This document shows positions 1 to 54,772 of a stretch of DNA of 54,772 bases, one piece after another. Source of the stretch: Fibrobacter sp. UWR4 (lineage in GTDB: Bacteria > Fibrobacterota > Fibrobacteria > Fibrobacterales > Fibrobacteraceae); assembly GCF_003149045.1 (NCBI RefSeq), contig NZ_QGDU01000026.1, forward strand, positions 1 to 54,772, written 5' to 3'. Position 1 is the stretch's first letter. Each line of letters begins with the position of its first letter. The position numbers were made by a program, and so were the translations under genes. A model generated the notes under the pieces. The model did not search any database. It saw nothing but the letters and a program-made list of their open reading frames with translations, and was not told the DNA's origin.

Positions 1-62
1 GAACAATCGGCCGAGAAAACGACTTGGATTTCTCACCCCATTAGAGTATATTTCTAGGCAAG

Positions 63-602
63 TTAAACAAATTTACTTGGCGACTTAAATTCGCCTCTCA
101 AATCTTCAGCAAACCATTCTTCGTCATCAATCATTATCGTATGGTAGACATTGCTATCGCGTACATCTAAATATTCACCATATTTTACGTTTGGGTTCAA
201 GTAATCTGTAGGCGCACATTTGTAGATGCTGCAATCATACTTACCCGGTGGCAGAACCGTGGATGTCCACTTGGTAGAACTTGAAGATTCTTCATCGGAC
301 GAACTAGACATTCCGCTAGACGAACTTGGAGATTCATCATTGGATGAACTAGACACTCTTCTAGACGAGCTTGACATTCTGCTAGAAGAACTTTGAGTAC
401 TACTCGACGACCTAAACTTTTTGTTTGAAGAACTTGACAAACGACTAGACGAACTAGAATCTTCGCTACTAGAAGAATCCGTTACAGACGTTTCAGAGTC
501 ATCATCAACGCCACTGGCTGAGTTTTCACCACAGGCGTTCAGTGAAATCATCGACAATAGCAAAAGTGTCCCAAGAAAAACTCTCTTAAGAACTCCAACC
601 AT
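63..602 (-). pseudogene. Ser-rich lipoprotein with truncated FISUMP-type domain
   Basis: The 179-residue product starts with a signal peptide ending in a lipobox (LNAC, about residues 21-24), so it should be lipidated and exported. Residues about 35-112 are a polyserine linker of the type common in Fibrobacter surface proteins. The last 35 residues (YGEYLDVRDSNVYHTI... EEWFAEDL) match the opening of the Fibrobacter major paralogous (FISUMP) domain, but the reading frame stops about 30 residues into a domain that is normally near 180 residues. A good ribosome site (AGGGAG) precedes the ATG at 602. I infer a decayed or truncated gene. In another frame the bases before position 62 encode a short stretch ending GRLF, which may be the out-of-frame continuation. 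Function unknown. Confidence 0.6.
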
Positions 603-625
603 ATTTATCTCCCTAAAAAAACTTA

Positions 626-823
626 GGCTATGTTCTACTAATGTGTAGGACTGCCATTTTATGTTGAATTTACTGAAAAATTACTAAAAAATGGTCTAAC
701 CCAACAAAAATTAGGTTAGACCAAGTATCTAAGATACAGTTTTTAGGTAGGTAAATCTCAGTTTCTAATAGGGTGTGTTTTTTAGATAGTTATATTACAT
801 CTACACATTGAAAGAACATAGCC
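626..823. mobile_element. 198-bp MITE-like element with 23-bp terminal inverted repeats
   Basis: The left end (626-648, beginning GGCTATGTTC) and the right end (801-823, ending GAACATAGCC) are reverse complements at 20 of 23 positions; the three mismatches are adjacent. Between them is AT-rich DNA with no gene, a perfect 10-bp internal inverted repeat (692-701 and 714-723) and a small palindrome (725-737). This is the build of a miniature inverted-repeat element or the remnant ends of an insertion sequence. I see no clear target-site duplication, so an unusually long RNA hairpin is the alternative. It lies between the yebC terminator and the truncated lipoprotein gene and ends 24 bases before that gene's start. 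Confidence 0.55.
686..723 (-). terminator. Terminator-like hairpin inside the inverted-repeat element
   Basis: Read on the minus strand, a perfect 10-bp stem (TGGTCTAACC and its complement, 12-base loop) is followed directly by TTTTTT. It lies between yebC's own terminator and the truncated lipoprotein gene, so it would stop a transcript begun within the inverted-repeat element. It may instead simply be part of that element's secondary structure. Confidence 0.45.
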
Positions 824-827
824 AAAT

Positions 828-857
828 AAAAAAGTCCACTCCAAGCGGAGCGGACTT
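828..857 (-). terminator. Intrinsic terminator of yebC
   Basis: A 10-bp stem (833-842 with 847-856, one G-U pair when read on the minus strand) with a 4-base loop is followed by a run of T on the minus strand. It lies about 45 bases after the yebC stop codon. Confidence 0.75.
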
Positions 858-900
858 TTTTCAAATTCGATGTATTCGATTACAACACCAACACTGACTA

Positions 901-1644
901 CTACTCAGCGTCCATGTCGGCTTCGTCGATTTCAGCGTTGTGGTAAACGTCCTGAACGTCGTCGTGATCTTCGAACTTGTCGATGAGCTTGAGGAGCTTC
1001 ACAGCGTCGTCGTGGCCCAGCTTGACGGGGTCGTTAGCGACGTAGGTGATTTCAGCACTCATCATTTCGATGTTTGCGCCTTCAAGAGCACGGGTAACAG
1101 CGTCGAATGCATCCGGAGTGGTGGAGATTTCATGAACGCCATCTTCGGTGCTCATGTCTTCTGCGCCAGCTTCCAGAACCAGATCCATGACCTGATCTTC
1201 AGGATACTTTTCAGCATCAACAACAATCATGCCCTTGTAAGTGAATGCCCAGGTAACAGAACCGGTTTCACCCATTGCACCGCCATTCTTATTGAAAATG
1301 TTACGGATTTCAGCAACGGTACGAACCTTGTTATCAGTCATGCACTGCACCATGATTGCAATACCTGCAGGACCGCGACCTTCGTACAGCGGTTCCACAA
1401 CGTCTGCACCACCGTTAGCGCCAGTACCCTTGGCAATAGCACTTTCGATGTTCTTGGTGGGAAGAGACTGAGACTTGGACTTGATGATTGCAGCACGGAG
1501 ACGGGGGTTTGCATCCGGGTTGCCGCCGCCCAGCTTAGCAGCGATAGAAATTTCCTTAATCAACTTGTTCCATGCCTTAGCACGAGCAACGTCAGTCTTA
1601 GCTTTCTTACGTTTGGTGGTAGCCCATTTGGAGTGACCGGACAT
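901..1644 (-). CDS. yebC: YebC/PmpR/TACO1-family protein
   Basis: The 247-residue product matches the YebC/TACO1 family over its full normal length. The N-terminus carries the family signature MSGHSKWATTKRKK and the following helical domain (AWNKLIKEISIAAKLGG), and the middle has the conserved YEGRGP segment with the GAMGETGSVTW stretch after it. Members are cytosolic; they have been described as DNA-binding regulators and, more recently, as translation factors that help ribosomes through difficult motifs such as polyproline. The ATG at 1644 has a ribosome site (AGAGGT). It appears monocistronic, with its own terminator downstream. The acidic C-terminus is usual for the family. Family assignment is secure; which of the two roles applies here cannot be read from the sequence. 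Confidence 0.95.
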   Translation of the reverse strand: MSGHSKWATTKRKKAKTDVARAKAWNKLIKEISIAAKLGGGNPDANPRLRAAIIKSKSQSLPTKNIESAIAKGTGANGGADVVEPLYEGRGPAGIAIMVQCMTDNKVRTVAEIRNIFNKNGGAMGETGSVTWAFTYKGMIVVDAEKYPEDQVMDLVLEAGAEDMSTEDGVHEISTTPDAFDAVTRALEGANIEMMSAEITYVANDPVKLGHDDAVKLLKLIDKFEDHDDVQDVYHNAEIDEADMDAE

Positions 1645-1713
1645 AATTACCTCTTATAGGTTTCAAAGTTTACAAGTCAAAAATAATTTTTTTTCAAGGC
1701 AATGTAAAGCGAA

Positions 1714-2466
1714 CTACTTCTGCTTCATCTTGCATTGGCGTCTTTCCTTGACGCTCAGGCTCGGGTCTTCACAGTCTTGCTGTTTTTTTTTAGCCTTCTT
1801 GTCCTTCTTTCCAGAGGACGAAGATTCATCCGCAGACTTAGCCTTTTTAGCAGGGGCTTGTTCCGCTTCTACACGGCGCTTTTTCTGCGAGATGGTACCA
1901 TCGTCATCAGAGAGAGTCCTTTTCTTCTTGCCCTGCATGGCCTGGAGTTTCTTCTTGTCCATGGGATCTGCAGAAGCCTTAGTGATTGCTCTTTCGTACT
2001 TGCCGCCCCAGACGTTACCCACCAAGGAACCGGATTCCTGGGCATCCTTCAGGATACCCTCGGCCCATTCATCATTGGCAGGAGGAAGCAACTTGAACTT
2101 CAGATTACGAATCTTGGTAGCTTCTTCTTCATAATAAAGCATCATGTCAAAGAAACCCACCTGGTATTCTTCACCGTCAGTACCAGATGCTGCAGACGGA
2201 ATGTAAGCAAGAACTGCGTACAGGTCACCGTCGAAGAGGGCATTCAACAGAACGTCCGGATCTCCACCGGGGGCAAGGACTTCGCCAGTAGCCTGGAATG
2301 CCCAGGGGGCGACGTCCACCGTCAGCTGGAACTTGTGGAATCCCTTAGTCACCTTCGGGGTCAGCTTCAGCAAACCACCTGAGAAAGCCTGGAATTCAGG
2401 CTTCAGGTTCTGGGCGGAGCAGACAACCGCAAAGGCCAAAAAGAGAAAAGCAATCAATCGTTTCAT
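1714..2466 (-). CDS. Secreted hypothetical protein with Lys-rich tail
   Basis: A 250-residue protein I do not recognise. Residues 1-18 form a signal peptide (hydrophobic core then CSAQ; the Cys does not sit in a good lipobox, so cleavage by signal peptidase I is more likely). Residues about 20-160 look like a compact beta-rich domain. From about residue 165 the chain is low-complexity and strongly basic, with KKKR, KKRR and KKDKKAKKK clusters, an SSSS run, and two late cysteines (about 230 and 244). The basic tail may bind acidic surface polymers, but that is inference. The gene lies between the phosphohexomutase gene and yebC, same strand, 46 bases after the former. The start has a ribosome site (AGGAG) 8-9 bases upstream. 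Confidence 0.75.
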   Translation of the reverse strand: MKRLIAFLFLAFAVVCSAQNLKPEFQAFSGGLLKLTPKVTKGFHKFQLTVDVAPWAFQATGEVLAPGGDPDVLLNALFDGDLYAVLAYIPSAASGTDGEEYQVGFFDMMLYYEEEATKIRNLKFKLLPPANDEWAEGILKDAQESGSLVGNVWGGKYERAITKASADPMDKKKLQAMQGKKKRTLSDDDGTISQKKRRVEAEQAPAKKAKSADESSSSGKKDKKAKKKQQDCEDPSLSVKERRQCKMKQK

Positions 2467-2512
2467 GGGACAGCTCCTTTAGAACAAACTTTACTCCAAC
2501 CAACAGCAAAGA

Positions 2513-4126
2513 CTAGTTCTTGTAGAACAGAGCCTTTGCAGCTTCGAACATCGGATCCTTTTCATCCGGGTTGCGACATTCGGTATAGATACGAACCTTA
2601 GGTTCGGTACCGGACGGGCGAACCAGCATCCAGGAGTCGTCTTCGAAAATGATCTTCACGCCATCGAGAGTGAGGAGCTGCTTAACGGTCTTTTCGGTGT
2701 TACCCACCATGACCTTAGCGCCAACCTGAGCTGCTTCAGCAACAGCATTCACCTTAGCAATGAGGGGAGCACCCACGAGAGACTTGTCCACTTCGAAACC
2801 AGCGCGGCTGGGATAGAAGCGACCGTATTCTTCGTACAGGGCATCCAGGTATTCACCCAGGTTCTTGCCAGTGGTAGCCATGATTTCCAGAGCGATGAGG
2901 AGGCCGAACTGAGCGTCCTTTTCCAGAGTGTTGTTAAGGCCAGAAATACCATCGGATTCTTCGAAAGCAACCAGAGCCTTATCCTTAGCGGTACGGGACA
3001 ACCAGGGGCGGAAGTTCTTGAAGCCCACCGGAGTTTCCATCACAGGAACGCCCAACTTTTCAGCAATGATGTTTACGAAGTTGGAGGTTGCAACGGACTT
3101 AGCCACAACGCCCTGTTCCTTACGCCAGGTAGCCATGTAGTGGAAAGCGATTGCACCGAACTGGTTCATATCGATTTCGCGAGTGCCATCGTAGAAACGA
3201 ATACGGTCACCATCCGGGTCAAAGATTGCGCCCAGGCGGAACCAGGACTTGCTGCCATCCAGTTCCTTGCGAACCTTTTCGAGATTCTTGGAGGACGGTT
3301 CCGGAGCGATACCACCAAACAGGCTGTCATCTTCGTTACGAAGAGTGATGAGGCATTCCGGATTGTCCAGGAGAGCGGCCGGACGACGACGGGTAGAACC
3401 GTGAACGTGGTCGCAAACCAGAGTCAGACGACCCTGCTTGATGAATTCCTTGATACGGGCGAACTTGATGGTGCCCTGCTTGATAAGGAATTCCTTGTAG
3501 ATCTTCAGGGAGTCGATGATTTCCCAGTCAACCTTGGATACCGGTTCAAACTTCCAGGTAGCCATCATTTCGTTGGAAAGCTTGGTAATGACGTTGGTGA
3601 TTTCCGGACCTGCAGGACCACCGTCAGCCGGGTTGAACTTGATGCCGTTGTAGTGGCTGGGGTTGTGAGACGGAGTCATGTTGATGGAGCAAGCAGCACC
3701 CAGCATTTCGATACATGCGGAGAATTCCGGGGTCGGCATTTCGTTGCCGTAGTAAACCTTAACACCGGCCTTGGCGAACTGGTCAGCCACAGCTTCGCAG
3801 AATTCATGACCCAGGAGACGGTTGTCGTGACCAACGACCACGCCACGCTTCTGGAGATCAGCGAAATCCTTCACACCGAGAGCTTCGAACATAGCAGCGT
3901 CGGCTTCCTTGTAAAGGCGAACGATAGCGGCACCAACAACCTGCAGATTACGAAGAGTGAATTCAGAACCGATTTCACCACGCCAGCCGGAAGTACCGAA
4001 GCTAACCTTAGCCGGTTCCTGGGAGGTGAGAGCAACCTGCTTGACCTGTTCCACCAGAGCCATGTCGGTAGCGGGGTTGAATTCGGGGGACTGGATTTTC
4101 TTCCAAATCTGTGTAATGTTTTCCAT
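2513..4126 (-). CDS. Phosphoglucomutase/phosphomannomutase
   Basis: A 537-residue member of the alpha-D-phosphohexomutase superfamily, which interconverts sugar 1-phosphates and 6-phosphates through a phosphoserine. The substrate-binding start FGTSGWRG is at about residues 43-50, the active-site loop TPSHNPSHYNG has its phosphoserine at about residue 153, the metal-binding DPDGDR is at 303-308, and a phosphate-binding RPSGTEPKVR motif lies near the C-terminus. All four expected domains are present at normal length. The superfamily cannot be split confidently into glucose, mannose or glucosamine preference by eye; the length and the long insertion around residues 190-250 suit a phosphoglucomutase. 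It supplies sugar phosphates for glycogen or envelope polysaccharides. AGGA precedes the ATG. Confidence 0.9.
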   Translation of the reverse strand: MENITQIWKKIQSPEFNPATDMALVEQVKQVALTSQEPAKVSFGTSGWRGEIGSEFTLRNLQVVGAAIVRLYKEADAAMFEALGVKDFADLQKRGVVVGHDNRLLGHEFCEAVADQFAKAGVKVYYGNEMPTPEFSACIEMLGAACSINMTPSHNPSHYNGIKFNPADGGPAGPEITNVITKLSNEMMATWKFEPVSKVDWEIIDSLKIYKEFLIKQGTIKFARIKEFIKQGRLTLVCDHVHGSTRRRPAALLDNPECLITLRNEDDSLFGGIAPEPSSKNLEKVRKELDGSKSWFRLGAIFDPDGDRIRFYDGTREIDMNQFGAIAFHYMATWRKEQGVVAKSVATSNFVNIIAEKLGVPVMETPVGFKNFRPWLSRTAKDKALVAFEESDGISGLNNTLEKDAQFGLLIALEIMATTGKNLGEYLDALYEEYGRFYPSRAGFEVDKSLVGAPLIAKVNAVAEAAQVGAKVMVGNTEKTVKQLLTLDGVKIIFEDDSWMLVRPSGTEPKVRIYTECRNPDEKDPMFEAAKALFYKN

Positions 4127-4210
4127 ATGGGTTCCTATTTTAAAGTTTTTTAACGGCTCTAATTTATAAAAATTTTACCAGGGTCGTGATTTTTTAGCTA
4201 TTTTATAGGC

Positions 4211-5167
4211 ATGCAAATTACAAAAGCTTCTCAACTTACTGGTGTTTTTCCCGCATTGTTCACTCCGTTGATGAACGATGATCCTAAGAACCTTAACAAC
4301 TCCATCGACTACAAGAAGATGGAAAAGATGATTGACGACCTTATCGCTTCCGGCGTCTCCGGCATTCTCCCGGTTGGTACCACCGGTCAGAGCGCAACCG
4401 TCACTCACAAGCAGCATCTGGATATCATCAAGTTCACTCTGGACTATGTGGACAACCGCGTACCTGTTATCGCAGGCGCAGGTTCCAACTGCACTCGTGA
4501 ATCTGTGGAAATGATTCAGGAAATCCTAAAGATTGCCGAAGTTCCCATGCTCTGCGTGACCGGTTACTACAACAACCCGTCCCAGGAAGGCATCGAAAAG
4601 CATTTCAAGACCCTGAGCGAAGAAACTGGCGCCAAGATCATCATCTACAATGTTCCGGGCCGTACCGCTAGCTACGTTCACCCCGACACCTTGATTTCCC
4701 TTTCCCAGGACAAGAATATCATTGGCCTGAAGCAGGCTGTTGACTTCCGTATTGGCGAAAAGTACCACGAAGACACCAAGCGCGTCATCAACGAAACCAA
4801 GAACAATGACTTCGCTGTTCTTTCCGGCGAAGACGGTTTCTTCATCGACATGCTTGAAATGGGTGGCCAGGGCCTCATTACCGCTACCGGTAACATTCCG
4901 GAAGCAGCAAAGATTTTCTCTGACCTCTACAAGGCTTACCAGGCTGGCGAATTCCAGAAGTGCGACGACCTGCAGGATGCCGCTCGTGATTACGTAGAAG
5001 CAACCTTCTGCCGCAAGAACCCCATTCCTCTGGGCACCATGTTCAATAGCCCGCTGTTCCAGCCTATGACCAGCGTGAAGGACACCGCACGCGGTGACGA
5101 AGCTGTCGCCCGCATCATGAAGCTTATCAACGAAAAGGCCACAAGCCTCAAGAAGTACCATGTTTAA
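4211..5167 (+). CDS. dapA: 4-hydroxy-tetrahydrodipicolinate synthase
   Basis: A 318-residue DapA-family aldolase that condenses pyruvate with aspartate semialdehyde, the first committed step to lysine and meso-diaminopimelate for peptidoglycan. Visible residues are the GTTG motif at 56-59 (followed by QS rather than the usual ES), tyrosine 146 in IIYNVPGR, and the Schiff-base lysine 174 in IGLKQA. Length is slightly over the usual 290-300. DapA and N-acetylneuraminate lyase share the fold; GTTG followed by S and the YNVPGR context favour DapA. No Shine-Dalgarno is seen; TATTTT ends six bases before the ATG, so the mRNA may be leaderless. Divergent from the phosphohexomutase gene. Confidence 0.88.
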   Translation: MQITKASQLTGVFPALFTPLMNDDPKNLNNSIDYKKMEKMIDDLIASGVSGILPVGTTGQSATVTHKQHLDIIKFTLDYVDNRVPVIAGAGSNCTRESVEMIQEILKIAEVPMLCVTGYYNNPSQEGIEKHFKTLSEETGAKIIIYNVPGRTASYVHPDTLISLSQDKNIIGLKQAVDFRIGEKYHEDTKRVINETKNNDFAVLSGEDGFFIDMLEMGGQGLITATGNIPEAAKIFSDLYKAYQAGEFQKCDDLQDAARDYVEATFCRKNPIPLGTMFNSPLFQPMTSVKDTARGDEAVARIMKLINEKATSLKKYHV

Positions 5168-5170
5168 TTA

Positions 5171-5298
5171 GGTTTGAGGACGCACCTTCGGTGCTTTCAG
5201 GTTTGAGGTCGGGCCTTCGGCCCTCTGAGGTTATATAAGGTGGCTGCGCTGCGATTATTTAGCCTCATACCTCAAAGCGAGCTTGCGAGCGACCTCAC
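5171..5298. repeat. REP-like intergenic patch with two TTC-loop hairpins
   Basis: Between dapA and the next gene are two short GC-rich hairpins, each with a 5-bp stem and a TTC loop (5182-5194 and 5211-5223). Each follows a copy of GGTTTGAGG. An 8-bp inverted pair (TGAGGTCG at 5204-5211, CGACCTCA at 5290-5297) and a tandem GCGAGC lie around them. It is not a terminator, as no T run follows. The make-up suggests a repetitive extragenic palindromic element. Confidence 0.5.
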
Positions 5299-5327
5299 AC
5301 CACACACCTTTTATAAGGAGATTTACA

Positions 5328-6041
5328 ATGGCTAAGAATCAGAAGTCCATTAGCGACGAAGTCTGCGCTTACATCAGCAAGCAGAAGCTCCTCCCCATTC
5401 CCGTTCAGACCCTGAACGAAGAAGTGGAAGCAACCCGCTATTTCGGTGGCGACCTGAAGGAATTCATCGCTGCAGCAAAGTCTCTCAACGCAAAGAGCAT
5501 CTTTGTTGAAACCCTGTACCTGGAAGAAGACGAATTCTTCTACGACAGCGGCATCGATGACGAAGAATACCTGGCAATGAATGGCGCAGATAGCAGCTGC
5601 TGTTGCTGCTGCGGCGACGACTGCAAGTGCGGTTGCAAGGACGACAAGAAGGCCTCCAAGAAGTCCAAGAAGGAAGAAGACGGCGTATGGCTGGAACCGG
5701 AAGACCTGGATGGTCTCGACCTGTCCCTCCTGAAGCCTGAAATGGTCAAGTACATGGACCGCATCGGCGAAAGCTGCGGCGTCCGTCTCACCGTTCCCGG
5801 TGTTGACCACCTTGAAGTCGAAATCTTCGCAGACTGGTACGACGAATTCGCCGAGCTGGTAGACGAAGCTTCCGAAATCATCGAAGAAGATCCCGTTGGC
5901 GCTCTGGAAGACATGCAGGCAGCTTTCGAAAAGGCTGAAGAAGAAGCTGAAGCTGCTGAAAAGGCCGCCAAGGCAGCAGACAAGGCCAAGGGCGTGAAGA
6001 AGATCGCTGCTCACCCCCCTAAAAAGACCGCAAAGGCTTAA
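5328..6041 (+). CDS. Cytosolic protein with eight-cysteine cluster
   Basis: A 237-residue protein I do not recognise. The ATG at 5328 is chosen because AAGGAG ends seven bases before it; the frame remains open upstream but through repeat-like DNA. There is no signal peptide. Residues 1-85 look like a folded alpha/beta domain. Next comes SSCCCCCGDDCKCGC, eight cysteines in 13 residues, followed by a Lys-rich hinge. A second domain (about 115-190) ends in an Ala/Glu/Lys coiled-coil-like helix and a basic tail. The cysteine knot is likely to bind metal or a cluster, but that is inference. It has its own terminator, so it is probably monocistronic. Confidence 0.8.
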   Translation: MAKNQKSISDEVCAYISKQKLLPIPVQTLNEEVEATRYFGGDLKEFIAAAKSLNAKSIFVETLYLEEDEFFYDSGIDDEEYLAMNGADSSCCCCCGDDCKCGCKDDKKASKKSKKEEDGVWLEPEDLDGLDLSLLKPEMVKYMDRIGESCGVRLTVPGVDHLEVEIFADWYDEFAELVDEASEIIEEDPVGALEDMQAAFEKAEEEAEAAEKAAKAADKAKGVKKIAAHPPKKTAKA

Positions 6042-6078
6042 TTCAGAACAAGACCTCTCGTAGGCCTTTGCTCTCAAA

Positions 6079-6106
6079 AAGGACTGGTGAAAACCAGTCC
6101 TTTTTT
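6079..6106 (+). terminator. Intrinsic terminator after the Cys-cluster gene
   Basis: A perfect 10-bp stem (AAGGACTGGT, 6079-6088, with 6093-6102) closed by a GAAA tetraloop runs into six T. It lies about 37 bases after the stop codon. Confidence 0.85.
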
Positions 6107-6112
6107 CACGGA

Positions 6113-6196
6113 AGAGCAAGTAAGGCGAGCGAAGCGCGAGAGCTAGCACTCGCATTTCTGAGCCGATTGCTCTGCACTCGTAGAGTGCCAGAGCAA
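6113..6196. repeat. Second REP-like patch with long hairpin
   Basis: The strongest part is a 13-bp stem with a single bulged C and a GTA loop at 6167-6196 (TTGCTCTG and CACTC against their complements). The sequence AGAGCAAGTAA occurs on both sides of the patch (from 6113 and from 6189), and a GCGAGCGAAGCGCGAG stretch is between them. It contains no gene and no T run. Together with the patch before the Cys-cluster gene, it brackets that gene. Confidence 0.45.
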
Positions 6197-6235
6197 GTAA
6201 TCGCTAATCATTTCGGACCAACAAAGCATTAAAAA

Positions 6236-6265
6236 ACGACCGGTTTATGCCGGCCGTTTTTTTTT
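6236..6265 (+). terminator. Second intrinsic terminator, possibly bidirectional
   Basis: ACGACCGG (6236-6243) pairs with CCGGCCGT (6250-6257) apart from one A-C mismatch, and a run of nine T follows on the plus strand. Six A precede it, so it could also act on the minus strand. Confidence 0.65.
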
Positions 6266-6282
6266 GCAACATTCATGGTAAC

Positions 6283-6313
6283 GAAAAAGTCCCGGAATAA
6301 ACCGGGACTTTTC
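6283..6313 (-). terminator. Intrinsic terminator of the DUF1846 gene
   Basis: A perfect 9-bp stem (AAGTCCCGG, 6287-6295, with 6302-6310) is followed by a T run on the minus strand, 26 bases after the stop codon of the DUF1846 gene. Confidence 0.8.
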
Positions 6314-6338
6314 AATTTGCTTTAAATATTTAAAGCAA

Positions 6339-7823
6339 TTAAGTATGATACAACTTGCTGGTCTGATAGTTAGGTTCAGAGGTCAAGTTCACACCCAGGC
6401 GGCGGAACACGCCCACATCCACCTGGGACAGGATCACGCTGGAATGTACATCGCAGTGACGCAATTCAGGAAGCTTTTCCAGAGCGATCTTTGCGTTGTA
6501 ATCGGTGAGGGCGCAGACAGAAAGAGCAACCAAAGCTTCGTCCACATGGAGACGGGGGTTGGTGTGGCCCAGCTGCTTGGTCTTGAGACTCTGAATGGGT
6601 TCAATCACCATGGGAGAAAGCAGACGGACTTCATCAGGAATGCCTGCCAAATGCTTGAGAGCATCCAGAACCATGGCGGAGGAGGCTCCCAGCAAGGAAG
6701 AAGTCTTGGCGGCAATGATGGCGCCATCCTGAAGTTCAATAGCAATTGCAGGGCCATTGGTTTCTTCGGAACGCTTGAGTGCGGCTGCAACTACCGGACG
6801 ATCCGCAACACTCACATGAGCCTGTTCCATCACCAGCTGCTGCTTGTAAACCTGATCCTGATCAGCGTTACCCTTACGGACATCGCAAAGGGTGTTGTAG
6901 TAGCGGCGGATGATTTCCTGCTTTGCAGCTTCGCTGACGGCTTCATCATCAATGATGCAGTTACCCGCCATATTCACGCCCATATCGGTGGGGCTCTTGT
7001 ACGGGGACTCGCCAAGAATGCGGGTAAACAGAGCATTCAAGACCGGGAACACTTCAACGTCTCGGTTATAGTTGATGGTGGTCTTGCCGTAGGCTTCCAG
7101 ATGGAACGGGTCGATCATGTTCACGTCGTTCAAGTCGGCGGTAGCAGCTTCGTAAGCCAGGTTCACCGGATGCTTCAGAGGAATATTCCAGATGGGGAAC
7201 GTTTCAAACTTGGCATAGCCAGCCTTGACGCCGCGAGTATTTTCGTGATAAATCTGGGAAAGACACACAGCCATCTTTCCACTTCCCGGACCAGGAGCAG
7301 TCACCACCACAAGTTCACGGGAGGTTTCAACAAACTGGTTCTTGCCGTAGCCGTCGTCGCTCACTACCAGAGGAATGTTGTTGGGGTAACCGGCAATAGG
7401 ATAGTGGCGATAAACCTTGAGGCCCAAGCCTTCCAGCTTCTTCTGGTAAGCGAGAGCACTGGGCTGGTCCTGCCAACGAGTCAGCACCACGCTGCTCACA
7501 TAAAGGCCATAACCGCGGAAGGCGTCAATCAAACGAAGAACGTCCTGGTCGTAGGTAATGCCCAAGTCACCACGGACCTTGTTCTTTTCGATATCGTTGG
7601 CATTAACGGCGATAATGACTTCGGCCTTGTCCTTCAGCTTTTCAAGCATACGGATCTTGGAATCCGGAGCGAAGCCAGGCAACACGCGGCTTGCATGGTG
7701 GTCATCAAACAGTTTGCCGCCAAATTCAAGGTAAAGCTTTCCACCGAACTTTGCAATACGTTCGGCAATCTTCTCGGACTGCGTTCTCAGGTACGCGTCG
7801 TTATCAAATCCTACTTTGAACAT
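6339..7823 (-). CDS. DUF1846 domain protein
   Basis: A 494-residue product that matches the DUF1846 family over its full length. The family start MFKVGFDNDAYL, the FGGKLFDD segment and the ANDIEKNKVRGDLGITYD segment are all present, followed by a nucleotide-binding-like TAPGPGSGKMAVCLSQ motif at about residues 182-197. Members are cytosolic and ATPase-like, with no settled biochemical role known to me. The frame is open 19 codons further upstream, but the ATG at 7823 is chosen because GGAG lies seven bases before it and the family start matches. It has its own terminator downstream. Family assignment is good; function unknown. Confidence 0.88.
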   Translation of the reverse strand: MFKVGFDNDAYLRTQSEKIAERIAKFGGKLYLEFGGKLFDDHHASRVLPGFAPDSKIRMLEKLKDKAEVIIAVNANDIEKNKVRGDLGITYDQDVLRLIDAFRGYGLYVSSVVLTRWQDQPSALAYQKKLEGLGLKVYRHYPIAGYPNNIPLVVSDDGYGKNQFVETSRELVVVTAPGPGSGKMAVCLSQIYHENTRGVKAGYAKFETFPIWNIPLKHPVNLAYEAATADLNDVNMIDPFHLEAYGKTTINYNRDVEVFPVLNALFTRILGESPYKSPTDMGVNMAGNCIIDDEAVSEAAKQEIIRRYYNTLCDVRKGNADQDQVYKQQLVMEQAHVSVADRPVVAAALKRSEETNGPAIAIELQDGAIIAAKTSSLLGASSAMVLDALKHLAGIPDEVRLLSPMVIEPIQSLKTKQLGHTNPRLHVDEALVALSVCALTDYNAKIALEKLPELRHCDVHSSVILSQVDVGVFRRLGVNLTSEPNYQTSKLYHT

Positions 7824-7860
7824 ATATGCTCCACATGCATAAAATTTATCGGACCAAAAA

Positions 7861-7893
7861 TAAAAAAAAGGAGAAACCATTCCTAGGTTTCCC
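7861..7893 (-). terminator. Intrinsic terminator after the EAL gene
   Basis: On the minus strand GGGAAACC (7893-7886) pairs with GGTTTCTC (7878-7871), one G-U pair, 7-base loop, followed by a run of T. It separates the EAL gene from the DUF1846 gene. Confidence 0.7.
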
Positions 7894-7944
7894 TTTCAAA
7901 AAAAGAAGCGATTCTTATCAAATTGTTCTCTATACAATTCACTT

Positions 7945-9213
7945 TTATGCTTTACGAATATTTGAATCAATATAGGCTTGCATCTGAAGCATCAAGTTTT
8001 TCTCTGCAGTAATGTTCCGGATATTCACAAAGAAAAGGCGACTAACCTTACTGATGCCGATGAGTTGTATGGAACTGCGGACGCAAAGACGTTGAACGTT
8101 TCCTTCAGCAGATGGGACACTTCGCCAGGTTTCACATTCCTGCTCGGCACGGGATTCCACGATTTTCTCCAAGCAAGAAAGATAAACTTCCTTGTTGAGG
8201 TCATCCAAAGTCTTCAAGGGATCAAGCTTCAGCAGGTCCTTTTCAGACAAATTCATCCCCATTTCGCGGAGGAATTTTTGATTCACACGCAAAATTTCAA
8301 GACCATCACCACGCTGTTCCAAAATGGCTGCGGCACCTACAAAATTACTGAAAATCAAGGTTTCCATAGAGTTGGGATTCCAGAACTTTCCAGCCTCCAC
8401 AACATCATCCAGATTCATCTGAGGGACAATGGCTCCTACAGCACTGCCATCCAAAAGTTTTTCGTAATCAGAAACAGAAATTGGCTTGGAATATAAATAG
8501 CCTTGAATGTAATCACAGCCCACGCTTCTCAAAAAGTCAGCCTGTTCCACCGTTTCAACACCTTCGGCAATCACCGGAAGGCTCAGCCACTTGGCCATAC
8601 GAACCACAGAACTCAAAATGGTTCCACCACGTTCGTCGCTCATGCTTCCAGAAATAAAGTTCAGGTCCAACTTGAGGACATCAAAATTAATATCCTTCAA
8701 AACATTCAACGAGGAGTAGCCACTACCAAAATCATCCATCTCCACGGTGTAACCCAATTGATGGAGTTTATCGATGGTATCAATAATCACCTGCGAGCCC
8801 GAGATGGCAGCGGACTCAGTCAGCTCAACATGCACCAGACGAGTAGGAACATCATACCCCTGTCGAATTTCTTCCATACGATCGATGTAATCGTCACGCA
8901 GGACATCGTTTCGTGACATATTCACTGAAATGCGAACTAAAGGCAAATTCACATCGATGCAGTGGCGGAGAAAACGGCAGACCTTATCGAAAACATAAAG
9001 ATCGATTTCCGAAATGCGACCCTGTTCTTCCAGGGCAGGGATAAAGTCTGCAGGAGAAATAAAGCCATACTTGGGAGAAACCCAACGGACAAGAGCCTCC
9101 GCGCCAATCAACAGTCCTGCTGAATGGTTATACTGTGGCTGCAAATACACCTGAAATTCTTCGTTTGCAACCGCCGAATCAAAATTCGATAGAATGTCCT
9201 GTACAGTAAGCAT
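7945..9213 (-). CDS. EAL-domain cyclic-di-GMP phosphodiesterase
   Basis: A 422-residue cytosolic protein whose first 260 residues are an EAL domain, which hydrolyses c-di-GMP. The catalytic set looks complete: EAL at about 39-41, the Asn in SVNMSRND, ELTES, DDFGSGYSS, LKLDLNFI, EGVET and the final QGYLYSKP. No GGDEF domain and no membrane segment are present. Residues about 290-410 look like a PAS-type sensor placed after the enzyme, which is less usual than before it. The ATG at 9213 is given as start; an in-frame TTG at 9228 with its own AGGG site is possible. It probably lowers c-di-GMP in response to a cytosolic signal. Confidence 0.88.
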   Translation of the reverse strand: MLTVQDILSNFDSAVANEEFQVYLQPQYNHSAGLLIGAEALVRWVSPKYGFISPADFIPALEEQGRISEIDLYVFDKVCRFLRHCIDVNLPLVRISVNMSRNDVLRDDYIDRMEEIRQGYDVPTRLVHVELTESAAISGSQVIIDTIDKLHQLGYTVEMDDFGSGYSSLNVLKDINFDVLKLDLNFISGSMSDERGGTILSSVVRMAKWLSLPVIAEGVETVEQADFLRSVGCDYIQGYLYSKPISVSDYEKLLDGSAVGAIVPQMNLDDVVEAGKFWNPNSMETLIFSNFVGAAAILEQRGDGLEILRVNQKFLREMGMNLSEKDLLKLDPLKTLDDLNKEVYLSCLEKIVESRAEQECETWRSVPSAEGNVQRLCVRSSIQLIGISKVSRLFFVNIRNITAEKNLMLQMQAYIDSNIRKA

Positions 9214-9235
9214 AGACCGAATCCCCAATAATCCC

Positions 9236-9251
9236 TATAGTCTAAACTATA
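9236..9251. promoter_or_regulatory. Palindrome upstream of the EAL gene
   Basis: A perfect inverted repeat, TATAGT and ACTATA with a 4-base spacer, lies 23 bases before the ATG of the EAL gene. On the minus strand it overlaps a plausible -10 box (TATAGG, 17 bases after TTGTTG). It could be an operator. Evidence is sequence shape only. The rest of 9252-9403 shows no gene; a doubled AAAGGACTTT (about 9279-9300) is the only other feature. Confidence 0.3.
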
Positions 9252-9403
9252 ATAATCAACAAGAAAAAGGCGCCACCAAAAGGACTTTGTAAAGGACTTT
9301 TATATTCCAACTCGGAATAAAACGACCGAGACGATGTGATGAAAATCGCATTTCTTATAGAAAACGAAACTCACTGAAAAAACAACCGAGCGCTGCACTG
9401 AGC

Positions 9404-9444
9404 CAAAAACAAAAAAAGTCCCGCCAGGTAGAGCCTAGCGAGAC
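9404..9444 (-). terminator. Intrinsic terminator of ilvC
   Basis: The segment 9418-9444 forms an 11-bp stem with two G-U pairs when read on the minus strand, with a 5-base loop, followed by a T-rich run. It lies about 30 bases beyond the ilvC stop codon. Confidence 0.75.
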
Positions 9445-9474
9445 TAAAATCAGGAGTTTGTACAATCCGCGGAA

Positions 9475-10959
9475 TTATACCACGCGAGTCATACCACTCA
9501 TTCTTGCTCTCAGCCATGCACCGATTTCTTCAACCGGGTGCTTACGGATGTTGGCATTGACCTTGATGAGTTCTTCGTTATCGACAGCGGTGGACTTGCC
9601 TTCGCCGAAGATAGCGCCGATATCTTCCTTAGTGACTTCCTTAGCCATGAAGTCCTTCAGCAGAGGAACGCACTTGTTAGCAAACAGGTAGCAGCCGTAT
9701 TCTGCGGTATCGGAAATCACGCGGTTCATTTCAAACAGCTTCTTACGAGCGATGAGGTTTGCAATGAGCGGAGTTTCGTGGAGGGATTCGTAGTATGCGC
9801 TCATGGGCTTGATGCCGACGGAGCACATGGTTTCGAATGCCAGTTCCACACCGGCCTTGATCATAGCGACCATGAGGACGCCGCGGTCGAAGTATTCCTG
9901 TTCGGAGATAGCCTTGTCGGTAGCTGCAACCTTTTCGAATTCCAGTTCGCCAGTAGCTGCACGCCATGCCAGAAGGTCCTTGTCACCAGCTTCCCAGTCG
10001 ATCATCATGGTAGAGGAGAACTTACCGGAGATGATGTTGTCCTGATGTTCCTGGTAGAGGCCGCGCATGATGACCTTCATCTTTTCGGAGAGTTCGTTTG
10101 CACGAACCTTAGCCGGGTTGGAGAGGCGGTCCATCATGTTGGTGATACCACCATGCTTCAGAGCTTCGGAAATGGTTTCCCAACCGTACTGGAGGAGCTT
10201 GGTTGCGTATGCCGGTTCGACACCGAATTCCTTGACCATCTTGTCGTAGCAGAGGATGGTACCGGTCTGGAGCATACCGCAGAGGATAGTCTGTTCGCCC
10301 ATGAGGTCGGACTTCACTTCTGCAACGAAAGAGCTTTCGAGAACGCCCGGACGGTCAGCGTGGAGACCAGCGGCGTAAGCCTTGGCATAGTCCCAACCCT
10401 TGCCTTCGGGGTCGTTTTCGGGGTGGACAGCGATCAAGCAGGGCATACCGAAACCGCGAACGTATTCAGAACGGACTTCTGAACCCGGACCCTTGGGAGC
10501 CACCATGATAACGGTGATGTCTTCACGGATCTGCTGGCCTTCTTCAACGATGTTGAAGCCATGGCTGTAGGAGAGAGCGGCACCCTTCTTCATGAGCTTC
10601 ATGACAGCGGGAATCACGTTGTGGTGCTGCTTATCCGGTGTGAGGTTGCAAACCAGGTCAGCAGTGGGAATCATTTCTTCGTAGGTACCGACAGCGAAGC
10701 CGTTTTCGGTAGCGTTCTTCCAGGACTGACGCTTTTCGGCGATTGCTTCCGGACGGAGGGTGTAGGAAACATCGAGACCGCTGTCACGCAGGTCGAGACC
10801 CTGGTGGAGACCCTGAGCGCCGCAACCGACGAACACGATCTTCTTGCCCTTGAGGGCTTCTACACCGCGAGAAAATTCAGAAGAATCCATGAAACGGCAG
10901 TGGCCGATTTCTTCCAGCTGACGACGCAGAGGAATGGAATTGAAGTAATTGATACCCAT
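9475..10959 (-). CDS. ilvC: Ketol-acid reductoisomerase, long (class II) form
   Basis: A 494-residue enzyme of branched-chain amino acid synthesis that isomerises and reduces acetolactate or acetohydroxybutyrate with NADPH and magnesium. The Rossmann motif VGCGAQG is at about residues 43-49, the substrate domain holds [10 protein letters not shown], and two successive knotted C-terminal domains ([15 protein letters not shown], then a related repeat) give the length of about 490 typical of the enterobacterial-type long form rather than the 330-residue short form. The ATG has an AGAGGT ribosome site. No other ilv or leu genes are nearby, so it stands alone, with its own terminator. Assignment is secure. 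Confidence 0.96.
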
Positions 10960-10986
10960 GATTATTTAACCTCTTTTGAGTAGTAT

Positions 10987-13569
10987 TTAAAGTTTTCGGG
11001 TGAAATATACAAATTTTTCGACTAGGCTCTTATAGGCAAGAGCCAATGCACCGTGGTTTTCCTGCACCTCGGCAAGATTACCTGCGGCTGCGGCACGTTC
11101 CTGATTTTCAGCCATTTTCGCAAGTTTTTCGGCACCGATGGTTCTGGAACTGCTCTTCAGGGCATGAACCACAATGCGATAATTTGCGCAATCCCCGGCA
11201 TCCAGGAATTTCTGCAACTCGGAAACCGGATTGGACTTCAAGTATTCCTCTACCATTTCCTGGTAGAAATCCTCACTTTCAGCACAATAGGCAAGTCCCT
11301 GCTTCACATCGATTTCGGGAATTCCCTTCATGGATTCCATAAAGGTCAAAGGATTTTTATTAACTGCGGGAGCAACCGATTCAGCCACTAGGGGTTCCGG
11401 AGTAGCAGCTTCACCAGACTTACGGACCATATGGTGAGGCAGGTACTTGAGAATCATGGAATGGAGAGCCTTTTCGCTCACGGGCTTGGAAAGATAATCC
11501 GTAAATCCATGCTTCAGATAATTTTCCTTGGCGCCAATAATGGCGTTCGCGGACAGCATGATTACAGGGGTTCCGTTAGAAAGGTTATCATCCATTTTCT
11601 GCATGGCGGCAAATGTTTCAATACCGTCCATTTCCGGCATCATGTGATCCAGCAGGATGATATCGTAACGAGTCTTCGTCACCTTTGCTAGAGCATCCTT
11701 ACCGCTGGTAGCCGTATCCAGCTGGATCTGAGTATCCTTCAGAAGTCCCTCGACTACGCGAAGGTTCATCTTTACGTCGTCCACAACCAGGACTCGGGCA
11801 TCCTTTGCGGTAAAGCCACTCTTGAAATTTTCGGTCTTGGACAAAGCCTGCTTATGACGAGTAGCAAAGTCACCCATGGGGGCAACATTTTCCACAACCT
11901 GGGGAATCTTGACAGAGAAGACGGAACCCCTTCCGAATTCACTTTCCACAGAGATTTCACCACCCATCATCTCCACAAGACGTTTCGTGATGTTCAGGCC
12001 GAGACCGGTACCTTCAATAGCACGGTTAGAGCGTTCATTGACACGTTCAAACTTTTCAAACAGTTTATCCAGGTGTTCCTTACGGATACCCTGCCCCGTA
12101 TCCGCCACACGGATAATCAACGTGATGGTGGATTTTTCCGCCACCTCTCCGGACTTTTCAAAATCAACAATAAGGGTCACCTTGCCCTTGTCCGTATACT
12201 TGACTGCGTTGGACAGCAAGTTGTTACCAATCTGACGGATGCGGATTTCATCACCCAGCAAGCCCGACGGCAGGTTTGGGTTCACCCGCAGTTCCAGGTC
12301 CAGAGCCTTCTCGTTCGCACGGTCATGAACCATGTTGTAACAATCGTTCAGCACGGAGAACATCTCATAAGGCACAGGCAGGATTTCCATCTTGCCCGAT
12401 TCAATTTTAGAGATATCCAGCACGTCATTCACAATGGAAAGCAAGGTATGACCAGCGCTATCAATATTCTGGGCGCACTCCTTCATGGACTCATCCGTCA
12501 CCTTCTTCAGGAGCATGGCGTTCATCCCCAGAATACCGTTAATCGGCGTACGGATTTCATGGCTCATGTTAGCCAGGAACTGGGACTTAGCGGCACTGGA
12601 AGACAAGGCGATAATACGGTTGCGATAGCTGGACGTGCAGAAATAAAGCAGCAAGGCAAACAGGATCAGGGAAATCAGGATGTTACGATAGAGAATTTTC
12701 TGAACATTGCGGAACAGTTCGCTTTCGTTCACGATAGTCACCACATACCAGTCGTCCTTGACCACGGAATAGAACACCATGCATGCCTGACCAGAAATTT
12801 CCATTTCGAAAGACTTGGACTTGGAATCATACAGTCTCTTCAGCAGTTCCTGCTTTTCAGAGCCGCTAAATTCCTCATCCATGTAGTTCTTTCCCTTTTC
12901 CAGAGTATCCGGATGGGCCACCACCAGACCGGAATGGTTAAACACCATCATGGAACCGATGCTACCATCCACATTCACATTGTTTACCATTTCCTGGGCA
13001 ATATCCAACATGATATCAAAGGAAACAACACTCTTTTTGTCAGAGAGCATCTGGCTTACGGAAATGATAATCTTACGTTCCTTGGCGTCGAAGTAGGGAG
13101 GAACAAGGGCGACATTCCCATCGGCAGCGATTGCGTCCTTATACCAGGGACGGCTTTCGGGAACATAACCTTCTTCAGGAACCCAGCCGGAGCCATCCAG
13201 ATAGACACCATTGAACAAGCCATAGACGCCCGTAAAGCTACTATCCAGGAAGCGGATATAACGGCGGTTTTCATCCACCAGCAGCCGTTCCAGTTCCTTG
13301 GACGAAGCACCGTTCAGCATCATGTAGTCCACAATCTGTGAGGTAACGATGAGCACATCCATACTCTTCAGCAGGAAGTTGTTCAAGTTGGCTGCACTCT
13401 CGGAAACCGAGTTTTCACCAATGGTAACGACGTTTTCCTTAGTCACCTTGAAGAAGGAGTTAAACGTAAAGTAAACAATGACTATAAGAGCGGTTAAAGT
13501 CAACACGAGGGTCAGGATATACTGCCACAGGTACTTACTTTGCTTATTTCTGGATTCATTCTTCGACAT
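10987..13569 (-). CDS. Hybrid sensor histidine kinase (CACHE, kinase, receiver, HPt)
   Basis: An 860-residue inner-membrane phosphorelay protein. Two membrane segments (about 15-38 and 292-312) bracket a periplasmic dCACHE-type sensor (with RPWYKDA near 140), which in this family binds small ligands. The cytosolic part has the H-box with phospho-acceptor His337 (NMSHEIRTP), the ATPase domain (N-box NNLLSNAVKYT, DTGQGI, GTGLGL), a receiver with acidic pair DD at 597-598 and phospho-acceptor Asp641, and an HPt domain with His802 (VHALKSSS). All key residues are intact. The ATG at 13569 is preferred over a TTG nine bases upstream. No separate output regulator is adjacent, so its partner lies elsewhere. 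Confidence 0.93.
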   Translation of the reverse strand: MSKNESRNKQSKYLWQYILTLVLTLTALIVIVYFTFNSFFKVTKENVVTIGENSVSESAANLNNFLLKSMDVLIVTSQIVDYMMLNGASSKELERLLVDENRRYIRFLDSSFTGVYGLFNGVYLDGSGWVPEEGYVPESRPWYKDAIAADGNVALVPPYFDAKERKIIISVSQMLSDKKSVVSFDIMLDIAQEMVNNVNVDGSIGSMMVFNHSGLVVAHPDTLEKGKNYMDEEFSGSEKQELLKRLYDSKSKSFEMEISGQACMVFYSVVKDDWYVVTIVNESELFRNVQKILYRNILISLILFALLLYFCTSSYRNRIIALSSSAAKSQFLANMSHEIRTPINGILGMNAMLLKKVTDESMKECAQNIDSAGHTLLSIVNDVLDISKIESGKMEILPVPYEMFSVLNDCYNMVHDRANEKALDLELRVNPNLPSGLLGDEIRIRQIGNNLLSNAVKYTDKGKVTLIVDFEKSGEVAEKSTITLIIRVADTGQGIRKEHLDKLFEKFERVNERSNRAIEGTGLGLNITKRLVEMMGGEISVESEFGRGSVFSVKIPQVVENVAPMGDFATRHKQALSKTENFKSGFTAKDARVLVVDDVKMNLRVVEGLLKDTQIQLDTATSGKDALAKVTKTRYDIILLDHMMPEMDGIETFAAMQKMDDNLSNGTPVIMLSANAIIGAKENYLKHGFTDYLSKPVSEKALHSMILKYLPHHMVRKSGEAATPEPLVAESVAPAVNKNPLTFMESMKGIPEIDVKQGLAYCAESEDFYQEMVEEYLKSNPVSELQKFLDAGDCANYRIVVHALKSSSRTIGAEKLAKMAENQERAAAAGNLAEVQENHGALALAYKSLVEKFVYFTRKL

Positions 13570-13600
13570 GACGTCCAATGTAATAAAATTCTAACAAACG

Positions 13601-13622
13601 AAAAAGAACCTGCCCAGGCAAG
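13601..13622 (-). terminator. Weak terminator-like hairpin after the barrel gene
   Basis: On the minus strand CTTGC and GCAGG form a 5-bp stem (one G-U) with a CTGG loop, followed by TTCTTTTT. It is located just after the stop codon at 13636 and before the histidine kinase gene. The stem is short. Confidence 0.4.
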
Positions 13623-13635
13623 AACCGTTTTTTGA

Positions 13636-14937
13636 TTAAAATTCCCACTTGGTCCCGAGACGCAGTTTCGCAGTTGTACTGAATCGGGAATAAACCCTTT
13701 CGTACTTTTCAGGAAGGCTGTAGATTCTAAATACACCCTCCAGCCCTAAATAAAGTTCCATAAGTCCCATATTCCAGGAAGCCATACCGTTCCATACAGA
13801 CGTCAGTTTGGAAATATTCTCATAATCGGCATCAGCCCCGTCCACGACAAAGCTATAGAAGAGATTCAGTTTCGTTTCCAGGACAATCCCGTTCCTGAAT
13901 CGGTACTGAGCGCGAGCCCTGAGGGAAGGGCCAAACCATTTCGTCCAGTAGTAAACAGGCTTCACCTTTATTTCGGACAGAAGCTTTTCATAATGGCTGA
14001 CCCAATTCAGGGAATCCACTGTGGCAATATTCCAGCTATAGCACTGTTCCCCATAGGTTTCCAGGCACTCCTCAAATGGATTTCCGCTGCCACCATAATT
14101 TTTCATTTCGGCTTCCACGGCATCCAGAGCCTCGTCAAAACGAGTCATGTAGCTACTGTAATCAAATGCAGAATCAACCTCAAGCCTTGGGCCTACCATC
14201 AGGGAGAAGCCAAAGCCATAGGTACTGGTCCTGCGCCAAGTGCCATAAAGCGCTAAGGACATAGGACCAGAGACATCATCGTAGGCCCAAAAAGCAACAC
14301 CGAACTGATGTTTATTTCGTTTCAGGAAATTGTATTCCAGCCACGAAAAAAAGGCGGGGATTAAATTTTCCTGCTGATAGACATTCAAGTCCACGCCCAC
14401 ATCCAAAAGCAACGAACTGGAGACCAGGGTATATTCAAGCCCTATCGTACCCTTCCAATCATTGGTATCCAGGGCAGGCATGTCATCATTATAGAAGTTC
14501 ACATCACCCGTAATGTTCAAGCCGAGAGAATGAATCAAGTCTCCAGAAGAGTAATCCAGGAAAGCAGAGATGCCCCCCTGCAAGGCGGATCCATAATCGG
14601 ACTTGTCGCCAGAGGCGGAGTAGTACAGTCCCACAGCACCAAGATCCCCCTGAAAACGGTAGGAAAAGGATTTCTCCGGAGATTCCTCGGTACCTTTTCG
14701 TAGAGTCTCGTGACGTTTATTCGCAGGAACGTCTAGCGCTTCATAATATTCGTTGAGGATTTCCTGAATTTCCTCAGTATATTCCCCGCCCATATTTAGG
14801 GCTTCTTCAAAAGTTCTGATTGCAAGGGGAACATCACCGGACGCTTCCGCCTGCATAGCGCGGAAGTACGCGGCCTCCTGGGTTTCAGCAAAGAGGGTCG
14901 CGGAAAGCAATAGAAGAACTATCGCTATCCGATACAT
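13636..14937 (-). CDS. Predicted outer-membrane beta-barrel protein with N-terminal TPR-like segment
   Basis: A 433-residue protein. A signal peptide (residues 1-17, ending LFAE) precedes one or two TPR-like helical pairs (YFRAMQAEASGDVPLAIRTF) to about residue 70. The rest alternates short aromatic-bounded beta-strands and ends in ...LRLGTKWEF, the aromatic C-terminal residue typical of outer-membrane barrels. The arrangement recalls surface-lipoprotein assembly modifier proteins (TPR then barrel), but I would not claim that family. The ATG at 14937 is chosen because it overlaps the stop of the preceding gene (TGATG), so the two are translationally coupled. Both lie under the sigma-54 promoter at 15409-15423, so expression probably responds to the neighbouring activator. 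Confidence 0.8.
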   Translation of the reverse strand: MYRIAIVLLLLSATLFAETQEAAYFRAMQAEASGDVPLAIRTFEEALNMGGEYTEEIQEILNEYYEALDVPANKRHETLRKGTEESPEKSFSYRFQGDLGAVGLYYSASGDKSDYGSALQGGISAFLDYSSGDLIHSLGLNITGDVNFYNDDMPALDTNDWKGTIGLEYTLVSSSLLLDVGVDLNVYQQENLIPAFFSWLEYNFLKRNKHQFGVAFWAYDDVSGPMSLALYGTWRRTSTYGFGFSLMVGPRLEVDSAFDYSSYMTRFDEALDAVEAEMKNYGGSGNPFEECLETYGEQCYSWNIATVDSLNWVSHYEKLLSEIKVKPVYYWTKWFGPSLRARAQYRFRNGIVLETKLNLFYSFVVDGADADYENISKLTSVWNGMASWNMGLMELYLGLEGVFRIYSLPEKYERVYSRFSTTAKLRLGTKWEF

Positions 14938-15374
14938 CAATGAGAGAGATCGCCCCAGCCTGGACTCTGTCTCGGATTCCCCCACCAATGCGGCGGAGGA
15001 GGAGGCATTATATGAGGAGTATTCCATTCCTTTTCAGGAGTTTTTTCTCTCTCACGGGGCTGGACTTTTTCTGCACGTTCCCCTTCGATGCGATTCCTTT
15101 CGTTACGAGTTTCGGTAACGTTCTGGCGAATGGACTGTTTTTCTGCAGCGGAGCTATTACGTAAATCAGAAAGAATCTGACGACGGGCCTCACGGCGTTC
15201 CGCACGCATTTTCTGCCATTCCTCGCTATCTTTAGCACTTAAATCAGGAGTTCCTCGGGAAACTTCAGATCTTTCAGCAGGGGTCGGGACAACTGACTCC
15301 GGACGCAAAGAAGACTGGCCTGCAAATGCCATTGCAGCAGCCAGCATCACCAATGTGAAAATATTCTTCTTCAT
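14937..15374 (-). CDS. Small secreted Arg/Glu-rich protein with proline-rich end
   Basis: A 145-residue protein I do not recognise. A signal peptide (MKKNIFTL... AFAGQ, residues 1-20) is followed by a highly charged, probably helical region (about 50-110, many Arg and Glu) and a C-terminus with MPPPPPHWWGN. The frame extends six codons further, but MKKN at 15374 is the natural export start. It is the first gene after a near-perfect sigma-54 promoter and shares a one-base overlap with the beta-barrel gene, so the two proteins probably act together in the periplasm or outer membrane. The charged helix resembles periplasmic stress or chaperone proteins only in a general way; no function can be assigned. 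Confidence 0.75.
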   Translation of the reverse strand: MKKNIFTLVMLAAAMAFAGQSSLRPESVVPTPAERSEVSRGTPDLSAKDSEEWQKMRAERREARRQILSDLRNSSAAEKQSIRQNVTETRNERNRIEGERAEKVQPREREKTPEKEWNTPHIMPPPPPHWWGNPRQSPGWGDLSH

Positions 15375-15408
15375 ACAAACCCAGTTTAACACTCTCTGCG
15401 GTTTAAAC

Positions 15409-15423
15409 GCAACATCCGTGCCA
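15409..15423 (-). promoter_or_regulatory. Sigma-54 promoter (-24/-12)
   Basis: On the minus strand the sequence TGGCACGGATGTTGC matches the sigma-54 consensus TGGCACG-N4-TTGC at every specified base, with the exact GG-N10-GC spacing. Transcription should start near 15397, giving a leader of about 23 bases before the ATG at 15374. The gene for a sigma-54 activator ends 131 bases upstream. A long palindrome lies between, where an activator site would be expected. Confidence 0.85.
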
Positions 15424-15432
15424 GAGTATCCT

Positions 15433-15474
15433 TTTAGGCTAATAATACGTTTTTTTGACGTACTTTAGCCTAAA
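15433..15474. promoter_or_regulatory. Palindrome upstream of the sigma-54 promoter, candidate activator site
   Basis: A two-part inverted repeat: outer arms of 10 bp (TTTAGGCTAA at 15433-15442 and its complement at 15465-15474) and inner arms of 5 bp (TACGT, ACGTA). The centre is about 57 bases upstream of the predicted start site. It suits a dimeric sigma-54 activator, though such sites are more often 80-150 bases away. It could instead be a transcription-ending hairpin for the activator operon, but no T run follows on the minus strand. Confidence 0.5.
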
Positions 15475-15553
15475 TATACATTAAAACTTTCGTTAACCTC
15501 GGACAAAAAACGGAACCACACGCCCCCATCGGGAGATTTGTTCCCGAAAAAGT

Positions 15554-17008
15554 CTACCCCTTAAAATCCTCCTTCTTCATGCCAAGACGTTCCATGATTT
15601 CGCGAAGGACCTTACGGTCTATTCCCAAAATGGAGGATGCCAAGGTCATGTTGGCGTTACTATCCCTCATGGCCCTGGAAATCACTTCACGGTCTACCGC
15701 CTCGCGGGCTTCCTTCAAGGTACGGGGAGATTCCTTGGCCTGGGATTGCATATCGTCCAGTCCCAAGTCCTTGGGCTGGATTACCCCATGAACCGCCTGG
15801 ACAAGGGCCTTCTGGATTTTATTTTCCAGTTCACGGACATTGCCCGGCCAATAATAACCTAACAAAGCTTTTTCCGCATTACGGCTCATGCGGTACTTGC
15901 CACGGCCGTACTCCGCACCATAACGCTTGATGAATTCTTCCGCCAGAAGCACCACATCCTGACCACGCTCGCGAAGAGGCGGAAGGTAAAGAGGCATCAC
16001 CTGAATTCTGAAGTACAAGTCCTCACGGAACTTCTTTTCCTTGACGGCTTCTTCCAAATCCACATGGGTGGCACTGATGACACGGACGTTCACAGGAATT
16101 TCACGATTGTCACCTACGCGGGTAATATGTTTTTCCTGAAGGACACGAAGGAGTTTCACCTGCATGTTCATGGGAAGTTCGCCAATTTCATCCAGGAAGA
16201 TGGTACCACCATCGGCCTCCTCGAAGAAGCCCCTGCGATTTTCAATAGCCCCCGTAAAAGATCCCTTGGCATGACCAAATAGCAAGGATTCCATCAGATG
16301 TTCAGGAATGGCACCGCAGTTTACCGCCACAAAAGGCTTGTCCCCACGGGGGCTGTTCCTATGGATGTAGCGGGCAACCACTTCCTTGCCGGATCCCGTT
16401 TCACCACGAATAATCACGGGAAGGGGAAGCGGCGCTAGTTTATCTGCAAGAGCCGTCAGGTCAGCCATCACCTGGCTGGAATAGACGATGTTATCCTTAC
16501 GGACCACATTCTTTAGGACATCCAGGGATTCCTTATCCCTCAGGCGGTCAAATACGGAGAACGCCACCTTTTCACAGACCGCAACGAAATTATCGAACAG
16601 GCTGCTATCCTCATCCGTGAAAGGGTCCTCACGGGCGGCACGCTGAAGATAGAGATAACCTTCCTCGGATTCCGTGGTACGGAAAGGAGAGACCATAATG
16701 CTAGTCAGTTGATTCTGCACGATGGACTTGGAAAGATCCGCAGAGTCATCGTCCAGCTGGTTCCATACCACGGCACGCTTTTCCGATTTTGCCAAACGTA
16801 CAGCGGAAATGGAAATGGAAACGTTTTCCGGCTGGCTGAAATGCAGGGGATTTTCACCGCCAATTTCCAGGACGGCGGCATCCGCATGAAGTACGTCCTT
16901 GGCAACTTCCAGGATCTTATTGAAAAGGGATTCCGGCTGGTCTTCATCCAGAAGGATTTTAACCACATCCAGCATTTTTTCCGTGGCAAGCATGGATTCC
17001 GATTTCAT
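15554..17008 (-). CDS. Sigma-54-dependent activator with GAF-like sensor
   Basis: A 484-residue enhancer-binding protein that uses ATP to open sigma-54 promoters. Residues about 10-160 form a GAF-like sensor domain, with no receiver, so it is not a classical two-component regulator. The AAA+ domain has Walker A GETGSGKE at 202-209, a sigma-54 contact loop GSFTGA at 249-254 (Ser in place of the more common Ala), Walker B FLDE near 271 and the arginine-finger region FREDLYFRI. The last 45 residues are a Fis-type helix-turn-helix. It starts two bases after the stop of the kinase-like gene, so it is the last gene of that operon. A matching sigma-54 promoter lies just downstream. Confidence 0.93.
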   Translation of the reverse strand: MKSESMLATEKMLDVVKILLDEDQPESLFNKILEVAKDVLHADAAVLEIGGENPLHFSQPENVSISISAVRLAKSEKRAVVWNQLDDDSADLSKSIVQNQLTSIMVSPFRTTESEEGYLYLQRAAREDPFTDEDSSLFDNFVAVCEKVAFSVFDRLRDKESLDVLKNVVRKDNIVYSSQVMADLTALADKLAPLPLPVIIRGETGSGKEVVARYIHRNSPRGDKPFVAVNCGAIPEHLMESLLFGHAKGSFTGAIENRRGFFEEADGGTIFLDEIGELPMNMQVKLLRVLQEKHITRVGDNREIPVNVRVISATHVDLEEAVKEKKFREDLYFRIQVMPLYLPPLRERGQDVVLLAEEFIKRYGAEYGRGKYRMSRNAEKALLGYYWPGNVRELENKIQKALVQAVHGVIQPKDLGLDDMQSQAKESPRTLKEAREAVDREVISRAMRDSNANMTLASSILGIDRKVLREIMERLGMKKEDFKG

Positions 17009-17010
17009 AA

Positions 17011-18126
17011 TTACTCCTTTGACGGCGTCGGCGAATTTTGCAGCAAGTGGCTTCTGGAATTATCCAAGATGACCTTAGCGGTATCATCCACATTGGGAGT
17101 TTTCGTTCCGAGAGCAAAAACAAGGGCGATTGCCAAAACAAAAATCCCTACAGCACCTAAAATTGCAATTTTTAGGGTATTTCCGTGCTTTTTTGGAGAA
17201 AAATTTTTGAAGGGAAACTGGGGTTCTCCAGCGCATTCCAGATTGTCCGAGACATTTTGCCCCGCTTTTCCAATCATGGGTGTGAGTTCTATCAAATATT
17301 TTTTCAAGCAGCCTGAGAGGGCGACATCTCCCCCGCCAACACAGGACAACGCGATTTCCAGAAGTTCATCCAGTTCCTCAAAGTCATCAGCACGATCTTC
17401 CATATTGCAGGAAAGCGTAGCATCCCAGATAGGTTCCAGAGCGGAAATTTCTTCCGGGGAAAGTTTTCCCGAAAGGAAAAGCTTTTCCGACACCTTGGAC
17501 GTTTCCTGTCTTGAATTTTCGGAAGCGAACTGATCGAAGCTGGAGGCTTCCACCAGGTTTTCACCGGCAATCCAGCGGAACAACAGCATTCCCAAACTGA
17601 AGAGGTCGCTCTTTTCGTCGGGAGCCTTCCCCTGGAATCTTTCGGGGGCGGCATAAGCCAATGCACCCGGACCTGTAATTCCCCAGTCGATGAGAACCGT
17701 CTGAAGTTCCGTGCAGTCCTTTCGTTCCTTAACGGTAAAGATGATGTTGGAGGGATTTAAATCCCCATGAGAGGAACCGACCTTGATGACCTTCTGTAAG
17801 GACGAAACGACCTGACGCATGGCGTACAGCGCTACGGCCACGGGCATTTCCTTCAAGCGATCAGAAGAAATTCCCTCCACGTAGTCATAGAGCTGGTAGG
17901 GACTATTTTCATAAATACCGAACTCCCTTATCCTGCAGATTCCATCATCCTTGATTCTCTGGATGATTTCAACAAGTTCCGCATGGAAAGGCTGTTTAAA
18001 CCACTTTAGGGTAAGTCGTTCGCCACTGTCAAGACAAAGTAAGTAAACGTCGGCCTCGCCTCCTTGACGCAGGAGGACTCCGTTCCTTGCAGAACTGAGC
18101 AGAGTTACTTTCTCGGGAGCACTCAT
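17011..18126 (-). CDS. Membrane-anchored Ser/Thr protein kinase-like protein
   Basis: A 371-residue protein with a eukaryotic-type kinase fold (about 15-260), a single membrane segment (318-340) and a 30-residue periplasmic tail. Visible kinase features are a Gly-rich loop (RQGGEADVYL, 20-29), the ATP lysine K41, HGDLNPSN (catalytic D122 and N127), DWG in place of DFG (D147), AYAAPERF and DEKSDLFSLG. HGD and DWG replace the usual HRD and DFG, but the key charged residues remain, so activity is plausible. It overlaps the TPR lipoprotein stop by four bases (ATGA) and is followed two bases later by the sigma-54 activator. I infer that it modifies or controls that activator. Confidence 0.87.
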   Translation of the reverse strand: MSAPEKVTLLSSARNGVLLRQGGEADVYLLCLDSGERLTLKWFKQPFHAELVEIIQRIKDDGICRIREFGIYENSPYQLYDYVEGISSDRLKEMPVAVALYAMRQVVSSLQKVIKVGSSHGDLNPSNIIFTVKERKDCTELQTVLIDWGITGPGALAYAAPERFQGKAPDEKSDLFSLGMLLFRWIAGENLVEASSFDQFASENSRQETSKVSEKLFLSGKLSPEEISALEPIWDATLSCNMEDRADDFEELDELLEIALSCVGGGDVALSGCLKKYLIELTPMIGKAGQNVSDNLECAGEPQFPFKNFSPKKHGNTLKIAILGAVGIFVLAIALVFALGTKTPNVDDTAKVILDNSRSHLLQNSPTPSKE

Positions 18127-18815
18127 AGTCTACCCGATTGAACCAGGACTTTCAGGGAATCTTCGGCAACCTTCGTCCAATGAGCAAGTACGCGATCGTC
18201 AGGCAAGGCCTCGTGCCCCAGGGACCAAATATCCCAGGCGGATTCCACATCACCTTCGTTCCAGTAACTGTTGCCCAGGTTGACGTAGGCAGAAGCAAAT
18301 TTCGGTTCCTTGGTCACGACATAGATAAAGATTTTCCTGGCATCTTCAGATTGTCCACGATGGTCCAGAATAAGAGCCTTCAGGTTCATACTGAAAAAGT
18401 TCAGACTATCCAGGTGGATAGAGCGGTCCAGCAAGGGAACCACGTCTGTTTTGGGACTCTTATCCAACGTAGCTCGCGCCAGATAAAAAAGGCTGTTGGA
18501 GAAATTACCGTTAATGCTACCGGTCTCATCCACTCGTGAAAGAATTTCAAATTCCTGGACAGCACGTTCCCACAGTTCATAGGTGGGATTTTTCAAATGT
18601 TCGTGATTTTCGGCCACGGCATAATAGGCAAGCGCCAGACCATAACGTGCATCACGATGTCCCGGATCCTGGTCAAGGGCCCTGGAAAAGTTGGAAATGG
18701 CCCGGTTGTAATCTCCAATGCGCAAGGCAACATTGCCCCTGTTGACATCATCGTCCACACAGGCGCAAAGGCACAAGGCAACACAAAGAAACAGAGCTTT
18801 CCATAAACTCTTCAT
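18123..18815 (-). CDS. TPR lipoprotein
   Basis: A 230-residue lipoprotein: the signal peptide ends in the lipobox LCAC (about residues 16-19) and the next residues are acidic (VDDD), which in enteric bacteria would favour inner-membrane retention. The mature part is made of tetratricopeptide-like helix pairs (NRGNVALRIGDYNRAISNFSRA-type units, then ARYGLALAYYAV, and further repeats to residue 215), which serve protein-protein contact. It is the first gene of a three-gene operon with the kinase-like protein and the sigma-54 activator. A periplasmic sensing or scaffolding role for the kinase is inferred. The upstream 80 bases contain a GCTC-AAAT-GAGC palindrome but no convincing promoter. Confidence 0.85.
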   Translation of the reverse strand: MKSLWKALFLCVALCLCACVDDDVNRGNVALRIGDYNRAISNFSRALDQDPGHRDARYGLALAYYAVAENHEHLKNPTYELWERAVQEFEILSRVDETGSINGNFSNSLFYLARATLDKSPKTDVVPLLDRSIHLDSLNFFSMNLKALILDHRGQSEDARKIFIYVVTKEPKFASAYVNLGNSYWNEGDVESAWDIWSLGHEALPDDRVLAHWTKVAEDSLKVLVQSGRL

Positions 18816-18926
18816 GCTTCACAAAATAAATAAAAATTTGACAATTTGACGAGTTAGGTCGATAACAATATGGACTAACGGCAAGCCCATGCTCATTTGA
18901 GCAAAACATTACTATATTTGCGCCCA

Positions 18927-21900
18927 ATGAATTTTGGAAACTACGGAAACACCTGGTGGGGAAAAAAATGGCTGGAAAGTCTACTGCAAGCAGTGGACCC
19001 TAAAGTTGTAGCCACAGGCCTCCGTTACGCCCAGAAAGGACAGCTGACCAAGCTGGACATTCCCGACAACAGGATTACCGCAGAAATTCTCGGTCCTGCC
19101 GGCGGGACCCACACCAACTACATCGTATTCCCCAAGTTCGAAAAGGAAAAGGGAGATCTTTTCGAGAACCTGCTCAAGCAGCAGCCCTCCGACCTTCTGG
19201 CTCTTTCCAACAGGGCAATGAACCCTTCCATCGAACTTTTGCTGGACAAGAGCGGTCTTTCCGTTTTTCATGGGATTGAAAGTGTCAACCTGAATTGCGA
19301 CTGCAAGGATCCCCTCCCCTGCAAGTACATCGTTACGACCCTACTCAAAATTGCGGAACAGATTGACCAGAATCCCTTCATGATTTTCAGGATTCATGGT
19401 CTGAATATCGAGCATTTGAAGGATTATAAACCTGAGCAAATTGAGATCGAAGTCCCCAGGGAAAGCGCTCTGGTCCGCTGCAAGGCAACTGTTGTAGAAA
19501 ACAACCTGAATATTCCCCAGCGGACACCGGAACTTGATTTCGAGCATTGGAACGATTATTCCAGAATATTGCCCGCCATGCTGCAGAACTTTCCTAAGTT
19601 CTGCCCCACGGGAAACTTCCGCAAGAGTTTCGCGGACGAACTGGAACGTTGCCGTCAGTTCTATCTTGAATTCAAGGACTTCGAAGAGTTTTCCGACAAC
19701 TTCAAAGTTTATAACGCAAATACCTTCCTGGTAGAAGGCGACATCCTGTGGGCGGTCCACAAGAGAAACTGGAACTGGGTCATTGTCCAGGGAGATAAAA
19801 ACGGAAACAGCCAGAGCGAGCTTCCTGTCAGAAGCGCCATGGGAGCTCTCTGCACCTTAAGTGCAGGCAATTTCTCCTGGCACCACCATAATGTCCGCTA
19901 CCTCCAGCGATTGATGATGGCCGCCTTCTACTTGGTCCGTACAGGGGCCGTCTACCCCCAAGTTTTCTGGCTTGGGCAGGAAACCGCACAGATGCGTTGG
20001 CTCCCGGCGGAGATGCTGCCGGACGTTCTCGCCATCGTTTCCGACCTGGAAAAACAGGCTCCCAAGAGCATTGTGCAGTCCGTACGTGAGGAAGAATTTC
20101 TGGAAGTGCTGAATCCTGCGGAACACATCCTGTCCCTCTTTATCGGACAGTTGCTGACTTTCTTCCGCAAGTACCATCCGGCCACAAAGCGTTCCCCTCA
20201 CGAGAACCTGCTGGCATTCTTCTTCGACTGCAAATCAGGTCGTCTGGCCAACAATGCACGGACAATCCCCAGTAAGATCCAGCAATGGTTCTCCGTCTAT
20301 AGCACCCTTGATTTCAAGACCCCGCTGGTATTCTGCTGTTCCGATGCCGGGGACGAAATCGCCCTGGAAATTTTCGTCCAGGAAAACAACGGACGTACTC
20401 CCCTATCCAGGCTGTTCCAGGAAAATGACGCTCGTCTCCTTTCCGTGATCAGTATACTGAACGGAATTGGCGAGACTCTTAAGCCCATGAACGCCTATAT
20501 CGAAGCCAAGGCGGAACATCCTATTCTGATGCACGGCAGTGACCTTCTGGATTTTCTCCAGGACAGCCTAAAGAAACTGGAAATTTTCGGTATCAAGACG
20601 GAACTGCCCCAGTCCCTACTGCACATCGAAAAACCTAAGGCACTCATGCGCCTGCAAGGATCCATCAGCTTCGGCGCCTTTAACGCAGAAGACCTGCTGG
20701 ACTTCGACTGGGAAGTGGCTCTTGGGGACGACAAGATTTCTGCAGAGGAATTTCTAGAATTGGCAGAACAGGCCGACGGTCTTTTGAAATACAAGGATAC
20801 CTTTGTCCAGGTGGGCCCGGACGTCATCGAAGACCTGAAGAAAAAGCTTGAGAACAAGAACGTCCAGGACGAAGACCTCCAGTTATTTGACGAGTCGTCT
20901 GAAAATAAAAACGCCTCCGAATCGGGAGAAGACAAAGATGGCGATAGCGAAGAGGAGTTGGATCCCAGTATCGCCAAGCAGCAGGTTTCCCGCGAAGCCA
21001 TTGTCCTGCAAGCCAAACTCATTCAGGCATGCCTTACAGGACAATGCGACAATGTTCCCGTGGAACTAAATGACGACGTAAAGAAGCAGGTCGAAAACTG
21101 GCGTAGCGAATCGGAAGTAGAGCTCCCCCGCGATTTGAACGCGACGCTCCGTCCCTACCAGCATCGCGGCTATTCCTGGATGTACAAGAACCTGCAAATG
21201 GGTTTCGGATGTATCCTCGCCGATGATATGGGTATGGGCAAGACCCTTCAGGTCATTACCTTCCTTTTAAAGATGAAGCAGGAAGGCAAGTTCGAAAACG
21301 GCAAGGGTCTGGTGGTCATGCCCGCAGGCTTGCTGTGCAACTGGCAGGTAGAAATCAAGAAGTTCGCTCCGGAACTGAATGTATTTGCCTATCATGGCGG
21401 ATCCCGCAAGTTGGAAAAGTTTGACGCAGACTTGCTGCTCACCACTTACGCCACCTTCCGCAAGGACTACAAGAAACTGAAGGACCTCAAGTGGCAGGCA
21501 GTGGTCATAGACGAAGCCCAGAATATCAAGAATGCCGATAGCGAACAGAGCAAGCTGTTACGTTCCATGGAAGCCCCCATCAAGATTGCCATGAGCGGCA
21601 CGCCCGTGGAAAACCGTCTAATGGAATTCTGGACCATCATGGACTTCGCCAACCGCGGGCTATTCCCCAGTGCAGCAGAATTCAGGGACAAGTTCGAAGT
21701 TCCCATCCAGAAGAACAACGACATCCATCAGGCGGAACTATTCAAGACCATTACCGCTCCCTTCATGTTGCGCCGTCTCAAGACGGACAAGAGCGTCATT
21801 AGCGACCTTCCGGACAAGATCATCCAGGACGAGTATGCGGAACTGACCCGCTCCCAGGCGGCGCTGTACCAGAAGACCCTCCAGAAATTCCTGGAGCAGC

Positions 21901-22613
21901 TGGAAGAAGAACAGATGTTAAGCGAAATCGCCAAGGATTCCAAGGCGCTGTTCAAGCGCAAGGGGATTATCCTACAGATGATTCTCGCCCTCAAGCAGAT
22001 CTGCAACCATCCCGCCACATTCCTCAAAGGACTTCCCGAAGGTGCTGCAGAAAATCCTGCCGCCAAGAACACGGCAGAATCCGGCAAGATGGAAATGCTT
22101 ATGGACCTTCTGGAATCCATCCAGGAAACCGGCGAAAAAACTTTGATCTTTACTCAGTTCGCCGAAATGGGAAATCTGCTGGAATCTACCATCCAGGAAA
22201 AGCTGAATCTCCGTTGCCACTTCTATCATGGAGACTGCACCCAGTCACAGCGCTCCACCATGATCGAGGATTTCCAGAACAATCCGGATTGCAAGGTACT
22301 TATCCTATCCTTGAAGGCTGGCGGTACCGGGCTTAATTTGACCGCCGCCTCCCAGGTCATTCATTATGACTTGTGGTGGAACCCCGCCATTGAAGCCCAG
22401 GCTACGGACCGCGCCTTCCGTATTGGACAGCAGCGTAACGTGCAGGTTCACCGCTTTATCACCAAGGGTACCTTCGAGGAAAAAATCAATGCCCTCCTGG
22501 AAACCAAGAAGGCAATTGCAAATATGACCGTCAACGCCGGCGAAACCTGGCTTACGGATATGGACGACAAGCAGCTGACAGAGATTTTCTCTCTGGACAA
22601 CAAGATGCTTTAA
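18927..22613 (+). CDS. SNF2-family helicase with SWIM-like domain
   Basis: A 1228-residue protein. The N-terminal region has a SWIM-like zinc motif near residue 125 (NCDCKDPLPCKY), in which the final His of the CxC...CxH pattern is Tyr, and is followed by a long domain typical of bacterial SNF2 proteins. An acidic linker (about 655-690) leads to the Swi2/Snf2 ATPase: DDMGMGKT (Walker A), DEAQ (motif II), SGTPVENR, and in the second lobe GGTGLNLTAA and DRAFRIGQ. It is a DNA translocase that probably remodels nucleoprotein or acts in repair. The ATG at 18927 is preferred over a TTG ten codons earlier because NYGNTWWGKKW is the usual family start. TATATT lies nine bases before the ATG. Confidence 0.9.
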   Translation: MNFGNYGNTWWGKKWLESLLQAVDPKVVATGLRYAQKGQLTKLDIPDNRITAEILGPAGGTHTNYIVFPKFEKEKGDLFENLLKQQPSDLLALSNRAMNPSIELLLDKSGLSVFHGIESVNLNCDCKDPLPCKYIVTTLLKIAEQIDQNPFMIFRIHGLNIEHLKDYKPEQIEIEVPRESALVRCKATVVENNLNIPQRTPELDFEHWNDYSRILPAMLQNFPKFCPTGNFRKSFADELERCRQFYLEFKDFEEFSDNFKVYNANTFLVEGDILWAVHKRNWNWVIVQGDKNGNSQSELPVRSAMGALCTLSAGNFSWHHHNVRYLQRLMMAAFYLVRTGAVYPQVFWLGQETAQMRWLPAEMLPDVLAIVSDLEKQAPKSIVQSVREEEFLEVLNPAEHILSLFIGQLLTFFRKYHPATKRSPHENLLAFFFDCKSGRLANNARTIPSKIQQWFSVYSTLDFKTPLVFCCSDAGDEIALEIFVQENNGRTPLSRLFQENDARLLSVISILNGIGETLKPMNAYIEAKAEHPILMHGSDLLDFLQDSLKKLEIFGIKTELPQSLLHIEKPKALMRLQGSISFGAFNAEDLLDFDWEVALGDDKISAEEFLELAEQADGLLKYKDTFVQVGPDVIEDLKKKLENKNVQDEDLQLFDESSENKNASESGEDKDGDSEEELDPSIAKQQVSREAIVLQAKLIQACLTGQCDNVPVELNDDVKKQVENWRSESEVELPRDLNATLRPYQHRGYSWMYKNLQMGFGCILADDMGMGKTLQVITFLLKMKQEGKFENGKGLVVMPAGLLCNWQVEIKKFAPELNVFAYHGGSRKLEKFDADLLLTTYATFRKDYKKLKDLKWQAVVIDEAQNIKNADSEQSKLLRSMEAPIKIAMSGTPVENRLMEFWTIMDFANRGLFPSAAEFRDKFEVPIQKNNDIHQAELFKTITAPFMLRRLKTDKSVISDLPDKIIQDEYAELTRSQAALYQKTLQKFLEQLEEEQMLSEIAKDSKALFKRKGIILQMILALKQICNHPATFLKGLPEGAAENPAAKNTAESGKMEMLMDLLESIQETGEKTLIFTQFAEMGNLLESTIQEKLNLRCHFYHGDCTQSQRSTMIEDFQNNPDCKVLILSLKAGGTGLNLTAASQVIHYDLWWNPAIEAQATDRAFRIGQQRNVQVHRFITKGTFEEKINALLETKKAIANMTVNAGETWLTDMDDKQLTEIFSLDNKML

Positions 22614-22622
22614 AGAAGACTG

Positions 22623-23186
22623 TTACGGATTCTGGGCGAAATCGTATTCACCATTTTCCCATTCTTGCTTATAATCGTTGCACCAATCTATATAGGTATC
22701 TTCTCTGGATGCAACAGGATCTTCTTCATCTTCAGATTCAATCCATCTATTGCCGTCAAATTCACTTACAAAGTAGGACACTCCATTACCGCACTTATAA
22801 TTTTTGAACGAGTGGCCCTTCTTTTCCTTTTCCGCGATACCCGCGTTAAATTCCAGGCACATCGCATTCTCTTTGTAAGGAGTTAGATTGAAATAAGTTT
22901 CTTCGAAATACTGAGTTCCCTCTCCAGAAATACTAACGGTAATGCGTTCCACCATGCCCTTATAGTTGGGTATATTCAAGCGGTACTGGACCCAGCGATC
23001 ACCATTTAAATCGCGGCCGCCAGTCACTACACAGGAAAAATCAGGATCTCCGTTAGGATCAAAACTGCCCTTAACCGCTGTTTCTGCAGGAGGATTTTCA
23101 TCGGAATTGCTGGATGCGGAAGAATCACATGCATTAAGGACTAATACAGCGAACAAGAGGGATATGCCCAATAACAATTTTTTCAT
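22623..23186 (-). CDS. Lipoprotein of unknown function
   Basis: A 187-residue protein with a signal peptide and lipobox LNAC (about residues 17-20), then a short Ser/Asp/Asn-rich spacer (DSSASSNSDENPP). The mature domain (40-187) is rich in aromatic and charged residues and looks like a beta-sandwich; four cysteines beyond the lipid-bearing one (in FSCVV, AMCLEF, YKCGN and DWCND) could form disulfides. I do not recognise the family. It has a good ribosome site (AGGAGA) and begins 22 bases after ribF, so it may be read through from the ribF operon. It ends nine bases from the convergent SNF2 gene with no clear terminator. Confidence 0.75.
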   Translation of the reverse strand: MKKLLLGISLLFAVLVLNACDSSASSNSDENPPAETAVKGSFDPNGDPDFSCVVTGGRDLNGDRWVQYRLNIPNYKGMVERITVSISGEGTQYFEETYFNLTPYKENAMCLEFNAGIAEKEKKGHSFKNYKCGNGVSYFVSEFDGNRWIESEDEEDPVASREDTYIDWCNDYKQEWENGEYDFAQNP

Positions 23187-23208
23187 TTAATTCTCCTAAC
23201 CTACTATT

Positions 23209-24108
23209 TTATTCAGCCCAATGATTACCATTGTAATTTCGGGCAGTATCCGCATCCATTCCGATTTGTCGAATCAAATCGTCCAAGGATGCAAATTTCT
23301 TTTCCGGCCTCAAGTACCCCATCAGGTCCAGTTCCAGATGCTTGCCGTAAATATCTTCGCTAAAGTCTAGTAAAAAAGCTTCAATAGCCATGTGATGCGT
23401 GCCAGGAGTAGAAGGCTGAATGCCTATATTCAGGACAGAACGGTAAATCCTGCCATCAGCCAAGCGGGCATTGGCCACATACACACCACCCTTCGGCAGG
23501 AACTTGTACTGTTCCACTTTCAGGTTTGCCGTGGGGAAACCCAAAGTCCTTCCCAGGCGTTTTCCTTCCACCACCGTTCCCGTCAAGCGATAAGGACGTC
23601 CCAGATAAGTCTGGGCGCGTTCCACATCCCCGTTTTCAAGGGCTGTACGAACAGCAGAAGAGCTGACACGTTCTCCCTTATGAAGGACAATGGAAAGCAT
23701 CTGAGTGGAAAGTTCCGGGAATGCTGCGGTAATCGTCTCGTAATTACCCTTACCTCCAGCCCCAAAGCAATGGTCATGGCCAAAGAACATGGAGCATACA
23801 TCCAGCTTTTCAATCAGTTCCTTACGGATAAATTCGTCGAAAGGCTGGTGCATCATTTCCTGGGTAAAAGGAAGGACCACAAAATCCAGACCTAAGCTGG
23901 TAATAAAATCGCGCTTTTCTTCCGTAGTGGTCAAGAGCAAGGGATTGCCCGGACCGCGGAGAATGTAGTTAGAATGAGGTTCAAAGCTGATCACCGTAGG
24001 GCGCAAGTCATTCACTTCAGCCACCGCCTTCAGGGAACGGAAAAGAGCCTGATGGCCTAAATGACAGCCATCAAAATTTCCCATGGTAACAGCACGCTTT
24101 ACAGTCAT
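23209..24108 (-). CDS. ribF: Bifunctional riboflavin kinase/FAD synthetase
   Basis: A 299-residue cytosolic enzyme that phosphorylates riboflavin to FMN and adenylates FMN to FAD. The N-terminal FAD-synthetase half has the nucleotidyltransferase motif MGNFDGCHLGHQAL (residues 9-22) and FFGHDHCFG. The C-terminal kinase half begins at about residue 172 with RPYRLTGTVVEGKRLGRTLGFPTANL, whose GFPTAN is the family hallmark. Length is normal. It starts three bases after the truB stop and is the last conserved gene of the rimP-nusA-infB operon, a placement of ribF behind truB seen in many bacteria. Assignment secure. Confidence 0.95.
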   Translation of the reverse strand: MTVKRAVTMGNFDGCHLGHQALFRSLKAVAEVNDLRPTVISFEPHSNYILRGPGNPLLLTTTEEKRDFITSLGLDFVVLPFTQEMMHQPFDEFIRKELIEKLDVCSMFFGHDHCFGAGGKGNYETITAAFPELSTQMLSIVLHKGERVSSSAVRTALENGDVERAQTYLGRPYRLTGTVVEGKRLGRTLGFPTANLKVEQYKFLPKGGVYVANARLADGRIYRSVLNIGIQPSTPGTHHMAIEAFLLDFSEDIYGKHLELDLMGYLRPEKKFASLDDLIRQIGMDADTARNYNGNHWAE

Positions 24109-24111
24109 TCT

Positions 24112-25053
24112 CTATTCATCCTCAGCCAGGTAAATCTTAGGTCTGATTCGACCCGGTTCATAATGGCAGAAACTCAGTACTTCGCCCTGAAGGTTTGCCA
24201 CAAAGACATTGCCGTCCTTATCGACGCCTTCAATAGGAGTTTTCCAAGGCAGATAATTTCCCTGACGGATAACAGCCACCTGAGTATCATCCAGACGAAC
24301 TACAGGAAAATCCAGGACCTTGTCTACAGGCAGCAAATGTTCGCGAGTCAGATCCTCACCACGGACAGCCTTATCCAAGGTCACTTCACCAATACGATGA
24401 CGGCGAATTCCGGAAACGCAGCCCACCGTGCCAAGGGCACGAGCTATATCGCGACCGAGAGCACGAATGTAAGTACCCTTGGAGCATTCACAAATCAGGT
24501 CAAAGGTGGCAATGCACTTGCCGGAACAGCCTTCCGTAGCATCATTCGCCACCGCTTCCAAAACTTTCAGGGAACTGATGTTGATCTTACGAGGTTTCAA
24601 TTCAATGTCACGACCACGTTCCATCAAATCGCTGGCTCGGACACCATTAATCTTGACGGCACAATACTTAGGCGGAATCTGTTCAATATCACCGGTGAAC
24701 TGGGGCAGCACGGCCTCCATAGCCTCGCGGGTAATCTGAACAGCGGAGGTGCCGGCACCATCAGTCAAGCCTGCACGATCATCCTGTTCCACCACTTCGC
24801 CGTCCCATTCCAGGGTATCAGTCTGGTAACCCAGATGTAGTCTAAAGCTGTAGCACTTGTCCTTCGCTTCCACAAAGGGCAACAACCGGGTAACGCGACC
24901 AGTAGCGGCAATAATCAAGCCGGAGGCACGCAAATCCAGCGTACCTGCATGGCCAACACGCTTCGTAGAAAAGACCCTTTTCAGAGGGAAAAGGGCCTTA
25001 AAAGAAGTTTCACCAGCAATCTTGTCTAACAGGACAAAGCCAGAATTGGACAA
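24112..25053 (-). CDS. truB: tRNA pseudouridine-55 synthase
   Basis: A 313-residue TruB, which makes the pseudouridine of the tRNA T-loop. The catalytic aspartate is in GHAGTLDLRASG (about residue 40), followed by the family's YSFRLHLGYQTDTLEWDG block, IPPKYCAVKINGVRA and GTYIRALGRDIA. The Leu after LD is an R here (LDLRASG against the usual LDPLATG), a mild departure. The start is a TTG directly after the rbfA stop, supported by a strong AGGGGA ribosome site eight bases upstream and by alignment of the family start. It is translationally close to rbfA and ribF in the same operon. Confidence 0.93.
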   Translation of the reverse strand: MSNSGFVLLDKIAGETSFKALFPLKRVFSTKRVGHAGTLDLRASGLIIAATGRVTRLLPFVEAKDKCYSFRLHLGYQTDTLEWDGEVVEQDDRAGLTDGAGTSAVQITREAMEAVLPQFTGDIEQIPPKYCAVKINGVRASDLMERGRDIELKPRKINISSLKVLEAVANDATEGCSGKCIATFDLICECSKGTYIRALGRDIARALGTVGCVSGIRRHRIGEVTLDKAVRGEDLTREHLLPVDKVLDFPVVRLDDTQVAVIRQGNYLPWKTPIEGVDKDGNVFVANLQGEVLSFCHYEPGRIRPKIYLAEDE

Positions 25054-25407
25054 TTAAAGTTCCCCTTTCTGCTTTAGGTCCGCAAGAATGCTTTCGATAT
25101 GCATTGCATGTTCCAGGTTTTCATCCAACACAAAATTCAGTTCAGGAATTTTGCGGATCTTCAGGGCCTTGCCAAGAACTGTGCGGATAAATCCGGCAGA
25201 ATTCTTGAGACCAATGAGAGAATCACGTTTTTCCTTGTCTGTACCCATGACGGAAACCATGATCTTCGCATAGCTCAGGTCATCGGTGATTTCCACTCGG
25301 GTAATGCTGGAAAGAGAACTGACTCGAGGATCCTTCAAGCCCTTCTGCAAGAGCTTGGAGATTTCCTCGCGGAACTGTTCATCCAGTCTGTCGGTTCTAC
25401 GACTCAT
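25054..25407 (-). CDS. rbfA: Ribosome-binding factor A
   Basis: A 117-residue RbfA, a KH-fold protein that binds the immature 30S subunit and helps process the 5' end of 16S rRNA. The start MSRRTDRLDEQFREEISKLLQ, the LKDPRV segment (family LKDPRV/I) at about 25-30, and the DLSYAKIMVSV strand are characteristic. Its ATG shares one base with the infB stop (TAATG), so translation is coupled. Normal length. Position between infB and truB is the conserved one. Confidence 0.95.
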   Translation of the reverse strand: MSRRTDRLDEQFREEISKLLQKGLKDPRVSSLSSITRVEITDDLSYAKIMVSVMGTDKEKRDSLIGLKNSAGFIRTVLGKALKIRKIPELNFVLDENLEHAMHIESILADLKQKGEL

Positions 25408-28400
25408 TAGGCATTTTCCCCTTCAGCCTGCTTCTTAGCCTTTTCTTCGGCTTCTTCGCGGGCAACATCCTTCAAGGTACGAGCCACAGAGACTTCCTTG
25501 AAGAAGATCAGGCTATCGCCTTCACGAATATCGTCATAACCCTTAAGGCCGATACCGCATTCAAAGCCACGAGCAACAGACTTGACGTCGTCCTTCATAC
25601 GCTTCAGAGACTGGACAACAGTAGTACCCAGTTCTACGCCATTGCGGTACACGCGGACATGGCTTTCGCGGTCCACGGAACCGTCGGTAACCATACAGCC
25701 AGCGATGAGACCGACCTTGGGAACCTTGAAGACCTGACGGATTTCTGCTTCACCACTGAGCTCTTCACGCAGCGTGGGCTTCAGGAGGCCTTCCACAGCG
25801 TTGGTGATATCTTCGATGCAGTCGTAAATCACACGGTAGTTACGAATTTCGATACCTTCCTTCTGAGCCATTTCACGTACGGAGAGAGACGGCATGAGGT
25901 GGAAGGAGATAATGATAGCCTTAGCGGTAGTTGCCAAGAGAATATCGGATTCGGTAATGGTACCCACACCCTTGCGGATGATGCTGACCTTGACTTCCTT
26001 GTTGGAAAGCTTTTCCAGAGAGGCAGCCAGAGCTTCTGCAGAACCACCCACGTCGGCCTTGACGATAAGGTTGAGTTCGGAAAGCTTGCCTTCCTTCTGT
26101 TCGTTGTACATGTTTTCCAGGGAGATGGTGCTACGAGCACGGAGGTCGCGTTCACGGGCAGCCATACGGCGCTTGGAAGCGATTTCACGTGCGGCCTTTT
26201 CGTCGTCCACAACGATAAGGTCATCACCGGCCTGAGGAGTACCGTCAAAACCGAGAACCTGGCAAGGAGCGGAAGGAGGAACTTCCTTCAACTGTTCACC
26301 ACGTTCGTTAAACATTGCACGGACACGACCTGCGTAGATACCGCAGACGAACGGGTCACCCACATGGAGAGTACCGTTCTGCACGAGAATGGTAGCCATG
26401 GAACCCTTACCAACGTCCAGCTTGGATTCAACGACAGCACCACGGGCGTGTGCATCCGGATTGGCCTTCAGTTCCAGCACTTCGGCTTCCAGAGCCAAGG
26501 TTTCAAGAAGTTCTTCCATACCCTGACCGGTACGGGCAGAAACTTCGATACAGCTGGTAGAACCGCCCCACTGTTCCACTTCAACGCCGCGTTCGGCGAG
26601 CTGGGCACGGATCTTGTCCGGATTAGCGGTCGGGAGGTCAATCTTGGTAATAGCAACAACCATCGGAACCTTTTCGCGCTTGGCAAGTTCGATGGATTCA
26701 ACAGTCTGGGGCATGACCATGGAGTCTGCAGCCACCACCAGAACGATAACGTCGGTCACCTGGGAACCGCGGGCACGCATTGCGGAGAATGCTTCGTGAC
26801 CCGGAGTATCCAGGAAGGTAACCTTGCCCTGACTGGTAGTAACTTCGTATGCACCAATATGCTGAGTAATACCGCCGGATTCGCCTGCGACCACATGAGT
26901 CTTACGAATCCAGTCAAGGAGAGAAGTCTTACCGTGGTCAACGTGACCCATCACGGTAACCACCGGATGACGAGGCTGGAGGTTTTCTTCCTGTTCCTCT
27001 TCGACACCGAGAGCTTCTTCTTCATATTCTTCCATCAGCTGGGCTTCAAAGCCAAATTCATCGGCCAGGAGCTGGATGGTTTCAAAATCAAGGCGAGCAT
27101 TGATGGTCACCATCATGCCCATTTCCATGCACTTGGCGATAACGCGTGCAGGCATCTGTTCCATCAGGCCGGCAAGTTCGCCGACAGTGATGAAGTCAGA
27201 AGTCTTCAAGATCTTCTTTTCGTCACCGGTTTCACCTTCAGACTTTTCCTTACGGTAAACCTTCTTGACGGGTTTCTTGGAAAGGTCAGCCATCACACGG
27301 GAAACGTTCTGGCGAACGGCTTCCTGCTGCTGTTCTCTCTGCTGGTCACGATCCTTACCGTTGTTACGACGGTTCTTATCGTTCTGGCCATGACGACCAT
27401 TCTGCTGGCCCCCCTTGCCATTACCCTTGCCATTCTGGCCGCCGAAACCACCCTGGCCACCAAAGCCCTGGTTGTTGTTGCTGGCGTTGAAAGCATCCTG
27501 CATGGAGGAACCGGTGAAGCCACCAGTGCGACCGGTAAAGGTACGACCACCATTATTGTTGTTACGGTCACCACCCGGACCACCCTGCCCCGGACGGCGG
27601 TTACCGCCATTGCGGTTATCCTGACCGTTGTTATTGTTCAGACGGCCAAAAGTGCCTGTATAGCCCTGGGCGTTACCATTGCCGCGAGGGCCACCGGGAC
27701 CACGATGAGGGCCACGGTTCTGCTGAGCCATCTGACGAGACTTTTCGATTCGAGCAAGGATTGCTGCATCCGGCTTGAAGACCTGAGCCTTCATGGGAGG
27801 CTGTTTCAGTTCCATGCCCGGAGTAACCATGGCAGGAGCTGCTTCTGCAGGAGCAGCGGGCTTTGCTGCGACGGGTGCTTCAGCCTTAGGAGCCTCGACC
27901 TTTGCAGGTGCGGTTTCTACCTTGGGAGCCTCGACCTTGGGGGCAGCAGCCTTTGCTGCAGGAACTTCAGCCTTAGGGGCTTCAACCTTAGCAGGAGCCG
28001 GCTTAACGACTTCAGCCTTCGGTGCTGCAGGAGCTTCAACCTTAGCGGGAGCAGGCTTTGCTGCAGCCGGAGTTTCTGCCTTAGGAGCTTCGACCTTAAC
28101 GGCAGCCGGCTTAACGACTTCAGCCTTCGGTGCTGCAGGAGCCTCGACCTTTGCGGCAGCCGGCTTTTCGGCAACGGCAGGAATTTCAGCCTTGGCTGCA
28201 GCAGCCTTCGCGGCGGCGCCCTTCTTGACTGTAACGGTAGCACCCTTAATGAGGGTAGCCTTCAGGGTACGACCACCAGTAGCGGGAGCGGCCTTAGCCT
28301 TAGTTGCTGTAGCGGCAGGAGCATCGGAAGAAGAGGCCTTCTTCAGGTTCTTGTTACGGGCTTCGGCTTTTGCACGTTCAGCTTCAGCAGCAGCTTCGAT

Positions 28401-28544
28401 CTTAGCATAGTCCGCGGCATCCACCTTGGACATGTGAGTACGCACGGTCACACCGGCGTCACGAAGCAGCTTCATCACTAAATCGACCTTTACGCCGTGA
28501 GATTCAGCCCAATCTGTAGGTTTAATTTGATTATCAATTGCCAT
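25407..28544 (-). CDS. infB: Translation initiation factor IF-2
   Basis: A 1045-residue IF-2, the GTPase that places initiator tRNA on the 30S subunit. It starts with an IF2-N-like helical domain, then has about 350 residues of disorder: first an Ala/Pro/Lys/Glu stretch with a 36-residue repeat, then a Gly/Asn/Arg-rich stretch. A second IF2-N domain follows, then the G domain with GHVDHGKT (G1), GGITQHIG (G2), DTPGHEAF (G3) and TKIDL (G4). Domains II-IV and the C-terminal tRNA-binding domain are complete. The long Gly/Asn/Arg segment is unusual in make-up but lies in the region that varies in all IF-2. Central gene of the nusA-infB operon. Confidence 0.97.
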   Translation of the reverse strand: MAIDNQIKPTDWAESHGVKVDLVMKLLRDAGVTVRTHMSKVDAADYAKIEAAAEAERAKAEARNKNLKKASSSDAPAATATKAKAAPATGGRTLKATLIKGATVTVKKGAAAKAAAAKAEIPAVAEKPAAAKVEAPAAPKAEVVKPAAVKVEAPKAETPAAAKPAPAKVEAPAAPKAEVVKPAPAKVEAPKAEVPAAKAAAPKVEAPKVETAPAKVEAPKAEAPVAAKPAAPAEAAPAMVTPGMELKQPPMKAQVFKPDAAILARIEKSRQMAQQNRGPHRGPGGPRGNGNAQGYTGTFGRLNNNNGQDNRNGGNRRPGQGGPGGDRNNNNGGRTFTGRTGGFTGSSMQDAFNASNNNQGFGGQGGFGGQNGKGNGKGGQQNGRHGQNDKNRRNNGKDRDQQREQQQEAVRQNVSRVMADLSKKPVKKVYRKEKSEGETGDEKKILKTSDFITVGELAGLMEQMPARVIAKCMEMGMMVTINARLDFETIQLLADEFGFEAQLMEEYEEEALGVEEEQEENLQPRHPVVTVMGHVDHGKTSLLDWIRKTHVVAGESGGITQHIGAYEVTTSQGKVTFLDTPGHEAFSAMRARGSQVTDVIVLVVAADSMVMPQTVESIELAKREKVPMVVAITKIDLPTANPDKIRAQLAERGVEVEQWGGSTSCIEVSARTGQGMEELLETLALEAEVLELKANPDAHARGAVVESKLDVGKGSMATILVQNGTLHVGDPFVCGIYAGRVRAMFNERGEQLKEVPPSAPCQVLGFDGTPQAGDDLIVVDDEKAAREIASKRRMAARERDLRARSTISLENMYNEQKEGKLSELNLIVKADVGGSAEALAASLEKLSNKEVKVSIIRKGVGTITESDILLATTAKAIIISFHLMPSLSVREMAQKEGIEIRNYRVIYDCIEDITNAVEGLLKPTLREELSGEAEIRQVFKVPKVGLIAGCMVTDGSVDRESHVRVYRNGVELGTTVVQSLKRMKDDVKSVARGFECGIGLKGYDDIREGDSLIFFKEVSVARTLKDVAREEAEEKAKKQAEGENA
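27850..28200. repeat. 108-bp repeats in the infB linker
   Basis: The Ala/Pro/Lys-coding part of infB has near-identical copies of about 45 bases starting at 27998 and 28106, a 108-bp period (36 codons), with shorter relatives on both sides. In protein this is the recurring KVEAPAAPKAEVVKPA unit. It is likely to vary in copy number between strains. Confidence 0.6.
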
Positions 28545-28585
28545 GAATTAGCCTATTCCAATATCCTTGTCTAAAACCGTTTTGC

Positions 28586-29758
28586 TTAGTGAGCCCTGCG
28601 AGCGTTATTTGCATGACCGAGGTCAGCAGCGGAGGGAGCCATCACCTTAGCCTTGGCTTCGTCATCCTTTTCGGACCATTCCTTTTCACCGAAAACGTCC
28701 AGGTTGCGCTTTACGAGTTCAGCAGCGAGCTTCACGTTCTGGCCATTCTTACCGATAGCAAGAGCCAGGTTTTCGTCGCTGATGATCACCACAGTACGGA
28801 GGGTTTCGGGAACGTGCATGAGCTTGACCACATTTGCCGGAGCGAGAGCACGCTGGATGAACACATCCAGGTCCGGATTCCACTGGACGATATCGATACG
28901 TTCGTTACCCAGTTCGCGGACGATCGTCTGAACACGAGCACCCTTCATACCGACGCATGCGCCAACGGGGTCGATCTTTTCGTCACGAGAGTAAACGGCA
29001 ATCTTTGCACGGAAACCAGGTTCACGAGCCACACCCTTGATTTCCACAGTGTTTTCATAAATTTCGGGAACTTCCTGACGGAACAGTTCCTTGAGGAAGT
29101 CGCCATTTGCGCGGGACAGGATCACCTGGGCGCCGTTCTTGGAAGATTCTTCCACGCGGGCGATCACAGCCTTGATGGAATTACCCTGAGCCCAACGTTC
29201 GCGGCTAATCTGTTCACGGGGCGGAATCATCGCTTCGGTCTTACCGAGGCGAACGATAATATTACGTTGTTCCAAACGGATCACTTCGCCGCTCACCATA
29301 GAACCGATACGGCTGCGGTAGGTGTCCATGATCTTCTGACGTTCTGCGTCGCGGATCTGCTGGTTCAACAGCTGCTTTGCAGTCTGGATAGCCTGACGGC
29401 CAAATGCAGCAATAGGAATTTCCATTTCAAGGAAGTCACCGGGCTGAGCATCTTCGTTGAAGTCACGGGCTTCATCGACCAGCATGTAACCCTTGTCCAG
29501 TTCTTCCACTTCGTCAGCGGTCATGTTCGGATCGTAATCGGGATAGTCATCCACCACAGCCACACGCAGGTAGACGTGGACTTCGTTGGTTTCCATATCG
29601 AAATCAACTTCGATCTTCTTTTCGATGTGCAGGTACTTGCGAGCAGCGGTAATCAAAGCTTCCTTGAGAGCGTCAATTACAGCGGTGTCTTCCATATCCT
29701 TGGCTTCGACAACGCCCTTCAGCACTTCGACCAAATTAACTTTCGGTTCGTTCTTCAT
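28586..29758 (-). CDS. nusA: Transcription termination/antitermination factor NusA
   Basis: A 390-residue NusA, which binds RNA polymerase and controls pausing, termination and antitermination. An N-terminal polymerase-binding domain (1-130) is followed by an S1 domain (about 135-200, SGEVIRLEQRNIIVRLG), KH1 (with DPVGACVGMKGARVQ) and KH2 (LALAIGKNGQNVKLA). It ends shortly after KH2, so it lacks the acidic repeats that make the enterobacterial protein about 495 residues; such short forms are common elsewhere. Operon position between rimP and infB is the standard one. Confidence 0.96.
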   Translation of the reverse strand: MKNEPKVNLVEVLKGVVEAKDMEDTAVIDALKEALITAARKYLHIEKKIEVDFDMETNEVHVYLRVAVVDDYPDYDPNMTADEVEELDKGYMLVDEARDFNEDAQPGDFLEMEIPIAAFGRQAIQTAKQLLNQQIRDAERQKIMDTYRSRIGSMVSGEVIRLEQRNIIVRLGKTEAMIPPREQISRERWAQGNSIKAVIARVEESSKNGAQVILSRANGDFLKELFRQEVPEIYENTVEIKGVAREPGFRAKIAVYSRDEKIDPVGACVGMKGARVQTIVRELGNERIDIVQWNPDLDVFIQRALAPANVVKLMHVPETLRTVVIISDENLALAIGKNGQNVKLAAELVKRNLDVFGEKEWSEKDDEAKAKVMAPSAADLGHANNARRAH

Positions 29759-29772
29759 AACATGACCTTCTT

Positions 29773-30219
29773 TTAGATTTGTACATCCACTTTCGCTACC
29801 AGCACTTCGCTACGAGGAACGACGACGTTCTCGGGATTGCCCTTAATGGTAAGCGTCAAATTTTCTTCGTCCGCATCGACCAGGGTGCCAACAACAGGCT
29901 TACCGGTACTGCGGGTCACTCGAATCAGGCGACCCTTGTTGCGGGTAAAATCAGCAACCGACTTCAGGGGGCGGTCCAACCCCGGGGAAGACACTTCCAG
30001 AGTGTAAGCCCCTTCAATAATTTCGGGATCCAGGTCCAGAGCGTCGGACAGATGACGGCTCACGGCAGAGCAATCATCAATAGTCACACCTTCCGGCTTG
30101 TCGATATAAAGACGCAGCGTCTTACGCTTTCCGGCGCGGAACATATCCTGTTCCACCAAGGTGACACCCACAGCCTCACAAGCCTCTTCAATCAGTGAAT
30201 CCAACTTTGCGTTAGCCAA
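29773..30219 (-). CDS. rimP: Ribosome maturation factor RimP
   Basis: A 148-residue RimP, needed for 30S subunit maturation. Family features include the LYIDKPEGVTIDDCSAVSRH segment (about 52-71), the LEVSSPGLDRPL signature (about 97-108) and the Sm-like C-terminal domain. The start is a TTG at 30219, supported by an AGAGG ribosome site seven bases upstream; no ATG fits. First gene of the rimP-nusA-infB-rbfA-truB-ribF operon. The leader upstream (30220-30320) carries a small CCG-rich hairpin but no tRNA gene. Confidence 0.93.
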   Translation of the reverse strand: MANAKLDSLIEEACEAVGVTLVEQDMFRAGKRKTLRLYIDKPEGVTIDDCSAVSRHLSDALDLDPEIIEGAYTLEVSSPGLDRPLKSVADFTRNKGRLIRVTRSTGKPVVGTLVDADEENLTLTIKGNPENVVVPRSEVLVAKVDVQI

Positions 30220-30322
30220 ATAGACCTCTTATATAAAAATTGCCGTCCGCTAACGGATGCCGCCAGCCAGGTTCTAGGCAGAGCGATATCCACGGACAGT
30301 CTTAAACCGGGTACAAATAGAG

Positions 30323-30352
30323 AAAAAAATTGGAGTGTGGGCAACACACTCC
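30323..30352 (-). terminator. Intrinsic terminator of the sulfatase-fold gene
   Basis: A perfect 8-bp stem (GGAGTGTG, 30332-30339, with 30345-30352) is followed on the minus strand by AA and seven T. It lies about 34 bases after the stop codon at 30386. Confidence 0.8.
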
Positions 30353-30385
30353 TGTGTTTCAAAGGCCTTTTAAGGGGTATAAATC

Positions 30386-32503
30386 CTATTCCTTGGGACG
30401 ATCCACCCTGTTATGCACCAAAATCCAGTCATTCAAGGCCAGAATCGAATCCAGCTGAGCCATCATCCTGGTCGCAATATTCCGATAGGACTCACCCTTA
30501 TCGAAGTAGTTCTCGTTTTCTTCATCATCATGGCTAAGGAAAATCATGGGAGAAGATTCCCCGGAAGCATCGGCAATTAATCGATACTTGTCGTTGCTCA
30601 TCGCCATCTTTCCGGAATGGGAGCCAATAGCAAAGGAACCATGCCACTGATCGCCATCTTCCTCACGAAGACAACCTCTCCAATATTTTGCACCCTTTCT
30701 AAAAAGATTGTGCCCCATAAAGGAGTTGGGAGCATCCACCCGGGCAAGAGCCAAGATCGTAGGCGCCACATCGCTTTGGCTGGCAGCTTCGTAAATGAGA
30801 TTTCCATGAGCACCATCAGGAGTCACAAGGGTATCCAGACGATGGGGAAGTCCCGGACCATTCACCACAAATGGAATCCAGGTCACATTGGAATAGGCGT
30901 CGCTACCGATAGCGGAAACCCCATGCTCTCCCTGCGGGAAACCATGGTCGCCAAGGACAATCACATAGGTATTCTTGAACCAGGGTTCGCCAGATAGTTT
31001 GTTCAAAAAACGTCCCATCTGGGCATCCGCCCAATGCATGGTCCAGCGCATACGTTCCGCCTGAGGCAAAGCCTTTGCAGAATCAGGCATTCCAGGAACA
31101 AGATTGAAAGGATAATGATTACTGCGGGTAATCATGGAAGCGATAAACGGCTTATTCTCGCTTGCAGCAGCAGGAGCAAGACTATCCTTGATAAAGGCAG
31201 CAGTCACATCAAAGAAGGTGGAGTCGTCCTCATATTGACGGTCATAGTGCGTACGTTCGTACCACTTCTGGAACCACACGGAAAGATTATCCCAGGCAGG
31301 ATCCGCAGCCGCAAAGAACTGAGCCTTGTAGCCCGCATCCCTCAGGATCGAAGCAAAACTAGGTGCATCAATGTAAGTCAGTTCCGATGCAGTCTGTTTA
31401 AAGCGGTGAGGCGGGAAACCGAAGTGAGTCGAAAGTACTCCACCGACAGTGGGAATTCCACTTGTATAGAATTTGGTGCAAGCCATCCCTTCTCGAGACA
31501 AGGAGTCTAAAACAGGCGTTGCACTCGGGCGGTTCTCCTTACGATCCTTCCATTCATTCATGAATCCCACATTCATACCACGATGGGATTCCATGAAAAT
31601 GACGAGGAAATTAGGGCGGACAATTTCACCGCTGACAGAGTCAACCGTTATCGGCAAGTAAGACAATTCCGCCGTCGTATCTTTACGGACACGGTACAAC
31701 GGATAGTCATCATCAGGATACTCGTAGAGGTTGGCGTTGTCCCCTTCCACTTCCGCCCAGATTCTACGGGCTGTTTCCGTAGCAGCCTTTAAATAGGCAG
31801 GGTCCATCTCCCCTTCCCCCGTAATAATCTTCTGGATATCCCGGGTAAAGATGCTGACCACAGGTTCCAGCTTGCGCATACGGTTGCCACCCGTCCAGAT
31901 GACCTTCAGGAAAAGTTCGGATGCGCCAAAGAACGCCACACAGCCTATAAGCCAGACCTTCAGGAGGCCACCCCTATAATTCCTCTTGCGGAACCTACCG
32001 AAAATAAACTTCCCTAGAAGTACCGCCGCAGGAATCATGGTCACGCATAAAAACCACTGCAGGTAAGGTACCGACTGGTCCGCAGCCACATAGTCAATCA
32101 ACATGGCCAGGGAGGAAACATCCTTATAGGTGTCCAGCAGGGATATGGAAAAATGCGTTCCCAGAAATCTGCAGAATTCATGATCCAGCAGGGTAAAAGG
32201 AAGTAGTATACTCTGCAGTACCGTAAATACGGGACCTAAAAACCTGCGTCCCTTGGATTCGGGAGAAAGGAAAAAGGCAAGTAAGGCAAAGGGCAACGCC
32301 ATTTCCGCAAGCCAGATAAAGTCAATGCAGATGGCATGGAAGATGTACCAGTCCGGTTTGGACACAAAAGGAATTCCATAAGGATTGTTTCTGAAAAGGA
32401 GCAACACGCGAAGAATGGCATGAATTCCCCAGAAGGCAAGAACCGTGGAGAGGATCCTAAAAACATCCTTAAATCGCTTTTGTGACGCAAACAAGTTTTC
32501 CAT
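30386..32503 (-). CDS. LTA-synthase-like membrane sulfatase-fold protein
   Basis: A 705-residue inner-membrane protein. About five hydrophobic segments fill residues 15-220; the periplasmic domain (from about 285) belongs to the alkaline-phosphatase/sulfatase superfamily. Motifs seen are FLVIFMESHRG (metal-binding Glu), SGIPTVGG with the nucleophile Thr as in lipoteichoic-acid synthase, and LGDHGFPQGEHG. In Gram-negative bacteria such proteins transfer phosphoglycerol or phosphoethanolamine to glycans or lipids. The Thr nucleophile and the N-terminal membrane bundle favour a transferase over a true sulfatase. The substrate cannot be told from sequence. Its start lies only 31 bases from the start of a divergent small gene. 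Confidence 0.88.
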   Translation of the reverse strand: MENLFASQKRFKDVFRILSTVLAFWGIHAILRVLLLFRNNPYGIPFVSKPDWYIFHAICIDFIWLAEMALPFALLAFFLSPESKGRRFLGPVFTVLQSILLPFTLLDHEFCRFLGTHFSISLLDTYKDVSSLAMLIDYVAADQSVPYLQWFLCVTMIPAAVLLGKFIFGRFRKRNYRGGLLKVWLIGCVAFFGASELFLKVIWTGGNRMRKLEPVVSIFTRDIQKIITGEGEMDPAYLKAATETARRIWAEVEGDNANLYEYPDDDYPLYRVRKDTTAELSYLPITVDSVSGEIVRPNFLVIFMESHRGMNVGFMNEWKDRKENRPSATPVLDSLSREGMACTKFYTSGIPTVGGVLSTHFGFPPHRFKQTASELTYIDAPSFASILRDAGYKAQFFAAADPAWDNLSVWFQKWYERTHYDRQYEDDSTFFDVTAAFIKDSLAPAAASENKPFIASMITRSNHYPFNLVPGMPDSAKALPQAERMRWTMHWADAQMGRFLNKLSGEPWFKNTYVIVLGDHGFPQGEHGVSAIGSDAYSNVTWIPFVVNGPGLPHRLDTLVTPDGAHGNLIYEAASQSDVAPTILALARVDAPNSFMGHNLFRKGAKYWRGCLREEDGDQWHGSFAIGSHSGKMAMSNDKYRLIADASGESSPMIFLSHDDEENENYFDKGESYRNIATRMMAQLDSILALNDWILVHNRVDRPKE

Positions 32504-32534
32504 AGGTCAAAAAATAGTTATCTTGTGGGTCAAT

Positions 32535-32741
32535 ATGACATACGTACTTCTGATTCTCGCAAGCTTAGCAGGTCTCGCCGTCTGCGCATTCTTCTGCCGC
32601 AAAAATGTTCTTACCATCCGTGAAAAGAACAAGAACGAACCCAAAGCTTACAAGCGTGGATTGAACTACGTGCTGACCGGTCTCTGGTACGGTTATCTGG
32701 CCGTATTCTTTGTTGGCCTCACCGTCAACAATATTTTCTAG
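32535..32741 (+). CDS. Small membrane protein with two hydrophobic segments
   Basis: A 68-residue protein: one membrane segment at about 3-18 (YVLLILASLAGLAVCAFF), a short basic cytosolic loop (RKNVLTIREKNKNEPKAYKRG) and a second segment at about 46-63. Start ATG 32535 is chosen over an upstream one that would lie inside the divergent gene; a GTGGG stretch is the only candidate ribosome site. Codon use is like the neighbours. Unknown function; possibly linked to the divergent sulfatase-fold membrane protein. Confidence 0.65.
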   Translation: MTYVLLILASLAGLAVCAFFCRKNVLTIREKNKNEPKAYKRGLNYVLTGLWYGYLAVFFVGLTVNNIF

Positions 32742-32745
32742 GAAC

Positions 32746-33468
32746 TTAAAGAGTTCTTCCCTGAGCCTTTAGCCAGCGTTCGTAAAGGAACATGGCGATG
32801 AGATTCTTGCCGTCCACAAACTGATGGGCGGCTTCTTCGTATGGGAGAACTTCCGTACGGATCCATTCGATTTCTTCGGTATACTGCTGGTCCTTGCCGT
32901 CCATGGCTTCCAGCTGTTCCCGGGTCACTTCACGTTCAATGGCGTAAAGGCGGATACGTTCGTCCAGTAGGCCGCAACTTGCTGCAAAACCGGGAGTAGA
33001 ACCATTATACCAGAAGTCCATCAGGTCGATCAGTTCGGAATCTTCGGCCTTGATCTGGGCTTCTTCTTCCAGTTCGGAAAGGGCCACCTTGCGATAGTCT
33101 CCTGTCCAGTCCAGAATACCTGCAGGAATTTCCAGGGAAGCCTGTTCCGTAATGGCAAAACGAGGCTGTCGAACCAGCAGCAAGTAAGGCTTGCCTTCAC
33201 AGCGAAGAACAACCAGAATACCCACGGCGTTACCGCGGACAAGAACAATTCCGTGAACAGGTCGACCATCGGGAAGCGTTGCCGTAGCCTGGAGTTTAAT
33301 GAACAGGGGCTGTCGGCCCTTCATCAGAAAATCTGCGGATGCAAAGTGGACCTTGGAGACCGTAAATTTTTTCTGGGCGGCAGCCAGCCATTCCGTATAG
33401 ATTCTGGAGTTCAGAAGGATTTCACGATCTGCTTCAGCAATTTCTGCGGCATAGGTATATTCAATCAT
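32746..33468 (-). CDS. Nudix hydrolase, ADP-sugar pyrophosphatase-like
   Basis: A 240-residue Nudix protein with the long N-terminal half typical of ADP-sugar diphosphatases (GIVLVRGNAVGILVVL, then LEIPAGILD). The Nudix box region reads AGILDWTGDYRKVALSELEEEAQI: the catalytic Glu cluster is kept, but the usual Arg before it is Ser and the usual Gly near the end is Gln. Such boxes may still be active. Substrates in this branch are ADP-ribose or ADP-glucose; which one is not visible. It is the last gene of a five-gene run starting with the PorV-like gene, two bases after the lipoprotein stop, and converges with the small membrane protein gene (four-base gap). Confidence 0.8.
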   Translation of the reverse strand: MIEYTYAAEIAEADREILLNSRIYTEWLAAAQKKFTVSKVHFASADFLMKGRQPLFIKLQATATLPDGRPVHGIVLVRGNAVGILVVLRCEGKPYLLLVRQPRFAITEQASLEIPAGILDWTGDYRKVALSELEEEAQIKAEDSELIDLMDFWYNGSTPGFAASCGLLDERIRLYAIEREVTREQLEAMDGKDQQYTEEIEWIRTEVLPYEEAAHQFVDGKNLIAMFLYERWLKAQGRTL

Positions 33469-33470
33469 GT

Positions 33471-34595
33471 CTACTCCTTTACAACCAGGGATTCCGGGGC
33501 AACTTCAGCCTTATCCCAATGAGCAAAGACGGTATCTACGAGAGCCGTTGAATCCGTGTTTGTCACCAGTTTCCATGTTGCTAAATTGTAAATCATCCAG
33601 TCTTCCGTGGACGAAGGACCACAATGGGTTTCGCGTTCAGCAGGAATCATCAACTCGCGAATCACGTAAGCCTTGGAACCGATATAATAATTTCTAACCG
33701 CAAAGCTGTTGTACGTACCGCACTTCGCCACCTTCTCCATGTAGTAGGTGCTATAATGCCAAATGGTATCAGGTCTTTCCTGCAATTTACCTAGGGCGGA
33801 GGAATCATTCTCCCACTTGGAATTGATGCAGTACACGGAATCGGAATCGGCGCAAGCATAGTGGATCGGAACAAGGTTGGTATCGTTGACGTTCCAAGTA
33901 GTCGGATACAACGTATCTGGAACGACAGACTTGCACATGTCTACGCGATGGGTGCAAGTGGATTCCATCGTTCTCCAGTAAAAAACACGCGGGGTCAGAG
34001 AATCCAGCATGCGGAGTACCGTAGGCTTTTCTGCGGAATCGCCCTTATCGCTGGTACGTACAGGATAATGCTTTACGTCATTGAAAATGGAATCCAGGTA
34101 GATCTCAAACGTGTCCTTCCGGAAGGAGCCGCGACGAACCATAATGGAATCCAGAAGGGAGTCCGTATCGTTCTTGACTTTGACTACAGAAATGTCATCC
34201 TTCAGGCGACTTTCCAGATTCAGTTTAAGTACGGTATCAGGTCTGAAATATGGAGCAGAACAGTCTTCCCCATTTGACCTGATCTTGATTACCGGAGCAA
34301 TCCATAGAATGGAATCCTCCTGGGTGTAGTTCAACTGGATATCCTTCAGGGAACAATTGTTGAAAGACCAGATTTTCCCCATTGCAAGATAGAGGGTGTC
34401 ATCAGCAAGATGGATCGTCGCACCGGAATCCAAATTGGCGGAAAGGAAATAACCCTCATCTTCAAACTTAGCGCTACTGTCCGATACAGAGAGAGGACCA
34501 TCCGTACTCTTCTCGCAGCTACACAAAAGGACTGCAAGCACGCTTGCCAATACCGTAAGGACTATTCTAAAGACGTTCAACTTTTTCTGGCTCAT
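33471..34595 (-). CDS. Lipoprotein of unknown function
   Basis: A 374-residue protein with a signal peptide and lipobox (LLCSC, about 23-27). The mature part has many short beta-strands, frequent Asp and Ser, and repeated Cys-containing segments (NNCSLK, EDCSAP, STCTHR, DMCKS, YACADS, VYCINS, AKCGT, ETHCG) that may form disulfides. I do not recognise the family. It stands between the degenerate LytM gene (11-base gap) and the Nudix gene (two-base gap), so it is probably co-expressed with envelope proteins. Confidence 0.75.
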   Translation of the reverse strand: MSQKKLNVFRIVLTVLASVLAVLLCSCEKSTDGPLSVSDSSAKFEDEGYFLSANLDSGATIHLADDTLYLAMGKIWSFNNCSLKDIQLNYTQEDSILWIAPVIKIRSNGEDCSAPYFRPDTVLKLNLESRLKDDISVVKVKNDTDSLLDSIMVRRGSFRKDTFEIYLDSIFNDVKHYPVRTSDKGDSAEKPTVLRMLDSLTPRVFYWRTMESTCTHRVDMCKSVVPDTLYPTTWNVNDTNLVPIHYACADSDSVYCINSKWENDSSALGKLQERPDTIWHYSTYYMEKVAKCGTYNSFAVRNYYIGSKAYVIRELMIPAERETHCGPSSTEDWMIYNLATWKLVTNTDSTALVDTVFAHWDKAEVAPESLVVKE

Positions 34596-34606
34596 CCTGT
34601 AGCCCC

Positions 34607-35518
34607 TTACTTGAAGCGACGTACAAAAGTCGAAACATCTTCTGCGGTGAAGGGATAAGCTTCAGCGTAGAAATCTTTCCAGCGAACGAAACGACCATTC
34701 TCGCGGACAGAGAGATAGAATTCCGAACTATCCATAGGAGCGATTCTACCTACAGGCACATCCACCTTCACAGAATCACCCACTTTCAGCGAATCAGCAC
34801 GCAGTCCCATACCGGAAGTACGGCTGGAAATATTGTTGCCGTGATCAATTTCAACAAAGTAGCCCAGAGTATCCTTGCCCAAGTCAAGAACACGACCCGG
34901 CAGCACGGCATGAATGGGAGCCTCCCCTATACCACGGAAGACATCCATCGCAATGAGGGATTCCTGACCTTCAAAGTCGAAACCTTCCGTAATGGAAAGT
35001 GCAGACCATTCCAGAGGCATATGAGGACACACCCCAGGGAAACGGCATCCATTATCCTTCACCCAGACGTAGCTGGAATCCTTCTTCATCATATGGTAAT
35101 AGCCTTCGCGAGTACCATTGTCATAAAGAACCACCAGCGGAGAAGCGAAATCCGTAGTCTTGGCATACCAGTAAAGTTTGGGATCTGAAATCTTTCGACG
35201 GGAAGACAGGTAACGGAGGAACGGGTCTGGAAGAAGCAGGGAATCATTTTCGCTTAACTGCCAGGAGCACTGCCCAATACTGTCGTTTACGGTAACAGCT
35301 TCACCACCGACAGCAACACAACGACTATCCCAGGTTTCTACCACAACCTCAGGTTCGTTCCCCGGCAAGGGAAGCGCATTGGCAATTTTAGTAGGAAGAC
35401 CAGACCAATATACGGCAAAAGCGGCTATGGCAACAATCAGCAGCCTAAGCAGAGGAAACTTATGTTGAGTATTGATGGGCTTTCGCTTGCCCTTATATTC
35501 CTGGAATTCAACAGCCAT
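34607..35518 (-). CDS. Membrane-anchored degenerate LytM/M23 domain protein
   Basis: A 303-residue protein with an N-terminal membrane anchor (about 24-42), a basic cytosolic start and a periplasmic part. Residues about 190-290 follow the pattern of a LytM (M23) domain: AMDVF, then PGRVLDLGKD...YFVEIDHGNN, LKVGDSVKV and FYLSVREN. However, the zinc ligands expected in YAHL and HLHF-type motifs are replaced by RTSGM and FYLSV. It should therefore not cut peptidoglycan itself; inactive LytM proteins such as EnvC and NlpD activate amidases, and a similar role is plausible. Translated three bases after the STAS gene. Confidence 0.7.
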   Translation of the reverse strand: MAVEFQEYKGKRKPINTQHKFPLLRLLIVAIAAFAVYWSGLPTKIANALPLPGNEPEVVVETWDSRCVAVGGEAVTVNDSIGQCSWQLSENDSLLLPDPFLRYLSSRRKISDPKLYWYAKTTDFASPLVVLYDNGTREGYYHMMKKDSSYVWVKDNGCRFPGVCPHMPLEWSALSITEGFDFEGQESLIAMDVFRGIGEAPIHAVLPGRVLDLGKDTLGYFVEIDHGNNISSRTSGMGLRADSLKVGDSVKVDVPVGRIAPMDSSEFYLSVRENGRFVRWKDFYAEAYPFTAEDVSTFVRRFK

Positions 35519-35521
35519 CGA

Positions 35522-36208
35522 TTACTTGATGTAGAAGAAGGCCAGGGTGGCACCTACAGCAATCAACAGGAGAAGAATGACTACGATGACCGTACGTGCA
35601 GAGGACGGTTCTTCGTCGAAGGGAACATCCAGACCCTTCTTCTGCGACTGAGCATCTTCCTTGGGGATAGCGTTAAAGCTCTTGGTAAACCTACGATGGT
35701 TCCCGGTAGGACGGGAGGTGGGCGGAACAATTCTCGTTTCGTCCATAGATCCAGCCACATTCTGGGAAGCGACTGCAGCCACAGGAGTAACCGATTCTGC
35801 AGGTTCTTCGACAGCCGGAGCTGCAGGAGATGCAGACTGAGATTCTTCGGGGGACTGAATCTGGAGAGAGAAGGACATCATGTCCTCTTCGGAGGCAAGA
35901 ATTCTAAAACGCTTATCTAGACCAGCTTTCTTAAGCCCGTCGATAATGATCTTGTTGCTGGTAAGGAGGGCGAACATGCCGCCACGGCTTTCCATTTCTT
36001 CCTGGAACTGGATAAATGCGTTGTAGGCGTCGCTATAGACGAAATCCAAACCGGAAAGATCCACAGCCAGGAACTTTTCGTCCGTTTTTTCGCTAAGAAG
36101 TTCTTGGACATCTTTTTTGAATTGTTCAGCATCAAAGGCCCCAATTGGATTCAACGGGGCAACCAACAAATCAAAAATGCCAACTTCGCGATAATTCTTA
36201 ACAGCCAT
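35522..36208 (-). CDS. STAS-domain protein with C-terminal membrane anchor
   Basis: A 228-residue protein. Residues 1-110 have the STAS fold of anti-sigma-factor antagonists (AVDLSGLDFVYSDAYNAF is the switch-region equivalent of DVSxVxxxDSSG, with Ser at the expected site). A disordered Pro/Ala/Glu linker (about 115-200) leads to a single membrane helix at the extreme C-terminus (TVIVVILLLLIAVGATLAFFYIK). Soluble SpoIIAA-type proteins have no such anchor, so this one would act at the membrane. The neighbours encode an outer-membrane barrel and a degenerate LytM protein. No anti-sigma kinase or sigma factor gene is adjacent. Confidence 0.75.
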   Translation of the reverse strand: MAVKNYREVGIFDLLVAPLNPIGAFDAEQFKKDVQELLSEKTDEKFLAVDLSGLDFVYSDAYNAFIQFQEEMESRGGMFALLTSNKIIIDGLKKAGLDKRFRILASEEDMMSFSLQIQSPEESQSASPAAPAVEEPAESVTPVAAVASQNVAGSMDETRIVPPTSRPTGNHRRFTKSFNAIPKEDAQSQKKGLDVPFDEEPSSARTVIVVILLLLIAVGATLAFFYIK

Positions 36209-36248
36209 ATTTCAAATATAACTTAAAATCGGATTGAATGAATCCCGT

Positions 36249-37493
36249 TTATTCCAAAACCTCGTCGTCAGACTCGATGATTGCAGGTTTATTTACCGTT
36301 TCCGCAGGTTCTTCAAGGGAAACACCCTGGCCCACTTCGCTTTCGAGGGGCTTTTCCAGAACAGGTAGGTTGTTTTCCTGAATTTCAGCAGCCGGCTCTT
36401 CCACAACTTCTTCTTCGTCCGGTTCTTCGGTCAGGCGAGTGCGCTGAGGTACATAAGCCTCGGGAGTACCAGCCTTAGGCTTGTTCGAGAACAAGTAGGG
36501 GCTTACACTGATGCTCACACGATGGACAGGCGAAAGCGTGGGGTGGGATTCGAAAGCGTAGTCAATCTTCAGGAACTTGGAAATGGTAAGACCTGCACCT
36601 GCAGTCACGCTCTGGAACGTGGTAAAGCTACTGAGTCCCGCACGAAGGGACAGACCGAAGTCAAAATTGAACTCAACACCAGCCTTGCCACCGGAAAGCC
36701 AATCCAGAGGATCTTCCCAAATTCGAGCGCCAACATCCTCGTCGGTATCGAAGTCCAAAGCCCTGGATTCTTCATGGAATAGTCCAGCACCTTGCCAATA
36801 AACAGCAAGCGTACCGTACAAATAGGGTACTGGAACGGAATAATTAGCAGCTAGATAAAACTCGGGAGAAGTGTATTCAAACTCGCCAGATTCCCAGGAT
36901 GTTGCAGAAGAGGTCCATCCCTTCAAAAGTCCGGAAACATAAAGTCGGTCAATCACCTTGTATCGAAGGCCAGCATCACCGCGGAAGCCCCATCCGCTCT
37001 GGTCCATATCCCTATAGATGCCATGGAAGGAAACGCCCAGGTCTATACGATTCGTCAGCCGTCGACCCCAGGAAACAGAGAATACATAATCTGCAATGGA
37101 CAAGGTGTTATAGACATCCCCATCCGGAAGAGGCTCCCCTTCCTTGATGTAGGGAATATCATTGGCGCCAAATCGTCCAAAGGAAATACCTAGACCCTGA
37201 CCTTCACCAAGAGGCATTACCGCCGAGGCGAAATCATAACGGGTATCTTCGTAGTATTCCGTGTGGGAGAAATTCACCCAGCCATAATTCACGTTCGCCA
37301 GCTGATGGGGATTGGAAAGGAGGCCCAGATAGTCCCCGTCAATGGCCATAGTGGCGGAACCCAGTGCCGCAGAGCGGGCACCCGGTTCGATATTAAAGGT
37401 TTCATTGGCACCAGACACCTTGTCCACGGCAAAAGCGTGGGCAACAGCAAGCAGTACGCTGGTAAAAATTACGTTGGAAAGTCTCAGTGTCAT
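36249..37493 (-). CDS. PorV/PorQ-like outer-membrane beta-barrel protein
   Basis: A 414-residue outer-membrane protein. The signal peptide (1-22, AHAFAV) is followed by the family opening NETFNIEPGARSAALGSAT, then alternating beta-strands through about residue 350, and a Glu/Pro/Val-rich, probably disordered tail (about 365-414). The opening (phi-xx-GARS-A-hG) is that of the PorV/PorQ family, whose known members carry type IX secretion cargo or its sorting-tail removal. The barrel would normally end at the C-terminus, so the 50-residue acidic tail is unusual. The ATG at 37493 is chosen because it begins a signal peptide; the frame is open 46 codons further up without one. First gene of the envelope operon. 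Confidence 0.75.
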   Translation of the reverse strand: MTLRLSNVIFTSVLLAVAHAFAVDKVSGANETFNIEPGARSAALGSATMAIDGDYLGLLSNPHQLANVNYGWVNFSHTEYYEDTRYDFASAVMPLGEGQGLGISFGRFGANDIPYIKEGEPLPDGDVYNTLSIADYVFSVSWGRRLTNRIDLGVSFHGIYRDMDQSGWGFRGDAGLRYKVIDRLYVSGLLKGWTSSATSWESGEFEYTSPEFYLAANYSVPVPYLYGTLAVYWQGAGLFHEESRALDFDTDEDVGARIWEDPLDWLSGGKAGVEFNFDFGLSLRAGLSSFTTFQSVTAGAGLTISKFLKIDYAFESHPTLSPVHRVSISVSPYLFSNKPKAGTPEAYVPQRTRLTEEPDEEEVVEEPAAEIQENNLPVLEKPLESEVGQGVSLEEPAETVNKPAIIESDDEVLE

Positions 37494-37551
37494 ATCTTGG
37501 CAAACAAGATAGATTATTTTTGTTATCAAAACCCGGGAAGCCCCCTGTAAA

Positions 37552-38448
37552 ATGAATCTTTCAGAATATATCCAGCAATTTCTTGTGTATTTGACGGCGC
37601 AGCGCCGATTTTCCGACCGTACGGAAGACACCTACCGGAAATCCCTGGAAAAATTCCTGGTGCATCTGGGCGATGAAAACGCCCCTCTGGAAAAGTTTAC
37701 GGAAACAGCCGTAAAAAGCTTCGTATGGGACATGAAAATCAAGCAGCAGCTTGCCCCCACCAGCATATGCGAACACCTGGCCGCCCTTAAGAGTTTCGGG
37801 AAATACTTGATTCGAAGCCACATTCTCCAGAGTAATCCCGCAGGAAACGTTCCCATGCCCAAGCGCCCCAGAAGGCTTGTTTCCTTCTTAAGCCAGAAGG
37901 ACCTGGGAGAGGACAAGTTCCCTGAAATCGAGAACCCCACCCTGCCACAGGCCCGAGCCCGCCTCCTGCTGGAGCTGATCTACGGTTCCGGCCTTCGAAT
38001 TTCTGAATGTCAAGGACTGCACTGGAACCAGATCCAGGTAAGCGAGCATCTAGTGCGAGTGATTGGTAAGGGCAACAAGGAACGAATCGTCCCCGTTACC
38101 GAAGCCCTCCTGAAGCGCATCGATGAATTCAAGCAGCTGCAGACAAAGGCGGGGCACATGATGACTGCTACAGGACTTGTGTTCCTGAGCGAAAACGGAA
38201 AGCCCTTCGGCCTCCGCACCTTGCGGGACGACATCCACAATCTTCTTCGGGACATTGGCTGGGAAGGCAAGGCAAGTCCACACGTCCTTCGTCATAGTTT
38301 TGCCACCCACCTGCTGGAAAATGGCGCAGAAATCATGAGCGTGAAGGAAATGTTGGGACACGAAAGCATTTCCACTACCCAGGTTTATACCCACGTCAGC
38401 GCGGAACGCCTGCGGGAAGCCTTCAAGAAGACTCACCCGAGAGCCTAA
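37552..38448 (+). CDS. Tyrosine recombinase of the XerC/XerD type
   Basis: A 298-residue site-specific recombinase that resolves chromosome dimers at dif during division. The N-terminal core-binding SAM-like domain (about 1-85) is followed by the catalytic domain with the full active set: Arg in GSGLRISE (about 147), Lys in GKGNKER, HxxR in HVLRHSF, His in GHES and the nucleophile Tyr in QVYTHV. Length is that of XerC/XerD rather than phage integrases. Which of the pair it is cannot be told. No dif-like site and no mobile element are close, so a housekeeping role is likely. No ribosome site is obvious. Confidence 0.9.
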   Translation: MNLSEYIQQFLVYLTAQRRFSDRTEDTYRKSLEKFLVHLGDENAPLEKFTETAVKSFVWDMKIKQQLAPTSICEHLAALKSFGKYLIRSHILQSNPAGNVPMPKRPRRLVSFLSQKDLGEDKFPEIENPTLPQARARLLLELIYGSGLRISECQGLHWNQIQVSEHLVRVIGKGNKERIVPVTEALLKRIDEFKQLQTKAGHMMTATGLVFLSENGKPFGLRTLRDDIHNLLRDIGWEGKASPHVLRHSFATHLLENGAEIMSVKEMLGHESISTTQVYTHVSAERLREAFKKTHPRA

Positions 38449-38488
38449 AGAAGACCGTCACCCCCACCTTTTTGCTATCTATAACTAT

Positions 38489-41371
38489 ATGGCTGAAAAA
38501 ACTTTACTTTTGCTTGATTCCTACGCACTTGCGTTCCGCATGTTTTATGCCTACTCCCAGAACCCGCTAAAGAATAGCGCGGGCGAAGACGTGTCCATGA
38601 TGCACGGCTACTGGGGAGCCGTCCTTAGGATTCTCGCGAAGCATAAACCCACCCATTTCGCCATCGCCCGAGATGTGGCACACACCAAGACTTTCCGCCA
38701 CGAACTTTATCCCGATTACAAGGCCAATCGCGGCCCCATGCCCGAGGAAATGGCAGCCCAGATGCCTCTTCTTGGAGAATCCCTTATCGCTAGTGGAATT
38801 CCCCTGCTGTCGGAACCGGGATACGAGGCGGACGACGTAATGGCAAGTACTGCTGTTGCCGCGGCAGAAGCAGGTTTTGACCACGTCCTGATTATCAGTA
38901 AGGATAAGGACATGAGCCAGATCGTAAACGACAAGATTCACTTGTTCCATCTGGAAAAGGGCGCCGACGGCATTGACTTTGGCCCGGAGCAAGTGGTCGA
39001 AAAGTACGGCCTGCCTCCCGAAAAGATTCGCGATTACCTGGCCCTCATGGGAGACGCCAGCGATAACGTCCCTGGTGTTCCTAAGGTTGGCCCCAAAACA
39101 GCCATCCAGCTGCTAGAAGAATTTGGCGACATGGACAACATTTACGCCAACATTGATAACATCAAGAAGAAGGGTTTGCACGACAACCTGGCAAACAATC
39201 GTGAACAGGCATTCCTGAGTCGCGAACTGGTTACCCTCCAGACCAAGCGGGCCTTTAACGGAAACTTGGACACCCTGGAATACACAGGCATTCATGTAGA
39301 CACTCTTGCGGAAATGTTCAAGGAGCATGAAATCAACAGTCTGCTCCGCCTGCTGGAAAAAATTCCCAGCAAGACCGGATTTGTAAGGGCCGCTAACGCC
39401 GAAACAAACGAAGACGCCGGTTCCGAAACTCCTTCTGCGGACGCAGGTATTATCCGCGCGGATTTTGACTTACCGAAGGACGTCTTGCCCACATACATCT
39501 GCGTAGATTCTGTCGAAGTCTTTGAACAGATGAAGTCCGAATTCGCAGAATCCCGTCTCATCGGTGTAGACACGGAAACAGACGGGTTGGACCCCATGCA
39601 GTGCGGTCTGGTCGGTTTGTGCCTTGCCGCAATAGACCCGCAAAATTCCGCTGACGAGTATAGCGTCAGTAAGGGTTATTATATTCCGCTGAATCACCGA
39701 GACGATATCGGTTTCCCCTTGCCCGTAGCGAAGGGCGGCAACTTTGACACCAATGCAGTCAAGCAGTGGTTCGTGGATTTATTCGACGAGTCTCAAGAAG
39801 GTTCCGCGCAGCCCACCCATACTTTTATTTTCCATAACGCGAAATTTGACCTGCACATTCTTGCAAGAGCCTTCGGCCTTACCCAACAGCAAATCGACCA
39901 TGCAGACATTATTGACACCCTGATTGCCGCCTGGATGTTGAGCCCCGGCGAAAACGGCCTTGGTCTAGACAATCAAGTGATGCAGAAACTGCAGCACGAG
40001 ATGATCCCTATCGAGAATCTCATTGGCCGCGGCAAGAACCAGATTACGTTTGACCGCGCACCCATTCCTGCAGCAACGGAATACGGTGCAGAGGATGCGG
40101 TTTACACCTTACGTCTGTGGCAACCCCTACAGAAGCAGTTACAGAAGTACGATTACGAGAAGTATTTCTACCAGCAGGAAATGCCATTGCTGAAAGTTCT
40201 CTACCAGATGGAATCGGTGGGGATTGCAGTGGATGTTCCCAGCCTGAAAACTCTGGAATTTGAACTGCAGCGTCGCATTGAAAACCTGGAAAAGGAAATT
40301 TGCGACATGGCGGGAACGGAATTCAACATCGGTAGCCCCAAGCAATTGGCCGAAGTCATGTTTGATACCTTGGGACTTCGGGAAGTGAAAAAGCGCAGTA
40401 CCGACGCCGCCGTATTGGAAGAGCTGTTCTACGAGACCGCCAGCCCCTTTGTAGCTTCCGTCATTGAGTACCGCGAACTGAAGAAGATGCAGAGCACCTA
40501 CATCAGTGTGCTGCCGACGCTTGTGAATCCCGAGACAAAGCGTATCCACACCAGCTTTATCCAGTGGGGAACCGCAACAGGCCGACTTTCCAGCCGCGAT
40601 CCTAACCTGCAGAACATTCCCGTTCGTAGCGACTTGGGTAAAAAGATCCGCGCCGCATTTGTGCCCCAGAATCCGGATAACGTAATTCTCGCCGTTGACT
40701 ACTCCCAGATTGAGTTGCGCATGCTGGCACACTTGAGCGGAGACGAAGCCCTTATCGATTCCTACAAGAACGAGATCGATATTCACGCCCGTACCGCAGC
40801 AGCCATTTACGGAGTCCCGCTGGAAAACGTCACCAGCGATATGCGTCGCGACGCCAAGGTGGTGAACTTCGGCGTGCTTTACGGCATGACCGCCTTCCGC
40901 CTCTCCCGCGACCTGAAAATTCCCATGGGTCAGGCCAAGGATTTCATTACAGGCTACTTCGATATGTTCCAGGGCGTTCAGATGTTCATCGAAAGCACAA
41001 AGGCAAACGCCCATCGCGATGGTTACGTAGAAACCCTTTCCGGACGTCGCCGCTACATCGCTGGCATCGATAGTTCGGACAGAATGGAATCCCAGATGGC
41101 AGAACGTATGGCAGTGAACACTCCCGTGCAGGGAAGCGCCGCCGACCTGATCAAGATTGCCATGATCCGCATCCAGAAACGCATCAATGACGAACAGCTC
41201 CCGCTCCGCATGATGCTCCAGGTTCACGATGAACTGGTCTTCGAATGCCCCAAGGACCAGGTCCAAACGCTCGCCGCCATGGTAAAATCCGAAATGGAAA
41301 ACGCCATGAAATTGCAGGTCCCCCTGGTGGCAAGCGTAGGTTTCGGCGAAAACTGGCTTATCGCCCACTAA
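38489..41371 (+). CDS. polA: DNA polymerase I
   Basis: A 960-residue PolA with all three activities. The 5'-nuclease (1-290) has LLLDSYALAFRMF, EADDVMAS and the GDASDNVPGVPKVGPKTA helix-hairpin-helix. The 3'-5' exonuclease (about 330-530) keeps DTETDG and the NAKFDL block, so proofreading is probably intact. The polymerase has DYSQIELRMLAHLSGD (motif A), RRDAKVVNFGVLYG (motif B) and QVHDELVFE (motif C). No ribosome site is visible; an AT-rich TATCTATAAC lies a few bases before the ATG, so it may be leaderless. A 35-codon membrane peptide gene follows 38 bases after its stop. Confidence 0.97.
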   Translation: MAEKTLLLLDSYALAFRMFYAYSQNPLKNSAGEDVSMMHGYWGAVLRILAKHKPTHFAIARDVAHTKTFRHELYPDYKANRGPMPEEMAAQMPLLGESLIASGIPLLSEPGYEADDVMASTAVAAAEAGFDHVLIISKDKDMSQIVNDKIHLFHLEKGADGIDFGPEQVVEKYGLPPEKIRDYLALMGDASDNVPGVPKVGPKTAIQLLEEFGDMDNIYANIDNIKKKGLHDNLANNREQAFLSRELVTLQTKRAFNGNLDTLEYTGIHVDTLAEMFKEHEINSLLRLLEKIPSKTGFVRAANAETNEDAGSETPSADAGIIRADFDLPKDVLPTYICVDSVEVFEQMKSEFAESRLIGVDTETDGLDPMQCGLVGLCLAAIDPQNSADEYSVSKGYYIPLNHRDDIGFPLPVAKGGNFDTNAVKQWFVDLFDESQEGSAQPTHTFIFHNAKFDLHILARAFGLTQQQIDHADIIDTLIAAWMLSPGENGLGLDNQVMQKLQHEMIPIENLIGRGKNQITFDRAPIPAATEYGAEDAVYTLRLWQPLQKQLQKYDYEKYFYQQEMPLLKVLYQMESVGIAVDVPSLKTLEFELQRRIENLEKEICDMAGTEFNIGSPKQLAEVMFDTLGLREVKKRSTDAAVLEELFYETASPFVASVIEYRELKKMQSTYISVLPTLVNPETKRIHTSFIQWGTATGRLSSRDPNLQNIPVRSDLGKKIRAAFVPQNPDNVILAVDYSQIELRMLAHLSGDEALIDSYKNEIDIHARTAAAIYGVPLENVTSDMRRDAKVVNFGVLYGMTAFRLSRDLKIPMGQAKDFITGYFDMFQGVQMFIESTKANAHRDGYVETLSGRRRYIAGIDSSDRMESQMAERMAVNTPVQGSAADLIKIAMIRIQKRINDEQLPLRMMLQVHDELVFECPKDQVQTLAAMVKSEMENAMKLQVPLVASVGFGENWLIAH

Positions 41372-41409
41372 CTACACCCAACGAATTTCAAAAATACAAG
41401 AGGTAACCT

Positions 41410-41517
41410 ATGGCAGATCAAAATCCTAAGAAAATGTCCCCGAAAGTTGCAATCGCCCTGATCATCGGCTTGCTGGTCATCTGCAACGCCATTGTACTTC
41501 TTGGCGCCCACCTTTAA
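41410..41517 (+). CDS. 35-residue single-span membrane peptide
   Basis: A short open frame just downstream of polA encodes MADQNPKKMSPKVAIALIIG followed by a hydrophobic segment to the end (GLLVICNAIVLLGAHL). It has a ribosome site (AGAGG) six bases upstream of ATG, an amphipathic basic N-terminus and one predicted membrane helix (about 14-32). An intrinsic terminator follows 20 bases after the stop. I believe it is a genuine small protein because of its start signal and its composition. No function known. Confidence 0.6.
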   Translation: MADQNPKKMSPKVAIALIIGLLVICNAIVLLGAHL

Positions 41518-41537
41518 TTTTTTTCGTCATTAAGTTT

Positions 41538-41572
41538 GAGTGGAAGGCAAAAAACGCTTTTCACTCTTTTTT
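41538..41572 (+). terminator. Intrinsic terminator after the polA region
   Basis: An 11-bp stem with two G-U pairs (GAGTGGAAGGC, 41538-41548, with 41556-41566) closed by a 7-base loop is followed by six T. The remaining DNA to the first GH5 gene (41573-41695) holds AT-rich sequence with a TTGAT/ATCAA palindrome and the promoter region of that gene. Confidence 0.8.
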
Positions 41573-41695
41573 ATAAATACATCTGATACAGTCTTGATAT
41601 TTTTATTGATTTTTTATCAACATTTTCACAAAAAATATGTTATAGCAGTGCATTTTTACGAATTTATATTTATTCCCGTTGTTATGGGAGTTGTT

Positions 41696-43687
41696 ATGAA
41701 CACACTTTTAAAACGGACAATTGTGTCCAAGTTTTTGGCAGCACTTTCCGCCGCCACCGTATCTACTTTCGCAGCCGACCTGCCTACCGCTCAGCAAATC
41801 TTTGAAAAAATGGGTCTGGGCATCAACATCGGAAACACCATGGAAGTGCCCGGGAATCCTACCCTCTGGGGAAACAAGTTCCCTACGGAGGCTTATATCA
41901 AGGGTGTTAAGGCTGCAGGCTTTAACACCATCCGCATTCCCTGCGCCTGGGACTCCCACGCCACAAACAGCGTCATTAACGAAAGTTGGATGGACTCTGT
42001 CCAGACCGTAGTGGACTACAGCGTTAAGGCAGGTCTCTACACAATTCTGAACATCCACTGGGACGGCGGTTGGCTGGAAGAAAACCTGAAAGACGACAAG
42101 AAGACCGAAGTCAACGCCAAGCAGAAAGCCTACTGGACCCAGATTGCAAAGCGTTTCAAGGACTACGACGAAAAGCTTCTTTTCGCAAGTGCCAACGAAC
42201 CCGCTACCACTGACGCCGACTACAAGAACGAATCCAAGATTCTTCAAGGCTACCACCAGACATTTGTAGACGCAGTGCGTGCCACCGGCGGCAACAACGC
42301 CAGCCGCACCTTGATCATCCAGGGTCCCTCCACCAGCATCGACCGCTCCGTAGAAGCCTACACCGCAAGCATGATGCCTAACGACGTTATCGCAAACCGC
42401 ATGATGTTTGAAGTGCATTACTACGATCCGTCCCCTTACACCATCGTTGGCGAACCCGTCAACTGGGGTGTTGAAGTGCAACCACAATACTACTGGGGCG
42501 AAGAAAACTACGCCACCGGTGCCGATATCGTCCACAACTGCGGTTACAATCCCTGGGGCGGCAGCATGGGAACTCCCTGCAGCGCCAACGACATGCAGGT
42601 GGCTTTCAAGAAAATGAAGACCAACTATGTGGATAAGGGTATTCCGGTCATCATCGGTGAATTCGGCGCCAACGACCGACTGGGCATTCTGAAAGGCGAC
42701 GACTACAAGCGCCACCGCAATGGCCGTATCGGCTGGTACAAGGCCGTAGCCCAGGCCGCCTTCGACAACAAGGTGGTCCCCATCGCCTGGGATACCGGTC
42801 ACGAGGGCGAAAACCACATGACCATCATCCGTCGTCAGTCAGATCCCGACGGATCCGTCTTTGACCCGGAAGTCATGAACGCCATGCGAAATGTCTATGG
42901 CATGCCAAACCTTGACGGAAGCAGCAATCCGGTCATCAGCACCGATACAGACAAGTCCATCAAGGCAGAATTCACCATCGCAGACAGCACATACGGTCAA
43001 ATCGAATTTTCCAGCGTTCCCAAGGACTGGAGCAAAATTTCCAGTGTTTCCATTCGGGCTTTCTTTGACGGAACCATTTCCAAGGTAGGTGACGACTACG
43101 GCTTTATCGCTCCCAACTTGGTTACCATGGACGGCGCCGACTGGAACTGGCAGGAAGCAGGCCTCGGCGAAGTCGAGCTGGGCACCTGGAACACCTATGA
43201 GGTCAAGGTCGCTACCACAGGAGAAAGCGGCAACAACCTGATGGTTCCGGGCAACCCCACAAACATTGTCTTCATGGGACTGCAGATGTACACTCTGGGT
43301 TACACCGGCAACGTCTATGTGGACTGGATCATCTTCAAGAATACCGACGGCACCGCAGACACTTTGGACTTTAACCTAGTCGGAGCCAAGAACGTTGGCG
43401 GAGGCATCACCGCAAAGTCCTTGGTAGCAACCGAAAGCGTCAAAGCAACCACAACCGCCATCAAGGCCATCGCAAAGAAGCAAGGGCAGCAAAGCCTCAC
43501 CCGCCAAGGCAACATGCTGGTGGCTCTGGGGACTCGCGCAGCCATCCGTCTCTTCGACCTGAACGGCAACCTGATTCGAGAAGTTCGCGGCCACTCTGGC
43601 TCCGCCTCCTTGGATTTGGCCGGAATTCGAGCAGGCAGCTACATCGCCAAGAGCGGCAACAACACTCTTCGCGTGAATTTGAAATAA
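41696..43687 (+). CDS. GH5 cellulase-type enzyme 1 with CBM-like and sorting-tail regions
   Basis: A 663-residue secreted glycoside hydrolase family 5 enzyme, predicted endo-beta-1,4-glucanase. Signal peptide 1-27; catalytic TIM barrel about 30-405 with GINIGNT (42-48), FNTIRIP, acid/base Glu168 in ANEP and nucleophile Glu322 in IIGEFG. A beta-sandwich follows (about 420-575), similar to the carbohydrate-binding domains in the other cluster members. The last 60 residues (IRLFDLNGNLIREV... LRVNLK) resemble a type IX-type sorting tail. The ATG at 41696 is chosen for its GGGAG site and signal peptide; the frame is open 52 codons further up without a plausible start. First of four tandem paralogues. 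Confidence 0.88.
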   Translation: MNTLLKRTIVSKFLAALSAATVSTFAADLPTAQQIFEKMGLGINIGNTMEVPGNPTLWGNKFPTEAYIKGVKAAGFNTIRIPCAWDSHATNSVINESWMDSVQTVVDYSVKAGLYTILNIHWDGGWLEENLKDDKKTEVNAKQKAYWTQIAKRFKDYDEKLLFASANEPATTDADYKNESKILQGYHQTFVDAVRATGGNNASRTLIIQGPSTSIDRSVEAYTASMMPNDVIANRMMFEVHYYDPSPYTIVGEPVNWGVEVQPQYYWGEENYATGADIVHNCGYNPWGGSMGTPCSANDMQVAFKKMKTNYVDKGIPVIIGEFGANDRLGILKGDDYKRHRNGRIGWYKAVAQAAFDNKVVPIAWDTGHEGENHMTIIRRQSDPDGSVFDPEVMNAMRNVYGMPNLDGSSNPVISTDTDKSIKAEFTIADSTYGQIEFSSVPKDWSKISSVSIRAFFDGTISKVGDDYGFIAPNLVTMDGADWNWQEAGLGEVELGTWNTYEVKVATTGESGNNLMVPGNPTNIVFMGLQMYTLGYTGNVYVDWIIFKNTDGTADTLDFNLVGAKNVGGGITAKSLVATESVKATTTAIKAIAKKQGQQSLTRQGNMLVALGTRAAIRLFDLNGNLIREVRGHSGSASLDLAGIRAGSYIAKSGNNTLRVNLK

Positions 43688-43712
43688 ATTTCAATACCCC
43701 TAACCAAAGAAG

Positions 43713-43738
43713 CCGACAAGCAATTGCCGGTTTTTTTT
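43713..43738 (+). terminator. Intrinsic terminator after GH5 gene 1
   Basis: CCGACAA (43713-43719) pairs with TTGCCGG (43724-43730) apart from one A-C mismatch around a GCAA tetraloop, then eight T follow. Confidence 0.65.
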
Positions 43739-43818
43739 GATTTTTCGCGGTTTGGTAACGTGCTGATTACGTTCGTTGAAAAAAACACAACTGCTTTTCT
43801 CCGCCGCGGCACTTATTT

Positions 43819-43847
43819 TTGACAGTCGTTTTCTTTCGGTATATATT
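43819..43847 (+). promoter_or_regulatory. Sigma-70-type promoter of GH5 gene 2
   Basis: TTGACA (43819-43824), 17 bases, then TATATT (43842-43847). Both hexamers are near perfect and the spacing is ideal. Start site about 43854, giving a 31-base leader with AAAGGA before the ATG at 43885. Confidence 0.75.
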
Positions 43848-43884
43848 ATAGTCGGTGTTTTGGATCTTTACGTAAAGGATCGCT

Positions 43885-45708
43885 ATGAAAAAATTGATGT
43901 TTGGGTTAATGTTCGCAGGCGCTTTGACAACAGCCGCATTTGCCGATCTTCCCACCGCGGCACAGGTTCAGAAGAACATGGGCATGGGTTACAATATCGG
44001 GAACTCCATGGAAGTGCCCAACAATCCTACCGGATGGGGCAATCCCTATCCCACCCAGGCCTTGCTGGACTCCATCAAGGCAGCAGGTTTCAACACCGTT
44101 CGCATTCCCTGCGCTTGGGATTCCCATACCCAGAACGGCAAGATTACCGAAACCTGGCTGGATTCCGTAAAGACCGTGGTGGATTACGCCCTACGTAACG
44201 AACTGTACGTGGTGCTTAACATCCATCACGAAGGTGAAGGTGGCTGGTTCCAGACCAAGATGGCAACCACCAAGAACACCACTGTCGATAACAAGATGAA
44301 GACTTACTGGACTCAGATTGCCAATAAGTTCAAGAACTACGACGAGCATCTTCTTTTTGCAGGCGCCAACGAACCGGGCGAAGGCCAGCAGGGTCTCACC
44401 TGGACAAGCCAGCACGCCCAGGTTCTCATGGGCTATTACCAGACCTTCATTGACGCAGTCCGCGCCACCGGCGGTAACAACGCCACCCGTACCTTGATTA
44501 TTCAAGGCCTGCAGACCGACATCGACAAGTCCGTAGAATTTGCCCCCACAAGCATCTTCCCCAAGGACAAGGTTACCGGCCGACTCATGTTCGAAGTGCA
44601 TTTCTATGGTCCTTACCAGTATGTGCTCATGACCAGCTCCCAGAACTGGGGATGCCCCAACGGCGACATTCAGGTGCAGTACTATTACGGCGATTACCAG
44701 AAGGCTAGCGATCCGAAGCACAACGCAGGCTACAACTGCTGGGCCAACTCCATCGACAAGGACCAAGCTGGCATCGGTTTCCCCAACGCCCAGTTCGCCA
44801 AGATGAAATCCAACTATGTTGACAAGGGCTACCCCGTCATTATCGGTGAATTCGGATCCCTGTACCGTTCTCCGGAACTCTCCGGTTCCGACCTGGAACT
44901 GCACCGCCAGGGCCGTATCCAGTGGCACAAGGACGTTGTAACCGCAGCAAAGAACTACGGCCTTACTCCCATCGTCTGGGACATGGGTAACGAAGGCGCC
45001 AGCTACGACAACATGGCCTACATCCGTCGTCAAACCAACAAGTTCGGCGGTCCCATGGGCAAGGTGGTGGAACCGGAAATCATCAACGCCATGCGCGGTG
45101 TGTATGGTCTTGGAACCTACGTAAACAAGGGCGTCACCCACAACGAAAGCCTGATTCCGGGCAACACCCCCATTCAAAACTCCAGCAGCTCCGTGGCAAG
45201 CTCTTCCAGCGTGCAGCAGCCGGTTCAATCCAGTTCCAGTTCCGTGAACTCGTGGCAGCCCCAGTCTAGCTCCAGCTCTGTGAACCCGTGGCAGCCTCAG
45301 TCCAGCTCCAGTTCCGTGAACCCGTGGCAGCCCCAGTCCAGCTCCAGCAGTAATCAGGCAACCTGCGACGCCCTGACACCGGAATGCGGATACACGCACG
45401 AAGCCCTTTGCTCCATGGGAATTACAGAATACTGCATGCCGGTTGTCCCCGTTAACTCCAGCAGTTCTTTTGACCCGGGCATGGGCATTAACGAATCGCA
45501 GGTTGCAAAGGTAACCCTCTCCCGCCAGGGCAACATGATAGTTTCCCAGGGACACAACGCCTCCATCAAGCTCTTTGACATGAACGGCAACCTGATTCGT
45601 CAGGTCAGCGCCCTTTCCGACAGAGCCATTATGAGCCTGGCAGGTATCCAGAGCGGTCTCTACATTGCCAAGAGCGGAGCACAGACCCTGAAGGTCAACA
45701 TCCGTTAA
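43885..45708 (+). CDS. GH5 cellulase-type enzyme 2 with polyserine linker
   Basis: A 607-residue secreted GH5 enzyme, predicted endo-beta-glucanase. Signal peptide 1-20; catalytic barrel about 22-415 with GYNIGNS, FNTVRIP, acid/base Glu163 (ANEP) and nucleophile Glu322 (IIGEFG). In place of the sandwich domain of its neighbours there is a linker (about 430-490) with three 12-residue repeats of the SSSSSVN-WQPQ type. After it comes a small Cys-containing segment (ATCDALTPECG... CSMG) and a C-terminal sorting-type tail (IKLFDMNGNLIRQV... LKVNIR) very like that of the first gene. AAAGGA ribosome site; own strong promoter. The Ser-rich linker is typical of Fibrobacter secreted enzymes. Confidence 0.9.
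   Translation: MKKLMFGLMFAGALTTAAFADLPTAAQVQKNMGMGYNIGNSMEVPNNPTGWGNPYPTQALLDSIKAAGFNTVRIPCAWDSHTQNGKITETWLDSVKTVVDYALRNELYVVLNIHHEGEGGWFQTKMATTKNTTVDNKMKTYWTQIANKFKNYDEHLLFAGANEPGEGQQGLTWTSQHAQVLMGYYQTFIDAVRATGGNNATRTLIIQGLQTDIDKSVEFAPTSIFPKDKVTGRLMFEVHFYGPYQYVLMTSSQNWGCPNGDIQVQYYYGDYQKASDPKHNAGYNCWANSIDKDQAGIGFPNAQFAKMKSNYVDKGYPVIIGEFGSLYRSPELSGSDLELHRQGRIQWHKDVVTAAKNYGLTPIVWDMGNEGASYDNMAYIRRQTNKFGGPMGKVVEPEIINAMRGVYGLGTYVNKGVTHNESLIPGNTPIQNSSSSVASSSSVQQPVQSSSSSVNSWQPQSSSSSVNPWQPQSSSSSVNPWQPQSSSSSNQATCDALTPECGYTHEALCSMGITEYCMPVVPVNSSSSFDPGMGINESQVAKVTLSRQGNMIVSQGHNASIKLFDMNGNLIRQVSALSDRAIMSLAGIQSGLYIAKSGAQTLKVNIR
45232..45350. repeat. 36-bp tandem repeats coding the Ser/Trp linker
   Basis: Three consecutive copies of a 36-base unit encode SSSSSVN(S/P)WQPQ in GH5 gene 2, with some silent changes. 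Copy number is likely to vary between strains. Confidence 0.75.
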
Positions 45709-45714
45709 AATTTT

Positions 45715-45771
45715 CAACACCGACCCCCAAAAACGGCTTTTTTCGAAAGAATTAAGCATTTTGGGGTGTTG
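45715..45771. repeat. Interrupted inverted repeat after GH5 gene 2
   Basis: CAACAC and CCCCAAAA (45715-45732) can pair with TTTTGGGG and GTGTTG (45759-45771), leaving four bases bulged on the left side. A T run lies inside the loop, not after the stem, so a standard terminator is doubtful. The remaining bases to the next gene (45772-45887) hold the promoter region of GH5 gene 3 and nothing else I can see. Confidence 0.35.
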
Positions 45772-45887
45772 TGAAATATTCATCACATTTTCTCAATGAA
45801 TCGTAAAAATCGATTCCAGCTCAAGCTTTTCAATATACTTTTAGAATGTATAGCAACAATTGGGCATTATAATAAAGGAGTTCCCAA

Positions 45888-47963
45888 ATGAATTTTAAGC
45901 ATCTTTTTGGCCTCACCTGTGGCTTTGGCCTGCTGGCCGCCACTAGCGCATTCGCCCTCCCCAAGGCAACCGACCTGGTTGCCGACATGGGCCTAGGTTT
46001 CAATATCGGAAACACCATGGAAGTGCCTAGCGCAATGATCACAGGCGCCAATACCGGTTGGGGCAATCCCCTGCCCACCGCCGAGTATGTCAAGGCAATC
46101 AAGGCAGCCGGCTTCAACACCGTCCGTATCCCCTGCGGTTGGGATTCTCACGCCACCAACGGAGTCATTGATGACGCCTGGATGGACGCCGTAAAAAACG
46201 TTGTGGACATGGTTATCGCCGAAGGCATGTACGCCATGCTGAACAGCCACTGGGATAACGGTTGGCTGGAAGACCACGTCTTTGACGGTCAGGGCTACGA
46301 CAAGTCCGGTCTTGTTACCAGCGCTGCAGCAACCGTAGCCGCCAAGCAGGAAAACTACTGGAAGCAGATCGCTACCAAGTTCGCCGCCTATGATGAACAT
46401 CTGATTTTTGCATCCGCCAACGAACCGGGCGTAAACGACCCGTGGAACGGTGGTGCTGATAATGGACAGTGGGCTTTCGACGAAAACCGCATGAAGGTTC
46501 TCAAGCAGTTCCACGAAGCATGCCTTAAAGCAGTCCGTTCTACCGGCGGCAACAATGCGACCCGTATCGTGGTCGTCCAGGCTCCTCGTACCGAAATTGA
46601 AAAGGCCCCTCTCCTTGCCGCCCAGTACCCCACTGACCCGGCTGGCGCAGGCTACACCATGGCAGAAATCCATTTCTACCCCTACCAATTCTCCCTCATG
46701 ACCGGAGGCGACGAAGACTGGGGCAAGATGTTCTATTACTGGGAAGACAAGACTCCGGGTACAGACGCTGCTCACACTTGCAAAAACGGCGCTCTCGGTT
46801 CCAAGACCTCTATCGATGAACTTTTCGGCGGTCTCAACACCCAGTTCGCAAGCAAGGGTATCCCTGTTGTGATCGGTGAAATGGGTGCCGTCAAGCGCCT
46901 CGATGTTCTTTCCGGCGCAAACCTCAAGTCTCATTTGGAAGCTCGAGCTGCATGGTATGGTTATACCGCAGCATCTGCAAAGAAGAACGGCCTCATCCCC
47001 TGCGTATGGGATACCGGTGACGAAGGCAACGGCAACTTCACCATCGTCCGTCGTCAGACCAAGAAGTTCGGCGGTAACGTCGGCGATATTACCGACTACG
47101 AAACCCTGAATGCTCTCCGTGCCGCATACGGCATGACCGCTATCGCAGGCAACTCTATCGACGCCCTTGTAAACGCAAGTCTCGACGAAAGCAACAAGAT
47201 GCTCGAAGCCACTTACACCACCGTCACCTCCGACTCCAGCGAAGTGGGTACACTACGCTTCAACGTTACCACCAAGGATTGGAGCAAGTACACTGCTATC
47301 GCTTTCCAGGCAAAGGTAGACGTTGAATCCGCAGGCCCTGCCACTGGTGGAAGTTATGCATGGAAGACCTTGAGTCTGTTCGCCATGAGCGGCAACACCT
47401 GGACTTGGAACGACTACAATTTCGAAGAAGATGACCTGGAAGCGGGTTGGGCAACTTACACGGTACCGCTCGGTCCCGACGGCCTTGACATTGAAAACAT
47501 AAAGAGCGTCAACGCCGTAGGCATCAACCTCTATGGCACTCAGCTCAGCGGCACGATTCTCTTCGATAACTTCCGTCTGATCAAGGCTGACGGTACCTTC
47601 GATGTCCTCGCCGATTTCGACAAGAAGATCGGTGCTGAAACCGACGGCATTCTTTCCGCCAAGCTGGCCACCTCCACCGCTCCGGGAATGACTACCGCCA
47701 TCAAGCCTACCGCTATCGCAGCAGCAAGCAAGATGTTCGTGAATGTTCAGCAGGGTTTCGTGAACGCCACCTTCTCTGCAAAGGGCAACGTTCAGGCCAA
47801 GGCAATGCTCGTGAACACTATGGGTCAGGTTATCGCCAGCGAAAACTTCGTGACCCGCGGCGGCAACAACACCGTACAGCTGAAGGCTGAAACCCGCGGT
47901 CCCGCAATCCTCATGATCAAGCAGGGCAGCCAGGTTTACAGCCAGAAGGTAATCCTGAAGTAA
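45888..47963 (+). CDS. GH5 cellulase-type enzyme 3 with CBM-like domain and full sorting tail
   Basis: A 691-residue secreted GH5 enzyme, predicted endo-beta-glucanase. Signal peptide 1-23; barrel about 25-420 with GFNIGNT, FNTVRIP, acid/base Glu179 (ANEP) and nucleophile Glu331 (VIGEMG, Met where the others have Phe). A carbohydrate-binding-like sandwich (about 425-600, with TILFDNFRL) follows. The C-terminal 75 residues (AMLVNTMGQVIASENFVTRG... QKVILK) are a good match to type IX secretion sorting domains in pattern, and differ from the tails of the first two enzymes. Strong AAAGGAG ribosome site. Third of four tandem paralogues and closest to the fourth. Confidence 0.9.
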   Translation: MNFKHLFGLTCGFGLLAATSAFALPKATDLVADMGLGFNIGNTMEVPSAMITGANTGWGNPLPTAEYVKAIKAAGFNTVRIPCGWDSHATNGVIDDAWMDAVKNVVDMVIAEGMYAMLNSHWDNGWLEDHVFDGQGYDKSGLVTSAAATVAAKQENYWKQIATKFAAYDEHLIFASANEPGVNDPWNGGADNGQWAFDENRMKVLKQFHEACLKAVRSTGGNNATRIVVVQAPRTEIEKAPLLAAQYPTDPAGAGYTMAEIHFYPYQFSLMTGGDEDWGKMFYYWEDKTPGTDAAHTCKNGALGSKTSIDELFGGLNTQFASKGIPVVIGEMGAVKRLDVLSGANLKSHLEARAAWYGYTAASAKKNGLIPCVWDTGDEGNGNFTIVRRQTKKFGGNVGDITDYETLNALRAAYGMTAIAGNSIDALVNASLDESNKMLEATYTTVTSDSSEVGTLRFNVTTKDWSKYTAIAFQAKVDVESAGPATGGSYAWKTLSLFAMSGNTWTWNDYNFEEDDLEAGWATYTVPLGPDGLDIENIKSVNAVGINLYGTQLSGTILFDNFRLIKADGTFDVLADFDKKIGAETDGILSAKLATSTAPGMTTAIKPTAIAAASKMFVNVQQGFVNATFSAKGNVQAKAMLVNTMGQVIASENFVTRGGNNTVQLKAETRGPAILMIKQGSQVYSQKVILK

Positions 47964-47994
47964 TTATTATACACCCCCGGGTGTTTGGGCAAAA

Positions 47995-48030
47995 AGTCCG
48001 ATTCTCTTGATAGAGAATCGGGCTTTTTTT
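47995..48030 (+). terminator. Intrinsic terminator after GH5 gene 3
   Basis: A 12-bp stem with one G-U pair (AGTCCGATTCTC, 47995-48006, with 48013-48024) is followed by seven T. A smaller palindrome (ACACCC-CC-GGGTGT, 47971-47984) is just before it. Confidence 0.85.
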
Positions 48031-48158
48031 ATAGGCTTCCATGGTTCAAAATTTTGTTGCGAAAAAAACATCGAAATACATTGCTCTTTGAAATTTTCCA
48101 AAAGTTTTTTCTTTTTTTAGAATAGTTTATGGAAAGACAAAAAACAAAGGACCTTCCG

Positions 48159-50045
48159 ATGAATTTCAAAAGAATTTTCAGCATTCCCTGCTGCATTGGT
48201 CTACTATTTAGTTCAGCCAATGCACTTCCCACAGCAAAAGAAGTCTTCGCGAAAATGGGAATGGGTTACAACATCGGAAACACGCTGGAAGTTCCCATGA
48301 ACCCATCCGCCTGGGGAAACGATTTTCCCACCCAGGAGCTGATCGATTCCGTCAAGTCCGCAGGTTTCAACACGGTCCGCATTCCCTGCGCCTGGTACAG
48401 CCATTCCAACGCCATCGCCGTAGATTCCAACTGGACACTTTATACTCCTAACGGTGACGAGAACACCATTAATGCCACCTGGCTGGATTCCGTAAAGACC
48501 GTGGTAGATTACGTAGTCAAGCGAGACATGTATGCCATCCTCAACATCCACTGGGATAACGGCTGGCTGGAAGACCATATCGGAACTTCCGTAGACGAAA
48601 AGATTAACGCCCGCCAGAAATCCTACTGGGAACAGATTGCCGCCAAGTTCAAGGATTACGATGAACATCTGCTGTTCGCCAGCACCAACGAGCCCGGCGA
48701 AAGTGGCGACGGACTGAAACAGGACAACGCCAACACACTGAAAGCCTATCACGAAACCATGATCAAGGCCGTTCGCAGTTCCGGCGGTAACAACGCTACA
48801 CGCACCATCATCGTGCAGGCACCCGACACCGACGAAAACAAGGCTCACAATTACTTGAAGGGAAACTTTCCCGCAGACCCTGCCGGCACCGACTACATGA
48901 TGGGAGAATTCCATTTCTATCCCTATACGTTCGCCTTGATGGAACAGGATGCTGACTGGGGAAACACCATACGTTACTGGGGCGAAGGCAACTACTCCAC
49001 CACGGATGCAGCACACAATGTTAAGAAGGGGGCCTACGCCAGCCCCGAATACGTGGATTCCGTCTTCGCCATGCTAGGAGAAGACTTCAAGGACATTCCT
49101 ATGGTCATTGGTGAATTCGGCGTCATCAAGCGTCTTGAATTGAAAGGTGAAGACCTGCGGCTGCATCTGAAGTCTCGTGCCGACTACTATGGCAGAATTG
49201 CGGAACTTTCCAAGAAGTACGGATTTGTCCCTTGCATCTGGGATACCGGTGACGAAGGCAACGGCAACATGACCATCATCCGCAGAAACAAGAACCGCGG
49301 CATCCTGGATTACGAAAGTCTGAACGCCATGCGTGCCGCTTATGGCCTGCCCAAGTTCGAAGGCAACTCCATCGACGCCCTGGTAGAAAAGAGTTTGGAT
49401 AATAGCGACCGTGAAATGAAGGTGGTTTACAAAGCCCAGAGCGACACCGCAGAAACAGGAACTCTTAGCTACGGCTTTGCCGCCCAGGACTGGAGCCAAT
49501 ATACAGCCATGTCCTTTGACATCAAGTTCAAGGGATCCAGCAGCTCATGGTCTGGAGTAACCCTGTTCAACATGTCCGCGGATTGGAAATGGAACCAGGT
49601 GAGCCTTGGGGACTTTAATGACTTTACAGGCGAATGGCAGAATATCAAAATCGCCTTTGATGGCTCCTCGGAACCGGGCATGGATTTTGAAGACATTTCC
49701 AAGGTAGTAGCCATCGGCATCAATGTTCAAGGCGTAGATGTGGATGCCTCCCTGGAATTGGACAACATTATCCTGTGGAAGAAGGACGGCACCAAGGTAA
49801 CGTTCTTGGACTTCAATGACAACAAGGAACTGAAGTGCGAAGGCATTGCCGTAGGCGGCCTTGCTCCCTCTACTGTAAACGGAAACACTGAAGCAATCAC
49901 GCCAAGAGCAACAGCATCCGGAAAAACAACTTCCAGACTCATCGTCAACATCCACCGTGGTTCCGGTGTTTTCTTTAAGGAATCAACACCTCGAAACAGA
50001 TCTCCCAGACTAATCAACCCCCTCGGTCAAAGCATACGGAGATAA
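48159..50045 (+). CDS. GH5 cellulase-type enzyme 4 with truncated sorting tail
   Basis: A 628-residue secreted GH5 enzyme, predicted endo-beta-glucanase. Signal peptide 1-22; barrel about 24-410 with GYNIGNT, FNTVRIP, acid/base Glu178 (TNEP) and nucleophile Glu319 (VIGEFG). An insertion at about 85-105 is absent from its neighbours. A carbohydrate-binding-like sandwich (about 425-570) matches that of the third enzyme. The C-terminus follows the tail of the third enzyme as far as LINPLGQSIRR and then stops, lacking about 40 residues, so the sorting tail is incomplete. The ATG at 48159 is chosen for its AAAGGA site and signal peptide. Last of the four paralogues. Confidence 0.88.
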   Translation: MNFKRIFSIPCCIGLLFSSANALPTAKEVFAKMGMGYNIGNTLEVPMNPSAWGNDFPTQELIDSVKSAGFNTVRIPCAWYSHSNAIAVDSNWTLYTPNGDENTINATWLDSVKTVVDYVVKRDMYAILNIHWDNGWLEDHIGTSVDEKINARQKSYWEQIAAKFKDYDEHLLFASTNEPGESGDGLKQDNANTLKAYHETMIKAVRSSGGNNATRTIIVQAPDTDENKAHNYLKGNFPADPAGTDYMMGEFHFYPYTFALMEQDADWGNTIRYWGEGNYSTTDAAHNVKKGAYASPEYVDSVFAMLGEDFKDIPMVIGEFGVIKRLELKGEDLRLHLKSRADYYGRIAELSKKYGFVPCIWDTGDEGNGNMTIIRRNKNRGILDYESLNAMRAAYGLPKFEGNSIDALVEKSLDNSDREMKVVYKAQSDTAETGTLSYGFAAQDWSQYTAMSFDIKFKGSSSSWSGVTLFNMSADWKWNQVSLGDFNDFTGEWQNIKIAFDGSSEPGMDFEDISKVVAIGINVQGVDVDASLELDNIILWKKDGTKVTFLDFNDNKELKCEGIAVGGLAPSTVNGNTEAITPRATASGKTTSRLIVNIHRGSGVFFKESTPRNRSPRLINPLGQSIRR

Positions 50046-50050
50046 AAAGA

Positions 50051-50082
50051 AAAAGAGCTGCACCTTCTGAGGTACAGCCCTT
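50051..50082 (-). terminator. Intrinsic terminator of maeB, possibly shared with GH5 gene 4
   Basis: GAGCTGCACC and GGTACAGCCC (50055-50064, 50071-50080) form a stem with one mismatch and, on the minus strand, one G-U pair. On the minus strand TCTTTTTCTTTTT follows directly, suiting maeB. On the plus strand a T run appears only after about a dozen bases. Confidence 0.65.
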
Positions 50083-50147
50083 CATGTTTTTTGGTTCACT
50101 TGCAGCTCAAGCCTGCGATATTCAAAATCGCAGACGAGCCACACCAG

Positions 50148-52448
50148 TTACTTAACCGGACGAGCCTTATCAATACGTTCCTGCACGATAGCGTCGATGA
50201 CGGCAGCCACGGTCAGGTTGAAGATGTCGTGGACAGAAGCTTCGGAGTCGGTGAAGTGGATGGGCTTCTTCAGACCCATCTGAACAGGACCGATGGATTC
50301 GCCAACGCCCATTTCCAGAAGCATTCTGTAAGTGGTATTTGCAGAGGAGAGGCACGGGAAGATGAGGGTATTCACGTCCTTGCCCTTGATGGTGTTGAAC
50401 GGATACTTCTTGTCGCGAAGGTCCTTGTTCAATGCCACGTTCACCTGCATTTCGCCATCTACGGCGTAGTCCGGATACTGTTCGTGAAGAATCTTCACGG
50501 CATCACGCACGCTGCCTGCGGTACCGAGAGTAGAGCTCTTGTCTGCACCGAAGTTACCGTAGCTGAGCATAGCCATCACCGGTTCGTGGGCGAAGAACTT
50601 CACGGCGTCGTGCGTGAGCTTTGCAATGTCCACCAGGGTTTCGGTATCCGGGTCGCGGTTCACCAAGGTATCTGCCAGGAAGAAGGTACCCTTCTTGGTA
50701 GAAAGAATGTGGAGGGCGCCGAAGTGCTTGTAGTCTTCGCGGATGCCGATCATCTTTCTTGCAAGACTGATATTGGTAGAGAAGCTACTGTTAGAGCCGG
50801 AAATCAGGGCGTCTGCGTCACCGGTCTTCACCATCATCATGCCGAAGTGGTTGTGTTCCGGCATTTCGTAGGCGGCCTTTTCGAAGGTTTCGCCGTTACG
50901 GCCGTTTTCAGCAGCGTAAATTTCGGCAAACTTCATGCGGCGCTTGTATTCTTCCGGAGAACGGGGATTCACGATTTCGATACCGGAAACATCCAGCTTT
51001 TCGAGGGCGGCAAGTTCCTTGATACGATCTGCATTACCCAAGAGGATCGGGAATGCAATGCCTTCATCCTTAGCCTGGATTGCAGCCTTGATCATGTTGA
51101 CGCTCAAGCCTTCGGTGAACACCACACGCTTCGGGTTGGTACGAGCCATGTTTTCGTATTCACGGATCAGCTTGTTGTCGTAGCCCATCATATCGCGGAG
51201 GCTGTTTGCATATGCGTCCCAGTCCTTGATTTCCTTACGGGCCACACCGCTTTCAATAGCAGCCTTGGCAACAGCGATGGAAACGTCGGTCAACAGACGC
51301 GGATCCAGCGGCTTCGGGATAATGTACTTGCGACCGAAGCTGAAACGTTCGGAGTTATAGGCGATGTTCACTACATCGGGCACCGGCTTGCGGGCGAGAG
51401 CGGCAATAGCGCGGACTGCAGCATGCTTCATGTGTTCGTTGATGCACTTGGCGCGAACGTCCAGAGCACCGCGGAAGATGTAGGGGAAGCCGATCACGTT
51501 GTTCACCTGGTTAGGATAGTCGGAACGGCCAGTTGCAAAGATTACATCTTCACGGGCGGAGGTAGCCACATCGTAGGAAACTTCCGGTGTGGGGTTTGCC
51601 AAGGCGAACACGATGGGGTTCTTCGCCATGGACTGGATCATTTCCTTGGTGAGGATGTTAGGCTTGGAAAGGCCAAGGAACATGTCTGCGCCCTTGATGG
51701 CTTCTTCCAGAGTCTTCACGTCGGTACGTTCGGTTGCGAAGAATTCCTTTTCCGGAGTAAGCTTGCCACGGCCCTTGTAGATGACGCCCTTGGAGTCCAG
51801 CATCACCACGTTTTCCTTCTTGACGCCGAGAGAGAGGTAAAGCTTGGTGCAAGCCACAGCAGCGGCACCTGCGCCGTTCACCACCAGCTTAATCTTGTCG
51901 ATGTCCTTGCCGGCAATATCCAGAGCGTTGATCAAAGCGGCGCTGGAAATAATGGCGGTACCGTGCTGGTCATCGTGCATCACGGGGATGTCCAGTTCCT
52001 TCTTCAAGGTTTCTTCGATTTCGAAGCATTCCGGAGCCTTGATGTCTTCCAGGTTGATGCCACCGAAAGTAGGAGCAATACCCTTAACGATTTCGATAAA
52101 CTTCTTGGGGTCCTTTTCATTCACTTCGATGTCGAAAACGTCCACACCTGCATAAATCTTGAACAGGAGACCCTTACCTTCCATCACAGGCTTACCACTA
52201 ACGGCGCCAATGTCACCAAGGCCAAGAACAGCAGTACCATTGGAAATCACAGCAACCAGGTTACCCTTGCCGGTGTAGTCATAGGCTGCTTCCGGATTCT
52301 TTTCGATTTCCAAGCAGGGAACAGCAACACCCGGAGTGTAGGCCAGGCCCAGATCGGTCTGGGTGCTATACGGCTTGGTGGGAACGACTTCAATCTTACC
52401 CGGCTTGCCATTAGCGTGGTATGCGAGAGCCTTTTCTTCGAAGGTCAT
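50148..52448 (-). CDS. maeB: NADP-dependent malic enzyme with phosphotransacetylase-like domain
   Basis: A 766-residue MaeB-type enzyme that oxidatively decarboxylates malate to pyruvate. The malic domain (1-420) holds [32 protein letters not shown] and MHDDQHGTA (metal-binding Asp); the NAD(P)-binding domain has VVNGAGAAA and ANPTPEVS. The C-terminal 330 residues are a phosphotransacetylase-like domain (from [11 protein letters not shown]), which in this family senses acetyl-CoA and does not act as an enzyme. Full length for the class. AAGGAG precedes the ATG. It stands alone between the GH5 cluster and a divergent HIT gene, and supplies NADPH and pyruvate for biosynthesis. Confidence 0.95.
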
Positions 52449-52623
52449 GATTTTCTCCTTGTGTAATTTGCGCGTATCCTAAATTACGCCTTAAGTCGGC
52501 GCCATATATAGCAATTTTTACTCATAATGTAAAGATTTGAAAAGTGGTACAAAACCCGTAAAAAACCGCTAATTTCGCCAGTTATGATGAAAAATAAAGG
52601 GTAGTTTTTTATTTTTATGCATT

Positions 52624-52983
52624 ATGAGTGAAAATTGTCTTTTCTGCAAAATTATCAAGGGTGAAATTCCCTCCAAGAAGATTTACGAAGACGACGATGT
52701 ATTCGCCTTCTACGATATCGCCCCCCAGGCTCCGGTCCACTTCCTCGTGATCCCCAAGAAGCACATTTCCAGCCTGATGGAAATGCAGGCTGAAGATTGC
52801 GAACTAGTCGGCAAGCTTTTGTTCCAGGCACAGCGTATCGCCAAGGAACTGGGTCTTGAAGAATCCGGTGCCCGCTTCGTATTCAACTGCAAGGAAGATG
52901 CCGGCCAGACCGTATTCCATATCCACCTTCACGTAGTGGGCGGACAGAAACTGGGTTGGCCTCCGTTTCCCGTCCAGCAGTAA
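52624..52983 (+). CDS. HIT-family nucleotide hydrolase/transferase (HinT-like)
   Basis: A 119-residue HIT protein, normal length for the HinT branch, which hydrolyses AMP-linked phosphoramidates. The start ENCLFCKIIKGEIP has the Cys pair of the zinc-binding HinT type; the histidine triad HIHLHV is at about 99-104. There is no ribosome site; an AT-rich TATTTT is nine bases before ATG, so the mRNA may be leaderless or start at an ATG seven bases upstream in a different frame. It lies 15 bases before recO and is probably its operon leader. Confidence 0.93.
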   Translation: MSENCLFCKIIKGEIPSKKIYEDDDVFAFYDIAPQAPVHFLVIPKKHISSLMEMQAEDCELVGKLLFQAQRIAKELGLEESGARFVFNCKEDAGQTVFHIHLHVVGGQKLGWPPFPVQQ

Positions 52984-52998
52984 AGCTGACTAGGCAAG

Positions 52999-53757
52999 AT
53001 GATCAAGACTCGCGCGATCGTCCTTCATCGGTTTTCTTATAGCGATTCCAGTTTAATCGTTAAGGCCCTCACCGAAGAGAGTGGCATCGTGAGTTTTATC
53101 CTGAAAGGCGCCAAGCGCAAGGACTCCCCCTTCAGGGGAGCGCTGGATCCGCTGTCCCTTTCGGAAGTGGTCTACAGGGAAACCCCACAGAAGGCGGACG
53201 GATCCGCCCTGCAGTTCATCAAGGAGGCGACCCTCCTGAACTGGCGGGAAAATTTACGCAACGACCTGATGAGTCAGGCGGCAGCCCAGGTTATGGCGGA
53301 AATCGTCCTGAAATACGCCCCGCAAGGAGTCCCCCTTCAGGATGAATTCGTCCTGCTCAACTCCGCGCTGGACGAACTAAGCCAGAAAACGCCCCGCCAG
53401 GACGTTTTCGCCCGGTGGCTTCTGGACACAAGCGACCTGTGGGGCTATCATCTGGACCTTACGTCCTGCAGCAGGTGCGAAAAGCCTCTTCAGGAAGTAG
53501 CCGCGGATTTCCATCCGGAAACAGGCGGTCTCGTCTGTAAGGCCTGCCTCGGGATCGACACGCCCCGCGCAAAGCCAGAGACCCTGCAGGGATTATGGAC
53601 CCTACATCACAACCAGTCCCTTTCCAGCGAGCAGAGAGCATTTGTGGAAAACGCCCTCCTCGCCTACCTTCGAAACCATATCGGCTTCCTCAAGGAACTT
53701 CATTCTATTCAATGGTTACAGGAGATTAGAAAACTATGCTCACCGCAAATGACATAA
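52999..53757 (+). CDS. recO: DNA repair protein RecO
   Basis: A 252-residue RecO, which loads RecA onto single-stranded DNA covered with SSB in the RecFOR pathway. It starts with the OB-fold (TRAIVLHRFSYSDSSLIVKALTEESGIVSFILKGAKR), followed by a helical domain and a zinc site with two CxxC pairs (CSRC about 154, CKAC about 177). Length is normal. RecO sequences diverge greatly, so family rests on the start, the zinc site and length together. It overlaps panB by 22 bases. Confidence 0.92.
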   Translation: MIKTRAIVLHRFSYSDSSLIVKALTEESGIVSFILKGAKRKDSPFRGALDPLSLSEVVYRETPQKADGSALQFIKEATLLNWRENLRNDLMSQAAAQVMAEIVLKYAPQGVPLQDEFVLLNSALDELSQKTPRQDVFARWLLDTSDLWGYHLDLTSCSRCEKPLQEVAADFHPETGGLVCKACLGIDTPRAKPETLQGLWTLHHNQSLSSEQRAFVENALLAYLRNHIGFLKELHSIQWLQEIRKLCSPQMT

Positions 53758-54482
53758 TGCAAAAGAAAGTCAGAGGCGAAAAAGTATCCATGATTACCGC
53801 TTACGATTTCGCCTTCGCCCAGATGGCAGAAGCAGCCGGCATCGACCAGATCCTGGTAGGAGACAGTCTTGCCAATACTATGCTCGGCTATAAGAGCACC
53901 CGTGAAGTGGGAATGACCGAAATGCTGATCTTCGTTTCCGCTGTTTGCCGCGGCGCCCCGAACACCCATGTAGTCGCAGACATGCCCTACATGAGCGACG
54001 AAAATCCCCAGCTGGCCTACGACAACGCCCGCCGTTTCATGGACGCAGGCGCCACTTCCGTCAAGCTGGAAGGCATCAAGGAAGGCGTCTTCGAAAAACT
54101 TATCGCCAACAACATCCCCGTATGCGGCCACTTTGGACTCCTTCCCCAGACTGCGGAAAACTTCAAGCAGAAAGGCCGCACCGAGGAAGAAGCCACGCTG
54201 GTCATGGATTCCGCCAAGTTTGCCGACGAAGTGGGCTGCTTCGAATTCGTCCTGGAACACATCCCCGAAGAACTAGGGACCCTCATTACCAATCAGGTAA
54301 AGGCCGTTACCATCGGCATTGGCGGTGGAAAGTTCACCGATGGTCAAGTTCTTGTGATGCACGACGCCCTGGGCATGCATGATCGAAAGATTCCCCCCTT
54401 CGCCACCAAGTTCGTGGACATGTACAGCCTGGGCGTAGAAGGCATGAAGAAGTACATCGACCACGTCAATGGTAAACTCTAG
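53736..54482 (+). CDS. panB: 3-methyl-2-oxobutanoate hydroxymethyltransferase
   Basis: A 248-residue PanB, which adds a hydroxymethyl group to alpha-ketoisovalerate to make ketopantoate, first step to pantothenate and CoA. Residues of the active site seen are VSMITAYDFAFA, VGDSLANTMLGY (metal-binding Asp), VADMPYMS, GATSVKLEG (Lys and Glu), VCGHFGLLPQ and the catalytic VIGIGGG-type segment (TIGIGGGKFTDGQVLVMHDALG). Somewhat shorter than the common 263. AGGAG lies 11 bases before ATG, inside recO, so the two are coupled. Terminator follows about 30 bases after the stop. Confidence 0.95.
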   Translation: MLTANDIMQKKVRGEKVSMITAYDFAFAQMAEAAGIDQILVGDSLANTMLGYKSTREVGMTEMLIFVSAVCRGAPNTHVVADMPYMSDENPQLAYDNARRFMDAGATSVKLEGIKEGVFEKLIANNIPVCGHFGLLPQTAENFKQKGRTEEEATLVMDSAKFADEVGCFEFVLEHIPEELGTLITNQVKAVTIGIGGGKFTDGQVLVMHDALGMHDRKIPPFATKFVDMYSLGVEGMKKYIDHVNGKL

Positions 54483-54512
54483 CGCCTGAAACCAGAGTTT
54501 GTTCATCATCAA

Positions 54513-54537
54513 AGGTTCCGCAAGGGACCTTTTTTTG
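54513..54537 (+). terminator. Intrinsic terminator of recO-panB
   Basis: AGGTTCC (54513-54519) pairs with GGGACCT (54524-54530), one G-U pair, GCAA tetraloop, then seven T. Confidence 0.85.
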
Positions 54538-54584
54538 TTTACCTGCAGATAAAATAAGCTTGTGATCAAGGAAGTACGTACAAA

Positions 54585-54720
54585 CTAAAACATCTATTTT
54601 GTATGAATTATCCTACGGAAAGCAGGATGTTTTCCCGATGCGTTCGTGAGGGCCATCACCTATAACAAAATTTTTCAGGCTCTTCATCAACATGTGTGGG
54701 TGGCTTCGCCACCCTTTTTT
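54585..54720 (+). ncRNA. Possible structured RNA or leader ending in a terminator
   Basis: Between the panB terminator and the end of the window there is no open frame, but the DNA ends in a perfect 7-bp hairpin with a TTC loop (54698-54714) and six T, an intrinsic terminator with no gene before it. Upstream, ATCCT and AGGAT (from about 54618) form a stem around ACGGAAAGC, and the latter arm overlaps GATGTT, which could instead pair with AACATC about 30 bases earlier. Such exclusive pairings are typical of attenuators. It may be a small RNA or the leader of a gene beyond the window. Confidence 0.35.
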
Positions 54721-54772
54721 GTTGACTTTCGCCTAAATTAAACAAAAAATGGGCTATTTTCTAAAATTTAAT

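Follow-up and report, generated by a model that had tools for sequence, protein, structure and literature searches.

The closest described relatives of the locus reported here are the sigma-54 (RpoN) promoters at large, the sigma-54 control of the bacterial exterior described by Francke et al. (2011, PMC3162934) and the single-target activators of Desulfovibrio vulgaris, where one activator serves one neighbouring operon and GSFTGA is a functional variant of the GAFTGA loop (PMC4641369). For this phylum, we found almost nothing on sigma-54 in the literature that we searched, with one passing mention in an F. succinogenes genome paper. Here, we analysed a stretch of 54,772 nucleotides from Fibrobacter sp. 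UWR4 (the window) and followed up a sigma-54 motif between an activator gene and the gene of a small secreted charged protein (SEC). We consider it very probable that this motif functions as a sigma-54 promoter, that it serves a unit of SEC and an outer-membrane protein and that the adjacent activator most likely drives it, with a putative envelope-sensing operon upstream. The features of the locus are as follows.

13636-14937, minus strand: outer-membrane protein gene, TPR-like helices and 14-strand barrel (AlphaFold2 pLDDT 87)
14937-15374, minus strand: SEC gene, 145 aa, with signal peptide, RPESxVPTPAE motif and Arg/Glu-rich helix
15397, minus strand: predicted transcript start (+1) from sigma-54 geometry, 12 bases past the -12 C
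15409-15423, minus strand: sigma-54 promoter, -24 (TGGCACG) and -12 (TTGC) elements, from an 11/11 consensus match and orthologue conservation
15436-15471, minus strand: imperfect inverted repeat that is predicted to form a hairpin, flanked by the TATATT box and the sigma-54 site
15473-15478, minus strand: TATATT box, 55 bp upstream of the -24 element and possibly the -10 of an additional, housekeeping promoter
15504-15546, minus strand: intrinsic-terminator-like repeat read by eye behind the activator gene, GGAAC...GTTCC and then GTTTTTTG
15554-17008, minus strand: sigma-54 activator (enhancer-binding protein, EBP) with a weak GAF match, an AAA+ domain and a putative C-terminal Fis-type HTH
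17011-18126, minus strand: Hanks-type kinase (Pkinase E 9.6e-11); a transmembrane helix at the C-terminal side is followed by a short tail that ends near LP(T/V)P
18123-18815, minus strand: TPR protein with a lipoprotein-type signal (LCLCACVDDD), in the cluster in relatives

The sigma-54 motif and its genomic setting

Read on the minus strand from 15423 to 15409, the motif is TGGCACG-GATG-TTGC and matches 11 of the 11 specified bases of the sigma-54 consensus, with GG at -25/-24, GC at -13/-12 and 10 bp in between. The reverse complement of 15409-15423 is TGGCACGGATGTTGC; in the minus-strand reading at the motif, TCTGGCACGGATGTTGCGTTT, TGGCACG occupies 15423-15417 and, after 4 bases, TTGC occupies 15412-15409. 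Since the C at -12 is position 15409, the start would fall at about 15397, as in the first-pass annotation, and the predicted leader in UWR4 is ~23 nt. The ATG of the SEC gene (15374-15372) lies 34 bp beyond the motif and 49 bp from its first base. The motif sits in an intergenic gap of 179 bp behind the activator gene, which ends at 15554, and the five genes of the cluster are all co-directional on the minus strand. The first-pass annotation had described a sigma-54 motif with exact GG/GC spacing in this gap, on the same strand as and ahead of a secreted-protein gene and adjoining the gene of a sigma-54 activator. All of this holds, and its reading as a sigma-54 promoter is upheld by the exact motif, rpoN, the activator and the conserved orthologous promoters.

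Loose matches in the window are uninformative, because 15 were observed at up to 2 mismatches and 15.3 are expected from shuffles. The site at 15409-15423 is the window's only exact match, where ~0.03 are expected, and the chance of an exact match on the right strand in the 180-bp gap is ~4e-5. The earlier judgement that a chance match is unlikely is thus borne out, and the orthologous promoters confirm it independently. Likewise, the genome lacking rpoN had been named as a finding that would speak against the promoter; rpoN is encoded (Sigma54_DBD, E 5.6e-48), together with seven strong sigma-54 activators including the one adjoining the motif. This protein has a clear AAA+ domain (Sigma54_activat, E 4.4e-71) with Walker A GETGxGK, Walker B GGTIFLDE and a GSFTGA loop of the GAFTGA type, and a C-terminal HTH_8 match (E 3.5e-4) whose 20.7 bits fall just under the curated cut-off of 22 bits. 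Most of 60 other Fibrobacter genomes encode this activator at 81-95% identity.

Are there further members of the regulon? A genome scan had been proposed for this question. Our scan of the 3.6-Mb genome, a pattern search rather than a weight matrix, returned 19 exact sites, a regulon-like set before nitrogen, chaperone and envelope genes, against ~1.4 expected by chance, a figure scaled from the comparison at up to 1 mismatch (104 matches against 46 for the backward-read control). Most of the 19 are intergenic and aimed at a close start codon. They precede the nitrogen genes for PII, glutamate synthase (GltB) and glutamine synthetase III (GS-III) and the gene of a periplasmic binding protein, all expected sigma-54 targets, as well as those for diaminopimelate epimerase and an LptC-like protein.

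Other exact sites precede unexpected targets, namely Hsp90, GrpE, DnaK, Hsp20 and a small sigma-70-family factor. At dnaK, an 11/11 sigma-54 site stands 73-93 bp before the ATG in all 14 Fibrobacter loci read (L284-L297), and in UWR4 itself exact sites also occur at grpE, hsp20 and hsp90 (chaperone loci L037, L038, L039 and L032). This pattern suggests sigma-54 control of heat-shock chaperones, which have been mentioned as predicted sigma-54 targets (PMC12316311). The gene of the 270-aa sigma-70-family factor has its exact site 51 bp before the ATG (L036, site G000:C5:106316), so placed that a sigma cascade via this factor is possible.

Conservation, spacing and loss of the site

The order lipoprotein, kinase, activator, SEC is kept in all 54 fully read Fibrobacter loci, and the outer-membrane protein was recognised behind SEC in most of them. 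The full order of TPR lipoprotein, kinase, activator, sigma-54 site, SEC and barrel is kept in Fibrobacter and in sister genera of the family. Between activator and SEC, a site scoring at least 9/11 is found in 40 of the 54 loci; its distance from the activator stop drifts from 1 to 247 bp while the site itself stays. On the other side the geometry is fixed: of 29 non-redundant promoters, 26 have the first base of the motif 27 bp from the ATG, and only UWR4 (49 bp), its closest relative (50 bp) and a third (59 bp) deviate. Some of these conservation figures come from loci chosen for having a site, which scoring the ATG-27 position without site selection corrects. There, 35 of 53 orthologues reach at least 9/11, with a mean of 8.3/11 against a background of 2.6, and at other offsets (28, 49, 50 and 59 excluded) no orthologue does. 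The sister genera keep module and site with an ATG spacing of 27, 28 or 29 bp, the motif in genus g5 being degenerate (TGGCATC-N4-TTGT, GC to GT at -12). By this conservation, the motif is under selection.

Since the -12 C is motif position 15, the +1 would be motif base 27, which in most relatives lies one base ahead of the ATG. Sigma-54 starts show the usual scatter, and for most relatives we predict a start 0-2 nt from the start codon, that is, a near-leaderless mRNA. This prediction applies to the relatives and not to UWR4, which belongs to the small exceptional clade (49-59 bp). We counted 83 occurrences of TGGCAYR-N4-TTGC-N12-ATG in 61 genomes, where the control gave 5. Some of the matches lie at other genes (dapF, a circularly permuted ATP-grasp, an acetolactate-synthase-like gene), so that this spacing may be general in these bacteria. 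Some published data sets contain both leaderless transcripts and sigma-54 promoters (PMC3616915, PMC4842269, PMC5243855), and the literature searched yielded no paper devoted to leaderless transcripts from sigma-54 promoters.

The site is missing from 14 of the 54 Fibrobacter loci (one large clade plus one), and these keep activator and target genes, which means that the pairing of activator and promoter is not absolute. Thirteen of the 14 form a group that includes MAGs labelled F. succinogenes, in which the SEC gene lies ~50 bp behind the activator and has an AAGGAG ribosome-binding site. No sigma-54 site of at least 10/11 was found elsewhere in the siteless loci. Thirteen of the 14 genomes have a second SEC copy elsewhere, and 15 of the 17 paralogue loci read carry a sigma-54 site of 10-11/11 ~1 kb upstream, from which we infer that the activator probably kept a related target. 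The site at the paralogue loci fronts the gene of another secreted charged protein. Loss of the site in one clade, with a paralogue downstream of another sigma-54 site, makes a clean example of regulatory rewiring.

Small secreted proteins recur near such sites. In genus g6, another small secreted charged protein (L258-L262) is encoded behind the outer-membrane protein, and a sigma-54 site of its own lies 27 bp from its ATG (28 bp in L262). At four loci (L066, L081, L083, L107), a convergent gene for a Lys/Glu/Arg-rich secreted protein lies close by, with a 10-11/11 site ~55 bp before its ATG. Given the sites in g6 and at the paralogue loci, short, charged, secreted proteins seem to make up the regulon.

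The circuit and competing explanations

SEC begins MKKNIFTLVMLAAAMAFA... at ATG 15374, a signal peptide, and its conserved parts are a RPESSVPTPAE stretch and a WQKMR.ERR.AREQIL helix. Its predicted structure is mostly of low confidence with a single helical region. Among 40 genera of the phylum, the protein was found in 5, which all belong to one family. The ATG of the outer-membrane gene overlaps the SEC stop (TGATG), and we propose that this overlap couples translation of the two proteins. A fold search with the predicted barrel gave the porins CymA and OmpG as the best matches (Z 21.7 and 18.6), and a search for a known family of the outer-membrane protein found none in Pfam or by PDB sequence. 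Upstream, the kinase keeps its GGEA loop, K42, HGD..P.N and D148xG and has one transmembrane helix, and the TPR lipoprotein gene belongs to the cluster at every Fibrobacter locus read and in the sister genera.

The kinase tail carries LP(T/V/I/M)P in 42 of 54 sequences. This LP[TVIM]P resembles the VPTP in the N-terminal part of SEC, a short proline motif common to both. As a guess, kinase tail and SEC might share a partner, e.g. the TPR lipoprotein, and hence provide feedback.

The motif, rpoN, the activator and the family-wide conservation of site and gene order can be read from sequence directly. Building on these, we propose that RNA polymerase with sigma-54 would start at about 15397 and transcribe a two-gene unit of SEC and the outer-membrane TPR-plus-barrel protein, and that the upstream GAF/AAA+/Fis activator, one of seven, most likely drives the promoter. 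Activator, membrane kinase and TPR lipoprotein would be made from one operon, with the kinase and the lipoprotein plausibly sensing the state of the envelope and controlling the activator. We speculate further, and regard it as doubtful, that Fibrobacteraceae fuse sigma-54 promoters to start codons to give leaderless mRNAs, which here would be the output of a new envelope-sensing circuit of lipoprotein, kinase and activator with SEC feedback.

Does all transcription of the unit depend on the sigma-54 site? Of 24 non-redundant gaps that are at least 20 bp long, 22 contain TATATT, where 2.1 are expected from shuffles, and in about half of the set this box lies 51-55 bp upstream of the sigma-54 site. 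The UWR4 hairpin that follows it is stable (-14.2 kcal/mol, z -5.2 against shuffles); in most long-gap relatives a hairpin lies in a similar position with different arm sequences (combined Z -6.2). A housekeeping promoter whose RNA begins in the hairpin would explain both the box and the inverted repeat. It is possible, although we do not expect it, that the box at 15478-15473 yields most of the transcript and that the sigma-54 site adds condition-specific expression only; the box in nearly all long gaps, followed by a position-conserved hairpin, fits such a division, while a consistent -35 element was not seen, and promoters that lie 1-2 bp behind the activator stop do without the box and keep the sigma-54 site. 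That the resemblance to a sigma-54 promoter is fortuitous and without function is highly improbable. The chance level of the loose matches in the window would be in keeping with it, and it is contradicted by the exact match on the correct strand and in the correct place and by the conservation of the site in 40 of 54 orthologues and in sister genera.

A true sigma-54 promoter could also be driven by one of the other six activators, with the adjacent one working elsewhere. We searched the gap for an activator-binding site and found inverted repeats and a conserved AAAAGGA-like block, none of them assignable to the activator. We do not accept the inverted repeat at 15436-15471 as the binding site, since its arms differ from species to species whereas the activator remains ~85% identical. 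It appears to fit better as a hairpin in the RNA of a longer transcript, although strand-specific G-U pairs are present in only a few sequences. A short upstream ORF from an NTG overlapping the -24 element was rejected, having no consistent stop and no maintained reading frame. That none of the elements in the gap could be assigned to the adjacent activator, the number of strong activators in the genome and the retention of the adjacent one at ~86% identity in the clade that lost the site all leave room for another driver. Activator and promoter nevertheless stay adjacent across the family, and the second target copy in 13 of the 14 siteless genomes, mostly with a sigma-54 site upstream, probably supplies a related target where the local site is gone, which makes another driver unlikely in our view. 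We thus retain the adjacent activator as the most likely driver of the promoter.

Comparison with known sigma-54 systems

Slam (DUF560) proteins combine N-terminal TPR-like helices with a 14-strand barrel and share an operon with a small secreted protein. The outer-membrane protein described here has the same layout and a small secreted partner, a likeness that we treat as analogy only: no Pfam or PDB sequence match links the two, and Slam is not among the fold matches listed.

As in the control of the bacterial exterior by sigma-54 (Francke et al. 2011, PMC3162934), envelope genes stand beside an activator at this locus; in contrast, Fibrobacter is unmentioned in that study and the present targets lie outside every Pfam family. 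The pairing of one activator carrying a GSFTGA loop with one neighbouring operon resembles the single-target activators of D. vulgaris (PMC4641369), whereas the activator is here accompanied by a Hanks-type membrane kinase and a TPR lipoprotein instead of a histidine kinase/receiver pair.

In summary, we found a sigma-54 target with good support, set in a regulatory module that is conserved, in a cellulose-degrading phylum. Its interest is raised by the presence of the module across the family, by the fixed distance from promoter to ATG in relatives and by the site loss in one clade. The fixed distance renders leaderless sigma-54 transcription directly testable in these relatives. With its GG and GC elements spaced by 10 bp, a genome that encodes rpoN and activators, and an activator gene adjoining, the locus agrees with sigma-54 promoters in general; it is in most relatives that the arrangement departs from them, the start being predicted at 0-2 nt from the ATG. 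Taken by itself, the promoter is an ordinary and very well supported member of the known sigma-54 class.
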